From positions 434,001-498,000 of the forward strand of contig OW569364.1 of the NCBI GenBank assembly GCA_937625935.1: 64,000 bases of DNA, read 5' to 3'. This document shows positions 1 through 64,000 of the stretch, in pieces; position 1 is the stretch's first letter, and each line of letters opens with the position of its first letter. The translations under genes were made by a program, and so were the position numbers. This stretch comes from Tetramitus jugosus (lineage: Eukaryota > Heterolobosea > Eutetramitea > Acrasida > Vahlkampfiidae). The notes under the pieces are model-generated. The model was not told the origin of the DNA, made no database searches, and was given only the letters and a program-made list of their open reading frames with translations.

Positions 1-1535
1 ATACCAAAGGAAGATGATCCACACATGATACCCTTCACATTCTCTTTGATCACATCTCCCAGATCATCAAGACATTGTCCATCAGGGCTGCAATAGCTTG
101 GTTGGAGAGAAAGATAGGATAGGAAGGGTTGACGAGTGTCACGGTCACAATAACCTGCCTTGGTTGCCACAATACCATACAGATTATCCACAGACAACGA
201 AGAAGGTTTCTGGTTATAGAATACATGGCAAATAGACTTGAGTTTTGTAGCAGCAGGACTACCTCCGAATGGAGGATTAATAGCATACCAGGATGAATCC
301 TTGTTGAATGAACAATATCCATTCTTGATTCCTGCGGCAAGAATCAAGTTGCCCATCGAGTGTGCAAACACGATGGTATTCTTGATTACTGTACCTGAAG
401 AACCAGTATCGTGGTTCGCTGCCAAGTCACAAAAAGTTTTTTGGAGATACGTGCTATCCCATCCTCTCCTTGTGGTGTCTGCTCTAATAAAGAGTCTCTT
501 GGAGCATTGAGGAGTGAACTCATGAATATTTCCCCAATAGTCCTTGTGTTTGTTGAGTACTGGTAAATCCGGTTCTTCTCCTGCGCCATGTAGGAACACA
601 CAAACCTTTCCAGGTCCATTAACTTTGAGAATTTGCTTTGACTTCATCTGATCACACTTCGATTCATCGCGCAAGTGTTGAGAATCACAACAGACTGAAC
701 GATCAGCGAACCATGGTTCCTTCATTTGTTCAGTTACCAACGGAGCATTAATCTTATAGTCTTCATTTTCAATTGGCATAATCTCATCGATTGAAAGACA
801 CTCTGCCTTCAACTGCTTCAACTTCTTTGCAATGGTACTCTTGTTGGAAGATGACTTTCTTGCTGTTGGAGAGAATTTGGCAAACGTAACCATAATGTTC
901 TGACCAATAATGTATCTTATCTGACTCATGGAGGAGTCAGTCAAAACCAAAATGTACTCTTCCTCTGAGATAAACTTGAAAACACCTAGAAAGGCTCTCA
1001 AGTCTCCATTATTCAACAAGATATCATTCACAGATTGATCATAGATTGGACTGGATTGTAATTGCTGCTTGTTCAACTCTTTCAATGAACCAATAAATTC
1101 ATTCAGTGAATGAATGGAGAATCCTGGTTGATTAGATGAAGATGAAACACAGCTCTGTTCACCCTTGTTCGCATCCATAAAGGAAATTAATTTTCCTTCC
1201 GGATTGGCTTTAGAGCTAGAAAAGTGAAAGACATCTCTGTCGTTCCAATCTTCTGTGAGCATATCGACACTTGTAATTGCGCCTTCTTCGTTTGTATCTA
1301 AACGAGCAATTGAGGCATATTTTACATGAGGTGCGTCTCTTGTAACCGACACAAACTCCAGAGAGAAGTGTTGGTTGCTTGGAAGTCGCATCTTGGTATG
1401 AAGACTAGCAGAGTTCTCTTGGTCGGTCTCACATCGACTGTAGTCAGTGAACAGAAGAAGGAGAGACAACGACAATACGAGAGACAACACCAAAGAACAG
1501 AATTTCTGTGTTCTGTTTGAATAGAGTAGTGCCAT
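1..1535 (-). CDS. Secreted alpha/beta-hydrolase-like protein, 3' end outside window
   Basis: An open frame of about 511 codons runs from an ATG at 1535 (minus) to the left edge with no stop, so the C-terminus is missing. Residues 1-30 form a signal peptide (short basic start, then a long Leu/Val/Ser hydrophobic run). Near residue 312 there is VFLHGAGEE, which fits the strand-plus-oxyanion region of alpha/beta hydrolases. Near residue 391 AHSMGN resembles a nucleophile elbow, with Ser about 393. The middle is rich in Ser and Lys and shows no domain I recognise. A role as a secreted or lysosomal lipase/esterase-like enzyme is inferred from the elbow only; the acid and His of the triad cannot be placed because the end is cut. 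No intron is needed to keep the frame open. Confidence 0.7.
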   Translation of the reverse strand, partial: MALLYSNRTQKFCSLVLSLVLSLSLLLLFTDYSRCETDQENSASLHTKMRLPSNQHFSLEFVSVTRDAPHVKYASIARLDTNEEGAITSVDMLTEDWNDRDVFHFSSSKANPEGKLISFMDANKGEQSCVSSSSNQPGFSIHSLNEFIGSLKELNKQQLQSSPIYDQSVNDILLNNGDLRAFLGVFKFISEEEYILVLTDSSMSQIRYIIGQNIMVTFAKFSPTARKSSSNKSTIAKKLKQLKAECLSIDEIMPIENEDYKINAPLVTEQMKEPWFADRSVCCDSQHLRDESKCDQMKSKQILKVNGPGKVCVFLHGAGEEPDLPVLNKHKDYWGNIHEFTPQCSKRLFIRADTTRRGWDSTYLQKTFCDLAANHDTGSSGTVIKNTIVFAHSMGNLILAAGIKNGYCSFNKDSSWYAINPPFGGSPAATKLKSICHVFYNQKPSSLSVDNLYGIVATKAGYCDRDTRQPFLSYLSLQPSYCSPDGQCLDDLGDVIKENVKGIMCGSSSFG

Positions 1536-1725
1536 TTTTTGCTTTTTGAAGAGTTACCCCATGTTGTTGTTGTTCTCGGTTATGTGGACGAACAACCAAC
1601 GCGTCATGCACAGGCGAAACGGTTGAGACCTAGGTGCTTAGATGACGCAAACCTTGACGTCATTATCGTGTCGGATAATTTTAATCGGAAGGGGGCGCCA
1701 GGTTGGGCAGACAAAAAGGCGCGAC

Positions 1726-4700
1726 CTAGATGCGCGGCATCATGGGGTCAAAGTCCGTGGGTGAACGACATTCTTCAAAGGCAATGATGGGTTGAGCCTT
1801 TGGCGTGTTGACTTTGAATGGCTCATCTCGAAGGAGCATTTGCAGGTGTGGTTGGGCATAGTTGTTGGCAAATATATCTTCGTTCTTCATCATGAGGTAC
1901 TTGAGTTTCCTTCGCGCTGCCCACTTGATGAATAGGAAAAGACAAACCAATAGAATGGTAACAGTCAGTGTGAATCCCACAAACGTGCTGGAGAGAATCG
2001 TTCGAATAGTCCAGTTAATCTGTGGAGCAGCAATGACAGATGAAACTGCCGAATACACCATCAGTATGCTCAAAATTCCAATCTCAGCCGTTCCTGTCAC
2101 ATTGGATTTCTCATAAAAGAAAGCCAACAGGAATGAATCAGAAATGTAGCTAACAATCATAAAAATGATTCCGGGCACAACTAACAAAGGAATCTTGGTG
2201 CAGGAAGTCAGTACGATGAAGAATACGACAATAGCCTTCGAGTAGGAGGTGATAAAATCGAATTCCAATCGCCTGGGTTCTCCTTTGGTTCTAATATAGC
2301 TTACAATTACCATGATTATCTTTCCGAGGTGCTTGAATGACCTGGATACAAACAATTGAGCCAAGATAAATTGTGTCAACTTCATCACTGTACTATTATA
2401 GTAGATATAGCTGGATACATGAAGCAGAGCTCGATCTTCAAAATAAGGTACCCAACAAGCCAGCAAAGCCATAATACATAATGTTTTGCATAACGTCGAG
2501 GCTTGGTATCGTGCAATTGTTTTCATTTTCTCAATCTTCGTAATGTTGTATGTGATAGCACCAGTAATCTCAACTAGAATAGCAACGACAAGTGGAAGCC
2601 TATTTGCGAGCCATGTCATAGCTGTCACTATTCCCATGACGAATTTGTTCTTTGACTGTCGAATCTCAGCGATAGATTGAGTTAGATGTAAACCGATGGC
2701 TAAGTTGTAAAAACCTCCAGTGATCACAAATGTAATGACAGACAAAAACATCAATACAAATACGATCATAAACACAATATAAACGATGATGACTCGAACT
2801 GCCGTGGATGTTTTCGATACGCAAATATTCTCCCAGAGAATTTCCTCTGGCTCCCAAGTGATCTCACTTAGTTTCCACTCTTCGGTTGTGTCAGAAAATT
2901 TTAGACTGTGCGGTGTGCAGCAGTCTTCTTTTCTTTCATGCAATTTAACACAGGACCTTAGACCTTGTACTGATCTAAACGTAACAAATGCAGAGTTAGA
3001 GATAATCGGTTTCTGAGACGCCAGAGTAAATAACTGTTCTCGAACGTCATCTAATCGCTTAAATCTTCTCTCTACTACCCTGGGGTCAACATCCGAGGTA
3101 TCTTTCAGCTGTGTTTCGATTGTATGCTGTGCATCTATCAATGGAATTAAGTGTGCAATATCCGCAATAACATTAACTGAGAGGACATTCTCCGAGTCGA
3201 GTGAAGGAATATCCTTGCCTTCATACTTTGCCTTTGCATATCGTATCTCATGTTCCTGTTTAATTATACTATCATAGTGATGCTTCAATAGTTTTTGCCT
3301 TCGTAGTACCTCTGACTTGTTTTTCAGTATTACATCTAGATCTGGGGAGCGGGTAACAGTCAATACTAAATCAGGTAGATTAGTCAAGTGGGCAGTAAAG
3401 AAAGCTTGCTTCGCTTGCTTCTTTTTGAAGAATATTAGCCTCAGAACTAGAATGATGTTGACCACTGAAATTAAGTATATTCCAATACTGAGCACATAGT
3501 GCACGATAGCAATAGTTGAATTCTTCTTGAGAGTTGCAGCTGTGGTGATTGCAAAATCAGGGTATATTCGACTTTTGCTCTTATGATACTGAGTAACATG
3601 GATAGGAATCAGAGTACATATGACTAATATTCCAATGAGTGCCAGTAAAAATATGCATCTTCGATAAAATTTCCAGTGATAATACGCTTGAAAACCACAC
3701 TGTTTCACCAGACGCACGGAGTTCATTCTGATGAACCACCAAATATTAAACCCTACTCTGGGGTGCAACACATACTCGTCCGAAATGTCACCAATATCTT
3801 CCTCATTCGCGATCGCAGGGTCTCGTTTATTCTGCAAGTAGTCAGATTCTAATTGTTTTTGCTTTTGGTCCCGAAGTGAATCGGCCAAGTGCTTTGTAAG
3901 AGACCACGGACAAAATTTGGCAAACAACACCAATATAATATGAGTAATAAGGAACATAGGAACTCCCATATACAAGTACGGTCCCAATAGAATATCTTTG
4001 GTTGCCCTATACACTTTCACACGCTTCGGGGACTGATAGAACAAGCATGATGAATGATTGTAATGAGATTCATTGTGTAGGAGGAACACAAATCCTACTT
4101 GGTAGGAACCAGGACTTGCAATTAATCCCGTATTTGTCAACAAGATATGGTACAATATTTTGTCGCTGCGAGAGTTGAGCCTGACCATCAGTTTACCACT
4201 CTCTGAATCAACAGAATAGTTCGCTCGCATTGGTCTAATTCCGAGAAGAGATGATGAGGTGTATGTCGTTGGTTCATACATACCTTTGGTGATGTTGGAG
4301 TGCTGTCTGTTCATGACAAATGATCCAACATGAGCAGTGTAGTTATACTTTCTCAACTCCTTGATCAACTTGTTGCTCCCGTCAAAAGATTCACTAACAT
4401 ATTCGCTTATAAACTCTTGTGGAACGGCAAGTGTAGGCTGGTCATCAAATCCACCTTCTTTTGCATTCCGCACACTCTCTGAATAAGGCAAGTACAATTG
4501 GGCGAATTGACTGCCGCTCACGCAACTGTCCACACTTTCAATTCGTTTTTCACAATTATTCACAACATACTCATCTCTAGAATACAATTTTGCAAAGCTT
4601 CCTTTGCCCAGTGATCCTACATAATCTACTGTCCAATTCTCACACTCTTGCGTGCTATTGACACAACTGGATGACATGGTGCACCATGCACACTCGTTAC

Positions 4701-4833
4701 TTAAAGCAGGATCTAAGCAAGAGAAGCATGACCTCAGGGATCCACAAGTAGTCTGCAGAGCTTCCCCAGTATAAGCCAATCCCAAAGAGATTACAATAAT
4801 GTACAACAACCAAGAAATGAGAAGCGGTCTCAT
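1726..4833 (-). CDS. OSCA/TMEM63 (CSC1)-like membrane channel with Cys-rich N-terminal ectodomain
   Basis: This is a 1,035-aa single-exon protein. Residues 1-26 are a signal peptide and residues 30-64 hold a dense Cys cluster resembling a PSI domain, followed by an N-glycosylation-rich extracytoplasmic region to about 285. Hydrophobic segments lie near 288-308, 394-413 and 441-467. A cytosolic domain (about 470-678) contains SAFVTF (613-618) and EPEEILWENI (661-670), the pair of motifs that mark the loop before the 7-TM pore region of OSCA/TMEM63/CSC1 proteins. Further TM segments follow from 680 to about 985. Family members are mechanically or osmotically gated cation channels in plasma or endosomal membranes. 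The large signal-peptide-led ectodomain is unusual for the family. Family assignment rests on the motifs and topology and is fairly secure; gating and ion are inference. Confidence 0.75.
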   Translation of the reverse strand: MRPLLISWLLYIIVISLGLAYTGEALQTTCGSLRSCFSCLDPALSNECAWCTMSSSCVNSTQECENWTVDYVGSLGKGSFAKLYSRDEYVVNNCEKRIESVDSCVSGSQFAQLYLPYSESVRNAKEGGFDDQPTLAVPQEFISEYVSESFDGSNKLIKELRKYNYTAHVGSFVMNRQHSNITKGMYEPTTYTSSSLLGIRPMRANYSVDSESGKLMVRLNSRSDKILYHILLTNTGLIASPGSYQVGFVFLLHNESHYNHSSCLFYQSPKRVKVYRATKDILLGPYLYMGVPMFLITHIILVLFAKFCPWSLTKHLADSLRDQKQKQLESDYLQNKRDPAIANEEDIGDISDEYVLHPRVGFNIWWFIRMNSVRLVKQCGFQAYYHWKFYRRCIFLLALIGILVICTLIPIHVTQYHKSKSRIYPDFAITTAATLKKNSTIAIVHYVLSIGIYLISVVNIILVLRLIFFKKKQAKQAFFTAHLTNLPDLVLTVTRSPDLDVILKNKSEVLRRQKLLKHHYDSIIKQEHEIRYAKAKYEGKDIPSLDSENVLSVNVIADIAHLIPLIDAQHTIETQLKDTSDVDPRVVERRFKRLDDVREQLFTLASQKPIISNSAFVTFRSVQGLRSCVKLHERKEDCCTPHSLKFSDTTEEWKLSEITWEPEEILWENICVSKTSTAVRVIIVYIVFMIVFVLMFLSVITFVITGGFYNLAIGLHLTQSIAEIRQSKNKFVMGIVTAMTWLANRLPLVVAILVEITGAITYNITKIEKMKTIARYQASTLCKTLCIMALLACWVPYFEDRALLHVSSYIYYNSTVMKLTQFILAQLFVSRSFKHLGKIIMVIVSYIRTKGEPRRLEFDFITSYSKAIVVFFIVLTSCTKIPLLVVPGIIFMIVSYISDSFLLAFFYEKSNVTGTAEIGILSILMVYSAVSSVIAAPQINWTIRTILSSTFVGFTLTVTILLVCLFLFIKWAARRKLKYLMMKNEDIFANNYAQPHLQMLLRDEPFKVNTPKAQPIIAFEECRSPTDFDPMMPRI

Positions 4834-5064
4834 ATTATAATGATGTCAAGTCAATAAATAAAGATCTTGCAATTCTCACCGAGGTTGTTATTGCGTGAGA
4901 ATTGTTCTGTAGCTGGACCGGATTTATCTTTTGAGATATTCCGTTCTCTGTGTGTCTCATCACCGGTCCGTAGATTGGAAAACGCCGCCCCCCTATTGAG
5001 AAAATGTCAACTCCAATGTCGTGAATTGAAAGCAGTGGCCTTTACTGAAGAACATTCTCGCTGG

Positions 5065-6345
5065 TTACAAGTCCTGTCTCATCACAGGGACCAACAATGA
5101 ATGACACTCGTGCATATCACTCAAAGTGCTACCGTCCAAAGGTAATTCCACTGTTTGGTTCGTTGCCAAATTGACAATTGTTGCGTTCATGTCTCCGTTG
5201 GCGTCCACATCCAACGTGACATCAAACTCTGTGTCCTTGGCTACATTGTCAAATGTGACTTGCCCGAGCATTAGTTGACCCTGATAGATACTGATATGGA
5301 CATGTGGTTGATCCTCTGGTGACTTGAACTTCTTTGTGTGAGTCAGCGGATATACACTGTTCTTGTTTGCGAGAGAGATGTACTTGTCATCCTTGACACC
5401 AACAGTGATTGCTTCAGGCATAGCATTCAACAAGATCAAATTATCAACGATTCCATCCAGAATAGCAGCTTGCACCGCAGCTCCTGTAGCCATTACATTG
5501 TCAATATTTACAACCTTTTGTTCTGCGTTTGCGAACAGACCCAACAATTGATTCTTGATCCTGTCATTCGACATTAGACTACCAGACAAAATGATGTGAG
5601 TGACATCACTCAACGCAGCACCTACGACTTCTAAGCTATGTTTCACACGATCCACTACAGCCTTTGTCAACAATTCTAAATACTTGTCCTCGCTCATCTC
5701 ATAGTTCCTGAAATGGATCACACCATCAGTGTCCTCGATACTCGCCACACCATAAACAACTTCAGCAACTGCAACACTGAAGCTACTCTCATCCAAATGA
5801 ATCGTGATCAATTTTCCTTCGTTCTGAGAATGGAAATAGTCGTAAGCTAAAGCAGCAGACGATGCATCAACCAGAACTTTTCTCAGTTGTGGCAGCTGAT
5901 CACAATTTCTCCAAGCTCTCAAAACACTCTGTCTCTGCAGTTCACTGAAACCAGTAGGCACATTGAGCACAACAGATTCAATAGGTTCTTGCTCAGCCAA
6001 TGAACCATTGATTTCTTTATTCTTTTCTCTCACTTGTTGAATCATATGATTGACTACTTTTGTGAGTTCAGCCTTGGGAAGAGTAGCTTCTCTTGGATAG
6101 TCCCAACCACCACTTGGTGTTGGTGGAAGAGGCAAAGAGCACGCAAACACTGGTGGTTTCATCGATTCAACATCGTGATTCTTTGGAAAGAAGCAACAAG
6201 TCGCTTCATTGCACGTAAAGTCGATACCAATGGACAATGGTCTCAACTGTTGTTGTTGTTGAAGGCTGGCACAAAAAGACTGTTTGGTGGAAGGAGCTAC
6301 GGAAGATGCAAGGAATCGGTTTCTTGAGATCAAATGACGCAACAT
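5065..6345 (-). CDS. Divergent short Hsp70-like protein, probably organellar
   Basis: A 426-aa protein. The first ~30 residues are rich in Arg/Ser/Ala without acidic residues, as in a mitochondrial presequence. Hsp70 features: a weak first phosphate motif (SIGIDFTCNEA in place of GIDLGTT), VLNVPTGFSELQRQ (about 125-138, matching the usual VPAYFNDAQRQ region), HIILSGSLMSNDRIK (the GGSSRIP region), and MATGAAVQAAIL (the VA.GAA.QA signature). A short beta-sandwich-like stretch ends the protein (HVHISIYQGQ, then EFDVTLDVDANGDM). It is much shorter than a canonical 640-aa Hsp70 and lacks the helical lid, so it may be a non-canonical co-chaperone. Loss of the GTT phosphate motif suggests weak or no ATPase activity (inference). 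Confidence 0.75.
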   Translation of the reverse strand: MLRHLISRNRFLASSVAPSTKQSFCASLQQQQQLRPLSIGIDFTCNEATCCFFPKNHDVESMKPPVFACSLPLPPTPSGGWDYPREATLPKAELTKVVNHMIQQVREKNKEINGSLAEQEPIESVVLNVPTGFSELQRQSVLRAWRNCDQLPQLRKVLVDASSAALAYDYFHSQNEGKLITIHLDESSFSVAVAEVVYGVASIEDTDGVIHFRNYEMSEDKYLELLTKAVVDRVKHSLEVVGAALSDVTHIILSGSLMSNDRIKNQLLGLFANAEQKVVNIDNVMATGAAVQAAILDGIVDNLILLNAMPEAITVGVKDDKYISLANKNSVYPLTHTKKFKSPEDQPHVHISIYQGQLMLGQVTFDNVAKDTEFDVTLDVDANGDMNATIVNLATNQTVELPLDGSTLSDMHECHSLLVPVMRQDL

Positions 6346-6676
6346 GATGACAACGAATTCAGGGTTTTTTTACAAGTTTGTTGTTGTGATCTCGCAGAGA
6401 GAATTTGTTTTTCAGCTGCACGGAACAACAAGAAATGCTTCATCTATAATTAGGCATGTTGATACCTCTGGATGTCGAAGGACGATCTGAAAAGTTTAGT
6501 GGCTCAGTTGTTGAAGAAAACCATAGAACTTACAGCTCTGACTATTCTGAAACTGTCAGTATGGTAAGAATTCTTACCATAAATTTAGTTCGCAAGATGA
6601 CATCACGCTTCGAGGAGCACCCTAAACAACGACACCAGAAGAATCGATCAATATCGAACATCTACATTCCTCCAAA

Positions 6677-7658
6677 ATGTTGGCTATCCAGTCTGTCTTC
6701 CTCTTCGGTGTAACAATGACTGTTCTGGTGCTGTGCTTCTGTGCATCCGTCCGTGGTCAAACTCTCCCAGGCACATTTGATCGAATCATGATTATCATGT
6801 TTGAGAATCAACCCAATATTCTTACCATGCTCTTCCCTTATTTCAAGGAGTTGGCGAAACACCAAGGATCTCACTTGACAGATTATTATGCAGTGACTCA
6901 TCCTTCTCAACCCAATTACATCTCCATGATTGCAGGTGATTACTTTGGTTATCACACGGACGGCATACTTGACCTTAACATGCCCATGTTGGCTGACTTG
7001 ATGGAGAAAAAGGGACTGAACTGGAAATCATATCAAGAGAACTATCCAGATAATTCTCGTTGTTTCTCTGGACCGAACTTTGATGACCTGTACTACAGAA
7101 AGCACAATCCGTTCATGAGCTTTTTGAGTGTGTCAACCAATGAAGCACGATGCACAAAGCACATTGTGAATGCTGATCAACTTTATGTTGATATCGCCAA
7201 TAATGACTTGCCAGTAAGTTTGTCATCTCGAGTTTTTCTCTAAGTGCTATACATGTACTAACAATCACTTTCACAATTATGTGTCACACTAATCAACTGA
7301 ACAGCAACTCATGTATTACACACCAAATATTGACAATGATGGACATGACACTGGTCTCGGTTATGCAAACGATTATCTGTCAAACTTTTTGCCTCGATTG
7401 CTGGAGAATCGTCAGTTCATGAATGGAACATTGATTGTTGTGACATTTGATGAAGATGATTACTTGGCCTTTAATCGGGTCTATTGTGTCTTGTTGGGTC
7501 CCATGGTTATTGCTGGATCCTCAGACGATACCGAGTACAACCACTATTCACTTTTGAGAACGATTGAGGACAACTTCCAGTTGGGTACTCTGGGAAGAAA
7601 CGATGATGATGCTCAAAGCTTCAGCTACTTGATTCGTGAGAACAAGTACAAGGTTTAA
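6677..7658 (+). CDS. Secreted phosphoesterase-family enzyme (acid phosphatase/phospholipase C-like), copy 1
   Basis: Two exons, 6677-7213 and 7305-7658, give 296 aa; the 91-nt intron has a GTAAGT donor, a TACTAAC-type branch site near 7256 and a CAG acceptor, phase 0. Residues 1-27 are a signal peptide. Motifs of the phosphoesterase superfamily that includes bacterial phospholipase C and fungal acid phosphatases are present: IIMFENQ at the N-terminus, THPSQPNY, PNIDNDGHDTG after the splice junction, and VVTFDEDD. These supply the metal ligands and active-site residues. It is probably secreted or lysosomal and hydrolyses phosphomonoesters or phosphodiesters; the exact substrate cannot be read. 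A close paralog lies directly downstream with the intron at the same codon. Confidence 0.85.
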
Positions 7659-7988
7659 TACAATTCAAACTCAATTTTTCTCTGATATATTCATCGAGAT
7701 TCAGAATTCTCAGTTCTTAAGTATTGTTGGATATTGTTGATCTTAACCCAACAACAGTTCAGACTTGAGAGACGAGAGTTGTAGGAGGTGAAATTATCTT
7801 AAGCTCACCTGAACCAGTCAACAATTCTCTGGGTCAAGAATTGATAGCAGAGCGATCGGTGTCGAAAAGCGCGATGGATGACATCATTCAGGTCCCCTTC
7901 CGAATTCATTATTCCCCTTTCACGTTCAAACAGCATAACAGCAACAACACAAAAAAGTAACAGTCATCCACACCACCTACGCACAAAG

Positions 7989-9023
7989 ATGTTGACTACC
8001 AAGCCTGTCCTCCTCGGTCTCACAATGACTGTCTTGATGCTATGCTTCTGTGCATCACAGTTCACCATGGTTTCAGGTCAAACTCTGCCAGGTACTTTTG
8101 ATCGCGTAATGATTATCATGTTTGAGAATCAGCCCAATATTCTCACCATGCTCTACTCGTACTTTAAAGAGTTGGCCAACCAGAAAGGATCTCATTTGAC
8201 TGGGTACCATGCAGTGACTCACCCTTCTCAACCCAATTATGTCTCCATGATTGCAGGTGACTTTTTTGATCATCGAACAGACAATGACATTAACTTTAAT
8301 GTAACCATGTTGGCTGATTTGATGGAGAGAAAGGGATTGAACTGGAAATCATACCAGGAGAACTATCCGGACAATTCTCGTTGCTTCTCTGGACCGACCT
8401 TTGATAATTTGTACTATAGAAAGCACAATCCGTTCATGAGCTTTTTGAGTGTGTCGACTGATGAGGCACGATGCACAAAGCACATTGTGAATGCTGAACA
8501 ATTGAAAACTGATATTGCAAACAATGACTTGCCAGTATGTTTCTTTGCTTCACTCTTGGTTGTTCCTTGGTTTGTTGGTTGTAACCACAACAACAACAAC
8601 AACAATTCATTAACACAATATCTCGATTTTACAATTCTATGTGTGTCTATGCCAATTCATATTGAACAGCAACTCATGTACTATACACCAAATATTGACA
8701 ATGATGGGCACAATACTGGTCTCAAGTACGCAGATCATTATCTGTCAAACCTTTTGCCTCCATTGCTCGAGAATCGTCAATTCATGAATGGAACATTGAT
8801 TGTTGTGACATTCGACGAAGATGATTACTTGTTCTTCAACAGTGTTTATTGTGTCTTGTTGGGCCCTATGGTCAAGGCTGGTTCGTCAGATGACACCAAA
8901 TACAATCACTACTCTCTGTTGAGAACCATCGAAGACAACTTCCAGTTGGGTACTCTGGGAAGAAACGACGACAAGGCACAAAGTTTCAAGAACTTGATTC
9001 GTGAGAACAAATACAAGGTGTAA
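7989..9023 (+). CDS. Secreted phosphoesterase-family enzyme, copy 2
   Basis: Tandem duplicate of the preceding gene: exons 7989-8534 and 8670-9023, 299 aa when spliced. The start was placed at 7989 because the next residues form a good signal peptide (MLTTKPVLLGLTMTVLML); the frame is open 37 codons further up, but that extension is Ser/His-rich and unlike copy 1. The motifs FENQ, THPSQPNY, PNIDNDGHNTG and VVTFDEDD are conserved. The intron (GTATGT donor, ACAG acceptor) sits at the same codon as in copy 1 but is 135 nt, a multiple of three, contains a CAA repeat and has no in-frame stop. An unspliced message would therefore encode a full-length protein with a 45-residue insert. Confidence 0.85.
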   Translation: MLTTKPVLLGLTMTVLMLCFCASQFTMVSGQTLPGTFDRVMIIMFENQPNILTMLYSYFKELANQKGSHLTGYHAVTHPSQPNYVSMIAGDFFDHRTDNDINFNVTMLADLMERKGLNWKSYQENYPDNSRCFSGPTFDNLYYRKHNPFMSFLSVSTDEARCTKHIVNAEQLKTDIANNDLPVCFFASLLVVPWFVGCNHNNNNNNSLTQYLDFTILCVSMPIHIEQQLMYYTPNIDNDGHNTGLKYADHYLSNLLPPLLENRQFMNGTLIVVTFDEDDYLFFNSVYCVLLGPMVKAGSSDDTKYNHYSLLRTIEDNFQLGTLGRNDDKAQSFKNLIRENKYKV

Positions 9024-9165
9024 TACAACTTGAATCATCATCCATACAACCAAACATCTTCTCCTATTTCTCCTCCGTATTCTATCCCGCCAAAAAACAT
9101 TTTCCACGTGTCCAAAAATTCGCAAAATCAAAAATCAAACAAAAAAACACGCAAAAAAACCAACA

Positions 9166-9816
9166 ATGAACAACAAACAACAACCAAACACCAGTGTACT
9201 ACTACTACTATTGACATTCATCATACTACTCTCATTGACAATCATAATACATGCCGACTCCAACACAATCGTCACATGTCACTCTGTCATCAAACTAAGA
9301 CACAAGCAACAATCATGTAGTCTACACTCTCATCAAGTCACTTATGGTACAGGATCGGGACAACAAAGTGTAACATGTTTCCCAGGCACTGGTGATGCCA
9401 ATTCCTATTGGATTATCAAGGCACCTCACAATTCACCTGTAGATGCATGTCCACCTGGCACTCCGATTACTCACAAGATGAAAATTTCATTGGAACATGT
9501 CAATACTCATGCAAAGCTACATTCTCACTTGCATCGATCTCCATTGACTCAACAACAAGAAGTCAGTTGTTACCCTGGTGGTGATTCAGGTGACAATTGG
9601 ATTGTGGAGTTGATTTCAGGGGCAGAGTGGATCAAGGGAAAACCAGTGAGATTGCAACATGTGGATACAGGAAAGTTTTTGCATTCGCATGATCATCGAT
9701 TTGGAAGACCCATTCCTAATCAGTGTGAAGTCACTGGATTTGCGGATAAGAATAATGCGGAGAATTTGTGGATGGCTGAAGAAGGAGTGTATTATCCATC
9801 TGTTGCTTCTCATTAG
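9166..9816 (+). CDS. SDF2-like secretory MIR-domain protein
   Basis: A 216-aa protein with a signal peptide (residues about 10-32, Leu/Ile-rich). The rest matches stromal cell-derived factor 2 and related proteins: SVIKLRHKQQSCSLHSHQ, then a second unit with VNTHAKLHSHLH, and a third with VRLQHVDTGKFLHSH. These are MIR repeats forming a beta-trefoil. The length is close to the ~210 aa usual for SDF2. In other eukaryotes SDF2 proteins work in the ER with an Hsp40 in folding quality control and O-mannosylation-related pathways. I see no HDEL-type ER retention signal at the end (it ends PSVASH), so secretion is also possible. Confidence 0.85.
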   Translation: MNNKQQPNTSVLLLLLTFIILLSLTIIIHADSNTIVTCHSVIKLRHKQQSCSLHSHQVTYGTGSGQQSVTCFPGTGDANSYWIIKAPHNSPVDACPPGTPITHKMKISLEHVNTHAKLHSHLHRSPLTQQQEVSCYPGGDSGDNWIVELISGAEWIKGKPVRLQHVDTGKFLHSHDHRFGRPIPNQCEVTGFADKNNAENLWMAEEGVYYPSVASH

Positions 9817-10097
9817 GAGTAGTAGTAAAAGAACGAACAATAAGATTCATTTTTTGTTCATTCTCTAATGGTATTTGATGTCCCAAGTCTTGTGGGCAAA
9901 CCTAAGTGTTGGCTCTTCCGTTCAACATTTCTTGTCAAAAAGTACAATAAGCACTTGACCAAAATATTGCAGCCTATATCTCGCAGGAATATACAATTTG
10001 TGTCTAGAAAGGGAAGAAATTTGATTTCAAAAGCTTTTCTTTAATATTTTGTATTGAAAACGAAATTCAAGGAACAAGATACCAAGCGAACGTCCAT

Positions 10098-11353
10098 CTA
10101 CAAGGAATCAGTTGAATTGTTTGAGGAAAATGCAGTTGGACCGATAGTTTTGATATTGTTCTTTTGTGGTGTGTCGAACGATAGAGCTCTCATGCTATCT
10201 GTCAGACTTGAAATGGATCCATTAGAGGAAGATGAACAGTTGGGTGAGAACAAGACGCGAGAGCGAAGAGGGTTCGTTGGTTGTTGTTCAGTAATTCTCT
10301 GATTGGCAGGAGAGAAGTCCCAGTTCAATTTTCTGCCACTCTTCCATTGACTATCCACGACTTCCAATTCTTGATAGTGGTGCGATATGGGGTTGTATTG
10401 AACGTACTTGCGACTACTAGCCGGGGTGTGTTCCCCTCGCTTCTGTTGTTGTTGTGAAGTCATCGATAATGGTTCGGGTTGAGTTGATGAAAGGACAGGA
10501 GCAGCTTTCATCGTTTGTTTCGAGCAAGGCTCCATGCCTTCTCTTTTCATTTGTGCATCTTCCTCGCTATTGTCTAGTGGTTCGAGCTCTTCTCGTGATT
10601 TCAATGAATTCTCTAAAGTATTATCAAACTTTGGGAGTTCTTTCACCTTATCTTTCGCATGTATTTGAGGAGATAAAACCTTCTTTGGTTTGTTCGATTC
10701 CACATATCCATTGTTTGAGCTGAAGTATCGCTTGAACACCACAAAGTTGTTGGATTGGGGAATGTATTCACTTAAACTATATCTTGTTTTCAAGAATCCA
10801 ATCAATTTACTCGATGGACGATCATATCCTAGTTTTGCTGCATTCGTATTCTCATATTGGAGCATGTACTCAAAGAGAATCGATCCTACTCCTTTCCTCT
10901 GCATTCTCTCATGCACATAAAAGTCCAAGACACAAATCGGTTCAATCTCTTTGAATGCACCACACTCATTCTGGACGAGAAGATATCATTGTACACGAGA
11001 GTAAGAACACAATAATTCGAAGAAGTGAGGTATTCACACCTCAAGACGAGGACTATACATACTCGATAGAACAACTTTTTGGGTCCAGTTTTGAGCATTC
11101 CAATGGTTTTTCCGCCTTCACTGAAGAGAAACAACCGAGAATCAGAATACAATAGCTTAGAAGAGCTCGTAATAGGTTTAGGAAGAGCTTGAGCCTTGGC
11201 AGAAAGCACTCCCAATTGGTCAATAATGTTACTCATGTGAGTGAACTTTTGTCCTTGTTGCTGACTCTTTAATTGAGTCAACTTTTCCTTGTCCCAAACA
11301 GAGGCTCCACCGCTTGTATGAAGCAGCGAATAAATTGTTGTATGTACATCCAT
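10098..11353 (-). CDS. ATAT1: Alpha-tubulin N-acetyltransferase
   Basis: Two exons on the minus strand, 11353-11063 and 10970-10098, 387 aa; the 92-nt intron has a GTATGT donor and CAG acceptor, phase 0. The joined product reads through MLKTGPKKLFYR and then EPICVLDFYVHERMQRKGVG, the hallmark of MEC-17/ATAT1. The R/Q-x-x-G-x-G acetyl-CoA loop is at about 119-126, the Cys corresponding to human C120 is residue 110, and YDRPS (about 146-150) carries the Asp corresponding to human D157. The catalytic domain covers about residues 1-185; the tail is Ser/Gln-rich and disordered. The enzyme acetylates Lys40 of alpha-tubulin in the lumen of stable microtubules such as axonemes, so it fits an organism able to form flagella. 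Confidence 0.92.
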
Positions 11354-11616
11354 GAATCGCTCTATCACGGTTCTGATAATTTAGCTCAATAGTCGGAAAA
11401 TAATTGCGTTAGTGAAACCGTAGTTCATGGTTTTTCGCGGGAAATCCACTCAACAATTCAAGTTCTAGTTGGTGATATCCCATGAAAAAGCTCTCAAGAT
11501 GCTGAACTGAAATGATAATTGGTTATCCTTAAATTCATTCAGGTCTCTCATCAACTGTTTGGTGGCGGAAAATTATACTTGCCTCTGTCACAACAAATTC
11601 GAGATAACCACAAGAG

Positions 11617-12876
11617 ATGAAAGGCAACTTTGATAATGAGCGAGAAGATACTGAGAATAGTCAGTCAAAGGTGATAGATACCTTGCCCAGTGATTGCTGG
11701 ATCAACATCCTGTTGTTCTGTGAACCGAGTTCCATACTTTCTGTCATGTCGGTCTCAAAGCACCACCATGGGCTCACAGACTCGGTTGGGCACTACCAGA
11801 GAAGTTTCTGGGATCGCTCATCTGGGTACACACCAGCAATGATGTCATGCGGTAGTGAACACAACGACGAATCTTCTCTGCTGCATTATTGGAAACAAAA
11901 GTATCAAAGTACTTTGGCACCTGATCTTCTATTCTTCCCACGTACTGATGCTCTTGCACGATTCAGTGTATGTCATCCCTTGAACGGCACAACCATTCCA
12001 TTAATCGAGTATCCATTCATAGAGAAACTATTGTTCTTCCAATCAATGAGAATGTATGACAGGGAAGACATGTATTGTGTAATTGCTGAGAAGTCTGTTT
12101 GTTTGTACTCTGGATCGAAGTTGTTATCCACGTATCGCTGTGAACAGTCACTGTCAGCACCGGTCGTGTGGTGCCGGAATCTGAGAAACTCCATATTCTT
12201 AGTGACTCGAAATTCATTTCACATTTTCAACAATAGCTCTCAAACCTCACAACTCCATCTCTTACATGATCAAAATTTTGAACTTGATACGTTAGGAGTC
12301 GTGAGATACAGAATAAGTGAAAATTATACACAAGTCGAATTCTATGTAGTTTCGAAGTGCTTGTCCCTAACCAAGGTTACCTTCAACACGATAGATATGA
12401 GCACAACATCCGAGCAGATAGTTGCTGGAGGATATCAAATGTTAGTAAATGGTCAACTGATAGAATATGATCAAATATCAGAACTTAGTTACCAGGACTT
12501 GTGGGTGGTAGTAGCAAGAAGCACCTACCCCAGGGAAATAGAGTATGTTAATCTCTTGGAGAAACAGGTTGTTCGAACACATATCGAATGTTTTGCTGTA
12601 GGAGCTCATCCTACAGATCCACTTGTCTATTTTACTGCTCGAGGAATCGACCAACGGATTTACACTCTGCCCAAGCCGCCCAAAGACGGTAGAGTGACAC
12701 TGATTAGTAAGACTCCTCTGAACATGAATCGCTCCCATAGGAATCGTGCTCACGGTGCAATTAAATCCATTAGCCATCGTGGAAATTACATTGCATGCAC
12801 CTCGTGGAGCGATTGTATCTACGTTGTTTCACCCATCACTCATACGATTATCGGAGCAAGAGACAAAGGATACTAG
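11617..12876 (+). CDS. F-box protein with beta-propeller-like C-terminal region
   Basis: A 419-aa single-exon gene. Residues about 22-60 (DTLPSDCWINILLFC...ILSVMSVSK) match the F-box consensus, which binds Skp1 in SCF ubiquitin ligases. The remainder has repeated hydrophobic beta-strand segments spaced about 40-50 residues, ending NYIACTSWSDCIYVVSP, which resembles a WD-like propeller blade, though no strong WD dipeptide is visible. By family rule it would be a substrate-recognition subunit; the target is unknown. No signal peptide or membrane segment is seen. Confidence 0.7.
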   Translation: MKGNFDNEREDTENSQSKVIDTLPSDCWINILLFCEPSSILSVMSVSKHHHGLTDSVGHYQRSFWDRSSGYTPAMMSCGSEHNDESSLLHYWKQKYQSTLAPDLLFFPRTDALARFSVCHPLNGTTIPLIEYPFIEKLLFFQSMRMYDREDMYCVIAEKSVCLYSGSKLLSTYRCEQSLSAPVVWCRNLRNSIFLVTRNSFHIFNNSSQTSQLHLLHDQNFELDTLGVVRYRISENYTQVEFYVVSKCLSLTKVTFNTIDMSTTSEQIVAGGYQMLVNGQLIEYDQISELSYQDLWVVVARSTYPREIEYVNLLEKQVVRTHIECFAVGAHPTDPLVYFTARGIDQRIYTLPKPPKDGRVTLISKTPLNMNRSHRNRAHGAIKSISHRGNYIACTSWSDCIYVVSPITHTIIGARDKGY

Positions 12877-13183
12877 AGATCTGATTGTAGCACTAATTGC
12901 TTGTCAACTGTCTCAATAGCAGTACTCCAAGAGTTCAAACTGCGTGGTAATACAGATTCAGAACGAAGTGTTGCCAAAGCGAATACCACCAATCGGAAAA
13001 ATTCAACCTATCTAAGGACAGACATTTAGCCTTTGATTTGGATGGATTCTCCTTCACCTAACACGTCGAGAAACTGCGCAGCCGATCATTGGTATTAAAA
13101 GACAGACTTCAATAACCTTCGGACATCTTCCAACACACAAAACCAACACACATATCCTAAAAAATCTAACCCAACGTACAACA
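12877..13183 (+). other. Intergenic, promoter side of the isochorismatase-like gene
   Basis: No ORF, RNA gene or repeat was recognised. The last 60 bases before the downstream ATG are AC-rich (AACACACAAAACC type), a composition seen before several starts in this window. Confidence 0.4.
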
Positions 13184-13816
13184 ATGTCCGCCTCTGATCA
13201 ACAACAAGCCAAAACCCTCTTACAAATCGCAGGAGCCAACCTCGAACCATCCTCTCTCAAGGAATCTGCTGTCATTTTGATTGATATGCAGAATGAGTAC
13301 TTGCCAACTGGAAATGTTCCTCTTCACGGTGTTCAAGAAGCCCTCGATCAGGGAGAAGCATTGCTCAAGAGAGCCAGAGAGCAACAAACACCAGTGATCC
13401 ACGTTGTTCATCACGGAGGACCAAACTTTTATGATCCACAGGGCACTGGTGGTCAATTGTGTGATCAAGTGAAGCCAATTGAGGGAGAACCTGTGGTTGC
13501 CAAGAAGCATGTCAATGCATTTGTCGATACTGACATGTTGAAGTTGATTGAAGCAACTGGACGTAAAAAGTTGATTGTTGCTGGTTTCATGACTCACATG
13601 TGCGTCTCTACGTTTGTGAGAGCTGCTGTTGAGCAGTACAAGTACCCATGTACGGTTGTTGCTGCTGCTACAGCTGCTAGAGCTTTGCCTGTTGTTGGAT
13701 CCGATGGTAAGCCAACCACTGTTCCAGCTCAACAGGTTCACGATTCCAATCTGGCTGCTCTCAATGATTTCTTTGCCAGTGTTGTTCCAGGTGTGAACGA
13801 CATTAAGGACGAATAA
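13184..13816 (+). CDS. Isochorismatase-family cysteine hydrolase
   Basis: A 210-aa protein of typical length for the family. The catalytic triad is visible: Asp34 in LIDMQNEY, Lys107 or Lys108 in VVAKKHVNAF, and Cys140 in GFMTHMCVSTFVR. Members hydrolyse isochorismate, nicotinamide, N-carbamoyl compounds or other small amides; the sequence does not decide the substrate. No targeting signal is seen, so it is probably cytosolic. Its Ala/Val-rich composition and single exon resemble bacterial relatives, but the base composition does not stand out from its neighbours, so transfer is only a possibility. Confidence 0.88.
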   Translation: MSASDQQQAKTLLQIAGANLEPSSLKESAVILIDMQNEYLPTGNVPLHGVQEALDQGEALLKRAREQQTPVIHVVHHGGPNFYDPQGTGGQLCDQVKPIEGEPVVAKKHVNAFVDTDMLKLIEATGRKKLIVAGFMTHMCVSTFVRAAVEQYKYPCTVVAAATAARALPVVGSDGKPTTVPAQQVHDSNLAALNDFFASVVPGVNDIKDE

Positions 13817-13901
13817 AAGAATTGTATTGTATTTTCAACTCAACTTCTGGCTTGTTGTGGTTTTGTGTGTCTGTACGTACACTGTTGTTGATTGCTTATT
13901 A

Positions 13902-15386
13902 TTATTTAGGGCCATAGTTTGAGAATTTGCGAATGTTGGCTCTTGGGCGAAGTCTTGGACGATCTGAACTCAAATCTACCTCCTGTAGTGGAATGACATG
14001 TGCGACACCACGCTCTCTCTTCATCTGTCGAATCAGATCCTTCTGGTCGACGACAGTTTCACGTTGACGCTTCTTGGTAGGTGGTGGAGGAGCTGTAGAA
14101 GCAGAAGATGATTGAGCAAGCAATTTCCTAGCAGCTGATCTGGTAATTCTATCAGTGGCAGCTGGCTCTTCAGATTCATTATCGGTGTCCAAGACCTCGG
14201 GCTCTAATTGGATCATGTGTTGGTCCAAATTCTTGATCAACAGCCTGAACAATTTGTTCCAGTTCACACACATGTCGACATCAGTACCATCGAACATGAT
14301 GGAAATAAAGAATTGGAGAATCAAGGTATCGAAGGAAGAGTTCTTGGCATCCCCGAGAATCGTATGTCGTATCACTTGCATTTGCTCCTCATAGACCTTG
14401 AATGACTCGTCACCTGAATCAGATTCTACCTCGAACACAACTTTGGCATTGTTGAACAGAGTAGCCTTGGCAATCGCTTCATTTGCATCACCAGGAATCA
14501 ACTGAATCTGGAACTGCACGGAATCCCAGTATCCAGTGATAGAGGACATAAAAACAGCTTTGATATCATAGTGAGCCTCGGATTGATAGCAAGAAAAACG
14601 AGTGTAGGAAACCTTGGATGGCACAGAGTTATAATGTGGCACAAAGAGGCGATTGTTGTCCAAAAAGTGAGAAAACAGTTGAATCCTCTTGCCTGTTGGA
14701 TCATCAATGGTAAATATTGGTGTGCTTTGTCCAAACACGAAATAGGATGCCATAGTCATAACGCGTACTCTAGCGCTGGCACACTTCTCAATCTTTTGCT
14801 TCAAGAAATCAGATCTTTGCAACTTGATGAAAGTTTCTCCCATTGTCTCCAAACCATTCCAAGTATTGATACCATTATCATTCTCCACTCTCAATCGACT
14901 CAATACTCTAAAGTGATTCTCCTTTTCCCTCTTGTGTTGTTCCTTTTGTCTGTCCAGATATCGATCACTGTTCTGATAGCTGCACCTGATGCACTCCAAC
15001 AGTTCATTGTCGCTCTTTGCACCAATCAGCATCATTTCTTTGTGAGGCGGTACTGGATATCCGAAATACCACAGAAATCTATACCTGATCAAGCAAGGAT
15101 TCAAGGAAGCTCTTCTCCAGTCACGGTTCACTCGATTGAAGCTCATGTAGACATCATCAATGGAAGCAAACAAAAAAATTTCATAGAGAATGGAGAGTGG
15201 CCAATGAGTCGTCAGAACAGAATTGAGTTGAGCATCGAGATCAGCAGCTGAACCAATATCCACTACTCTGGAAATGGTTGTCCTTCTTCTCTTGGGTGAT
15301 CTTTGCTCAGACAAGTCAGCGCTTGTTCTTCTTGAAGCTCTACTAGGTGTTCCCAATGTGTCATTCACAGAAGAAGAGGAGGACAT
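13902..15386 (-). CDS. Nuclear F-box-like protein of unknown function
   Basis: A 494-aa protein when started at the ATG at 15386, before a Ser-rich leader; the frame is open further up, but that extension would run across the promoter of the divergent cyclin gene. A basic cluster (KRRR, about residue 32) suggests nuclear import. Residues about 60-95 (WPLSILYEIFLFASIDDVYMSFNRVNRDWRRAS) look like a divergent F-box. The middle is mixed alpha/beta without a family I recognise. The C-terminus is basic (KKRQRE) and Pro/Ser/Ala-rich. It shares a 153-bp intergenic region with cyclin L, which probably serves both. Confidence 0.6.
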   Translation of the reverse strand: MSSSSSVNDTLGTPSRASRRTSADLSEQRSPKRRRTTISRVVDIGSAADLDAQLNSVLTTHWPLSILYEIFLFASIDDVYMSFNRVNRDWRRASLNPCLIRYRFLWYFGYPVPPHKEMMLIGAKSDNELLECIRCSYQNSDRYLDRQKEQHKREKENHFRVLSRLRVENDNGINTWNGLETMGETFIKLQRSDFLKQKIEKCASARVRVMTMASYFVFGQSTPIFTIDDPTGKRIQLFSHFLDNNRLFVPHYNSVPSKVSYTRFSCYQSEAHYDIKAVFMSSITGYWDSVQFQIQLIPGDANEAIAKATLFNNAKVVFEVESDSGDESFKVYEEQMQVIRHTILGDAKNSSFDTLILQFFISIMFDGTDVDMCVNWNKLFRLLIKNLDQHMIQLEPEVLDTDNESEEPAATDRITRSAARKLLAQSSSASTAPPPPTKKRQRETVVDQKDLIRQMKRERGVAHVIPLQEVDLSSDRPRLRPRANIRKFSNYGPK

Positions 15387-15539
15387 GTTGGATACTTGGC
15401 GGTGGGTAAAAGAGCTATCTGGGGGTGTGTTTCTTTGAGGGAGCTCTGGATTTTTTTCCCATCCGTGGCGCCAAAAAATAGTTTTCACGATCAACGCGCC
15501 AAAAACCAAACACCAAAAAACAGAAAACACGAAACACAC
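15387..15539. promoter_or_regulatory. Bidirectional promoter region between F-box-like and cyclin L genes
   Basis: These 153 bases separate two divergent start codons and must hold both 5' leaders and promoters. The content is an A/C-rich stretch (CCAAAAACC, CACCAAAAAACAG). No TATA box is evident. Confidence 0.5.
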
Positions 15540-16844
15540 ATGATCAGTCATCCTACTCTGTCCATCCACACCATTTCTCAATCACCAACCAAACAATGTG
15601 GAATCAGTGATGACATTGAAACGACACTTCGCATTTATTCATGTGAGATTATGCAAGATGCAGGAATACTATTAAAATTGCCTCAAGTCGTCATTGCACA
15701 CGCTCAAGTTCTCTTTCATCGATTCTTCATGAAACGAAGCATGACTCAATTCGATGTGCGCTACTGCAGTATTGCTTGTTTATTTTTGGCGGCAAAATTG
15801 GGTGAAAAGGCCAAAAGCTTACAGACTGTGATTGAAGCTTTTGATTTTCTGTGGAGTCAGATTCGCAATGAGAACGACTATTGTTCAATTCAAACATTTT
15901 ATCAATTTCATTCATTGTGTAGCTCATCCACTCAACAGATAAGCCCAACAAACAACAAGAACAATAATTCATATGATCCGAATAGTACTCATAACAACAA
16001 TAATGGTGAACTTTTCGAGCTTCAACAACTCATGCACACGAGTATGAATATTTTGAATATGAAGAATGAAGTGATACGGATTGAGAGAATTATTTGTGCT
16101 GAATTGGGATTTGTTTTGCACAATGTCGAACACGCGCACACATACATTTTGTTCTTTATGCATATTTTGGAGGCGAGTGATGATTTGATTCAGAGTGCTT
16201 GGAATTTTTGTAATGATGCATTGCGATGCAAAATTTTATGTTTGCATGTGAAGCCACACGTGATTGCTTGTGGTGCGATTTATATGGCAGCGAATCGGTT
16301 GAAAATCAAATTACCGTCGAGTCCCGCGTGGTGGCTATTGTTTGATACGAGTCTGGATGATATTTTACTCGTGGAACATTATATTCACATGTTGTATGGC
16401 CGACCCAAGGCAAAGTATCACCATGTTTTGTCATTGCTCGAGGACAATAGAGTGGCAACATGCTTGTACATGAATCCGGAGCACTTGGCATTGATTAAAG
16501 GTCAAATTGATGAGGAACAACGGAGAAGATCCAATGCCCAAGAGCAATCAGCGAGAAATGCACAACACGAGAGAACACAGCGAAGCACTGATTCCTCTCG
16601 GTCACAATACAGAGACAGTGGAACAAGAGGAGAGTCGCGCAGTAGTAATACTAGTCATCGAGATCATCGATACCACGATCGCAACAACAGAGACACTCGA
16701 AGAGACTATGCACGTTCGTCATCGTCTTCATCCCATTCTGATCGAAGATACGATGAGCAGCGCGACGATTCTCGCAGCGGTCGCCCCTCTGGATACGGTA
16801 GCCACTCTCGTTCAAACAAAAGACCATATGATTCCAAGCGATAG
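15540..16844 (+). CDS. Cyclin L-like transcription/splicing cyclin with RS tail
   Basis: A 434-aa protein from the ATG at 15540; the frame is open 48 codons upstream, but that stretch lies in the shared promoter and looks non-coding. Residues about 20-290 form two cyclin folds: an N-terminal box with VVIAHAQVLFHRFFMKRS and SIACLFLAAKLGEK, as in cyclin L/K/T, and a second with KPHVIACGAIYMAANRLKI. The box is interrupted by an N/S-rich insertion near 125-150. From about 320 the tail is rich in Arg-Ser, Asp-Arg and His-Asp dipeptides, typical of cyclin L, which partners CDK11-type kinases in RNA processing within the nucleus. It converges with a mitotic cyclin gene. Confidence 0.85.
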   Translation: MISHPTLSIHTISQSPTKQCGISDDIETTLRIYSCEIMQDAGILLKLPQVVIAHAQVLFHRFFMKRSMTQFDVRYCSIACLFLAAKLGEKAKSLQTVIEAFDFLWSQIRNENDYCSIQTFYQFHSLCSSSTQQISPTNNKNNNSYDPNSTHNNNNGELFELQQLMHTSMNILNMKNEVIRIERIICAELGFVLHNVEHAHTYILFFMHILEASDDLIQSAWNFCNDALRCKILCLHVKPHVIACGAIYMAANRLKIKLPSSPAWWLLFDTSLDDILLVEHYIHMLYGRPKAKYHHVLSLLEDNRVATCLYMNPEHLALIKGQIDEEQRRRSNAQEQSARNAQHERTQRSTDSSRSQYRDSGTRGESRSSNTSHRDHRYHDRNNRDTRRDYARSSSSSSHSDRRYDEQRDDSRSGRPSGYGSHSRSNKRPYDSKR

Positions 16845-16973
16845 AGACAAAATTGATTTTTACTTGAAATGAAAGGTAATCTAGGTTTATATTTCGATGA
16901 ATTGGTTCATGGTTATGCCGTGGTGTGGTCTCCTCGACCATACGCAATAAATACTACGACTGATCAGGGTAAT

Positions 16974-18128
16974 TTACAATTCGAGAGAGCGACATGCCAT
17001 GAGGGCAATACGGGCAACAGATCTTCTGGTTGGACTCAAATACTTGTTTCTGAGAGCCATCAGGTGCAACTGAGAGCTGCATTGTCCCTTGATCACAGTC
17101 AAAAGCATCTTTGCGCACTCCAAAAAGTCTTCGGTATTGTATCCAGAGTAGTATTGCAATTGAATGTTCCATGGATCTTGCTTTGCTTGAACCAAATTGG
17201 CCAAATACAAGCTAGCGCATGCAATGACTGATGGTGCAAACTTCAAGAATGGGTACTCAAGAGCAGCCAACTCTGCAAAATAGGAGGCAGTCAATTGGCC
17301 ATCCTTGTTAATCTTACCACACTTGCTATATCTGAGGAGGAATGGATGTGGAGTCACGACAGTAACGTTAAAGTCAAGAGCAGCCAAAATTGCTCTCTCG
17401 GTGGCCAAGAGGTCACTGCGCTTGAACGAGTAAGAACAGAGCTTCTCAAACTCACCCAAGTCTGGGAAATGAATCTCCTCGTACTTGCATGCAATGACCA
17501 GAGCAGTGACACCGACCAATTGGAGCTTGGTCTTGCTAATTTCTCTAATTCCCAAGAATCTGTCAACAATGTTGATGGTCAAGAAAAAGGTCTCAGGCTT
17601 CAGCTTGAATGTTCTATGAACATCAACCAACCAGTCAATAAGAACAGCTCTCATTCTGACGGTGAGAGTAGGTTGATTCATCTCCATGTAAGCAGGATCT
17701 GGCAAGTACTTGAGTTCATTCTTCTTGGCATTCAAGAAAATGTCCTTGGCAAACTCACTAGCTTGTTGTGGGTCGTGCTTGTCCAACAAGTCAATACCGG
17801 GACTGTCCATTTGAATCTCTCTGCGCTTTGGGCAATAGATGCTGTTGGAAGAGACTGGTGTTGCCAGAACCATTGAAGGAGCAGAGCTCTTGGTAGGTGT
17901 TTGCGTTCCTCTTCTGATGGATGTCGTGTTTTCAGCCGTGTTGTGATTTACAGTTCTGCTTTGGAGAGGAGCTCTTGATGCAATAGGCTTAGCTGGGAGA
18001 GTGTTCTTCTTTGGTTCGTACAGTTGGCTAATGCTGGATGGCAATAGAGATCCAATGGTGGACTTCTTGTTCAGTAGCATATGGCCAGTAGATGGCAGGG
18101 AGTTCTCATTGTTGATTCGAGTGTTCAT
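16974..18128 (-). CDS. Mitotic A/B-type cyclin
   Basis: A 384-aa single-exon gene. The N-terminal ~125 residues are Ser/Thr/Pro/Asn-rich; RAPLQSRTVN near 53-62 resembles a destruction box (R..L....N) but is one residue longer than the consensus. The cyclin box starts at VRMRAVLIDWLVDVHRTF (about 157-174), the A/B signature, and continues with ALVIACKYEEI and a complete C-terminal cyclin fold. It would activate a CDK1-type kinase in mitosis. A versus B type cannot be resolved by eye. The 3' ends of this gene and of the cyclin L gene are only 129 bp apart. Confidence 0.9.
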   Translation of the reverse strand: MNTRINNENSLPSTGHMLLNKKSTIGSLLPSSISQLYEPKKNTLPAKPIASRAPLQSRTVNHNTAENTTSIRRGTQTPTKSSAPSMVLATPVSSNSIYCPKRREIQMDSPGIDLLDKHDPQQASEFAKDIFLNAKKNELKYLPDPAYMEMNQPTLTVRMRAVLIDWLVDVHRTFKLKPETFFLTINIVDRFLGIREISKTKLQLVGVTALVIACKYEEIHFPDLGEFEKLCSYSFKRSDLLATERAILAALDFNVTVVTPHPFLLRYSKCGKINKDGQLTASYFAELAALEYPFLKFAPSVIACASLYLANLVQAKQDPWNIQLQYYSGYNTEDFLECAKMLLTVIKGQCSSQLHLMALRNKYLSPTRRSVARIALMACRSLEL

Positions 18129-18685
18129 GGTCTCTGGTGGTGATGATGATTGTTTTGAAGAGAGATCTGCCCAATTGTTAGATTGTGGTGTTTGTTTGTG
18201 ATGACTGAAGGCCCATTGCCGGCCGTCAATAAAAAATGAAATTCAGGCAAGCATAACGGTAAGTTTTTTGAAAAATAGAGTTTACAAAATTTATCGTTCA
18301 ACAAAAAAAAAACTGCTGTAGTCGGTCGGCAAAATTCGGGGTTGAAGATGACTTTTGGGATAAATTCTCCTTCAGCACTTTCTCTTTCTCACTTGCTGTC
18401 AGAATGAAACATCGGTAGAGCTCTGAGTGTCGCCTAACCTCTTTTCAAAACCGAAACTCTTTAGTGTTTTGATGGGCTCTAATTCACACTCATTCCAACA
18501 CCGTAGCTAACCCTTCAATTACTTCGGAGGAATCCCACTTCAACAAAAAGTGTTCAAGCTGGAGAATGGACTCCGACAGGGACTTGGCCAAAAAATCAAC
18601 TTTAATTTTTCTGACATCCAGAAACTAGAAGACAATTTCCACACAAATAAAAAACTATCACCAAATAACCAACCACCAACAGACA
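18129..18685. promoter_or_regulatory. Divergent promoter region between mitotic cyclin and two-TM protein genes
   Basis: This 557-bp gap between divergent genes contains an A tract at 18302-18311 and a CCGGCCG palindrome near 18219. No ORF or RNA gene was recognised. Confidence 0.4.
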
Positions 18686-19105
18686 ATGACTGCCAATAAC
18701 GAAAGCTATCAACACGTAGGCGCCCAACCATACACCTACCAACAACAACCAAACTATTATCAACCACAACAGCAACCACAATACGTCTACAGTGGTGCAG
18801 TTGATTCCACAAGTGCAGCAGTTACTACTAGTGGTGCTGGTTACTCTGCTTCCTATGACCCAGTCAAGGCCAAGTCTGATGAAGACACTGCTTTGATTTT
18901 GCTTATTGTAAGCTTCTTCATTGGAGGTCTCATCCTTTGGCTCATCATCTACTTTATGTACAAGAAGAGTCCATCTGATAAGGCAAGAATGTATGCAAAG
19001 ATTGCTGGCATCTTGAGCATCTTGTCCATCATTCCATTTGTTCTGTCCATTGTGTGCATTATCATTTATGTGATTATTGTGATTGTGGCTGCTTCTCGTC
19101 ATTGA
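18686..19105 (+). CDS. Small two-TM protein with Tyr/Gln-rich N-terminus
   Basis: A 139-aa protein. Residues 1-50 are Tyr/Gln/Pro-rich (QPYTYQQQPNYYQPQQQPQY), like the cytosolic tails of many small vesicle or surface proteins. Two hydrophobic segments follow, about 71-91 and 108-134, separated by the short basic loop KKSPSDKARMYAK. I cannot name a family; the pattern of a Pro/Gln/Tyr-rich tail plus two TMs recalls interferon-induced-TM or proline-rich membrane proteins only loosely. It lies about 120 bp from the 3' end of the first 5S rRNA gene. Confidence 0.75.
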   Translation: MTANNESYQHVGAQPYTYQQQPNYYQPQQQPQYVYSGAVDSTSAAVTTSGAGYSASYDPVKAKSDEDTALILLIVSFFIGGLILWLIIYFMYKKSPSDKARMYAKIAGILSILSIIPFVLSIVCIIIYVIIVIVAASRH

Positions 19106-19222
19106 GCATCACCATTACCTGTTTGTTTTCATAAGAATTAATAATAAATATGTATGATGAGATGTATCAATCGTAAGTGTTGTTCGTGCCAGGTCTGAGC
19201 GGTTGCATCCATGGATGTGCAC

Positions 19223-19226
19223 AAAA
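19223..19226 (-). terminator. Pol III terminator of 5S rRNA copy 1
   Basis: A TTTT run on the minus strand directly follows the 3' end of the 5S gene, the usual Pol III stop signal. Confidence 0.75.
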
Positions 19227-19345
19227 GCCTACATTACTGAGGGTTCTCGAGTAGTCTCCTATCTCAATACTAACTCAGCCAGATGGTGCTTAACTTCTCT
19301 ATTCGAAATGGGAAGAGGTGGTTCCACCATTGTATGAACGTAGAC
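19227..19345 (-). rRNA. 5S ribosomal RNA, copy 1
   Basis: This 119-nt gene is read on the minus strand from GTCTACGTTC to AATGTAGGC. The ends pair to form helix I with one or two G-U pairs. The conserved loop-B/C block CCATTTCGAA...GAAGTTAAGC is present, as is the GGAGACTACTCGAGAACC block matching the canonical helix IV/loop E region. TTTT follows at once. It is identical over its whole length to the copy at 22467-22585. The 5' flank carries retroelement insertions beginning 25 bp upstream. Confidence 0.96.
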
Positions 19346-19385
19346 ACAGAAAGTTAAAATGTACCTGAACAGTGTCGAGCGGAGA

Positions 19386-20740
19386 AAAACGCAGAAAAAA
19401 ACGGAATCACATGTCTGGTGATTCAACAAATTTGGTGAAGGAATACGGCAACAGCCGTTATGCAGTGTGGACCACTGCACGGAAAGGCTCTAGGCCAAGT
19501 GACAGAGAGGTGGTCATTACTGGCAACGGTAATGGTGTCTCTCAGTCATCTTTGGCAAGAAAGATAGGAGAGGAGTTTGGTGACTGGCTCAACCGAGTCC
19601 AGGTCATCAAGAGGAAAGGCCAGCAACGCTTTGTTGCATGGGTGACGGTCAAGGGTGACCGCATCTATGACTTTGTTGAGTTGTTCAACAAAGAGAGGAG
19701 GATTGGCAACAGCACTGCTGCACCCAAGCGCAGTGTTGATTGCACAAGAAAGGTGGTCGTCCATGGCATGAAGAACATGTCAGTGGACGACATCAAGAAG
19801 CTACTGGGGCCTGAGAAGGTTGCCAGTGTGCTCAAGAAGCGTGACACTGCTTTCGTGGTCATGGGTGACGAAACCTATGCACGAGCAGTACTCAGTGGAG
19901 AGAACAAGGTAAAGGCCACGGTCACTCGATACGTCGAGAGACCACATGATCCTCTCAAGGCTGTCAACAAGAGGTTGACGAAGATGTACGAGGAGCTGCT
20001 GACGGTGGTTGACGGACTGCGTCGACAGGTCACAGAACTCACCAAGGAATTAGTAAAGACAAAGGGTCAAGGGGGCAACAAACCGGTACCAATGCCGGAA
20101 CAAGTAGTTGCCCAAGCCACTGCTAGGATGGAGACCACTCCTGAGCTATTGGAGGTAGAAGAACAGAGGACTGTAGCAACACCACTGCCATCAGTGCCTG
20201 TTGTACAGCTCAGTGCTGAGAACCGGCAGATTCTGGAGCAAGTGAATGCCACTTCTCCAGTGTTCGCCAGAGTGAAAAAGGAAATTGCTGCATTGGCGCT
20301 GGCTGCTGCACGCAAAAGGTATGGTTTGACTGAGGACGAACCAGTCATTGTGGATGTGGATGATGACTCCGAAAAGGAGATTCAGAGTCCACAACTCAAT
20401 GACAACAAGAAGAGGAGTGCCAGGATCACACTGGGTGATCTGATGAGCAACAAGGCCCAAAACAAGAAAAAAACAACAGATGGCTCTGTGTCCATCGACG
20501 GTCCTACTACAAGGTTACACCCTTTGATGAAGGGCATCAACCAAAACACTCACCAGAGTGATTATTCCAACCTGTAGATGCACCGTCGGGGACAACAAGA
20601 GAAGAAGAGTGAATGACGCCCTACGGGTCGTCACTCACAAAACAAGTCAATAAATGAGCAATCGTGTGCTTGCTGCGCAAGCACGCAAGCACACATGGTT
20701 GTATGGAACAAAAAAAAAAAAAAACAAAAAAAAAAAAAAA
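19386..20740 (+). mobile_element. LINE-type element A: ORF1-only 'half-LINE' with poly(A) tail and 16-bp TSD
   Basis: The 1,355-bp body is bounded by a perfect 16-bp direct repeat, CAGTGTCGAGCGGAGA, at 19370-19385 and 20741-20756. It has a ~25-nt leader, one complete ORF (19411-20577), a stem-loop just after the stop (20609-20618 with 20629-20638, one mismatch), AATAAA near 20650, a second hairpin (GTGTGCTTGC with GCAAGCACAC) and the terminal motif GTTGTATGGAA followed by two A runs. The target-site duplication starts 25 bp upstream of the 5S gene. There is no reverse transcriptase, so the copy needs one in trans. Confidence 0.85.
19411..20577 (+). CDS. Retroelement ORF1-type nucleic-acid-binding protein
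   Basis: 388 aa from the ATG at 19411. The frame is open a little further upstream, but that part lies in the target-site duplication. Residues about 26-95 and 111-165 each look like an RRM-type alpha/beta unit (REVVITGNGNGV...QQRFVAWVTVKG and RKVVVHGMKNM...DTAFVVMGDETYARAVL). Residues about 180-215 form a short coiled coil (LTKMYEELLTVVDGLRRQV), and the C-terminal third is Pro/Val/Glu-rich. RRM-like units plus a coiled coil are the layout of LINE ORF1 proteins that bind element RNA as multimers. I see no CCHC knuckle. The frame is intact, which suggests recent insertion or continued function. Confidence 0.75.
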   Translation: MSGDSTNLVKEYGNSRYAVWTTARKGSRPSDREVVITGNGNGVSQSSLARKIGEEFGDWLNRVQVIKRKGQQRFVAWVTVKGDRIYDFVELFNKERRIGNSTAAPKRSVDCTRKVVVHGMKNMSVDDIKKLLGPEKVASVLKKRDTAFVVMGDETYARAVLSGENKVKATVTRYVERPHDPLKAVNKRLTKMYEELLTVVDGLRRQVTELTKELVKTKGQGGNKPVPMPEQVVAQATARMETTPELLEVEEQRTVATPLPSVPVVQLSAENRQILEQVNATSPVFARVKKEIAALALAAARKRYGLTEDEPVIVDVDDDSEKEIQSPQLNDNKKRSARITLGDLMSNKAQNKKKTTDGSVSIDGPTTRLHPLMKGINQNTHQSDYSNL

Positions 20741-20767
20741 CAGTGTCGAGCGGAGATGTCTCAAGAC

Positions 20768-20855
20768 AACTCAACGAACACAAGAAGCGTTCAGCACGCT
20801 GCCGCAACGTGGTGCGTGGGCACCATTTGTTGTATTAAAAACAAAAAAGTAAAAA
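20768..20855 (+). mobile_element. Short 5'-truncated LINE insertion B, with 17-bp TSD
   Basis: The 88-bp body lies between perfect copies of CGGAGATGTCTCAAGAC at 20751-20767 and 20856-20872. It holds a small hairpin (TGGTGC with GCACCA around a GTGG loop), a 3' motif TTGTTGTATTAAAAAC similar to the GTTGTATGGAA end of elements A, C and D, and an A-rich tail. Its first TSD overlaps the second TSD of element A by six bases. Removing A places B 35 bp upstream of the 5S gene, so B is probably the older insertion. Confidence 0.65.
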
Positions 20856-21157
20856 CGGAGATGTCTCAAGACTTCCCACCACAAGAATACAGTAAGGTGA
20901 ATAGCTTTGCCGACCAGTGCACAAGAACATCGAAGGACAAAACAGTAACCACCCCTCGCGGGATTTTTCTTGAAACAAATAAGGAAAATTGCTGTAGTGG
21001 TTGCTTATTACTCATTGCCTGAGATACAACAAAAGAGATGGCAAGGATGAAATGTTCCGTTTTTATTATGGTTTTGTGGAACTTGAGGGATCAAGCCCTC
21101 ATTCATTGCTTGTGGAACATTTTTGGTTGGAACTACAATTATCGCAAAGTGCACTTC

Positions 21158-22156
21158 ATGGAGCCGATCACTGAAATTTGTTCTGCTCTTTGCACGGATA
21201 CCTGGTCAAAAGTCATTGAGTTTTGTGACACTCGAGAATGGTTGCAATTGAGTTACACTTGCAAAGGAATCAATCAATTTAAATTCAATCGATGGCTCAT
21301 GTCCAACAAGAAGAGAAGGCTAAAACGAGGTTTGGAAGAGAAAGAAATTGAACACTTTTTTCGATTAGGAAAAGGAACACTGTTTAATGTTTGCTTGGCC
21401 TTGCGTCAGAATGTGGTGGATGAACATTTTCAATATTTGGAAGGCATTCACACGCTCTCTATGGGTGGTTGCAAGCGGATTACGGACAGTGCTTTTGCTC
21501 ACTTGACTGGTATCCATACACTCTCTATGGTTGGCTGCAAACAAATCCCAGACCATGCGTTTGTTCATCTGGCTGGCATTCATACGCTCCACATCGGTGG
21601 TTGCAAACAAATTACAGACGAGACATTTTCTTACTTGTCTGGCATTCATACGCTCTACATGAGTGGTTGCCACCAAGTCACTGACCATGCATTTTCTCAT
21701 TTGGCTGGAATACATTCACTCCACTTCGCAGGTTGCAAGCAAATCACGGATGATGCATTTCCATACTTGTCTGGCATTCACACACTCTCTATGGGTGGTT
21801 GTGAGAATATTACAGACAATGCCTTCACTTATTTAACTGGCATTCACACACTCTCTATAGGTCGTTGCAAACAAATCACCGATAATGCTTTTACTCATTT
21901 GGTTGGTATTCACACACTTAATATGAGTTATTGTACGAGCATCACAGACAATGCATTTCAGTATTTGACTGGCGTTCAGAGACTTACAATGGATGGATGT
22001 GATCAAGAATCCATCACAGAGAAAGGATTCCTTTTCTTGAAGGGTATTCACACACTTCGTTGGTATCGTAGCCGAAGAGACAATGCCTTTAAAAAGAAAG
22101 TGATTGGTTATTGCGAGTCCAGTTCGATAGCTCTTTATGGCATGGATGGGGAATGA
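21158..22156 (+). CDS. LRR protein with ten tandem 22-residue Cys-containing repeats
   Basis: 332 aa from the ATG at 21158 (MEPITEICS); the frame is also open from 21038, adding 40 mostly hydrophobic residues. Residues about 8-45 (TDTWSKVIEFCDTREWLQLSYTCKGI) may be a degenerate F-box. From 21443 eight units of exactly 66 bp encode GIHTLSMGGCKQITD.AF.HL. variants, followed by two degenerate units (22- to 24-residue type). This is the cysteine-containing LRR class found in F-box/LRR proteins. The units are very similar to each other in DNA, suggesting recent expansion. The gene sits between the two 5S/retroelement units. Confidence 0.8.
   Translation: MEPITEICSALCTDTWSKVIEFCDTREWLQLSYTCKGINQFKFNRWLMSNKKRRLKRGLEEKEIEHFFRLGKGTLFNVCLALRQNVVDEHFQYLEGIHTLSMGGCKRITDSAFAHLTGIHTLSMVGCKQIPDHAFVHLAGIHTLHIGGCKQITDETFSYLSGIHTLYMSGCHQVTDHAFSHLAGIHSLHFAGCKQITDDAFPYLSGIHTLSMGGCENITDNAFTYLTGIHTLSIGRCKQITDNAFTHLVGIHTLNMSYCTSITDNAFQYLTGVQRLTMDGCDQESITEKGFLFLKGIHTLRWYRSRRDNAFKKKVIGYCESSSIALYGMDGE
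21443..22090 (+). repeat. 66-bp tandem repeat array inside the LRR gene
   Basis: Eight consecutive units begin with GGCATTCACAC-like sequence every 66 bp, then two diverged units follow. The reading frame is kept throughout. Such an array can change copy number by unequal exchange. Confidence 0.9.
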
Positions 22157-22462
22157 CAGGATAAATACATTATCAGTACAGTAAAAGAGAACCAGCAACA
22201 GATCCAATGGCAACTTGGTTTATATTCGAGGTAGTTTCAGAGTGTGCTTGGTTGAGGTACACTTAATATCAACCTTATTCAGAACTCAAGTGGGTCTCCT
22301 TATGTTCCTCTCCTCTTCTCTCCCAATGTGTACTCAGATCCTAGAATCACAGCTCTTTGGGTCACAGATTTGATCACATTCACTTTGATGATATGCACTA
22401 CAAGAATCGATCTCATCTGATCATTTTGACGGAGCTCCACAAATGCAGTCCAGTGAGAATGC
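22157..22462. other. Intergenic between LRR gene and 5S copy 2
   Basis: No gene or repeat was recognised in these ~300 bases. Only the AAAAGCC at the junction resembles the flank of 5S copy 1. Confidence 0.4.
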
Positions 22463-22466
22463 AAAA
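22463..22466 (-). terminator. Pol III terminator of 5S rRNA copy 2
   Basis: A TTTT run on the minus strand immediately follows the 5S 3' end, as for copy 1. Confidence 0.75.
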
Positions 22467-22585
22467 GCCTACATTACTGAGGGTTCTCGAGTAGTCTCCT
22501 ATCTCAATACTAACTCAGCCAGATGGTGCTTAACTTCTCTATTCGAAATGGGAAGAGGTGGTTCCACCATTGTATGAACGTAGAC
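22467..22585 (-). rRNA. 5S ribosomal RNA, copy 2
   Basis: This 119-nt gene on the minus strand is base-for-base identical to copy 1, while the flanks beyond a few bases are unrelated. The same helix I pairing, GAAGTTAAGC block and TTTT terminator are present. A LINE fragment with target-site duplication begins 24 bp upstream of its 5' end. Confidence 0.96.
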
Positions 22586-22623
22586 ATTAACAATGAGTTT
22601 GAGAAATTGCTGACATTTTTTAT

Positions 22624-23785
22624 AGCACACACAAACGCTCATTCGGTCGAGCATTTTCCAATCCAACAATCGTCTTCGTGAGGCCAAGCATTCATACTTG
22701 GTATGGTGCGCCAAACTCCTCCACAGTGCGGAGGTAATCGTGAGCCAAAAGAGCGGTCACGAATGCGAGAAGTGCAGCATCGGTTGGCATCTCCCCTCAG
22801 GAGATGCCAAGCTGCTCTTGAAGAGTGGAATCACGAAAAACTCGCAACTGTTCGATGAGGATGGAATAATGGTCATTAAACTGGAGGAGGCCAAGAAGAA
22901 GTTCAAGCTGAAAGGAGTCGGTCCTGCAAGGTACTCTAGGATAAAGGCCTACATGGAGCTCCTTGGAAAACCATGTGAAGAAAGTTGGAGGAAGCAGAGA
23001 GCAATGAAAGATGCCGTAGAAGTGACGGCAGATGGCAGTGTTCTCAGCAATCCCAATGTAAGAGAAGGTTTGATGGAACATTTCGCGCAAGTAAGAGCTG
23101 AGTCTATAAAATCAGATGGAAACTGGAAGTTAGAAGCTGAACTGCAGAAGGATAAGGAGTGGAATGAGTCCTTGAAGTGCCCTTTCGGTCTAGAAAGAGG
23201 TGAGTTGTGGTTTTATCACCAAGTCCGGAGTGGCACCCTGCACACAAAGACTGTAGTACGAGATCTGTATGAACCACTGATGGAAACCATGTGTGCTCAT
23301 TGCAAGAGCGAACCGGAGACGATACTACACCTCTTGGTGGAGTGTGAAGAAGCCAAAAGAGCAAGAAGCGAACTAGTGGAAGAATTCAAGGTTTCATTGA
23401 ACAAACTGGAGTTTATGAGACCAGCCAAGCTCAATCTCTGGTTTGACAATGCGGTGTACGATGATGGCAAAATGCTACCTCGGATCCCCAGTCGAACATC
23501 GGAAGAGCTGCTGGCAGGACTAATGGGTAAAGAAGAGGACCAGAAGGAGGTACTGATGAAGGAAATGGTAGTATATGGCCGCAAGAAGCGGGAAACAAAA
23601 GTGAAAAGATTGGTAAATGCAATGAAAAGATCTTGCATCAAACGAATGTACAAAGTCTGGAAAGACTCGCTAGCGAAGAGACATGCACAATAGCTCAGAA
23701 CCTGCGGTTCTGAGCGACGACATGTCTCATAGTAGTGTATTGAATAAAGTGGCAACAACTGTTGTATGGAAAAAAAAAAAAAAAA
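22624..23785 (+). mobile_element. LINE-type element C: 5'-truncated copy with 3' end of ORF2
   Basis: The 1,162-bp body lies between perfect 15-bp repeats, GCTGACATTTTTTAT, at 22609-22623 and 23786-23800. It contains an intact 3' portion of ORF2, a perfect 10-bp stem-loop overlapping the stop codon (23693-23702 with 23706-23715), AATAAAGTGGCAAC, the terminal GTTGTATGGAA and a poly(A) tract of about 16. Lack of the endonuclease and reverse-transcriptase domains shows 5' truncation, typical of target-primed reverse transcription. Confidence 0.9.
22626..23693 (+). pseudogene. LINE ORF2 C-terminal fragment with CCHC zinc motif
   Basis: The frame is open from the element boundary to TAG at 23691-23693 (355 codons) with no stop inside, but it lacks its own start and the catalytic domains. 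The diagnostic part is CAHCKSEPETILHLLVEC, a C-x2-C-x8-H-x4-C motif found after the reverse transcriptase in many non-LTR retrotransposons. A second Cys pair (ECEKC) lies near the beginning. The basic end (KRLVNAMKRSCIKRMY) resembles the end encoded by element D. The intact frame suggests a young insertion. Confidence 0.8.
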
Positions 23786-23800
23786 GCTGACATTTTTTAT

Positions 23801-24047
23801 GGAACAACGATGGGACTGTAGAACGTGCTCTTCGAATGAAGGGCCACGAAAAACGGAGTGAGACAAGAGTTATCGCATCGAAAGGCCCACAGCTTCGCAG
23901 TCTTTTTGCTAAACAAGGAAGAAGTACAGAGCAAGTTCGCGTCGTGTTCAAAAAGAGAATTATTGTGTCATGAGGAAAGACTTACGGCAAAATAGAGCCA
24001 TACTTTAAACAGTCAATTAATTACTTATAACGACAAGCAATGTTACG
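23801..24047. other. Intergenic with a possible remnant ORF
   Basis: After the second TSD of element C a frame of about 56 codons, rich in Arg/Lys (RALRMKGHEKRSETRV), ends at TGA 23970-23972. It has no clear start and no family I recognise, so it is not called as a gene. Confidence 0.3.
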
Positions 24048-24440
24048 CTACAATTTTTGTTTGTCCACAACAGGTCTGATGAAGCCCCACCAGGCGGTCG
24101 TTATCGCCCCCACAATCAATGAAACAACATAAAATCCAATACCATTCGGGTGAGCCTCGCGGTAATTCCCTCTCAAGAATGTTCCCATATGAACCAAGGT
24201 GTAAACGCCGTTGGCACGAATAATGAGCTTCTTTTGTTGTGCTGGTGCTTTCAAACCTGCAAAACACAAGTATGCCACTATCGCATCACCACTTGCCAAA
24301 GCTTGAACCCAAAGTTCAGCTGAAGGAGTTGGGATCCCTCCAAAGTATATAATCGTGTGAGCCGGTGCTAACAAGTACAGCAAGGTCGAGAAGGTGGCCA
24401 AGCTGCCCCAGACACAAAAAAACAAGTTGATTGCTTTCAT
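24048..24440 (-). CDS. Small four-TM membrane protein, unknown
   Basis: A 130-aa protein with hydrophobic segments at about 5-27, 43-63, 75-90 (weaker) and 101-121, with short loops and a basic end (DKQKL). I do not recognise the family. Its ATG lies only 11 bp after the stop codon of the upstream phosphodiesterase gene, so its promoter must lie inside that gene or the two are co-transcribed. Confidence 0.7.
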   Translation of the reverse strand: MKAINLFFCVWGSLATFSTLLYLLAPAHTIIYFGGIPTPSAELWVQALASGDAIVAYLCFAGLKAPAQQKKLIIRANGVYTLVHMGTFLRGNYREAHPNGIGFYVVSLIVGAITTAWWGFIRPVVDKQKL

Positions 24441-24451
24441 TTTTTTCTTCT

Positions 24452-26583
24452 TTACATGTTGGGTTCGTGACGTACATCAGTATCTCTTCGAACCAGGAAT
24501 TCAGGTTCCACAGCCTCATGTTCTTCCCAATATTTCTTTGTGTCTTCCAGGTAGTTGAGAATAAATTTCATCTGTGGTAGCATTTTGGAGAAGGATTGAA
24601 ACATGGGGATCACAAGATAATTCACAAATGCAATCTGACCCTTTCCCATGTTGGCCTTTGTGCGGTCCATGAGTGGAGTGACAGGTAGTTCCAACTCTCT
24701 TTCTTTGTCGCCTTGAAGATAGAACTCATCTACAATTCTCTGGGCCCACTTCAAGTAGAGATGGGTTGGTCGACTGGTATTGTTCACATCGGCAACCTTG
24801 ATTATTATTTGCAGAATTAGTCTAATGTCTTCCTTCTTCTTGTAATTGATGCCATTTTCTAGTTTTCCCTTGAACTTGGCAACAAGTTTAGCGTGTCTAC
24901 CCATGTCTGTAGCTAACACCACATCAATGACAGTATCTCTAATTTCTTTCCTCTTTTCTCCTGATAGTCCTGAGAAGATGTTGAATTGAGGCGATTTCAT
25001 CAGTTCGAATGATTGAGCAGAGTGATGATTTTCTAGGATGGAACGATCATTGTAAAGAGTAGCGAGATAAGACTTGGCATTCACTAAGAAAGCATTGTTC
25101 AGTCCTGGATGATCATAGTCATGAATGATTGCGGACAACAGAACAGAGAATATTTCTTCATCCTTAAGGAACTCGGATGCTCCTCCCTTTGCAATTGTGT
25201 AATGAACAACTTGCAAAACATCTGCAGCATGCATGGAGTTGTGATACGGGTTTGGATGATAGCCCGATTCGACTTCCTTCAAAAAATTAATCAACACTTG
25301 TTCGGGGATGTTAAACTTGTTCACGAAGTCATACTTGACCATCAATGTGTAAGCAGTGACGAATAGAACATGGCCATTAGTATACTCATCAATTGCAAAA
25401 ACGTCAAAGTCCCAATCATCCACTCTATCGAATGTTTCTAATATTGCTTGCTTGTCTTTGCTTATTTCTGCATTTTCGGAATCCCACTGAGATCTAGGAA
25501 TTAGAGCAACTACATCTGTCTCCTTCGTTGTTCGAGCTTCAGAGGATGGAACTGAGAACTTGCTTTTCAGATATCCCATTACTTCCATATCTACAACATT
25601 GTCGATGGAATTGGAGAATTGTACGTCCCATTGTTCTTCGTTACACAGGATATTGACAACTTGATTGAAACTTTTTTGCTCGTTTTCTGTAATTGCATTG
25701 TTGGCAATCAGTTTGCTCTTAATTTCGGTCAAAAACTTTAGGATCTTATCAGCGGGAACACCTACTAGATTGCTGTCTTGCTGTTCATTAATGTGCTTGA
25801 CTTCTTCAGTAGTATTCGATGGTTGAGCAGGTGTGGTTTCTTTCTCAGGAAACTTTGAGTTTTGAGGTTCTCTTATTGTTGGTTTCTGAGGTTCAAAGTC
25901 GTCCATTAACTCTTCCTCTTCATAATCTTCTCCATTCTCAAGAGCTAGAATTCTGTTTTCATATTCTTTGATATCGGCTTCCAGTTTAACAATTTTCTCT
26001 GAACCGAGTCGAGCAGAGTAGAATTGATAGAGAGGACTTAGAAAGACGCTCGAGATTCTATGATAGGGATTTTCAACCTTGTTCAGCACGAGCTTCAGAT
26101 TTGTTGTTCCAATCGTAACAAAGTTGAATTCGAGGTTGAGTTTACAGATGGATCCTTCTTCGGTCTGGTCCAACTCCAAAGCAACCTTGTTGTTGAAGAA
26201 TGAGTGCTTCAGAGCATTGAGAAATTGCCAGGTGGAGATGGTTCCATTGACATTTAATCTGTCCCTCTAAATTCACAATAATATGTCAACAAGTGACTCA
26301 ATAATGACAAGAGCAACCAAAAACATACAGTTTCAATCAATTCATCCTCCAGAACAAACTTTTCATAGTAATTTGCGTCATTGTCCACACATGCAAAAAC
26401 CATGCTTCTAAAGTCTGATGGAACGTGAGCTGTACATAGAAAAGCATTCTTGTCCACAAACGCCTCCGTAAATAGTGGTGGAAGAGTGGCCAAATAGGAA
26501 TTGAATCGAGCTCCTTCCTTGTCTGTTATCTCTTCACCATTCATGTGATTCACAATATCAATTTTACTGTTTCCACATCCCAT
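24452..26583 (-). CDS. Class I 3',5'-cyclic nucleotide phosphodiesterase
   Basis: Two exons, 26583-26329 and 26266-24452, 689 aa; the 62-nt intron has a GTATGT donor and TTTAG acceptor, phase 0. The N-terminus MGCGNSKID has Gly2 and Cys3, a likely myristoylation/palmitoylation signal for membrane anchoring. A charged coiled coil lies near 170-200. The catalytic domain spans about 400-665: YHNSMHAADVLQVVH (about 426), HDYDHPGLNN (about 467) and KVADVNNTSRP hold the HD-type metal ligands. It hydrolyses cAMP and/or cGMP; specificity cannot be read. No GAF or PAS domain is visible in the ~400-residue N-terminal part. Confidence 0.92.
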
Positions 26584-26758
26584 GTTTTATTAGGTATAGT
26601 CGGTGTTGTTATTTGTTATTTGTGATTGTTGTTGAACGAGTAGCAAATTGGAACTGTACAGAGCGGGTAGTTTGACTTCGACTCCGAAGGGACTTTCGTA
26701 GACGGCGAAGCTCAGAAGACAACGGCTATGAGTTTTGGCGGCGCAAAAGGCCAAAAGC

Positions 26759-29700
26759 TCATTTGAGAAGCAGTTTCACTGCAACCGCAACAGACACCAG
26801 ACCAAGAAATCCTATGATGGACCATGTTAGGATTCGGAGCAAAGAGTTTGTTGAGCTTGCAACTTGTTGTTGATATGTGAAGAGATCTGCGGTTGACAGA
26901 GGCTCAAATGGTGCTCTGTTTTGCGCCTTCATTCCCGTTGATTCTTCATGTGCTGTTCTACGATCTTTCTGTTTCTGCTCTTGCTTTGAGGTTTCTATTT
27001 GATACAGAATCTGGTGCAGAACCTCATTATCAATACTATGCTTGTAGATATCTGATTTGTGCTTGTACCATTCTTGTAACTGTTGCTCAAAGTCTTCTCT
27101 GTGTCTGATTTTGGCCTTGGAACTCTTGTCTGTTGATACAGACATGTTGAACAGGATATTGTTCAACTCGAGCTCAAATAATGTTGTTTGTAACTTGTAG
27201 GCTCTCACATTGTTTTGCAACTCTTCTAATGATCGAATAATGCGATTTTGCCTTGGCACAACAATGAATACACATAAAATACAAAGGCAGGTGATGATCC
27301 ATACAGGTATGTTCACAGATCCAACCAACTTGTCAGGGATACTCATCATGAAGCCCAATGCGTCTGCGAGAAGGCTGGATAATGTTGCCTCCTCAATAGA
27401 TGTAGTTGCAGAAGCTGTCGAGGTTGCTGTAAATGAAGGAGGTAGAACTTGCTGAATTGTTGGAGTCGCTGATGCCCGAGGAGTGACATGGATAGCAGCA
27501 CTAGAAGATTTCTTTCGATCTTTCTTCGTAGCTGTTGCCGCTTTCTTGGAGGACTTACTCGATGGTTTACGATTTGCTTTGCTCGATGAAGACTTCTTCT
27601 TCTCACGCTTTGCTTGAGATAACAATTGTCCCTTGCCCTTTGCATCTAAAACGGCAGCTTTTGCTTGTTCGTACCACAGGCAGTATGAAGATGATGTTTC
27701 CTTGAATGCAGAATCTTCAATCTTCCATCTCAGAAGAGTGGACTTGATGAACATGACACCTAGTTCAATTCGGACTGAACATGTATTTGGCTCCGCGCCA
27801 TCCTTGACATAGATATAGATAATGATACGGAAACAATCTGCATATGGTACATCCAAACTATGCATATTACTCTGAATAACAAATCCGTGACTGTCTTTAG
27901 CCAGTGTGAGCCGTTGGACCATCTTAATACGCGTGATCTTTGGACCTATGGGATTACTCACGGGGCTCATGAAGGAAATGTCTCTTGTCTTTCCGATGCC
28001 ATCAGATGAATCCAACCATGAGGACACTTGGAAGTCAGTATCACCTCGCGTCACATGATGTTGCTGTTCAAAGGGAGAACCATCAGCAGTAATCAAGAAA
28101 AAGAAATCTTTGGCAGAGCATGGCAAAGTCTCATTCACAATATCTTTTGGCTTAAATTTGTCTTTTGCGGGGAAAGTGTCACTCGTAGGTACTGCATTCA
28201 AATCGAGAATGTCACTAGGTTCATAATTGTGTTGATTTCCCGGAACATCTTCCTCTGGTTCTTCGCTCTGTGAACCTTCCTCTGGTTCATCTTCTGCGTG
28301 ACTACTCTTCGGCTTTTTGCCCTCGTCATCTTCTCCATCTTCATCCCCACCAGCATCACCGCCACTTCCATTGCTTTGTTTCTTTCGATCTTTTGAGTTA
28401 CCCTTGGAGGATTCTCCACTTGTGTTATTCTTTGAAGCAGAACCGTTTGCGGACACAGTCACATTTTCTTCTCCGGATGACTTGTTTGAGAATGTCATTC
28501 CCTTGGGAGCACTTCGAGGAGTAGTTCCCATCAGAGGGTGCTCTCTACGGCCAGATTCACTCGGATACAGAGTATTCTCGTGAGGCACATGGTTTGTATC
28601 TACGTGGAGCTTTCTTGGTGCTTCAGACAAAGTTTCCTTTGAGTATTCGCTAGGTGACACAACTGATGATGTTGAGACGAGCTCAGAGTCAGTTTCAACT
28701 TCAGTCTCCAATTCGGACTCCTCTTCGTTTGCTGTTGTATCAGTTGTTAAGTCTTCGGTGTCCTTCAGCACAACAACTTCGGTTTCTTCGTCTTTTGACT
28801 CGTCATTCAGATCTTGAGGCTCTACCTTTTCGACAATTTCAGTCTCAACTTCTTCTAATTGTGTGTCACTATCATCATCGTCATCTTCGCCATCTTCTGT
28901 TTCTTCTGACTCACTCTCTTCGTCGTCATTGTCTTCCTCCTCCTCTTCTGCTTCATCATCAGAATTTCTCAACGGATCAGTAAATGTGTCCTGCATTGTA
29001 TCTATACTGACGTTTCCATCTTTTATCATCTCTCTTCGTTCGAGTTGCTTCTCGTTATGAAGACTCCACAGAGCTTCCAAAATCTTAAATGTCTGGTCTC
29101 TGAACACAAAGGATCCAAAAAAGTGTACTTGACCATCCTTGCACACAAATTCAATCGCATTTGGAACAACGATCGCAGTATACTTTTTCTCCAGCAACAG
29201 AATGCTAGAGAAGGGAATGGCAAGGTTGGTCTTGTAACCAAAAATGTTTGAAGTAAAGCATACATAGTTTTGAGAAATGTACATTCTTCCTTGATTGGGC
29301 ATTCTCCTGTAATATGCACAATACACCTCTACATAAGTTACAATAAAAAGTGTGAGTTCAACTAACAATAATCTCTTTAAAGAAATGTTAGTAACATCGG
29401 GAGCTTCATCTGATAAACTTACCTTCTACAACCTTCTCTGTTGGAGGAACATTGAACAATGATAGGAAATACTTGTTTCTCTCTTGATTCAACTGTGGTG
29501 TCGAACTGAGTGCCAACTCATTGGGATCAATGTCCAACAATACCAATTCATCATCTACATTTTGTTCCATAATGGATTCTTCATGATGAACGTGAGTGCC
29601 TTCATCTTCCTCCTCTTCTTCTTCTTGCTCATCCTCACTTTTCTTGTGATCAAAGTATTCGTCATTCATACGATGATTAGAGAGATCAACTGAAGCAGCA

Positions 29701-30521
29701 GCAGCAGCAGGAATCATAAAATCTTCCAAGAGTGGATCATTGACTTCCACTTGTGCCTCTGAATGGCGCAACTGATTCGATGAGTAAATGTTGAGTGATT
29801 GAACTGAACTTAGCTTAAATGATTCATCATCATCATCATCATCACTCTTATCATTGTCATCATAGTCTTGTGACTCATCAATGAATGATGAATCATTATT
29901 GCTATAAAATTCTTCATCTTCTTCTTCGTTTTGATGATGAATGTTGTCAGTAGTAGTAGTAGTAGTAATAGTAGGATTACTGATGATATGGCTGTTGGTC
30001 ATGTTGTGGTTGGTGAATTGTTGGTGAAGCTCTTCATTATCATCAGTATCATTACTATAAGTGAAAAATTCATCATCATCATCATCATGCTCTTCTTCTT
30101 CTTCTTCTTCCTCTGTTGTATCATATGCTTCTTCATGCAATGACGATGATAATGATACTTGAGTTTTTACAGTTGGTGGAGAGTGATTGTTGTTGGTTTC
30201 AACGGCATGTTGTTGCTGTTGAGCTAATTTGTTCAAATTTTGCTGTTGTTGCTGCTGTTTGAGAGCTGAGATAGAACTGTCGGAGAAATAAGACACAGGA
30301 TCGAGTTGGTGAGGGTGATTGGTTGGGTGGAACCTGTTGGTTGTTACCAGGTCATCTTCAGCCATTGTTGGTGATGTGCTGTGGATATTATTATGGTGGT
30401 GGTGATGATGAGTGGTTTGTGCGAAATGAATTCTCTCCAGTAGGTTAAAATATTTGGGTTGTTGTTGAGTTTGGAGTTGGTGTTGTGCTTGTGAGGAATT
30501 TTTTTGTTCGTTTTGCGCCAT
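26759..30521 (-). CDS. GRAM-VASt membrane protein (Lam/GRAMD1-type sterol transfer family)
   Basis: Two exons, 30521-29423 and 29328-26759, joined in phase 1 (94-nt intron, GTAAGT...TGTAG), 1,222 aa. Residues 1-350 are low complexity: poly-Q, H, D/E and N runs. The GRAM domain (about 352-455) is split by the intron: FNVPPTEKVVEG then PNQGRMYISQNYVCFTSNIFGYKT. A long acidic linker follows. The VASt domain lies about 768-945 (CSAKDFFFLITADGSPF, then FRIIIYIYVKDG). Hydrophobic segments at about 1,035-1,055 and at the extreme C-terminus (WSIIGFLGLVSVAVAVKLLL) would anchor it in the ER. Lam/Aster proteins move sterol at membrane contact sites; a second C-terminal TM and the giant acidic linker are differences. 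Confidence 0.88.
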
Positions 30522-30913
30522 TGAAACCTAGCTATTTTTATATTTGAGCTGAGGCGGGATTCTTTTTGAGCGAACTGGTGGTGTGATAACTTGAGTTCAA
30601 ATGATGGTGTCGATGCAGAGATTGGTTGCATGAGAGATCATTCAAGGATATCATCAAAGTTATAAACAAGGAATCATATACAGTAGAAATCTCTTTTCTT
30701 CACAATATGCACAATAGGTCCGGATCTTCCAGTTTGGAGAGTTCGTTTTTTGTCACTTGTCATCCTTTTTTCTTGTTTCGAGTTGAGAGAAGAAGATTTC
30801 CCTCCGGAAGAAAAACAAAGAAGAAGCCAACCAATCAAAACAACACCATTATCATCGATTAGGAAAATCCTTCTATCCCCAACCAACCTACCATATATCG
30901 ATATAGATTTTGA
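30522..30913. promoter_or_regulatory. Divergent promoter region, GRAM-VASt and membrane protein genes
   Basis: This 392-bp gap between divergent starts has A-rich stretches before the plus-strand ATG and ATATCGATATAGAT near 30896-30909. No gene was recognised. Confidence 0.4.
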
Positions 30914-32392
30914 ATGCTAGAAAACAAGTCAATTGGGGCTCGATACACCTATACCAATGTTTCATTGCGGACTTTTTCACTGTGTGCAGTGTTCATGGTG
31001 TATGTTCTGTTGATGCTGTATGCAGTGTTGGGTCTGCTCGTTGGATCCTACAATTCAGTGACTTGGCAAAAAGGAACTTGTCATGTTTTGTCCTATTCCA
31101 ATCACACTACTAGTAGCAGTAGCACCAGTGGTAGCGATTTGCAAAGTGAGATTGATAACGCAGAAATTTCTTCTTCTTTGCAGCGATTCGTGCTTCAACC
31201 AAGATTTCTTTGTGCTTCTGCTAGTGTTCACTATGTGTCGTCACAAGATCAATTGAAAGAAGTGAGCGCATCCAACTGGATATATCATTATAACCGAACA
31301 GACACTGAAATGTATTATTGTGCTGTTCGTGCGACACAAAAGAAAAACAAATCGTTGCTTGAAAAGAGTGTGCTGAGTTGTGTACAGGAGGAAATTGTTG
31401 CACGCCCGTCCAATTATTCTTATAATTGTACGATGAATATGGTGGAGAGCAATGGTGGTGAATATGTATGGGAGTGGGGAGCTGCATTGAAGAAACGAAG
31501 TGAAAATGTACACTCGTTTTTGGTCATTGTGTTGCCTGTAATGATTACAGCTCTCGTTGTTATCGTTGCTTCATTCATCTCACTCTTGTTCATCAAGATT
31601 CGAAAAGATCACAATAGCAATAACAAAAAGGTGTCTCTATGGGAGTATCTAGGACCCAGAGATGAGAGCACGGGTGTAGATATGACTGGTTATGAGTTTG
31701 TGAAGAGTATTCCGTTCGCGAGCTACCAGAAGAAAATGGTTCACATTATGCAGCGGAGTCGAGGACTTAGAGCGGATGGCAGTGGTGATTCGTGTGCGGG
31801 TGAACAAGAACCGTTTCCACCTCAAGATGTTCCACCTTCTCCCGTGAGCAAGGATGAAGAACAAGTCATTGATAATGATGTTCTGTGGACGTATAGACCG
31901 CCTGTTATGGGGCAATTGGCAAACAGGAAATCCGCACTTGCGATCTATTTGATAATCATGGCTGTACTATTCGGATTTCTGTCGCTGTGTATCACTGGTG
32001 GTGTGCGGAATCAAAGCTTTTTGATCTCATTCCTCTGTTTGTACTGCGTTTTATTGATGGTCGTGTGCACAGTCATGTTTTATCATACGGTGAGCAGGAC
32101 AATGTACATAATGACAGTGGATCGAATCTTTGTGATATACAACAGATTCTTTTCGATACACATTTACTGCATCGAAACGAATAAGCTAGACCATGTGGAC
32201 TACAATATTGAGGGCAAGAATGTTGTTCTGGGCAAGGTCGTTCTCCAGCACAATGTGTTTGTTCCCATTCAGTTCGACTATGTTGTCGATGTGAACTATG
32301 TTCGCTCCGTCGTTGAAGGCAACAGAGCTACCACCCAAACACCCTTTGACTTTCACCAACACCGGAGTCATGCCATCGACTATTTTGACTGA
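30914..32392 (+). CDS. Multi-TM membrane protein with glycosylated ectodomain, unknown
   Basis: A 492-aa single-exon gene. TM1 is at about 20-45. An ectodomain of roughly 150 residues carries several N-x-S/T sites and paired Cys, then TM2 follows at about 204-230 (FLVIVLPVMITALVVIVASFI). A cytosolic loop with Pro/Ser/Asp comes next, then TM3 (about 345-365) and TM4 (about 370-395), and a ~100-residue beta-rich tail. I do not recognise a family. The N-terminal half (TM, glycosylated loop, TM) has the same layout as the gene at 42961-44518, but sequence relation is not evident. Confidence 0.7.
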   Translation: MLENKSIGARYTYTNVSLRTFSLCAVFMVYVLLMLYAVLGLLVGSYNSVTWQKGTCHVLSYSNHTTSSSSTSGSDLQSEIDNAEISSSLQRFVLQPRFLCASASVHYVSSQDQLKEVSASNWIYHYNRTDTEMYYCAVRATQKKNKSLLEKSVLSCVQEEIVARPSNYSYNCTMNMVESNGGEYVWEWGAALKKRSENVHSFLVIVLPVMITALVVIVASFISLLFIKIRKDHNSNNKKVSLWEYLGPRDESTGVDMTGYEFVKSIPFASYQKKMVHIMQRSRGLRADGSGDSCAGEQEPFPPQDVPPSPVSKDEEQVIDNDVLWTYRPPVMGQLANRKSALAIYLIIMAVLFGFLSLCITGGVRNQSFLISFLCLYCVLLMVVCTVMFYHTVSRTMYIMTVDRIFVIYNRFFSIHIYCIETNKLDHVDYNIEGKNVVLGKVVLQHNVFVPIQFDYVVDVNYVRSVVEGNRATTQTPFDFHQHRSHAIDYFD

Positions 32393-32559
32393 TGAAACAA
32401 TTCATGAGGCCACAAAGAAACAAAACTGCGAGTCGCACGAACATGCAAAAAACACTGGTGTGTTCATGATTTGGTTGGCAATCGACATCATCCATAAAAA
32501 ACCTTTTCACACGAACAAACAACCTTGTTCATCAAAGCTCCTTCCAGATATCTCCAAAA

Positions 32560-33927
32560 ATGAACTCCTCTGCTGTTCCTTCCCTCAAAGTGCCGCTCAT
32601 AGTATGCCTTATCGTAGCATGCAGCTCCTTTCCATTCAGTCTTTTGCACTATTTCCTGCCTCAAATGTTGCAGAAGCAGTTCAATATATCTAATGAAGAT
32701 TTGGGACTCTATTCTGGCTTGGTTGACTTTGCCGACTCGTTCACAAGCTTCATTAGCTCTGCTTTCGTGGGCTATTTGTCTGATATCTATGGTAAAAAAC
32801 CATTGTTGGTTGTTTCGCTGTTGTGTAGCTTTTTGCGGTTGGTTCTGTATGCGTTTATACGTGATGTGAGGTTGTTGATTGGTGTGGAGTGCCTTTATGG
32901 CTTTGTGAATTGCACATCTGTGATGGTCACTGCTCTGATGGTTGAGTTTTCAACCAATGAAAACAGAGTCAGATTGTTTGGTTACATGACAGCGTCCTAT
33001 GCTCTGTCTCGGTCTCTGAGCTCACTAGTTGGTGGGTTGCTCGTCCATTTTGAGAGTGGATTCAAGGTTGACAATCCATATGCCATTTACTCTCTGTTGT
33101 CTGCTTGTTTGACACTGGTGTCCATTGTTTTGTCTCATGACATACCATTGTCGTCGTCACTTGAACAACCAAGGAGCAGCAACTCGAACACACAAGACGA
33201 TCTATATTATCCCAATTCCACACTGCCTGAAAACTTGCAACGGTTTTTACAGAATTGGTTCAAGGAGTTGAAGTGGGTGTCTAACAAGAAGGCATTGCTA
33301 TTGATCATGTGTCGCGGCATGATCTCGTTTGCCTCTTCAACACTGCTATGGACATTGTTTGCTTTTACTCCGTTGAGAGATTATGGCTTAGACTTGAGTT
33401 CTCTCAAAGTTGGTCTCATTTTTATGATGTATGGACTCATAAGCTTCGGTTTCCAGTTTGTGCTGTTTGATCGTGTCGTGGGTGCACTCGGACTACGTGG
33501 AACGTTTATCTTGGGTGGTTTTCTATCTGCGACTCAACTACTGTTACTACCAATATCGCCACTGCCCTATTGGAGCTCGGACTATCAGCCACTGAACCTC
33601 AATGCCTCTCTGTATGTGGTCACCTTTATTTCGATTGGTGTTGCTCTGTATGCAGTTGGAGAAGTGATGAGGCCAGCGTTGGATGCTATGATTGTCAATA
33701 CGACAGATTTGGGAAAGCAAGGAATCGTTCAGGGTGTATCTCGCATGTCTCACGTTTTTTGTGACGCGGTTGGAAGTATTATCGTTGGATGGTTGTATTC
33801 TTACTTCGTTCGAACTGGACATCCAATCTATGTGTTTGTTTTCTCAGCAACCTTTTATTTGGTTCCTGCACTTGTCGTGTACAGAATGGACAATACTTTG
33901 GAAGTACATAAGTCCACGCGCAGATAA
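32560..33927 (+). CDS. Major facilitator superfamily transporter
   Basis: A 455-aa single-exon protein with about 12 hydrophobic segments in two halves and a hydrophilic central loop (about 205-230). The MFS motif-A-type loop between TM2 and TM3 is clear: GYLSDIYGKKPLL. The GLYSGLVDFADSF region before it fits the tetracycline-efflux/ZINC-induced-facilitator branch. It probably exports or imports a small organic solute across the plasma or vacuolar membrane; the substrate cannot be read. Confidence 0.88.
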   Translation: MNSSAVPSLKVPLIVCLIVACSSFPFSLLHYFLPQMLQKQFNISNEDLGLYSGLVDFADSFTSFISSAFVGYLSDIYGKKPLLVVSLLCSFLRLVLYAFIRDVRLLIGVECLYGFVNCTSVMVTALMVEFSTNENRVRLFGYMTASYALSRSLSSLVGGLLVHFESGFKVDNPYAIYSLLSACLTLVSIVLSHDIPLSSSLEQPRSSNSNTQDDLYYPNSTLPENLQRFLQNWFKELKWVSNKKALLLIMCRGMISFASSTLLWTLFAFTPLRDYGLDLSSLKVGLIFMMYGLISFGFQFVLFDRVVGALGLRGTFILGGFLSATQLLLLPISPLPYWSSDYQPLNLNASLYVVTFISIGVALYAVGEVMRPALDAMIVNTTDLGKQGIVQGVSRMSHVFCDAVGSIIVGWLYSYFVRTGHPIYVFVFSATFYLVPALVVYRMDNTLEVHKSTRR

Positions 33928-34006
33928 GATAAATGAATAACTTAACTCAAGCTCAATTTTTGCTTGTCTTGTCGCTGTGCCACACAACCAAAACTAACTA
34001 AAAACC

Positions 34007-34010
34007 AAAA
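34007..34010 (-). terminator. Pol III terminator of tRNA-Ser
   Basis: A TTTT run on the minus strand lies three bases after the discriminator base, followed by GG and another T run. Confidence 0.75.
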
Positions 34011-34013
34011 TGT

Positions 34014-34095
34014 CGCCCACTGTAGGATTCGAACCTACGCGGGATGAACCCAACGCATTAGCAGTGCGCCGCCTTAACCACTCGGCCAAATGAGC
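34014..34095 (-). tRNA. tRNA-Ser (GCT anticodon)
   Basis: An 82-nt class II tRNA. The acceptor stem GCTCATT pairs with AGTGGGC (with G-U pairs), discriminator G. D-arm sequence TGGCCGAGTGGTTAAGGC, anticodon loop CTGCTAA with anticodon GCT, a long variable arm, and the T arm GTAGG-TTCGAAT-CCTAC fit tRNA-Ser for AGC/AGU codons. No intron. The A and B boxes coincide with the D and T arms. A retroelement fragment begins 46 bp upstream. Confidence 0.96.
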
Positions 34096-34153
34096 TTGAT
34101 ATATTCCGATATATTACCCCGATATTACAACCAAATATATCAACCAACCCGAC

Positions 34154-34479
34154 GTGGGGAAGGAGATACGAGGGAGGATATCACTACGGCACTCCAAAGG
34201 TCGGGATGCAAGCCAAAAGACGCTGTAAAGAGGGTAGAAAATGTGATCAACAACACCAAAAGAATGTGCATCAAAGCACTCCACACGCTGTTCACTGCCT
34301 CAAAGGAACGGTGGAGAGAAACAATGATCAGCACTACAAATGTTAGTCCTCACGGACTTGAAGACGATAGGGAGTGATACGATACTCTGCACCGTGACGG
34401 TGCAGAGTAGAATTGCTTCTAAAATGTTGTAAAGAATAAAGTGGCAACGCCAGGTTGTATGGAAAAAAAAAAAAAAATA
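34154..34479 (+). mobile_element. LINE-type element D: 3' fragment upstream of tRNA-Ser
   Basis: The 326-bp body lies between perfect 13-bp repeats, CAACCAACCCGAC, at 34141-34153 and 34480-34492. It contains the last ~74 codons of ORF2 (stop TGA at 34375-34377), a perfect 12-bp stem-loop (34383-34394 with 34398-34409), AATAAAGTGGCAAC and GTTGTATGGAA followed by poly(A), closely matching the end of element C. The TSD starts 46 bp upstream of the mature tRNA 5' end. Confidence 0.88.
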
Positions 34480-34688
34480 CAACCAACCCGACACACAAAA
34501 TGCATTCTGGGCTGAAGCTTGTGATGTACGTAGTTAGTCAAACCTAAGGGGAACTATGATACTATGATGCACCTGTCTACAGAGTGTTGACACACCAAAA
34601 TGATTTTCCGATCCAAAAAAACACCGCTTCTTCACACAACAAAAAAAAACACAACGAATCAACAGACTCAGAGAGAGGACCAACAACA

Positions 34689-35570
34689 ATGCATCGTCAA
34701 CTGTTTCGCAAGGCAACACACCATGCTACTGCCACCACCACCAAACGTTCCACATCACTCCAATGTCATCCATCACTACCACTATTGACTAACAACCACC
34801 ACATGATGAACCACAACCACAACAACAACTCTAACCATAACACTAACAACAATACTCAACAAGTACGTTCCATGGTATTCAACAAACTTGTCATGCCAGG
34901 ACCCAAATCACTCGATCAAATCGTAAAAATGAACCTCCTAGAGAAGCAAACAGCAGAAGACATTAAAGTCATATGGTACAAGTATCATGCAGCAACCAAT
35001 GACGTGTTGGCTCACACATTAACCACTGAACAATATCGTTTATTGGAGGTACGTGGTCGTGCATGCCCCATGTTTGTTCTACCCATTTTTAGAAACATTG
35101 GTTTTCAAAACATGGTTCTCCAATTTCAGAATGATCATGTGCTGTATAGTTCATTGCGCGAATTTCAAAAAATTGGAGAGTTTGCGACACCGTATCTCAC
35201 ATTGACTCACTATCAAGAATTTTCTCAGTCAAAGAATATTGTGTTGATGAGAGGGGAGGTCAACACAAAGGAGATTGATAAGCAACAGGCAAAGGAAACA
35301 GTGGAAATCATGTATCGATTCTATTTGGACGATGTGTTGTTTAGAGATTTTGTGGAACCGTTCAACAAGGCTCCTCACTTGTTCTCGTTCCAGAATTTGA
35401 TGAATGCGGTTCAAACGGTGCGACCTCCAAAGATTACAAAATCAAAGCTCATGGACAAATTCGATGGCAAGTATGTCAATACGAAGCAATATGATCAGAA
35501 TCAGCAATCAAAAGACACTTCTGTGCATCCTTCTATTGCTGCTGTCAAGGATTGGAACAATAAGAGATAA
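34689..35570 (+). CDS. ATP11: Mitochondrial F1-ATPase assembly factor, ATP11 family
   Basis: 293 aa from the ATG at 34689 (MHRQLFRKATHH), chosen because a basic Ser/Thr-rich mitochondrial presequence follows; the frame is open upstream but Lys/Asn-rich. After a His/Asn-rich low-complexity stretch the ATP11 domain runs from about residue 70: SLDQIVKMNLLEKQTAEDIKVIW, CPMFVLPIFRNIG, FATPYLTLTHYQEF and IVLMRGEV. ATP11/ATPAF1 binds free F1 beta subunits in the matrix during ATP synthase assembly. Length is near the usual ~300 aa. Confidence 0.88.
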   Translation: MHRQLFRKATHHATATTTKRSTSLQCHPSLPLLTNNHHMMNHNHNNNSNHNTNNNTQQVRSMVFNKLVMPGPKSLDQIVKMNLLEKQTAEDIKVIWYKYHAATNDVLAHTLTTEQYRLLEVRGRACPMFVLPIFRNIGFQNMVLQFQNDHVLYSSLREFQKIGEFATPYLTLTHYQEFSQSKNIVLMRGEVNTKEIDKQQAKETVEIMYRFYLDDVLFRDFVEPFNKAPHLFSFQNLMNAVQTVRPPKITKSKLMDKFDGKYVNTKQYDQNQQSKDTSVHPSIAAVKDWNNKR

Positions 35571-35592
35571 ATGAACTTGTTTGGTTTTACTA

Positions 35593-38500
35593 TTAGTTGG
35601 TGTGTTGACCGCGGTTGTACGTGTTGGATCTCGCAAATTGCTCATACTTTCGTCTCCATTTCTCTCCCTCTTCCTTTGCATTGGACAGTTGAATCTTGAA
35701 CAAGTTCATTCGTTCTTCGAGGTTCGACTTTTCATTTCTCAAAATGTTCAATTCATTCTCATAAAACTTCTTGTTGTCTCTCAGTTGAGTAAAGCTGGAT
35801 GAATGAGATAATTGATCTTTCAATTGAGAGATGAGAGCTCGCAATTCGCTGATTTCTTGTTCCGATTCCTTCAGTTGAGCAGCCATCTGGGTCACATCTG
35901 AATTTTCTCGAAGTGTTGATTGGAGTTGCATCGCTTGATGTTGAGAGTACAACTGTTGATACTTGCTCTGAGCAATCAATATCTCGTTTTTCATTTGATT
36001 CAGTTTGGACTCAAAGGTACGGTTTTCATTTGCGGCATTAATCTCTTGCTGCTGCATCTGAGTTCTAATCTTTGTGTTTTCTTCTCTCAACATATCTATA
36101 TTGATGTTTCCTCGCTCAGTCACAGAGTCATACTTGGCAGCCAAGGTTGCATAGTCTTGTTGTAGCGTTCTCTTCTGTTCTCGATTCAAAATGAGGTCTT
36201 GTTCCGCGCGAGCCAATTGCTGCTGCAGTTGTTCAAAGTTTGTTCTGTTTTGCGACTCCTGTTGAGAGGATGTTATTTTCAAGCTATACAATGACTCATT
36301 CAAAGTAATTATTGTTTCTTTCAATTCTGATTTCTCTGAAGAACATATTTCTAATTGTTCACTAATCTTTTGGCAGTTGATTTCCAACTCCTCGTTCTTT
36401 TCCTGAGATTGGGTTAGTTTATCCAGAACTTCATTCTTTTGTTTCTCTATCTTCTTGATTTGTTGTCGCAATTCCTCTTTCTCCTGATTCACAACTAGTT
36501 TCCAGCTGTCCCTATCTTTTCGAACTGATTCATTCTCAGCTTCATAAACGTTCAACCTTTGTATTTTCGATTGCAACTCGATGTCTAAACGGTGTTTTTC
36601 CTCATTCAACATTTTCTCCTTGGATTTAAATGATTCAATGACTGATTCGAACTGCTTGTTAATTTCAACGATGCTATTCTTGTAGGACAAGTCCTGTTGA
36701 GAGAGTTTTAGTTGAACCTCATCCCGTTCTCTCTTAATCGAGTCAACCTGATCATTCAGCGTTTGAATTCTATTCTTCAAATCAATTATTTGTTGTTGAT
36801 TATTTTTTGTCTCTATTTCATGCTGTACCTGTTGTAACTCGAGAGATTCAGTCAGAGACTGAACGGTGTTGTTCAGTTTCAAAATTGTCATTTTCTGAGT
36901 TTTCACCTCATCAACTCCAACTTGCTTCAACTCCTTCAATTGTTTCTGTAATCCTTCACTCTCTCGCTGAATATCATTCTTTTGTTTCCTCAATGTTTCA
37001 ATGTGATTCTGCAATTGGTCAATCTCCTGCTTTAGAGCTTCGCATCTCTCTTGCAACAATTTTTCTCTTGATTCTGATATAGCGAGTCTTGATTGAGTTT
37101 CCTTAGAGATATCCTCTATTGAAATAGCCATTTTCTCTTGAATACTCCTATTCTGAATCTTTAGGGTAGATACTTGTTTAAACAGTTCCTCTCTTTCTTG
37201 AGTTTCTTCCTCTAATTGATTCTTCAATTCTTGAACTCTGTTTGATTGTTGCTCCATATCAGCAGTTTGTTGATTGTACTTGGATTTGATAATTGAATAT
37301 TCTTGGTTGGTTGTTTCTAACTCATTCTGAAGAACCTTAAGTTGATGACTGAGGATTTGCTCTGCGTTCGATACTTGATCCTCGATTTGTACATACTCGT
37401 CCAATAGTCCTGATACTTGAGGATTTAATTTTGAAAGATTGGAAGATAAGAAAGAGATTTGACTACCCAAAGCACGTATTCGATCATCTCTTTCCTCCAA
37501 TGCCTGTTTTACTCTCTTCATTTCATCATCATGTTTTTCTCGGAAATCTTCTAGATGCTCTTTTACTACTCTCTCTCGTGATTCGCATTTCTTCTGAGAG
37601 TTGATCAACTCTGCAATCTTAGATTCTAACTTTCCAGTAACAACTGCCCTTTCAGATTCACTTTCGACTTGAATTCTCTTCACCGCTCTCTGGGAATGAG
37701 TAAGAGACTCTTGAAGTTGCTCAATAGTGCTTTTCATAGCTCCTATTTGCTCCTTCAATGATTTAATCTCGTGTTCGTAAGTGAATCGTTCCTTGTTATG
37801 GATAGATTCTTTGTTGTTCAATTCATCTGTCAGTTCTTTGATATTGTTTTGAAGAAGAGAGATTTGCAACTCTGAGGAGAGTTTCTCGTTCTTGAAATCC
37901 TCTATTTGTTGGACAATCTCTTTCTCAACGTTCATCTGTTTCTCATTATATATCACTATCTCCATATTTAACTCATTGATCGTTTTTTCATATTCTTGGT
38001 GTTTCATTTCGACTTCATTCCATTTCTCCTCATTGGTTCTTCTATATTCCCCAAGTATTTTTCTCTGATTGTCATTATCGTCTTTCAGGTTATTGATTAG
38101 TGCTTCGTATTGTTTCTTCTCCATTTCCCTTTCCTGGAACTTTTGGGATGCCTTCTCTTTCTGCCTCTCTATCTCATTCAATAAAGAAACAATCTCTTCT
38201 TTACTATCCTTCAACTTCTTTTGTTCTACTTTATTTGTTCTCTCAAGGTCTAGCAATTTTTCTTCCAATGATTCATTGAAACTCTTCATTTCTCTGACAT
38301 TGTCGTGTAATGCCATAATTATTGATTCTTTCTGTGAAACCTTCGACTCAGTAGTGAGTCTGTATTGTTCAAAGTCGTGAGTGACGATTGAATAGTTTCT
38401 TCTCAATGAATCTAACTGCTCCTCTAACGTAACAACCTTCAAGTTGTCCTGTTCCTTCTCAATATTCAGGTCAGATAAAGTTTCCAAGGTTGTAGAAAGT

Positions 38501-40507
38501 TTCTCTCTGCTCAGGCTATACTTCTCATGAAGGGATTCGTTCTCCTCTTGGAGAGTTAATGTCAAATTCTGAAGTTCATCAAACTTCGTTTTCAAATCTA
38601 ATCTGTCCTTCTTCAGTAATTCCATTTCGATATCAGTCTTTGACTTCAATTTCTCTAGTTCAGCTTCAAGTAGTTGTTTTTCATTTGTCATAATAGCAAG
38701 CTCACGACTTCCTTTTGATACTTGTTGGGAATACTCTTCGATTTGGTTGTTCTTTTCCTCTAATTCTCTCTTAAGACTTGTCAGTTCGGTGCTCAGTCTG
38801 TGGTGTGAAGACTCCAGCGTAGAGAGGGATTTACTCATTGAATCGTAACTCTCAGTCTGTTTCTTTACTTCCAGTTGAGTATTTTGGGTTAAGATCTGAC
38901 ATCTCTCTTGTACCTGAACCTTCTCAGCGACCAATTGTTGGATCCTCTGATTTAATACTACAATCTCTTGCTCATAGTTGTCAGTAGAGGCCTTATGTTG
39001 ATTAAGTTGCTCTGCTTTGCTCTCTTTAAGCAAATGATACTGCTCTAGAATCTCTGACAATTCTTTTCGTAACTGATCTTCGATCAATTCATTCTGTTTC
39101 TTGGCTTCTTCGAGCAACCTTCGAGTATTCGCTGATTCGCTGATTTCTTTTTGGAGATCTGCGACTAGCGACTCGCTCTTCTGCTTGTACTCTTCCAATT
39201 CTGAGCACATGTTACTATTCTTCTCCTCTTGATCTTGCAGTCTAAAATTCAAGGACTTCATGTCATCGTTCAATTTTTCAACAAGTCCTGTCAAATTACT
39301 ATTCTCTTCTTTCAGTTTTCTTCCCTCAGCCAGAGATAGATTCAACTTGTATTCGAGATTATCCAGCAATTTTGCGTACTCTTCTGCTACTTCTCTGTCT
39401 GTTCGCGATTCTTGTTGAATATCTATGCTCGATAGGTGAGTCATCTGAAGATCTCTTTGCACATTTTCAATTTCCAATTTTAATTCTTGGATTTTGAAAT
39501 GAAGTTTATCCTCTCTGGCAGCCGAAGAAGTTAGTTGTATGGTTAAGTTCTCCTTATCCGATAGCAAGCTTCCTATCTCTCTTTTTTGCGCTCCAACTGT
39601 CTTCTCCACCTCTTGGATGTACTCTTTCAACTCATCGACTCTCTTTTCTCTGTGTGCGAGATCCGCCCTTATATTCCCAATATTTTCTTCCATGACTTTC
39701 ATGTCTAGAACCATTTGGTTCTTGTCTGTTCTCAATGAATCGAGACGCTCCTGCAAGTGCACTATTTCTGCCTCTTTGGTTTCGATAGAACCCTTAAGTT
39801 GGAGGATAAATATTTCATCGTTGTGGGATACTTCTGTCTTCTCTTTGATTACCATGTATTGGGTTTGAACTTCCTTTCGAAGAATTAAAATCTCGTCCTC
39901 CAGGCTTTCCATCTACCATGCAATCGGGATCTAAGTTTAACTACAAGCTTTCATCTACAAAAATTAATTCTTGACTACATACTTGTTCCTTTAAATACTC
40001 GTTTTGCTCCCTCTTTTTCTCATTGTCCTGTTTGAGTTTTTCATACTTTTCTCTCAGACCTGTAAACTCTACTGACTCTGCCTCAAACAATTGAGATCTC
40101 GACAAGGATTTGTCTAGAGAGGAGCTTCTTCTATTTGGCGATCGTTGAGGAGACATATCCACCTCTTCTCTATCTTCCATCTCCCTCGGTAATGGAGAAG
40201 AAGAAGGATTCAATTGCCTGGACAAGGGCAATGAAGCAGGAGACAATATGTGCTGTTGTAACCTTTGCGTCGTTTGAGACAAGGCACTCGCGACAGGAGA
40301 TGATACTGGAGAAGTTTGAATATTACTGGTGTTAATATTCATGTTGTGCAGGATTTTGTTCATGTCCCTCAAGGCTTTCACTTGTTCTCTCGTGTTCGAG
40401 GTCTGTATGATCGCAGTTAGCTCTATTTCCATATATGAATTCGAAAATCATTGATATGAACAAAACAAACAACTTACATTGATAGCAAAGGGGAATGACG
40501 AATTCAT
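35593..40507 (-). CDS. Giant coiled-coil protein (~1,595 aa), centrosomal/golgin-like
   Basis: Three exons, 40507-40478, 40420-39983 and 39912-35593, all phase 0, with GTAAGT and GTATGT donors. The start (MNSSFPFAIN) is uncertain: the frame stays open ~50 codons further up without an ATG and reads like protein, so another upstream exon or a non-ATG start is possible. Residues ~10-110 are Ser/Pro-rich with an armadillo-like start (TSNTREQVKALRDMNKIL). From ~125 to the end it is almost continuous heptad-patterned coiled coil rich in Glu, Lys, Gln and Leu. No motor, GRIP or kinase domain is visible. A structural role at Golgi, basal body or cytoskeleton is inference. Confidence 0.75.
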
Positions 40508-40704
40508 GTTGAAAATTTGTTGTCTCTCAGTGAGAGTGCGATTCAACTGTAGTGTGATCAAGACCTCGATGCACGTCGGAGTCTTTTCCGAAATACCGAA
40601 AAAAATTCCAAAGAAAGTTTGAACTGAGTCTTGCACCCCAGCATAAAAAAATGTACCTGCCGCTTTGCCACATAAAACACAAATAACAAAACAACAAGAA
40701 CAAC

Positions 40705-42758
40705 ATGTTTAGCCATCCGAACACTCCGAATGTGATGGCGACGCACCCAAACCCACCACTCACCAAAGATTACCTCCACATACTATCCCACCATAATCAT
40801 CACACCATTCACCTACCCACACTCAAAGCTCTTTCATCATCCAACAACTACAACAACTACAATACAACAAATATTACCATGAACAATTTTTCATCAGATC
40901 ATCATGCAAGCTTCATACGACAACAACAACAACAACGATCAAACACACATATCGCTCATGAATCACTCCCAAATTCTCTCACTGAAATGATTCGTTCTCA
41001 ACAACAACTACAGTTGAATCCAACAATGATCAAAATATTGTGCATGATTCCAACTAGACAAGATACATTCCATCATCAACAGTTTGGTCAGTATGCAATT
41101 GCAACCTGTATCAATCAACCTGATCCAAATCAATTATTTATAGTTGATTTGATCAACAACGGTCAATTGATACAAACATTCAAGTATGCCATGAAAAGTT
41201 TTGTTGTTTTTTTTTAATGTTTTTTCTTCTTACTTACATGTTTTGTTTGATATGTTGTTGTTGCTTCATATGATCATCGCATCTGACTGACAGTTTGGAG
41301 CAAGTACAGAGAGATCAAAAATTTTTCCATTGCTCAGATTTTGGAACGATAAAGTTGTCAGCGAATGAATCAACAACCAATTGGACTCCATTTTCTTATC
41401 AACACAACAACAACAACAACCATCAATACTCTGATGTGAGCTCTCAATATCAGTTTGTCATGCATGGAACCATGTTTTGTTATTATAGAAAAAGTGATGG
41501 TCAATTGTTTGGTGGAACATTGGAAGCAGTGTCCAACAACAAGAGCTGTCTTCACTATTTGTCCCCACCATCATCATCGCCAATGATCAAATTCTCCATG
41601 AACGTGCTATTTCGAATGACAATACCACGATTCTCTGAAGACAATATTGTATGCATGTTTCCTGATGCCAGTTCACAAACAGCTTTGATTGCAGTTCGGA
41701 AATTAAATGCGCCATTTGATTCGACAGTCTATTGTCTGTATTTGAGACCAATGAATGACGTGTACATTAATATTCGGTACGAGTTGATAAATGTGGCACC
41801 GACGACGAATGATGGTCGATTGTTGTTGAACAGAAATGGAGAAACTATATGTTATATGAAGAATGATCATGATACGATATGTGTGTTGAAAGTGGGTCAC
41901 TATGTCGCAACAAGTGCATCCCAGCAAATGAGCAATGGCACTCAACAAAATTGCATTGTGGAATATCAATTGAAAAAAGTGTTGGAAAAGGGTAGAATGA
42001 TGAGATATTCGTTCATGTCTTCCATCGATGCATCATCACCATCCAATAGCATTCCAACAAGTGATTTGATTGAAATGTTCATGTACCATAACAATATCTC
42101 ATCATCAAAGTCAAAGAAGAGAATGAAAATGAGTTGTGATCAGACAGGTCAATTGACAACAACTTCACGCAACAACATGCTTCAATGCAGTAGTCAGAAC
42201 ATGGTAGACATTTCTCCAACACAGCAGTACCAACATGATAATCACAACTCTAGAACGATATCTCTGGTGCAAAACAATGGAACAATCTATTGCATTCAAC
42301 TGGTGGATTCCCCAACAACAAGCATGATTCGTATTGTGAATATGAGCACATCCCAAATGTTGGAAATTCCTCAGATCGACCCGCAGCAACAAACACAGCA
42401 TCAACTCTTTCCACAGCAACAACCACAAATACTGCAATCCCAACAAGATCAACAACAAACCTTTAACAAAGAAGTTTTTATGGTTCAAAATATGAACAAT
42501 GTACAGCGACAATACTTCCTGGGCAGTGATGAGAACAAGGACATTTTTGCCAGTCCGTCCATGATGCTGAATAATGTGAATTTCTCAACGAATTCAATGA
42601 TGGGAATGGTCACACGCTCATCCCCAAAGAAGTTGAATCGATTTCGATCCAACAAGCTAATGAGCTCACACTCTTCCTCTCTCAATCAGAGACTTGGAAC
42701 AAGGAAGCGGAAAAGACGTCTCCACTCGGAGTTTTTTTCGGACGGAGATTTCGATTAG
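40705..42758 (+). CDS. Gln/Asn/His-rich protein of unknown function
   Basis: Two exons, 40705-41183 and 41294-42758 (110-nt intron, GTATGC...CAG, phase 2), 647 aa. It has poly-Q and Asn-rich tracts, with ordered beta-strand-like segments between (MIKILCMIPTRQ, YAIATCIN, LFIVDLIN; later VYCLYLRPMNDVYI and IYCIQLVDS). The end is basic (GTRKRKRRLHSE), a likely nuclear signal. The strand spacing could suit a propeller or PH-like fold, but I do not recognise a family. Its start lies about 200 bp from the first exon of the divergent coiled-coil gene. Confidence 0.65.
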
Positions 42759-42960
42759 GGGGTCAAGGAATTGGAGAACAAACCAAAACACGTTGCGCGG
42801 ATCCAATTTATAATTCTGCGCCACAATAAAAAAATTTAGACTGCGTTCCACGAACAACAACGACCACAACACATTTATATCGCAGCAACAACAAACACAA
42901 ATTCAATTCAGTTCGTTCAACACCACACCACTTCTAGGAGTAAAATAACACAAAATCATC

Positions 42961-44518
42961 ATGCCAATCGCACCAGTGAGACCACTGTCACTAGCACTCT
43001 TATTTTTCGCGCTTTTGGGATGCTCTCTGCTTGTTTTTGGTATCAGTTATTTGTTGCTCTCACCAAAGACAAAAGATCCTCGTGTCGAAGAGTACAATAC
43101 ACGAGTAGACTTGTGGAAATCGAAATATCGGCAACGAATGTCAAAATATCGATTCAATGTTACAGTGTTGGACATTCAGAGAAGCAAAAATTTTCCATTT
43201 TTGCCAAAACATAAACAAATGTTTGAAATGATTCAAGATGAAACCGTATGTGCAGTTAGAACTAACTTCTCATGATGAAAAGAATGAATGCATGAAGCTA
43301 AAGCGTGACATTTTTGTTCTTGTCTTTCTTATTGTTGTTTGTTCGTTGATGTGTTATCAGCCTGATAAATTATACAAGGAATATTTTTATTCGCTGCACA
43401 AGTATGAAGCATTAAAGTACACACTAGATCAAGATAAATTGCTTGGATCAGTGCCTTTGAGCATTAACTTTACTCAAACAATTGATATCACCATTACGTA
43501 CGAGTATACTGGTGATATGACTCTTGGGAATCACGAAAAGAGTGATGGCGAGACATTATCATCACTATTGACGACGGCGAAGACAACGAAACGCAAATCA
43601 TTGCAAGTGCCAAAAAGAGAAGAACCTCTTCTTGCTCCAAGAGTTGTCGTTCAGCAGTATAGACCCGATTTGAAGCGAGTTGTGGAAGAGGAAATGGATT
43701 GGCCAATCGAGTTGATGAAGGATGACAGTGTTGGTGCTGAATCCTATGTGAGTCAAGGAAGAAGCAATAGTCAAGAACGAGGAGCTGTGATCAACTATCC
43801 TATATTTATTAAACTGAGGTATCGTGACACGGATTGTCAATATGGATTTTTAGAAGGGAATCAGTGCTATTTGGTTTATGTAAGTACACAGACATGCATC
43901 ATGTGAGATGTCATTTTTGATTTGTGTGTAGATGATTATGCAGAAGGTTGGAATGACTAATAATTGTACGTTTTTTCCATTGAGTAGAAGTTGCAGTCGT
44001 TGTGCTTCAAGGTAAATGAAGTATCCCCGGGAGAACTTGCTCTCGATGATGAATATGGTGGATATGGTTGTGCTCCAACGGACAAGTATTTCCGAACAGT
44101 GTTCACTCATAATTGGGTCGCTGCCAAATACATGTTTCTCAATGTTCGCAACACGAGCACGATTCATAACGAAACAACTGATTTTAATGAACTGACGGCT
44201 CTTGTTCGATCAGTGCGCGATCCGTTGGTATATGCAGAGTTTATTACCAATGGTACATTGAATTTCAATGGATTTTTTGGTCCTGGAAGTGGGCTCTACA
44301 TTAGCACAACCAGAGGCTTTATTTCATTTGGTTCGATTGGAATAGGAGCATTCATTGCCTTTCCGGCCTTGATTTGTTTTGGCTTTGTTTGCATGAGGCC
44401 AAAGAAGGTAGAAGAGAAGAAGCGTTTGATCAAAGCGAATGATGGAAACAGAAGAGGGGCAGTGAACTGGGAATCCTATCTCTTCCCAAAGAGCTCTTTC
44501 TCCAGCGACGATACCTAG
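42961..44518 (+). CDS. Two-TM protein with large glycosylated ectodomain, unknown
   Basis: Three exons, 42961-43245, 43361-43879 and 43988-44518, all phase 0 (introns 115 and 108 nt; GTATGT and GTAAGT donors), 444 aa. TM1 lies at about 10-33 (LALLFFALLGCSLLVFGISYLLL) and TM2 at about 380-405 (FGSIGIGAFIAFPALICFGFVC), leaving a ~340-residue loop with several N-x-S/T sites and Cys (CQYGFLEGNQCY, GYGCAP). A short cytosolic tail carries Lys/Arg. This layout is shared by BK-channel beta subunits and CDC50 proteins, but no diagnostic motif is clear. Confidence 0.7.
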
Positions 44519-45029
44519 AAGGCGTTGATGGTTGGTTTCACACCAATGTGAGTGTGAAACACATGAAAAGAGTTGCCCCATCACGGACTTGGAGGTATCC
44601 AATGGATACATTCCAAACTGCCAGGCAGCAGTGTCTGCCAATGACCACAGATTGTATGTGAATCGAATTGGGAAGATTTATTGTGCTTATTCTTTTTTAG
44701 GTAAAAATTCATCTCGATCACACACAAAAATAACAAGGAGTGTATTTTTGGTCGCAGTGTGGAAAGGTCTGTCTCTTCAAGTGAGATAGTATCGTTGGCC
44801 ACAATCAACCAAAAAGCCGGGATAGAGAATATCGATAAAGTATTACCAAAACATCAACACCGCTACTTTGGTTGATCTTTTTACACCAAATTAACCACGA
44901 AATATCAGAAAGTTTGAAGATTTGTTCACAAATATCAACAAGTTGGTATTTAATCTGGTCGTTAACTACTCATCCCCTTGAAGAGAGCACAAGTCGAAAA
45001 ACCAATTCACCATAGTTAGCTCATTCATC
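44519..45029. other. Intergenic, with a hairpin just after the upstream stop
   Basis: A perfect 9-bp stem (GTTTCACAC at 44535-44543 with GTGTGAAAC at 44552-44560, 8-nt loop) lies 16 bp after the stop codon. The rest is AT-rich with no gene recognised. Confidence 0.4.
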
Positions 45030-47552
45030 ATGCTCAACTATACACAGCAACAAATTCTGGATGCATTCTTGACAACCACCTTATTGGAAGACACGGATTA
45101 TCAGGAACTGCCAGCTGCCAGTGCAATCAAGGTTCTCCAATCTATTGAGAATGACAGTGACTTTAATGCCAACAAAGCGTCTCTCAACGCATGGAACGTG
45201 TTGGATACAGTGGCCCAGATTAGAAGAATTCTTCGACACGAGTGCCCCCAGAACGTCAATCAAACACACTTTGACACAAAGGTCGGTTATGTGTGCTACA
45301 AGGACTTTTATGGTAAGAGAACCGTGGAGAAGAAGGGTTTGTTGGGACTCACTGCCAAGAGTGACTCCACTGCAGAGCCAGTCACCAAGCGAGACGTTGT
45401 CAAATACATTACAGATGTCATTGAAAGAGAAATTTCCTACCAACAAAGGTTACTGAAACGAGAGAATCAAATCCTGGACCAAGTGGCTCACAGTCATCAC
45501 CAAACACCTCATCCAACATCAGATGACTCCCAACATCAACAACAACTGCATGTTGACCTTCCACAAGTTGACCACCAAAACAACTTTCATCATCATGTCG
45601 CGTCTCTGCCCTATCATTCGAACCAACAAGTCGTGGGTAACAGTCAACTATCTCACACGCTCCTCCATTCTTATTCGGAGCCCAATTTGGTCCAACTGAC
45701 ACATCACCATCCACACTATTCGGCGCCTCCTCACATTGCACAACTACCCGTTCAGCACATTACTAGTCATGATACTCACCATCATCATGAAGAATATTCA
45801 AACTATTCGAATCAACATCTCCACCAACAACATGCGCCTTCGCATCATTCCACTCCTGTATCAACACCAACATCAACACACTCTCTTCCACCGATTCCAA
45901 TCATGCTTCATCAAACGAGTGCTGCTTCCTCCGCTGCCGTAAGTGTTTCTTCTGTGCCTTCGACTCCTTTGTCCATGCTGTCTCAGTCCGTTCCATTTGC
46001 TGCACATGACAAACAGAGCATCATGGCAACGAGTGGGTCATCAGAACAACACTCGAGTCAAGCTACACCACCATCAGAAGACGAAGTTATGCAGAGCATA
46101 TGGATCTCATTAGAAGGCATGAATCACTTTGGGTATCAAAGTGGAGAATTGTGTCGATATTATGAGGAGCAAATTGAAGGAATTATTGCTGCTTCCTCTC
46201 CGCTCAATCTTGACGCCTGTCTCACCTATATCGAGAAGAGAACGGACAGTGAGTTGTCTGATATTGACAAGATGTTTCATCGATTCCTTGTCTGCTACTT
46301 GCAATTCTATTGTTTGGAGGACAATGACGCACAGCCGTTTGCAGAATTATTGGAACAACTCAAGACGATGACGTCCGACACGCATCACACCAACTGCATT
46401 GGTAACTTAACTATTCTGTGCACGTACCTTCGAGGCATTTGCTTTGAGCAGCAACAATTGTACAATAGTTCCATACCACATTACAAGAGAGTGATTCGAA
46501 TGGATCCCATGTTCTCCAAGGCCTATCTCCACAGAGGACGTTGTTTCTATCTGCTAAAAATGTATGAGAAGGCAAGAGAGGACTTTAACAATGCGATCCT
46601 AGCTGATTCAACACTTTCAGAAGCGTACAGCTATCGGGGACTGTGCTACTTTAGTAGTGAGAAGTACGATAAGGCGATTGATGATTATCAAAAGGCGATC
46701 GAGCTCGATGGTCAGGACTATCGACCCTATGCATACAGAGGAGAGTGCTTGTGTGCAATGAAAAAGTATCGGAGAGCCATTCCAGACTACGATAAGGCAA
46801 TTTCATTCAACAATCGAGACTCGTACATTTTCCACGGTCGAGGGATGTGTTACAAGCATTTAGAGAAGTACGACTCGGCAATCGACGATTTCACAAAGGC
46901 AATTGAACTGGAGCCTGAGAAGAAAGAGGTTTACTTTGCTCGCGCTACTTGCTACTTGGCATCAAACCAGTATGAGCGTGCTACTGTTGATTTTACTGTT
47001 ACGATTCAGTATGATTCCAGAGATTCAATGGCATACTTTTATAGAGGCATGTGCTTCTACCGTACTTCTATGATAGATCTGGCAATGAATGACTTCAAGG
47101 TCGCAACCCAGTTGGATCATGACAACGCAAGAGCGTTCAACTATCTGGGTTGTTGCTTGTCTATCAAGAAGAAGTATGATGAAGCAATAATGCATTTTGA
47201 GAGAGCGGTAGATTTGGATCCTGGTCTCGCTCTGGCTTACTTCAACGCAGCCAGATGTTACTACTTTATCGGCGACTTGAAGAAGGCTATTAGAAGATAC
47301 AACATGGCGATTGAACTAGATCCAGATCACGCAAACTCGTACATGGGTAGAGCTCAGGTGTACGATAAAATGAACAAGGGCCACAAAGCATTGCGAGATG
47401 TTAAGATTGCTCTGTCGAAAGATCCGCACAATGTAGTGTTCCTCAAATATTATTCCTCTTACATGGCAAAGTTTGACCAGAAGGGTTGGCTGAAGAAGGC
47501 GGTGAGCTCGGTAAAGTCAAAATTGCACCACCATGAAATAAATAATGTATAA
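45030..47552 (+). CDS. Tetratricopeptide-repeat protein
   Basis: An 840-aa single-exon protein. Residues 1-150 are alpha-helical and unfamiliar; 150-345 are His/Gln/Ser-rich low complexity. About ten TPR units follow from ~470 to ~815, for example AYLHRGRCFYLLKMYEKARE, AYSYRGLCYFSSEKYDKAID and AYFNAARCYYFIGDLKKAIR, each 34 residues with the W/L-G-Y-A-F-A-P pattern. TPR solenoids bind partner peptides (chaperone, transport or cell-cycle complexes); the partner is unknown. The last residues are Lys-rich. No catalytic domain is seen. Confidence 0.85.
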   Translation: MLNYTQQQILDAFLTTTLLEDTDYQELPAASAIKVLQSIENDSDFNANKASLNAWNVLDTVAQIRRILRHECPQNVNQTHFDTKVGYVCYKDFYGKRTVEKKGLLGLTAKSDSTAEPVTKRDVVKYITDVIEREISYQQRLLKRENQILDQVAHSHHQTPHPTSDDSQHQQQLHVDLPQVDHQNNFHHHVASLPYHSNQQVVGNSQLSHTLLHSYSEPNLVQLTHHHPHYSAPPHIAQLPVQHITSHDTHHHHEEYSNYSNQHLHQQHAPSHHSTPVSTPTSTHSLPPIPIMLHQTSAASSAAVSVSSVPSTPLSMLSQSVPFAAHDKQSIMATSGSSEQHSSQATPPSEDEVMQSIWISLEGMNHFGYQSGELCRYYEEQIEGIIAASSPLNLDACLTYIEKRTDSELSDIDKMFHRFLVCYLQFYCLEDNDAQPFAELLEQLKTMTSDTHHTNCIGNLTILCTYLRGICFEQQQLYNSSIPHYKRVIRMDPMFSKAYLHRGRCFYLLKMYEKAREDFNNAILADSTLSEAYSYRGLCYFSSEKYDKAIDDYQKAIELDGQDYRPYAYRGECLCAMKKYRRAIPDYDKAISFNNRDSYIFHGRGMCYKHLEKYDSAIDDFTKAIELEPEKKEVYFARATCYLASNQYERATVDFTVTIQYDSRDSMAYFYRGMCFYRTSMIDLAMNDFKVATQLDHDNARAFNYLGCCLSIKKKYDEAIMHFERAVDLDPGLALAYFNAARCYYFIGDLKKAIRRYNMAIELDPDHANSYMGRAQVYDKMNKGHKALRDVKIALSKDPHNVVFLKYYSSYMAKFDQKGWLKKAVSSVKSKLHHHEINNV

Positions 47553-47586
47553 TACTGTATCATACGCTCATTCGAAGTGTTTTTAC

Positions 47587-50500
47587 TCACACATATGTTG
47601 TGTGTCGATTGAAGTAGGTAAAGTTTTGCTTCATGTTCTGTAGGAGTCTTAGGTGAGCCGGAAGATTCGTCTCTCGGAAGGGTCGGGTTGAACTAATGGT
47701 CAACCAACTCAGATCATGATACTGCTTGCACAATTTTTGTAAAAAATCGGTAAATGGTGTTGTATGTGCACCATGTATCGGAAAGTTGCATGCAAGTTGC
47801 CTAAAGTCAAATAATCGCACTTCTAAAGTTCGATAGTCCTGCTCACTAAAGTTAGTAAGAACACTTGTTTGCATGACCTGTCTTTCTTTCAAAAGGTAGG
47901 GATTGTTGTTCAGAGATGAGACCACATAACCCTTTGCCTTTGGTTTCAGTTTGGTTGCATCGTCAACTTGTTGTGTTTCTTTGTCTCCATCGATCACAAT
48001 GAAAGAATTACTATAGTCAGGATTGCTCTTGATATCTTGCAGTTGTGATTCAATCATATTGTCAATCAATACTTGTAAATTAGAGTTGTTAACGGATACT
48101 ATTGACATGCTGCCCAGTATAGCAAGGTCGTTTGTGCTTGTGTGATCGCAAATACTCTTCCACAGCCCTAGTTCAATCGACCTAAAGGAGTCACTACCAC
48201 CTCTCATGTCATCATAGCGACAAATTACGTAGTTCCAGTAAGATTGACCTCCCTCCATTTTTTGCTCTAGATTATGCAGGCTGGTCATATACATGAGAGA
48301 TCTTTGATGTATGTCTCTGAAAATGGTATTGAAAGCATCTTCTGTTGCCTTCTCAATCTTCGCTGTCTCTACGCTGCCCTGGTAGACAAATATGTCTGAC
48401 TCCATCAGGTGTCCAGTGCAATCTGACCATGAGGCACATATGGACAGATACAAATCCGACTCATGGGGGGAGGAATGGTTGATACTAACTATGTGATCAA
48501 GAGTTGTATATGCGCAGTGAAGGAAGGTATGTTGATGTCGCTCTATTCCCTTATCGGGTAGGCATCCCGATGATAAGCAGGGAGGAGGAGGAGACAATAC
48601 AACGAGAGGCTCGTACAACATTAATGAATAGTCGCTTCCTTTTCTGGCGATGGGCCATCTTCGTGCTCGACGTAATCTATCATACGTACTCTGTGCAATC
48701 TTTTTAAACAAAGAGAGCGGACGAATTTCATAGGCACTAATCACTTCCTCCATATCCAAAAATTGGAACGTGATATTACATCTTACCAGTTGATTCATGT
48801 CAGATTTTGCAATGGCTTGAGACACCACTTGCAGAAGGTCACAAAAGAGCCTTGATGAAGTGAAGGCAACTGCTTTTGAACTAGAGAATGTACTAATGAG
48901 CGAGTGAATCATCGAGAATGGATTAATGATATACACCACAATAAACTCATCTCGTGGCAGTGTGTCGGCAATTGAAGCCATGGCGTTAAACGTGTGAACA
49001 AGTGTTTCAGTAAACTTGGATGTGAAGTGATTCATGAACATATTCGTATTGTCTTCTCGTACTGTAGAAAAAAACGGTCAATAACTATTCAAAGCAAAAC
49101 TGAAATACAAGGAGTTACTTACGTAATGAATCATCCAATTGATAAGTTGCTATTCCACAGTTAAGAGAATTACTCGAAATAGGGATATGAGACCCTAGCT
49201 TACAACTATCATAAGTTGCAGTTAAATTGTGAAAAAAGTCATTCAATAAATCGAATGTTGAACCAAATTGATCGTCCACACTCACTACACAGTAGTGCAC
49301 CACCTTACTTTGAGAGTAGGGCTCTAACAGTGCTTTCTCCCAAAATTGGACAATTTCAGGTGAAGCATCAAGCCATTGTTCTGTGTATCCGACTCGAATA
49401 TTTGGTATGTTGAGATCAAATATATCTTTTTGTGACACGAGATCTGGATTGAGAGGACCATTAATATGAGTGTGCAAATTATCGCTGGATTGATGCAAAT
49501 CAAATAATACTGAAGTGATGTCCTGTGCAGATGTACTAATACCATCATCACTTAAAAATGAATGATTAGACCTCGAGGCAGTCTGGATGAGATCACTTGT
49601 CGTCTGCTCCATTGTTAAAGATCTTAATTTGTTGTTCGAGGTATCTATCCAAACAGAGTCGGCAATGAATTTTGAGAGTGGAACATCAATCATATGAGTG
49701 GAGTCCAAAACAGTAGTCCTAAACATATCAATCAGGTTCGATATGCCTGATTCATGACCATACATATTCAACTCTTCATACAGTGCAATTGCGGCAGCAG
49801 TGTTCATGTAAGGGAATAGTGCTGTAGCCACCTTATTATTTTGAATCATCGGCTCATCATCTGCGCTACTTTCACTGTCGCTATCTGAATCGCTATCCGA
49901 GCTGGAATCAGAGTCATAGTGCTCTTGTTTCAATCGTTTGTAATTTCTCTCATAGTCTCCGAATCTTGCTGTTCGCTTTTTGCAAATCTTTTGTATTTGC
50001 TTCCGCATGTTATATATATATGAAGTTATCAGTGATTGTTCTTGACTAGGATCATACTTTTCTCGTTGAATTCTTTGCGGCAGAAAACTTGTATCTCGAG
50101 GTGCTATTACATCAACCTCGCTTTCCACCTGATACTCCTTACAGGCAAAATACGGAAGTATCTTAGATTTTTCCTTCTCATGTTCGATCGACAAAAGATC
50201 TTCTCTTGTTGTTTTCTGGACGAAATACGTTGATGATTGATCCATCGGTTCGTCTTCCTCAAATGGTTCATACACTACATTGTTTACGTCGATTGAGAAC
50301 TGAGTCAGTTGGCCGAGTGCTCTGATACGACGAGAGAGTCGTTGACGCTTCAAACTTTGCACTCCAGTTTCAAGTTGTTGAATGTCATCCACACTGATAG
50401 TTGTTGGTGGAATAGACATAGCCATCAGCTCGGCTCGACTAAGTGTCTTTGTTTCTTCTGTCTTTGATATCTGCTGTTCAGGAGATTGGGCTTTTGCTAC

Positions 50501-52555
50501 GTTTTGTTCCACTGAAGTCTGTGGAATATCTCGAAGGTCTAGTTCTTGATCGCTGTCTGCATCAAATTCATGGAGCAGGTTCTCTAACTCCATGTCACCC
50601 ATTGTTAATGTCTCCATTCCCGAATCACTCAGCTCGTCCTCTGCTTCTGACTCAAACTTCTTATTATTCACTCCTGCATCTGATTTTTGTACATGTGGTT
50701 CATTATCTGTCGATTGGGTGTCTTGACTAGGAAGGATGACTTCCTTTTTTAATTCACTAGAGGTACTCTCTTCAGACACAGTATTTGCATCATTGTTAAC
50801 AACTGTTGGATAATCCTGTAGGAAACGCGCAGGAATATGGTACATCATTTCTACAGTTTTCCCTTTCAGTATGGATTCTATTGGTTGAACATATTCTTCA
50901 TCGTTCAGCATGACTGTACTGTGAGGGACATATGACACTTCAGAATAGTTATCAACATCAAGTTGTTCGTGCTCAGGTTCATAAGTGATTAAAGTGTCTG
51001 TTGGATTGGAGTATAAAATAGGAGTTTGTTGTGGTGGAAGTGGATGAAGTTCCAAGTTGGAAGGAGTACCATTCAATGCAGGAGTAATAGGGAAGGGAGT
51101 CATAGGAGGAGGTGACATTAGTTCAGCAAAGCTCTGATCTGCTGTGAGTTCATCATAGCCCAATACAGACCCAGGTTTTGAGATATCATCATGGTATGGT
51201 TGAGGGAGTTGGTCACGTGTTTCACGTATCAATCGATCCAATGAATCGTTGACAGTTTCCATTGATGGAATCTACAGAGAGGAATATAAGTACATATGAT
51301 CGTTGAAGAAAGAGCAAATAGGCCTATCAAATAAAACGAACAACCATAAAACATAAATCTTACCTCGAACAAATGCTCCACAGGCACTAAAAACGCATCA
51401 GAATATGCACCAACCACAACAGATGCAGCATGATTGCTTATTGAGTCATCGCTATTTGCATCATTCCAGCTAATCCTGCCTGGTAGCCCACTAAGCGGTG
51501 TATACACTAATAAATTGCGCTTTGATTGTTGATCCATGCTCGACCATTTTTCGCGTAATGGCTTCAATTTTCTCTTCTCTACAAAAACATGGAAGCGAAT
51601 ACTGGATTCATTATGCACAAAGAACGTAAGACGAAAACCGGTCACACTCAGAAACTGATTCCTACTACTCATTGCTTCACTATCATCACTATTGTCATCA
51701 GTAGAGTAACTATGACCATTCATCATCACATGATTACTATTTTCGTTATTGTTATTATTATTATGATTGTGGTTATTGTTTTCGTGTAGTTGTTGCCGAT
51801 TGAAAATAAAGTCTCCAATGTTGCAAAACTGAGGATGACTCCGCAACGAGTATGGATAATTGGAAACACCGGCACTACTGTCCTCATTCCCTCTGCCATT
51901 CTCCCATTTTTGTTCTTGTTGCAATAATAAATAGTGGAAATAATTTTTGAGAGAGGCCATGAGAGTGGTGTGAACAGTGGGTGATAAGTCTGATGAGAGA
52001 TCTATGCTCTTTTGTTCCACTGTCTCGATATTGTTGATGAATGCTGAATGGTGAGTGATGATGATGAGATGATGAGATGATGGTCGCACATATACATGAT
52101 CATTTCATGAGATGAGAGAATAGATGATGATGAATGATAACAGCAAATTTGTAGGAGAGAATATTGACTTAGTACATGAAATCTCAGCATCATCATGAAG
52201 AATCTTAAGATATTAGCTAATAGAGGCACATACATTTTTCATTCTGATTTTCTTGTTGTTGTTGTTGAGATTTGATGAGTTGATTGATCTGATCCATGAG
52301 CAACGATGGTGATGGTGATCGTTGAAACATGAAAAACAGGTGTAATTTCTGGTCAGGTAGTGATAGAGTACATGGAACGGATTGTGAGTAGCATAGTTGT
52401 GAAATTTGATGCAAAAGCTTCACATAGTGCATATTGGCTGATGATGAAGATGCTGGTGTTGATGTGTTGTCATCATTGATTGATCGTGACGTTATTGTGT
52501 AGTAGGAAAACGACCGATGGTGATCAGAAACTTCAAATGTATTGGTAAAGAGCAT
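47587..52555 (-). CDS. MED13: Mediator complex subunit 13
   Basis: Four exons, 52555-52234, 52043-51364, 51271-49123 and 49061-47587, 1,541 aa. All junctions keep frame (phases 1, 0, 1); an alternative acceptor 19 nt downstream in exon 2 would also keep frame. The N-terminal part contains Q/N/H tracts and fragments of the Med13 N domain. The C-terminal ~480 residues are the clearest: EFIVVYIINPFSM, RPLSLFKKIAQSTYDRLRR, LMLYEPLVVLSPPPP and LHCAYTTLDHIVSI...SWSDCTGHLME, following the Med13 C-terminal (PIWI-like) domain order. With CDK8, cyclin C and Med12 it forms the kinase module of Mediator in the nucleus. The middle has an acidic Ser/Asp run near 49860-49910. Confidence 0.8.
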
Positions 52556-52647
52556 TTTTGCATTCGTTTTTGACTTGTTGGTTTTGAGAAAAATTCCGAC
52601 GGCCAAAAACCTTTTGCAGAATGCTTGATTGACGCTTTATGTATGTG

Positions 52648-53862
52648 TTATGAACAGCTCAATGCCTCACCAGTGACCTTGCGATAGATCATACAGGAAG
52701 CCCATTCAGCATAGCGAACTTGAGCACCCCAGTAATCTGATCCTCTTCTTGCAAGAATAGAAACAGCATAGCTCACACCCTTGGCAGAAGTAACAATACC
52801 AATATCGTTCAGAGTATTGTAATAACTGTCAGAGGAGGTGGAACCTGGTGGCAACCAACCAGCCTTGTGACTCACTCCAGCTGCAGCAGGAAGTTTAGCT
52901 GCTAGCCATCCACCAACACCGCTTCTTGGAGCCCATGTCATCCATTGCTTCAGTTGTGCAGAATATGGAATCTGATCCAAGGCCAACTTTTCCAAGAAAC
53001 TAACACAATCATTGGCAGTGAAATAGTTGTCGGATCCCATGGCACGAGGGCAGTTGGTAGCAATTCTATTGGCTCCCCATCGGCAGAAACCAGATGAACC
53101 CATTCCGACTGATTGATAGTAATCATTGACAGCGTTTGGATTAATCAGGTCAATGACTGATCCAGTGGCATCATTGTCAGAGTTCTTGAAAACAGGACCA
53201 GCAAAAGGTTGGACTGGAGCGACGCCTCTGCCCTTCAATGCAGCACCGACCCACATGGCCTTTGCAGAAGAAGCAGAAACGTGTGTCTCATCTCCTCTAT
53301 ATGATGCCAAATTTCCACTAAACTGTCCATTGTTCAACACCTTGACAGTGATGGAAACATCGGTACGAGGGGATCGACTGGCAACAGCTTGACCAATACG
53401 AGTAATCGTGTCTTGGAGAGATCCTTGCAAAATTTGATTGTCACTGGCTCCACCACCACAGGCCCAAACACTATTTCCGTTCACGTTGGCAACCCAAACT
53501 TGACCACCACCTTCTCTCTTCAAGTAAAACCATTCGTAGGTACCACCGAGACAACTCTGTGTCGTACGTTGCAACAATTCACCTTGAAAACCGGAAGACA
53601 GGAATGCAATTTCACCACATGGAGACCACTAGTGGTAGTGAGAGAGATGACCATGAATAAATATGCTGGTGTCAGACCACCTTTCAAATCTCTGAGAGGG
53701 TACAAAAAGTTTCCTTCTAAAAAAAAAGATGGTGGGTGGCGTACATACTCTTGCGTTGATTCCTGCTGCGACACAGTACTGGTCTGCAACTGTTGTTGCA
53801 ATAAGTTGTGATAATGTTACAGTGAACAATGTCACACACAATATGACTTGGCTGAGATTCAT
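52648..53862 (-). CDS. Secreted serine beta-lactamase-fold protein
   Basis: Two exons, 53862-53749 and 53628-52648, joined phase 0 (120-nt intron, GTATGT...CACTAG), 364 aa. Residues 1-26 are a signal peptide; the mature part starts with paired Cys (DQYCVAAG). The class A beta-lactamase/penicillin-binding motifs appear in order: S-x-x-K as SSAK (Ser about 158), SDN (about 237-239) and KAG (about 293) in place of KTG. I could not place an equivalent of Glu166. It may hydrolyse or bind peptidoglycan-like or other acyl substrates outside the cell or in the phagosome of a bacterivore (inference). Confidence 0.75.
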
Positions 53863-54526
53863 ACTTTATTTTTATTTCAGATGTTCTCCAACTGACAGCT
53901 CGCTAGAACCGCAGAAACAAAACATGCGGCGGAGTTATTGCTCGTAACCTTACAAAAGATGACCGCGTCAACATCAGTATCGAGGTCCAAGCCCGCAATT
54001 GCACGCGATACTTCACAAGCGATTATCCCATGGACATGTAGTTGTCGAAGGAATAGTTTCTACTACCCGGTAGAAAATTACCAAACAACCGGCTTGTGTT
54101 TTCGGTGTAGTCACATTCACTCACTCCCTCCTTCTATTGCGTGGTACCACGGTTTCTCTTCAAAGGAAATCCGTGCAACTGGTCCTCATTTGAAAAGAAA
54201 GAGTTTGTTCCGTTGTTGCTGGCATCTTCAGGTTACTGTACACAGGCAGTAGGCTCGAAAGCAAGAGACAAGAAATGACAGTAAGGATACCAGAACCCTT
54301 TTTGAGTGAACAATCAATCTTTTTGTCTCATAAAGCACATCATTTTATAGAATTTAAACTAGTGGTAAGTTGGCAGGAACGTTGATTTCCATAAAAATAT
54401 CGAGTGTATCTCTTCCGCAGGATTGAGGTTTCCGCTGATGGATGGAGAACCTCCTGTTTCGAGGTTCCGATTCTGTGGTCCTGAAGAACCTTATTTACAA
54501 TATTTACAAAGATCAAAGGGAGGAGA
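53863..54526. other. Intergenic, no supported gene
   Basis: Open frames here (for example 53938-54252 plus) have Cys/Trp/His-rich, non-protein-like composition and no start context. It should hold the promoter of the beta-lactamase-like gene and the 3' end of the Cys-rich gene. Confidence 0.4.
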
Positions 54527-55222
54527 TTATCTGTCAAATGCTGAAGCTTTCGTCACACATTGGCAACTGAGAACCGCTTTTTTGGTCAAGATGTTATTTC
54601 CCTTTTGTACAACCTCTGTCTTGATCAGTTGACCTACACACAACTTGGTATCATCTGGACAATTCTTCTCACAATTAACAGATATAGCACCAGTAGTAGA
54701 TTTGGTGATTACTAAGTGGCAATTGGTTGGTTCAGGATCAGTCTTATCACATGTGCACCATTGACGCGTAATTTGTCTTATGGTTTGTTCCTGGACAACA
54801 CAGTCTGCCAGTGCATTTCCTCGTGGACACAACTGTTTTGGACATGAAATTGTTGCTTCTTGAATCGCTCCATTCTCCCTATACTTCACAAAAGCCTCCC
54901 CTCTCAATGCACAGTTTTGATTTTCTCCTGGTCCAGTAACAACACTTTCTTCAGCAAGCAGAACCAGTGTATCTCCGCTGAGACATTGATATATTGCTGG
55001 TGAATAACATGCTTGTCCACAGGAGAGGAGACCCAAAGGACAGAGTCTGGTTCCATTGTTACATTGATGGGTGGCCTTGTTGAAACAAGTAGGACGACCT
55101 CCATTGTTGTTCAAGTCATTGCAGCAGCCGTCATTAGGCCCACAGTTTGTGCAAGGACCCACACATGTGCATGAAAACACATAGAAAACTAGAATGAGAA
55201 CTAGTACGAGGATTGATTTCAT
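54527..55222 (-). CDS. Secreted Cys-rich protein with carbohydrate-binding-like motif
   Basis: A 231-aa protein. Residues 1-21 are a signal peptide, followed by about 20 Cys. The part near 45-85 (CFNKATHQCNNGTRLCPLG, then LSCGQACYSPAIYQC) follows the C-x-x-x-x-Y/H-x-C ... LCP ... CG-x-x-CY-x-x-x-x-Y-x-C pattern of the small carbohydrate-binding domain found at the ends of some eukaryotic endo-beta-glucanases. The second half has disulfide-like pairs (ISCPKQLCPRG, QWCTCDKT, LSCQCVT). No catalytic domain is present. Function is binding or structural, by inference. Confidence 0.65.
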   Translation of the reverse strand: MKSILVLVLILVFYVFSCTCVGPCTNCGPNDGCCNDLNNNGGRPTCFNKATHQCNNGTRLCPLGLLSCGQACYSPAIYQCLSGDTLVLLAEESVVTGPGENQNCALRGEAFVKYRENGAIQEATISCPKQLCPRGNALADCVVQEQTIRQITRQWCTCDKTDPEPTNCHLVITKSTTGAISVNCEKNCPDDTKLCVGQLIKTEVVQKGNNILTKKAVLSCQCVTKASAFDR

Positions 55223-55591
55223 CTTATTGATTTGTTGTATGTTACTTTCTTGTTGTATTATTGATTGTATCTGATCAGCTTTTAAATCTCTCGAGACATC
55301 AAAAAGTAGATCTTCTCGAGCGACTTGGGGTCGAGTTTTTAACTCGTTTAGGTATTGGTTGAGGCATCAACTTCAAAATCTTCAAAATTGGACTGAATCC
55401 TATGCTTGAGCTCAAGTTATCAAGGATACCTTGGTATCAAGAGAAACAATTTACAGATCTGCCATCATGAATCACAAATAACCAGCAAAGGTATTAACAG
55501 GGATATCTGTTGCAATATTCTCTCACCATCAAGCGATGGTTTTTGTTCTTTCACATCATACCAAATCTTATCCGTGTTCTTAACAACATGT
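55223..55591. other. Intergenic with a CTCGAG-related palindromic segment
   Basis: A near-palindromic TCTCGAG...CTCGAGCGACTTG block lies at about 55290-55327. No gene was recognised. Confidence 0.35.
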
Positions 55592-56090
55592 TCATGATAC
55601 TACTACTGGAATTTGATCAGTCGGACCTAAGTCTTCTACAAACAGCTTCAGACACATCTTTTCAAAGGAAGGATTGATCTCTGTTGCTGTGTTCAAGTTC
55701 TTGAACTCTTTCAGCTCAAAGTATGCGCATCCTCTGTCAAAGTAGCCATCTTCAAAAGAAGGATCGATTTCAATTGCTTTTGTGAAATCTGTTTTTGCTT
55801 TCTCATATTCTTTCAGATCATGGTATGCGCGACCTCTATTGTAGTAGGCATATTCATCAGCAGGACTGATTTCTAGTTCTTTTGTGAAATCCGCTATCGC
55901 TTTCTTGAAGTCTTCCAAATCAAAGAATGTACAACTTGGGCTTGGGGGTGTCAGTAGGCACTAGCATGAGCAGGATTGATCTCTATGGCTTTGCTGAAGA
56001 CAAAGATTACTTTTTTGTACTGTTCCATCTTGTGGTATGTGTGACCTATGCGAAATCTCTATGTCAATAGTTGATGACATGGAATGACTT
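55592..56090 (-). pseudogene. Frameshifted TPR protein remnant
   Basis: The clearest part (55918-55592) encodes two full TPR units (ADEYAYYNRGRAYHDLKEYEKAKTDF and FEDGYFDRGCAYFELKEF) and a shortened third. Upstream, in a different frame, MEQYKKVIFVFSKAIEINPAHASAY is another TPR helix pair that ends at a stop where the next unit should start. The next unit resumes as CTFFDLEDFKKAIADF one frame away. So at least one frameshift separates the two parts. It may derive from a longer TPR gene related to others in this genome. Confidence 0.6.
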
Positions 56091-56636
56091 GAGGCAAAAA
56101 TGCAAAATCATCCCAAATATGACTAATTATCATTCATTTGTAACAAGATCGAACTCACAATTAGTTGAATGTTGTGCGAACTTATCAAATCAGATACTCA
56201 AATAAATAAGGGATAACAGAAAAACAAATAGAACCAAGACTTACCACAAGCCAAGCTTCTCGACTTGAAAAAGTGCTTCGACCATCTATTTCATCATCAG
56301 TGAGCTGCTCTGTTTTACAAGCATGTAGTTGATGAGTATCTCTATCTACATCGTTTTGTGTCTTCGTACAGGACAGCCAATACAGATGTCGATGGATCAA
56401 AGAGGGTCAAGAAGTGTGTCAGACAAACGAAACACATCAATCCAGCTCAACATCAACTCCACAAGCAATAGGTCCCATACCCTTTAGCATGAGCTTCCAA
56501 ACTCCGGTTATTCAGAAAGGGGAAGTGGTGTTTGCTGTCACAGCAACAACATGGTTTGCGAGATGAAGATGATTGGTGATCAATGAACCAACAGGCAACT
56601 TCCAGCTCAAAGAACAACAACTGAGTTGTCAAGATT
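56091..56636 (-). other. Degenerate region, no supported gene
   Basis: Minus-strand open frames at 56185-56400 and 56453-56659 have protein-like stretches (HACKTEQLTDDEIDGRSTFSSREAWL; FFELEVACWFIDHQ) but no common frame, start or domain. They may be decayed exons of the neighbouring remnants. Confidence 0.3.
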
Positions 56637-57349
56637 TTAGAGTGCTCCTGGTGCTGCAATCAGACCATAGTCAGCTTCTGCAAGGCCACATCCGAGAGTC
56701 TCTTGCAGACATTTTGTGTTAACACACGACACACTTCCTTTCTTTTCTACCGGAGGAGAGTTGCTCAAATGAAGACCCATTAGAGAACTCTTGGCAAGAA
56801 TTTCATTCTGTTCCACAGTTGAGACCGTTGAGTGCACTCGTTTCAGTGTACATGAGACAGTTGTGATGTTTGGCCATTGCGTCGCCTTCCTCTACGGTTA
56901 TGGGCTCCAAGCTCTTTGCTCTGAGATTTGCTAGCATTTCTGAAGAATCTCTTAGATCAACTTTGGTGCCCATGAGCACGACGACTGCTTGAGGACAATG
57001 ATGCATCAATTCAGGCAACCACTTGGTTGCTACATTTTCCTGCACTGCATATGTTGACCACAGAGAAACACAATAGGAAAACATTTGTGCATGGATAGCT
57101 GAGTGATCTGAGTCTATCATAGTCCTCAGGTCCTGCCGTGTCCCAAAAGGCAACATTTCTTGTACCGTACCAACCAACGGTCGAAGTATAGTTATCGAAC
57201 ACTGTGGGAACGTATTCGTATGGAAAGGTGCCTGTGACTGCTCGAATCAACAAAGAAGTTTTTCCCGTGGCTCCATCTCCAACAACCACAACTTTGATAT
57301 TACCATGTTCCAGCATCGTTGGGATCATAGGTTCCAAAAAATTGTTCAT
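56637..57349 (-). pseudogene. Rho-family GTPase remnant with two frameshifts
   Basis: The start (57349) encodes [34 protein letters not shown]: the P-loop (GDGATGKT) and effector region (YVPTVFDNY) are intact. Switch II reads [12 protein letters not shown], with Pro where GTPases carry the catalytic Gln. After CFSVVN the frame shifts; the Rho sequence resumes as [20 protein letters not shown] and GTKVDLRD, then shifts again after ETSALNG, ending in a non-Rho tail without a clear CaaX box. Two independent frame changes make a pseudogene likely; sequencing errors are the alternative. Confidence 0.75.
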
Positions 57350-58262
57350 GAGACTTCTGCGATTTGAACTTGCGGTAGAAAGCGTTCAGGCCACCCATAC
57401 CGTAGTTCTTGTGGGTACAGTAGCTCAAAACAGGTGATCTTGACTGGATAGAAGTTTCGAAACCAGTTTGGCCATGTACTGAATATGAGCCTTTCTCAGA
57501 ATCAATAACTTGTTTCTATAGTTGGCCGCATCAGTGATTCGTCCTGAGGCATCGTTCAAAACTGGTTCATACTTTGGATGATTGATCACAGAGTGGGACA
57601 CAGATGTCCAGAGCAGGTTGTGTTCAGTCAGTTCGAAAAACTTCCATGTTTTGGAAACGAGTCGAATATTCATCCAGTCACGCATTCTCAAAAAGGATAG
57701 AATAACAAGTGGTGCATCGCTTGGCAGTTGGTGAATGAGATCAATGACATTCTGATCGATGAGTGCCTTCTTTTTCTCTTGACTGACAGGTAGTACTCAA
57801 TCTTGTCCATGAATTGGCTACGGGGTCATACATGTGCACATCAGAAAAGTAGCCATTGCTCTCTTTCCACCGAATACATAGAGGCAATCATTGTAAACAA
57901 CAGAGGAGCAAAAGTTACACATGGGAGCCACTCCAGTACTTGGTTCAATCTTTGTCAGGCCTGCTGTGAGGAATGGCAGTTGTCATCGTATTTGGCAAAT
58001 CATTGGAAGTTGTCAATTGTTTACTGTTGTCATCCAACAGAAGACCACCAAAAATGTAAACACTGTGACCAACGACACTGCTTGAGTGACCATAACGAGA
58101 GTGAGACAAATGCATTGTTGCGTGAAGTACAGGCTCACTAAAATTTTGAGAGTTCACGCTTGACCTTGAAACCCGAAAGGAGTATTTTCGTCGGGATGAA
58201 AAAACTAGAAATGGAAATTGCATCACATTCGCCTCAATACCATTAATGTTGTGACAAAACAC
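57350..58262 (-). pseudogene. Kelch/F-box protein remnant with frameshifts
   Basis: Starting near 58262, a kelch unit (RYGHSSSVVGHSVYIFGGLL) is readable, then a second (SSVVYNDCLYVFGG). A frame change follows: the continuation NGYFSDVHMYDPVANSWTRL is one frame away. After another frame change QNVIDLIHQLPSDAPLVILS and WMNIRLVSKTWKFFELTEHN form an F-box, ending at a stop at 57425. Between 57425 and the Rho remnant, 57410-57350, a further non-overlapping-frame stretch ([18 protein letters not shown]) has no assignment. Kelch units plus an F-box would be an SCF substrate receptor before decay. Confidence 0.65.
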
Positions 58263-58303
58263 ATCCCACCACTAGTTTTTGAAGTTTGTGACAGTACAAA
58301 AAC

Positions 58304-61300
58304 GTGATGACACCTAGAAGAAAATTATCATTCTTACCGTATGCACTCAGTATAACACTGTTGTATACGACAGCGTTCATTCTCTCGCTTTCTGCTTACG
58401 GCAGTATCATCAATGTCCATGCTGCAACTGTGAACAACACACGTATTCTCATGGGCTTTGGCAGCAACAAGTACGGTCAATTGGGATTGGAAGATCCAAC
58501 TACACTGTGGTCATTCGATGCAACCAAGTACCTCAAGGACAGATCAGCCAAGGTCTTGAGGAGCTGTGTCGTCAATCATGATTTTACCAATGATAACGAG
58601 TCGTATATTGGCAGCACAGATACACATCCAGTCAATTTTGACCCCTTTCCATTCCATGGTATTCTCATTGATACCATGTTGAACGTGTACACTTGGGGCC
58701 ACGGTTCTCATGCTCATGGTACTGGTGATCGATTGATGAGCCACACAAACTATCCATTCCAATACCTGGTCAATATCAACAGTTTGAAATTGGCTGGTGA
58801 GTTGTTGAATGATACCTCAGTGTTATCATTGGCCTGCGGTAGAGCCCATACACTGATTATCACTGGTCTCAACAGAGTCATTGTCTTTGGTTCTCAACAG
58901 AATGGTCAGCTTGGTATCGGTGACAATGCAACCTATGTTTATTCCAACCATGTGGTTCAACCACAGAGAGCAGTTGACTTGGAGAGCTATAATTTTGTGA
59001 ATGCGTGGGCAGTGGGCAATCGTACATTTGTTGTCGATGATCAAGGTGATAGCTATGCATTTGGTGATAATTCATTGGGTCAGTTGTGTAGTGACAATAC
59101 TACAGCCAACAGATACACTACCCCGGTTGATGTGTTGAGCACACTTGGTGCAGATAAGACTATTCAAAAGGTAACGGGTGGTAATCGATACACTATTATT
59201 TTAACAACGACTGGAAAGTTGTATGGTTGTGGTTCTGATACAAACGGTCTAACCTTAGGACTGAATCAAGTCTCCACCTACCAATACTACTTACCTCAAG
59301 AGCTATTGACAGGAGAAACTATTAAGCACGTGTCTTCTATGGGCAGTACTACTGTGGCAGTTTCCAGTAGTGGTCAATTCTATTTCTGGGGTCAAAACTT
59401 GAACAACCAAATTGGAAATGCTTCTTCTGTGCGCACACCCACCACCTTTATGGGTGTCACTTTGAGTGCTAGTCAACATATTACACAACTCAGTCTAGGT
59501 AGATTTTCTTTGAGCGTGGTCACCGTGGATTCAGCTGATTACTTAAATGAGATTTGGGTCGTTGGTAACAACACTTTTGGTAGCTTGGGAGTGTTGAATA
59601 GTCATGACAGCCTACCACCAGCTTTTCTCTCCTCCTGGACAAAGCTCTCTGGTCAAACGTTTCCCAACGGCACCACCATTCAATCCCTCGACAGTAATCT
59701 CTTTGTTCTCACAAGTGACCAAAAGCTTCATGTTCAAGGAGATGTCTCAAGATTACCTGGTCCTCAAACCAACGTTCTCTCCCCTACTGTCATCAATGTA
59801 CACTCTGATGAAAGCGAAGAGATGATGATTGAGAAGATTGCTGCTGGTTTCTCTGTCTCTGGAGCCATTGCTAGAGTCAGTGGAAAATTGTTCTTGTGGG
59901 GCGCTCAGAGATACCCAAACGCCTTCTTGACCAAGGGAGAGTCAAAGCTACACGTCTTTGCACCAAAGGAGTTCAATGGATTGAAGGGAGTCAACGTCAC
60001 TAGTATTGCATTTGGTACCACTGATGGTACTGCTACTTCACACTCTGCTGCTGTCTCCTATCCGTTTACTCCTACTACGTTCTTTGTGTTGTACAATGAT
60101 AGCTCTCAAGCTGGTTCATGGGGTAGCAATCAACAGCATCAGTTGGGATATCAGTACTCGAACGGAACATATGCTCCAGTGTACGATATCGGTAGTATCT
60201 TGACCACAAAGATTCGTGAGTATGCAGTCAGTGGACGTCATACGTTTGCACTCGGTCAGGAAACAACCGACACCAATGTGTATGAGATGTATGTGTGTGG
60301 CGATGGACGTGTGGGTCAATTGGGTGCTGGTCCAAGTTTCATTGAACGTCGTTCCCTGCTCCAAACACAATCGGCAACGAAGATTGCCGTCGGAGATTGG
60401 CACAGTCTCTACGTTGACAAGAATAACGCTGCATGGGGTGCTGGTGACAACACAGATGGCAGAGCTGGATTCGTTGTTGCACTTTACAGTTCACAGTGGA
60501 TGCCAATTTCTCTTGGTACTGTTTCCAAGGTGTTCGCGGGAACCAAGTGCTCATTCTTTCTGTTGCAAGACGGTACTCTGTGGGCTTCTGGGAGCAATGT
60601 TGATGGTCAACTTGGACTTGGTAACACAACTACAACTGTCAAGACTCCAACTCAAGTGACTGGTCTCACTGGATCAGTGCTCTACGTGTCTACTGCAACC
60701 GGAGGTGGTGCTCATACCTTAATTTTGAATACTGACGGAAGAGTATATGTCAGTGGAAGAAACGATAAGGGTCAGTTGGGTCTCGGTGACACTACTACTC
60801 GATACAGTTTTGTGGAACTCGCAATCCCTGATGATCATCTTGGTTTGGATGTGGCTGCTGGTTTTGATCACTCTCTCATCCTAGTTGGCAAGAGAGCTTG
60901 TCCCAACGCCTGTTTAGGTGGTTCTTGCGATTATGTGCAAGGAGTATGCTCATGTCAACAAGGATATGGCGGTCCCGAATGCCAATTATTCAACTGCTAT
61001 GGACTACTATCCAATTCATCTCAGATATGTTCCGGCAATGGGGAATGTGTCTCGCCAGATAAGTGTCAATGCACGAGTGGATATACAGGATGGAACTGTG
61101 AAATGGCCATATGCTTCGGATCCAATGCATCAGATCCACGTGTGTGCTCCTCTCATGGTTCGTGTCTACAACCTGATACCTGTCAGTGTCCGTCGTCATA
61201 TTCTGGAAAGGATTGTTCTGTACCAATTTGCTTTGGGAAATTAGCTATTGATTCTCTTGTGTGCTCAGGAAATGGTCAATGTATTGCTCCTGATACTTGT

Positions 61301-62782
61301 CAATGCAATTGTTCAGATATTACAACTTTTGACTGCAAGAAACTTCCTGTCGATGAGTGCGAAGGATGGATGAGTAGTGAAATTTTGGGAGCACCACGAC
61401 CCTCTGTGTCGGCACAATGGAACTCTAAGTCTCTTCAGTTTTTCATTTCAATGACCAACAAGAGATTGCCACCTTCGATGAGGCACTTGATCGCTTATGA
61501 AGCATTTAATGGTGAGAATTTGTTCCAAAACTCCACTGTCTCTATTGGAGAGCTAATTGCAACAAATAACTGCACCAACGGCTACAGAGTTGTGATTCCA
61601 TGGACTTCGTCTCAACTCAAGAGAGAATATCTCACTCTGTCTGATTCCAGTGGAGATCAAATCCTCAAAATCTGGGCGACATTGTATATGCATTACGTGA
61701 ATGATGAGAAGAGAACTGTTGTTTCCTTCCATGCCTCGCAAGCTATCTATGCACAGTTGAACAGTCATACATTCACAGTGTTCAACACTACTAGTAATCA
61801 GGCCCAAGAATTGCTCAAGTTGTCTGTCCAATCTGTGTATCCAAGAGAAGGTGATCAAGTTATTGTTATTGGCTCTGAGTTGAGTATCTTGATGAGTGGA
61901 TATACTCTATCCAGTATTTATTTGAAATATTCCTCATTGGGAGCAGACAAGTTCGATGTGAGCTTCACTCTATCACCATTCTCCTCGCCATCAGCCATGA
62001 TTTACAATGTGAAGCTCATTTCGAGAGAAAATTTGAGTTCATTCTCAGGTTCCTTTGTTCTGCTAGCCTCTCTTACCAACCATACTGCAACCTCTAATTA
62101 TTCCATTCCATTCGAAGTGTCTTATGATATCATTCTGCCCAATCCCCCATTGAATCTAGTCTATGCAACGGATATTGTTTTGTCCCATAGATTCAATGGC
62201 ATTGAGAAGAGAGAATTTTCATCTGGTGATCAAGTGTTTGTCTCCACATCCCTCACATCTCAATCAGGCCCTGTTCTGTCCAATGACCAACTCCTTCAAG
62301 TTCACAATGCATTTGTGTGTTGTATGAAGAGTGGATACACGAGAGGAATGCCAGAGTTCAATCCTTCTCAGAATAGACCAGGATGCACTGTGTATGATTC
62401 ACAATCAATGTCCAGGTGGTTCCAACTGGTGAACAAGGGAGTACCCAATTCGATTACTTCCACTACTATCATTTCGGCAGGACAAAAGAGTTCCATCTTC
62501 TCATTTGATGTGAATGCGTTGGTTGATGTAGAAAGCAGAACTTGTTATCTTCATGTGAACACCATCGTGAATCCAAGATTTCAACTCAATAACGCTGCTA
62601 GATACTTGCAACAAGAGAATAAGGTGAACAACAACGAGCAATCTCACAGTTTTTCTTTCCTCAAGATCGCTGCTGGAAACTCCAAAGGCGATGCATCATT
62701 AGCACATGATTCGTTGAAACCAATGAGAATTCTTATGGTTGTGGCACTGGTATTCACAACTCTCGTCTCCTTAATGATGTAG
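58304..62782 (+). CDS. Large RCC1-repeat/EGF-like surface protein
   Basis: A 1,492-aa single-exon protein. Signal peptide or anchor at about 12-45. Residues ~48-860 hold two sets of RCC1-type units, recognised by GSNKYGQLG, GSQQNGQLG, GDNSLGQLC, GSNQQHQLG, GDGRVGQLG, GSNVDGQLG and GRNDKGQLG. Residues ~866-1,010 contain four EGF-like modules (CSCQQGYGGPEC, CQCTSGYTGWNC, CQCPSSYSGKDC). A beta-rich region follows to ~1,440, and the C-terminus ends in a hydrophobic tail (ILMVVALVFTTLVSLMM), a TM or GPI-anchor signal. RCC1 propellers usually act on Ran in the nucleus; here they face outside, so an adhesive or receptor role is inferred. Confidence 0.88.
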   Translation: MMTPRRKLSFLPYALSITLLYTTAFILSLSAYGSIINVHAATVNNTRILMGFGSNKYGQLGLEDPTTLWSFDATKYLKDRSAKVLRSCVVNHDFTNDNESYIGSTDTHPVNFDPFPFHGILIDTMLNVYTWGHGSHAHGTGDRLMSHTNYPFQYLVNINSLKLAGELLNDTSVLSLACGRAHTLIITGLNRVIVFGSQQNGQLGIGDNATYVYSNHVVQPQRAVDLESYNFVNAWAVGNRTFVVDDQGDSYAFGDNSLGQLCSDNTTANRYTTPVDVLSTLGADKTIQKVTGGNRYTIILTTTGKLYGCGSDTNGLTLGLNQVSTYQYYLPQELLTGETIKHVSSMGSTTVAVSSSGQFYFWGQNLNNQIGNASSVRTPTTFMGVTLSASQHITQLSLGRFSLSVVTVDSADYLNEIWVVGNNTFGSLGVLNSHDSLPPAFLSSWTKLSGQTFPNGTTIQSLDSNLFVLTSDQKLHVQGDVSRLPGPQTNVLSPTVINVHSDESEEMMIEKIAAGFSVSGAIARVSGKLFLWGAQRYPNAFLTKGESKLHVFAPKEFNGLKGVNVTSIAFGTTDGTATSHSAAVSYPFTPTTFFVLYNDSSQAGSWGSNQQHQLGYQYSNGTYAPVYDIGSILTTKIREYAVSGRHTFALGQETTDTNVYEMYVCGDGRVGQLGAGPSFIERRSLLQTQSATKIAVGDWHSLYVDKNNAAWGAGDNTDGRAGFVVALYSSQWMPISLGTVSKVFAGTKCSFFLLQDGTLWASGSNVDGQLGLGNTTTTVKTPTQVTGLTGSVLYVSTATGGGAHTLILNTDGRVYVSGRNDKGQLGLGDTTTRYSFVELAIPDDHLGLDVAAGFDHSLILVGKRACPNACLGGSCDYVQGVCSCQQGYGGPECQLFNCYGLLSNSSQICSGNGECVSPDKCQCTSGYTGWNCEMAICFGSNASDPRVCSSHGSCLQPDTCQCPSSYSGKDCSVPICFGKLAIDSLVCSGNGQCIAPDTCQCNCSDITTFDCKKLPVDECEGWMSSEILGAPRPSVSAQWNSKSLQFFISMTNKRLPPSMRHLIAYEAFNGENLFQNSTVSIGELIATNNCTNGYRVVIPWTSSQLKREYLTLSDSSGDQILKIWATLYMHYVNDEKRTVVSFHASQAIYAQLNSHTFTVFNTTSNQAQELLKLSVQSVYPREGDQVIVIGSELSILMSGYTLSSIYLKYSSLGADKFDVSFTLSPFSSPSAMIYNVKLISRENLSSFSGSFVLLASLTNHTATSNYSIPFEVSYDIILPNPPLNLVYATDIVLSHRFNGIEKREFSSGDQVFVSTSLTSQSGPVLSNDQLLQVHNAFVCCMKSGYTRGMPEFNPSQNRPGCTVYDSQSMSRWFQLVNKGVPNSITSTTIISAGQKSSIFSFDVNALVDVESRTCYLHVNTIVNPRFQLNNAARYLQQENKVNNNEQSHSFSFLKIAAGNSKGDASLAHDSLKPMRILMVVALVFTTLVSLMM

Positions 62783-63630
62783 GCACGTGACTGTTGAGGC
62801 ATTTCTGGTACAGACGTCAAATGAAATTACAATTCATTGTAAAATACTGCCCACTTTTGTCCTTATTCCTGTTCTCACGATTCTGGATCACCATAACCCA
62901 TCACATACTCAACATTTGGGTTTATGCGACTTACCGTTTGAGGCTCCCAGGCGGTTTCAAGCTACGAGTTAACAATCCAGTTATTTTAAATGATATTTCA
63001 GATCTAAAAGCTGTAAAAGATTTCCCTCTTACTCTTTTATACGTTCTCCGTTGAGGTAGCAGCTATTCACGTAAAATTTTACGTTAACGTAAATATTCGG
63101 AATTTTATGTGAGCGTAAAAATTTTATGCGCACGTAAAACCGTTACGTCTTTTGGTTGCTCACTCTCATACCTCAACAACAAAGGAACCAGACCAAAGAG
63201 AGGTTCCTATGTTAAGCTATATCAGATTAATTGTACTGAAGAAAAGAAGAGAGATATGGGATGTCATTCAGTACTGCACAAAGAGCTATTCAGAGGATAC
63301 TAAGTTTAAATTCATGGGAGAATCATGGGTTAAACGAAGTGCTGGATGCAATGGTTGTCGTGAGTGTCAAGGTTGTTCAATGGATCCAGTACTCAGTATC
63401 TCTTTTGTACCGGGGTCCACAATCATCGTAATCCTCCACATCATAAGGTGTGGAATTCAGCAATTACAGTGATTGAGGATACAGTTTTATCAAAGCCCAA
63501 CATATCTGGTTCTGATATGCAAATTGGATTACCAACCTCTGCCCCGCATTAGCTAATATCGACAGACTTAACGGTAGGGTTTGGGTTTGGGACATGTTAT
63601 GCCAGTCTGAACCGAGGCTTAGCTATCATT

Positions 63631-63656
63631 GCGCTGGCAGCGTTAGCTGCCAGCGC
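63631..63656. repeat. Hairpin 1: perfect 11-bp inverted repeat
   Basis: GCGCTGGCAGC pairs with GCTGCCAGCGC around the loop GTTA. It is preceded by ATCATT and followed by TGAA, like hairpin 2. Confidence 0.85.
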
Positions 63657-63692
63657 TGAAAAAAAAATGAAAATTTTGATTTTGTGATCATT

Positions 63693-63717
63693 GCACTGGC
63701 AGCGCAGCTGACAGTGC
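63693..63717. repeat. Hairpin 2: related 11-bp inverted repeat with one mismatch
   Basis: GCACTGGCAGC pairs with GCTGACAGTGC around a 3-nt loop. Compared with hairpin 1 one G-C pair has become A-T in both arms, so pairing is kept. Confidence 0.8.
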
Positions 63718-63779
63718 TGAACCGATATAAAAAATCGTAACTTTTGGCTTGATTGAAATATTTTCATTGTTTATTAGTA

Positions 63780-64000
63780 TCAAATATATCCATCACTGTC
63801 TGATTCATATTGTAGATGAGCGAACTTTACCTTGAGCCTTTCCTTTTCCTTGCTGTATTTTTCTTCTGCTCTCTGAATTTGGACTTCCCGTTTTCTCTTC
63901 AGGTTGTTACACATTAGTCTAAAGTTGCCGTAGGATAGATTAGTTGTGTCACAAGCAACCTTGTTCTTTTCTTTTTCAGACTTTGGGAGTGACAATAATG
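63780..64000 (-). CDS. 3' end of a small charged protein, start outside window
   Basis: The frame is open from the right edge to TAA near 63780, about 73 codons: LPKSEKEKNKVACDTTNLSY then a Lys/Arg/Glu-rich helix (NLKRKREVQIQRAEEKY) ending in an acidic DSDGYI. It has no in-window start other than TTG, so only the C-terminus is seen. Composition suits a coiled-coil or nucleic-acid-associated tail; no family is recognised. Confidence 0.5.
   Translation of the reverse strand, partial: LLSLPKSEKEKNKVACDTTNLSYGNFRLMCNNLKRKREVQIQRAEEKYSKEKERLKVKFAHLQYESDSDGYI

Follow-up and report, generated by a model that had tools for sequence, protein, structure and literature searches.

LINEs of one superfamily in this genome sit at a near-fixed distance upstream of Pol III genes and in divergent orientation wherever such a gene was recognised, and ORF2 lineages differ in the register they keep. 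The elements appear to measure distance from the transcription machinery of the gene and not to read the DNA sequence. Targeting by this superfamily of APE-type LINEs and its ORF1-only derivatives is probably guided by the Pol III initiation complex, with TFIIIB as the likeliest contact.

The window, a stretch of 64 kb, was searched for Pol III genes on both strands with Rfam at the gathering threshold. Three matches were obtained in total, two 5S rRNA genes and one tRNA-Ser gene, each with divergent LINE insertions and target-site duplications (TSDs). These are the three genes that the sequence-only reading had recognised and had described as each carrying an insertion, and no further family match appeared. 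The offset is defined as the number of bases between the gene and the start of the TSD.

19226..19345, minus strand: 5S rRNA gene 1, a target (Rfam RF00001, 100.4 bits)
19368..19385, plus strand: left TSD copy of insertion A, offset 22-24 from 5S gene 1; partner 20739..20756
19386..20738, plus strand: body of insertion A, an ORF1-only, non-autonomous class-1 element with a 3' end of hairpin, GTTGTATGG and poly(A)
19411..20577, plus strand: ORF1-like ORF of insertion A, 388 aa, coding sequence identical in L072
20658..20706, plus strand: 3' terminal hairpin and tail motif of insertion A, from RNA folding
20739..20756, plus strand: right TSD copy of insertion A, exact match to the left copy
20751..20767, plus strand: left TSD copy of insertion B, offset 34 from 5S gene 1 with A removed
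20768..20855, plus strand: body of insertion B, a short class-2 element with GTTGTATT tail, resembling the L041 ORF1-only type
20856..20872, plus strand: right TSD copy of insertion B, exact match to the left copy
22466..22585, minus strand: 5S rRNA gene 2, a target (Rfam RF00001, 100.4 bits)
22609..22623, plus strand: left TSD copy of insertion C, offset 23 from 5S gene 2
22624..23785, plus strand: body of insertion C, a 5'-truncated class-1 LINE with the 3' part of ORF2
22626..23690, plus strand: C-terminal ORF2 fragment of insertion C, 355 aa, zinc-finger region (zf-RVT and L006 homology)
23786..23800, plus strand: right TSD copy of insertion C, exact match to the left copy
34014..34095, minus strand: tRNA-Ser(GCT) gene, a target (ARAGORN and Rfam RF00005)
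34126..34153, plus strand: left target copy of insertion D, of which 34141-34153 matches exactly (13 bp); the TSD is probably 15 bp long and interrupted by a 13-nt insertion, for an offset of 30
34154..34477, plus strand: body of insertion D, a strongly 5'-truncated class-1 copy with a GTTGTATGG-An tail
34478..34492, plus strand: right TSD copy of insertion D in the 15-bp reading, read by eye; exact 13 bp at 34480-34492

In these coordinates all four insertions are on the plus strand and the three genes on the minus strand, as had been proposed. The four TSDs first read as 16, 17, 15 and 13 bp are all exact (A, a core of 16 bp within a maximal match of 18 bp that counts flanking A's; B, 17 bp; C, 15 bp; D, 13 bp), although that of D is probably 15 bp and interrupted. 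Likewise, the distances of 25 (A), 24 (C) and 35 bp (B) agree with our offsets, as that reading counted the next base, but its 46 bp for D, 45 by our definition, is probably inflated by an indel. By eye, the left copy of D is TACAACCAA[ATATATCAACCAA]CCCGAC and the right copy TACAACCAACCCGAC. The TSD of D was probably 15 bp long, and its left copy later gained 13 nt, which gives a true offset of 30, near the 28 of its lineage.

The four insertions had been taken for copies of one LINE family, which did not survive analysis. Insertion B ends in GTTGTATT-An and matches an L041-type element, and it therefore belongs to a separate lineage with a separate register. Insertion A is not a full LINE but an ORF1-only derivative, whose ORF is homologous to ORF1 of L044, a full-length element (40% identity over 207 aa); many fetched copies of this class-1 element are about 1.30-1.35 kb long. 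Pooled pN/pS of the ORF1-like ORF was 0.29 (19 intact copies), and the fold of 20655-20709, which covers the hairpin of A, had -27.1 kcal/mol (z -4.1). The ORF2 fragment of C showed 74% identity to L006 ORF2 and a zf-RVT match (E=0.0014) below the curated Pfam cut-off.

The superfamily is laid out as ORF1, an ORF2 that encodes an AP-like endonuclease, a reverse transcriptase and a zinc finger, a 3' hairpin of GCAAC...GTTGT type, and poly(A), and the ORF1-only derivatives share this 3' end. Three of six 3' hairpins folded clearly more stably than shuffles. The ORF2 reverse transcriptase matched RVT_1 over cut-off (E=6.8e-29), and the best PDB sequence matches of ORF2, via the RT region, were R2 retrotransposon proteins. 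For the N-terminal endonuclease, PF14529 (Exo_endo_phos_2) was found, at a best E of 8e-4, in two of four sequences in which the first part of the domain is missing, and the best PDB profile match was a weak one to the TRAS1 endonuclease (E=0.07). GDHN was present in all four sequences and SDH[LI]P in three of the four, which we take to be apurinic-like endonuclease motifs. Poly(A) tails, variable TSDs and frequent 5' truncation are all present. Judged by these domains and ends, the elements are APE-type LINEs. The ORF2 sequences scanned showed no RNase H family match, and for ORF1 no Pfam domain exceeded the cut-off, its matches being weak and in part coiled-coil. A PDB match of ORF1 to 8vd6 (E=1.4e-10) covered 25 residues with no stretch passing alone, and was disregarded.

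Tails were counted across the genome, with 145 copies ending in GTTGTATGG-poly(A) and 75 in GGTTGTATT-poly(A). We read 50 of the 100 listed GTTGTATGG (class-1) tails, following the order of the contigs as far as tail 77; these copies represent 47 loci and were picked by tail, not by gene. The 27 tails skipped among the first 77 were next to a listed gene (12), had an RT domain less than 4 kb away (11) or neither (4), and the 50 unread listed tails had a listed divergent gene less than 2.7 kb away (15), an RT domain (15 others) or neither (20). A tRNA or 5S gene was within the fetched stretch for 36 of the 50 tail copies, and neighbouring coordinates supplied one for three more (L098, L100 and L102). 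In all 39 tail copies having a gene, it was 5' of the element and on the opposite strand. For the 100 listed tails, just one listed gene less than 2.7 kb away was codirectional, and that case is explained by a divergent tRNA-Gln located closer. Among 175 listed tails, neighbours less than 3 kb apart formed 23 same-strand pairs and one opposite-strand pair. Mitochondrial tRNA loci (L039, L040, L062 and L063) were excluded from the gene counts. The survey of GTTGTATGG-poly(A) copies, covering about half of those listed, thus bore out the expectation that copies peak sharply, and in a single orientation, at a short distance 5' of tRNA and 5S genes. The range foreseen for it, about 20-60 bp, was too wide, as the peak is narrower and divided into lineage-specific registers.

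TSDs were also scanned for without regard to elements. Of 97 distinct Pol III genes, a set enriched for TSDs because part of it came from stretches fetched by tail, 46 were matched at offsets 10-80, and control windows of equal width farther upstream gave 0, 0, 1, 0, 0 and 0 matches among 90-95 genes. In the gene-search loci alone, 17 of 62 genes were matched. The downstream side gave one match among 104 gene records, and the sole match in reverse orientation (L091) is inside an element already read as divergent. Element coding homology was found up to 1.5 kb upstream of 29 of the 56 genes of gene-selected loci, with the nearest piece divergent in 28, and downstream of five. Codirectional coding pieces were upstream at four of the 56 (L014, L015, L023 and L046). 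L014 and L015 are a head-to-head pair of 5S genes with a common flank.

No recognised Pol III gene was present at six of the 47 fetched loci, which reach beyond the element (L075, L077, L085, L103, L110 and L113), and L077 has an exact 12-bp TSD distant from any known gene. L077 was considered as an SRP RNA gene and rejected, with no Rfam SRP match in it and the SRP genes located elsewhere. Five fetched loci stop short of the 5' end of the element (L080, L088, L089, L094 and L104), and four have a gene and no clean TSD (L074, L090, L101 and L109), the element at L109 beginning about 5 bp from the tRNA. A search for full-length class-1 5' ends at C26 and C6, and for those of L001 and L005, yielded no gene. 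Among the tails listed, inspection by eye showed none within 10 kb of U6 (2 genes) or SRP RNA (3 genes), which is weak evidence that some Pol III promoter types are not targets.

Class 1 (GTTGTATGG lineage) had offsets of 23.4±1.0 bp from 5S (n=10) and 28.1±1.0 bp from tRNA genes (n=27 of 28). Class 2 (main GTTGTATT lineage) was not sampled by tail, and its events, drawn from the window, from gene-selected loci and from a small number of selected elements, gave 34.6±0.9 bp (n=5) and 39.8±1.3 bp (n=6 of 7), respectively. A third register of 30-32 bp was represented by three events, all at tRNA genes. The tRNA medians were 28 (n=28), 40 (n=7) and 31 (n=3). The outliers L064 (71) and L095 (35) stayed in the lists but did not enter the means, and nine events were entered or amended manually, with most of their offsets counted by eye (window B, window D, L115 X, L115 Y, L102, L097, L007, L002 and L003). 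TSD length was about 16 bp (range 11-20). The two classes differed by 11.4 bp, a value reached in 0 of 20,000 label shuffles, and in each of the two main registers the tRNA offset exceeded the 5S offset by about 5 bp. Registers track ORF2 phylogeny, since in the tree of ORF2 C-termini the class-1 register forms a single clade (100/99) and class 2 a single clade with weaker support (74/57). One family with one distance is ruled out by the several lineages and registers. A strict tie of tail to register was likewise rejected, because L002, L003 and L115X have GTTGTATT- or GTTGTATA-type tails at 30-32; such class-2-like tails in that register show that the coupling of tail to register is not strict.

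Insertions within older elements retain the register. The class-2 copies at L057 and L060 were inserted into older ORF1-only elements, at the 5' end of each, with the ORF of the older element lying beyond the insertion, and their offsets are 40 and 39, while L102 was inserted at 29 on a different old element (counted by eye). Two pairs of copies have identical ORFs (window A and L072; L096 and L111), which indicates very recent copies, and these are already in register, at 22 from 5S and at 27-29 from tRNA genes.

tRNA and 5S genes have TFIIIB and Pol III in common and differ in their internal promoters. Since these components are shared, and the change of about 5 bp from one gene type to the other is seen in both registers, we infer the Pol III initiation complex as the landmark. 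The retrotransposition complex would dock on the assembled initiation complex, most likely on TFIIIB, and the endonuclease would first nick the non-template strand of the gene, on the side of the future TSD that is nearer the gene. Reverse transcription from this nick would place the poly(A) end away from the gene, and a second cut about 15 bp farther out would create the TSD. The register could be set by differing docking geometry of ORF1 or ORF2. As the target factor reassembles, further copies would land gene-proximal and stack, the newest being closest to the gene.

The same pattern could arise if insertion were broad and only upstream copies in one orientation persisted in a compact genome. 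The genome seems gene-dense, coding insertions would mostly be lost, and selection after insertion could partly shape position and orientation. We consider this explanation very improbable, because selection hardly yields 1-bp standard deviations or lineage registers 11 bp apart, the very recent copies with identical ORFs sit in register already, and the TSD scan yields almost nothing at other upstream positions. If anything, we give slightly less weight still to an endonuclease that reads DNA sequence in the 5' flanks of Pol III genes, as sequence-specific LINEs do. Positions -3 to -1, just gene-proximal of the cut, are T-rich (46-57% T in class 1, n=35; 60-80% in class 2, n=10), the 5S flanks are partly alike, and TTCCAC occurs in 4 of 10 class-1 5S TSDs; with that reservation, no conserved target motif beyond T-richness was found across all class-1 sites. 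The TSDs at tRNA genes are unlike each other, L057 and L060 hold their offset where the site is the 5' end of another element, and the shift between tRNA and 5S genes is about equal in both classes, all of which argue against sequence recognition.

Within the preferred reading of guidance by the initiation complex, the landmark could be Pol III itself or TFIIIC in place of TFIIIB, a possibility of some weight though clearly the less favoured. Both are likewise present at the two gene types, and in yeast it is Pol III that Ty1 uses, according to the available text (PMC10050235). However, a landmark at boxes A and B would hardly keep the distance to the 5' end constant among tRNA types and at a 5S promoter of different architecture, and TFIIIB on yeast 5S spans about -40 to +5 in the accessible account (PMC5391098), overlapping the 5S registers here. 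It is unlikely that the elements are direct descendants of dictyostelid TRE5 and not an independent system. The two share, in the accessible description, the ORF1/ORF2 layout with APE, RT and zinc finger, the divergent orientation and the kinds of target (PMC5911963), but the offsets differ, and among the best 120 relatives listed for mitochondrial SdhB the one eukaryote-named match was the heterolobosean Acrasis kona (59%), not a dictyostelid. In that list a match at 73% is labelled a Haloplasmataceae MAG, probably in error, and for a transporter encoded in the window, with candidates limited to 8000, the named matches were all distant.

We lean, by a little, towards a fuller form of TFIIIB guidance, in which the lineages divide the Pol III promoter among them. 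ORF2 would carry heritable, base-precise rulers at about -23, -26 and -35 from the start site, the main two about one DNA turn apart, and would dock on a shared protein surface and cut inside the TFIIIB footprint. The register would then be evolvable, possibly as a swappable module, and each gene would collect an ordered stack. A second Pol III-promoter LINE system beside that of dictyostelids, precise to the base and offering natural target swaps as well as two registers with good support, opens the docking question to sequence comparison, through the ORF1 and ORF2 residues that change with register. We believe that the insertions can serve as a genome-wide marker for active Pol III promoters, and stacked insertions as an in-genome record of arrival order; the system is also relevant to the design of safe-harbour insertion without a sequence match.

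Tx1-clade LINEs are sequence-specific and insert inside tRNA, 5S or snRNA genes. The present elements share their association with small RNA genes, but the site here is outside the gene, and no common target sequence was seen at tRNA genes. Like yeast Ty3, which is guided by TFIIIB (PMC5911963, available portion), and Ty1, steered by Pol III, they are retroelements directed to this machinery, whereas Ty3 and Ty1 are LTR elements with integrase and do not use target-primed reverse transcription. Dictyostelid NLTR-A and NLTR-B are also non-LTR elements upstream of tRNA genes, at 2-6 bp and about 50 bp, but have an RNase H domain, and the review table gives tRNA targets only (PMC5006619, accessible part). 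In titles and the beginnings of abstracts, subscription journals being mostly outside reach, no Pol III-targeted LINEs appeared beyond dictyostelids. Dictyostelium TRE5 (TRE5-A/B/C) is the closest in behaviour, as the accessible text of two sources (PMC5911963, PMC5391098) describes it: an APE-type LINE with ORF1, an APE-RT-zinc finger ORF2 and an oligo(A) tail, inserted ahead of tRNA and 5S genes with its orientation opposed to theirs, and with a non-autonomous form that targets likewise. Its distance is about 40-54 bp at tRNA genes and 35-42 bp at 5S genes, immediately beyond the upstream edge of the TFIIIB footprint, and in three data sets 59-85% of insertions are within 47±3 bp. Our elements show the same narrow upstream peak and fixed divergent orientation, but not the offsets of TRE5 proper (about 40-54 bp, mostly 47±3, at tRNA genes), since theirs are 28, 31 and 40 at tRNA and 23 and 35 at 5S genes, with lineage-specific registers, and their sites fall within the TFIIIB footprint as known from yeast 5S (PMC5391098, available text). 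On the best reading, the system resembles TRE5 in behaviour, and heritable registers are its addition.

Rfam recognises three Pol III genes in the window, a tRNA-Ser gene and two 5S genes, each in minus-strand orientation. Re-measured coordinates of the four plus-strand LINE insertions upstream of them (A to D), and of their target-site duplications (TSDs), matched those of the sequence-only reading. Insertion A is a 1.35-kb element carrying a single 388-aa ORF, C is the 5′-truncated end of an ORF2, and B and D each comprise a short 3′ end. B had been placed in one family with the others; it ends in GTTGTATT-An instead of GTTGTATGG-An and matched a different element type. The 46 bp once given for D is probably inflated by a 13-nt insertion in the left TSD copy; with this discounted, the offset (bases between gene and TSD start) is probably 30 by eye. 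A 372-aa ORF, leucine-rich-repeat-like by eye, lies at 21038-22156 between B and the second 5S gene.

In the 26.35-Mb assembly to which the window belongs, tail GTTGTATGGAAMAAAAA (up to 1 mismatch) had 145 matches versus 1 for a reversed control pattern, and tail GGTTGTATTAAAAAAAA had 75 versus 0. The sample for class 1, one of two main LINE lineages, comprised 47 stretches with 50 tails out of 100 listed, and reached about 1.6 kb in the 5′ direction from each tail. Thirty-three of them (36 tails) contained a tRNA or 5S gene, and this genome-wide survey, as had been proposed from the window, placed the gene 5′ of the tail and on the opposite strand in all 33. Three further stretches were assigned to genes from neighbouring coordinates:

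L098: tRNA, separated from the class-1 element by a stacked class-2 copy
L100: tRNA 2.4 kb away
L102: tRNA-Gln just outside the stretch

Five of the 47 stretches end before the element's 5′ end, and six reach it with no recognised Pol III gene. In one stretch, L077 (C6:164390-166040), a class-1 insertion is flanked by an exact 12-bp TSD, but neither a tRNA or 5S gene nor any convincing Rfam gene precedes it; it is either an off-target insertion or the neighbour of an unrecognised Pol III gene. A search for new Pol III genes guided by insertion offset may be possible. Stretches L103 and L113 have only AATTTTTATTCG...TGGTTGTATGG in common, in the last 30-60 bp before the tail, and diverge beyond; they may represent a SINE-like form or one with extreme truncation.

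An element-blind scan, for repeats starting near a gene and recurring after an A-run, found TSD matches at offsets of 10-80 bp for 46 of 97 distinct genes, compared with 0-1 of 90-95 genes in six equal-width control windows further out. Of the 46 genes, 26 lay in tail-selected stretches, 3 in the window and 17 among the 62 genes of loci chosen by gene search. After nine events had been added or corrected from hand measurements, each class showed its own register.

Offsets (bp) by element class and gene type
Class 1 at 5S: 22-25 (n=10)
Class 1 at tRNA: 26-30 (n=27), with an outlier at 35
Main class 2 at 5S: 34-36 (n=5)
Main class 2 at tRNA: 38-42 (n=6), with an outlier at 71
Third group at tRNA: 30, 31, 32 (n=3)

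The two classes differ by 11.4 bp, near one DNA turn. Offsets at tRNA genes exceed those at 5S genes by about 5 bp in both well-sampled classes (4.7 and 5.2), which would fit measurement from the transcription start if tRNA leaders are about 5 nt.

Target choice at tRNA genes does not appear to be by sequence. TSDs differ among tRNA genes, and no motif beyond T-richness was found around the cut over all sites; 5S flanks are partly alike, since 4 of 10 class-1 5S TSDs contain TTCCAC. At L057 and L060 the 5′ end of an ORF1-only class-1 element can be read in the class-2 TSDs; these copies therefore inserted into an older element, yet they hold register there (offsets 40 and 39). L102 has offset 29 atop another old element, and at L115 a class-1 copy at 28 was later joined by one of L002 type at 30.

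A tree built on 24 rows of ORF2 C-terminal sequence grouped the class-1-register copies in a single clade (support 100/99) and, less firmly (74/57), the class-2-register copies in another; the L002 lineage stood apart from both. The full-length L002-lineage copy has offset 31-32 (by eye, L121 and L125). L003, 68% identical to L002 and left out of the tree because its matching stretch was too short, has offset 32 and a 17-bp TSD by eye. A copy of the L007 lineage of full-length size (about 5.3 kb), with ORF1 and an ORF2 broken by stops, has offset 40 with one TSD mismatch (by eye). The sole close relative of L002 ORF2 found was P0001, a 682-aa NCBI protein on a 3.1-kb contig (47% identity over about half), and that contig could reveal whether its host shares Pol III targeting.

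ORF2 contains RVT_1 and an endonuclease match, with a zinc-finger region below cut-off, and a GCAAC...GTTGT-type hairpin was seen at element 3′ ends. The survey turned up no class-1 element that is full-length and has both ORFs. ORF1-only derivatives exist in both classes (proteins 49% identical) and would be mobilised by ORF2 in trans. Among 19 intact class-1 ORF1-only copies, the pooled pN/pS of 0.29 and two pairs identical across the entire ORF suggest that ORF1 is under selection and that the elements were recently active.

Among the 175 tails listed, 23 pairs of neighbours within 3 kb shared a strand and 1 pair did not. Of 56 nuclear Pol III genes found by gene search alone, 29 had homology to element coding sequence in the 1.5 kb upstream, the nearest piece being divergent in 28 and codirectional at L023; codirectional pieces lay further out at L014, L015 and L046. 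Downstream homology occurred at 5 of 56, and other Pol III genes may account for some of these pieces. No listed tail lay within 10 kb of U6 (C9:55665, C13:146367) or SRP genes (C1:279667, C14:417866, C26:335000); about half of the sampled 5S and tRNA genes had element pieces upstream, but two U6 and three SRP genes are too few for inference. The 5S genes are dispersed over many contigs, at least 47 genome-wide besides the two at window positions 19226-22585. Contigs C54 and C56 have identical tRNA matches at identical positions and appear to be duplicates of a single mitochondrial genome; an sdhB ORF lies in L062.

Under target-primed reverse transcription, the primer would be the bottom-strand end at the gene-proximal TSD edge, given a plus-strand element with its poly(A) distal to the minus-strand gene; because of this, the first nick would lie 23-40 bp upstream, in the non-template strand of the gene. 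As to the landmark, Pol III is possible. We prefer TFIIIB, since the registers fall within its range in yeast, about -40 to +5 on the 5S gene according to PMC5391098, which places TRE5 insertion at tRNA genes just upstream of the TFIIIB footprint.

In literature searches, the titles and abstract openings listed gave no earlier report of Pol III-targeted LINEs outside dictyostelids. TRE5 is the closest known system in behaviour. As far as the extracts of PMC5911963 and PMC5006619 show, TRE5 differs from the T. jugosus elements in insertion distance, and the extracts mention no lineage-specific registers within TRE5 such as those found here; both are APE-type and insert divergently upstream of tRNA and 5S genes.
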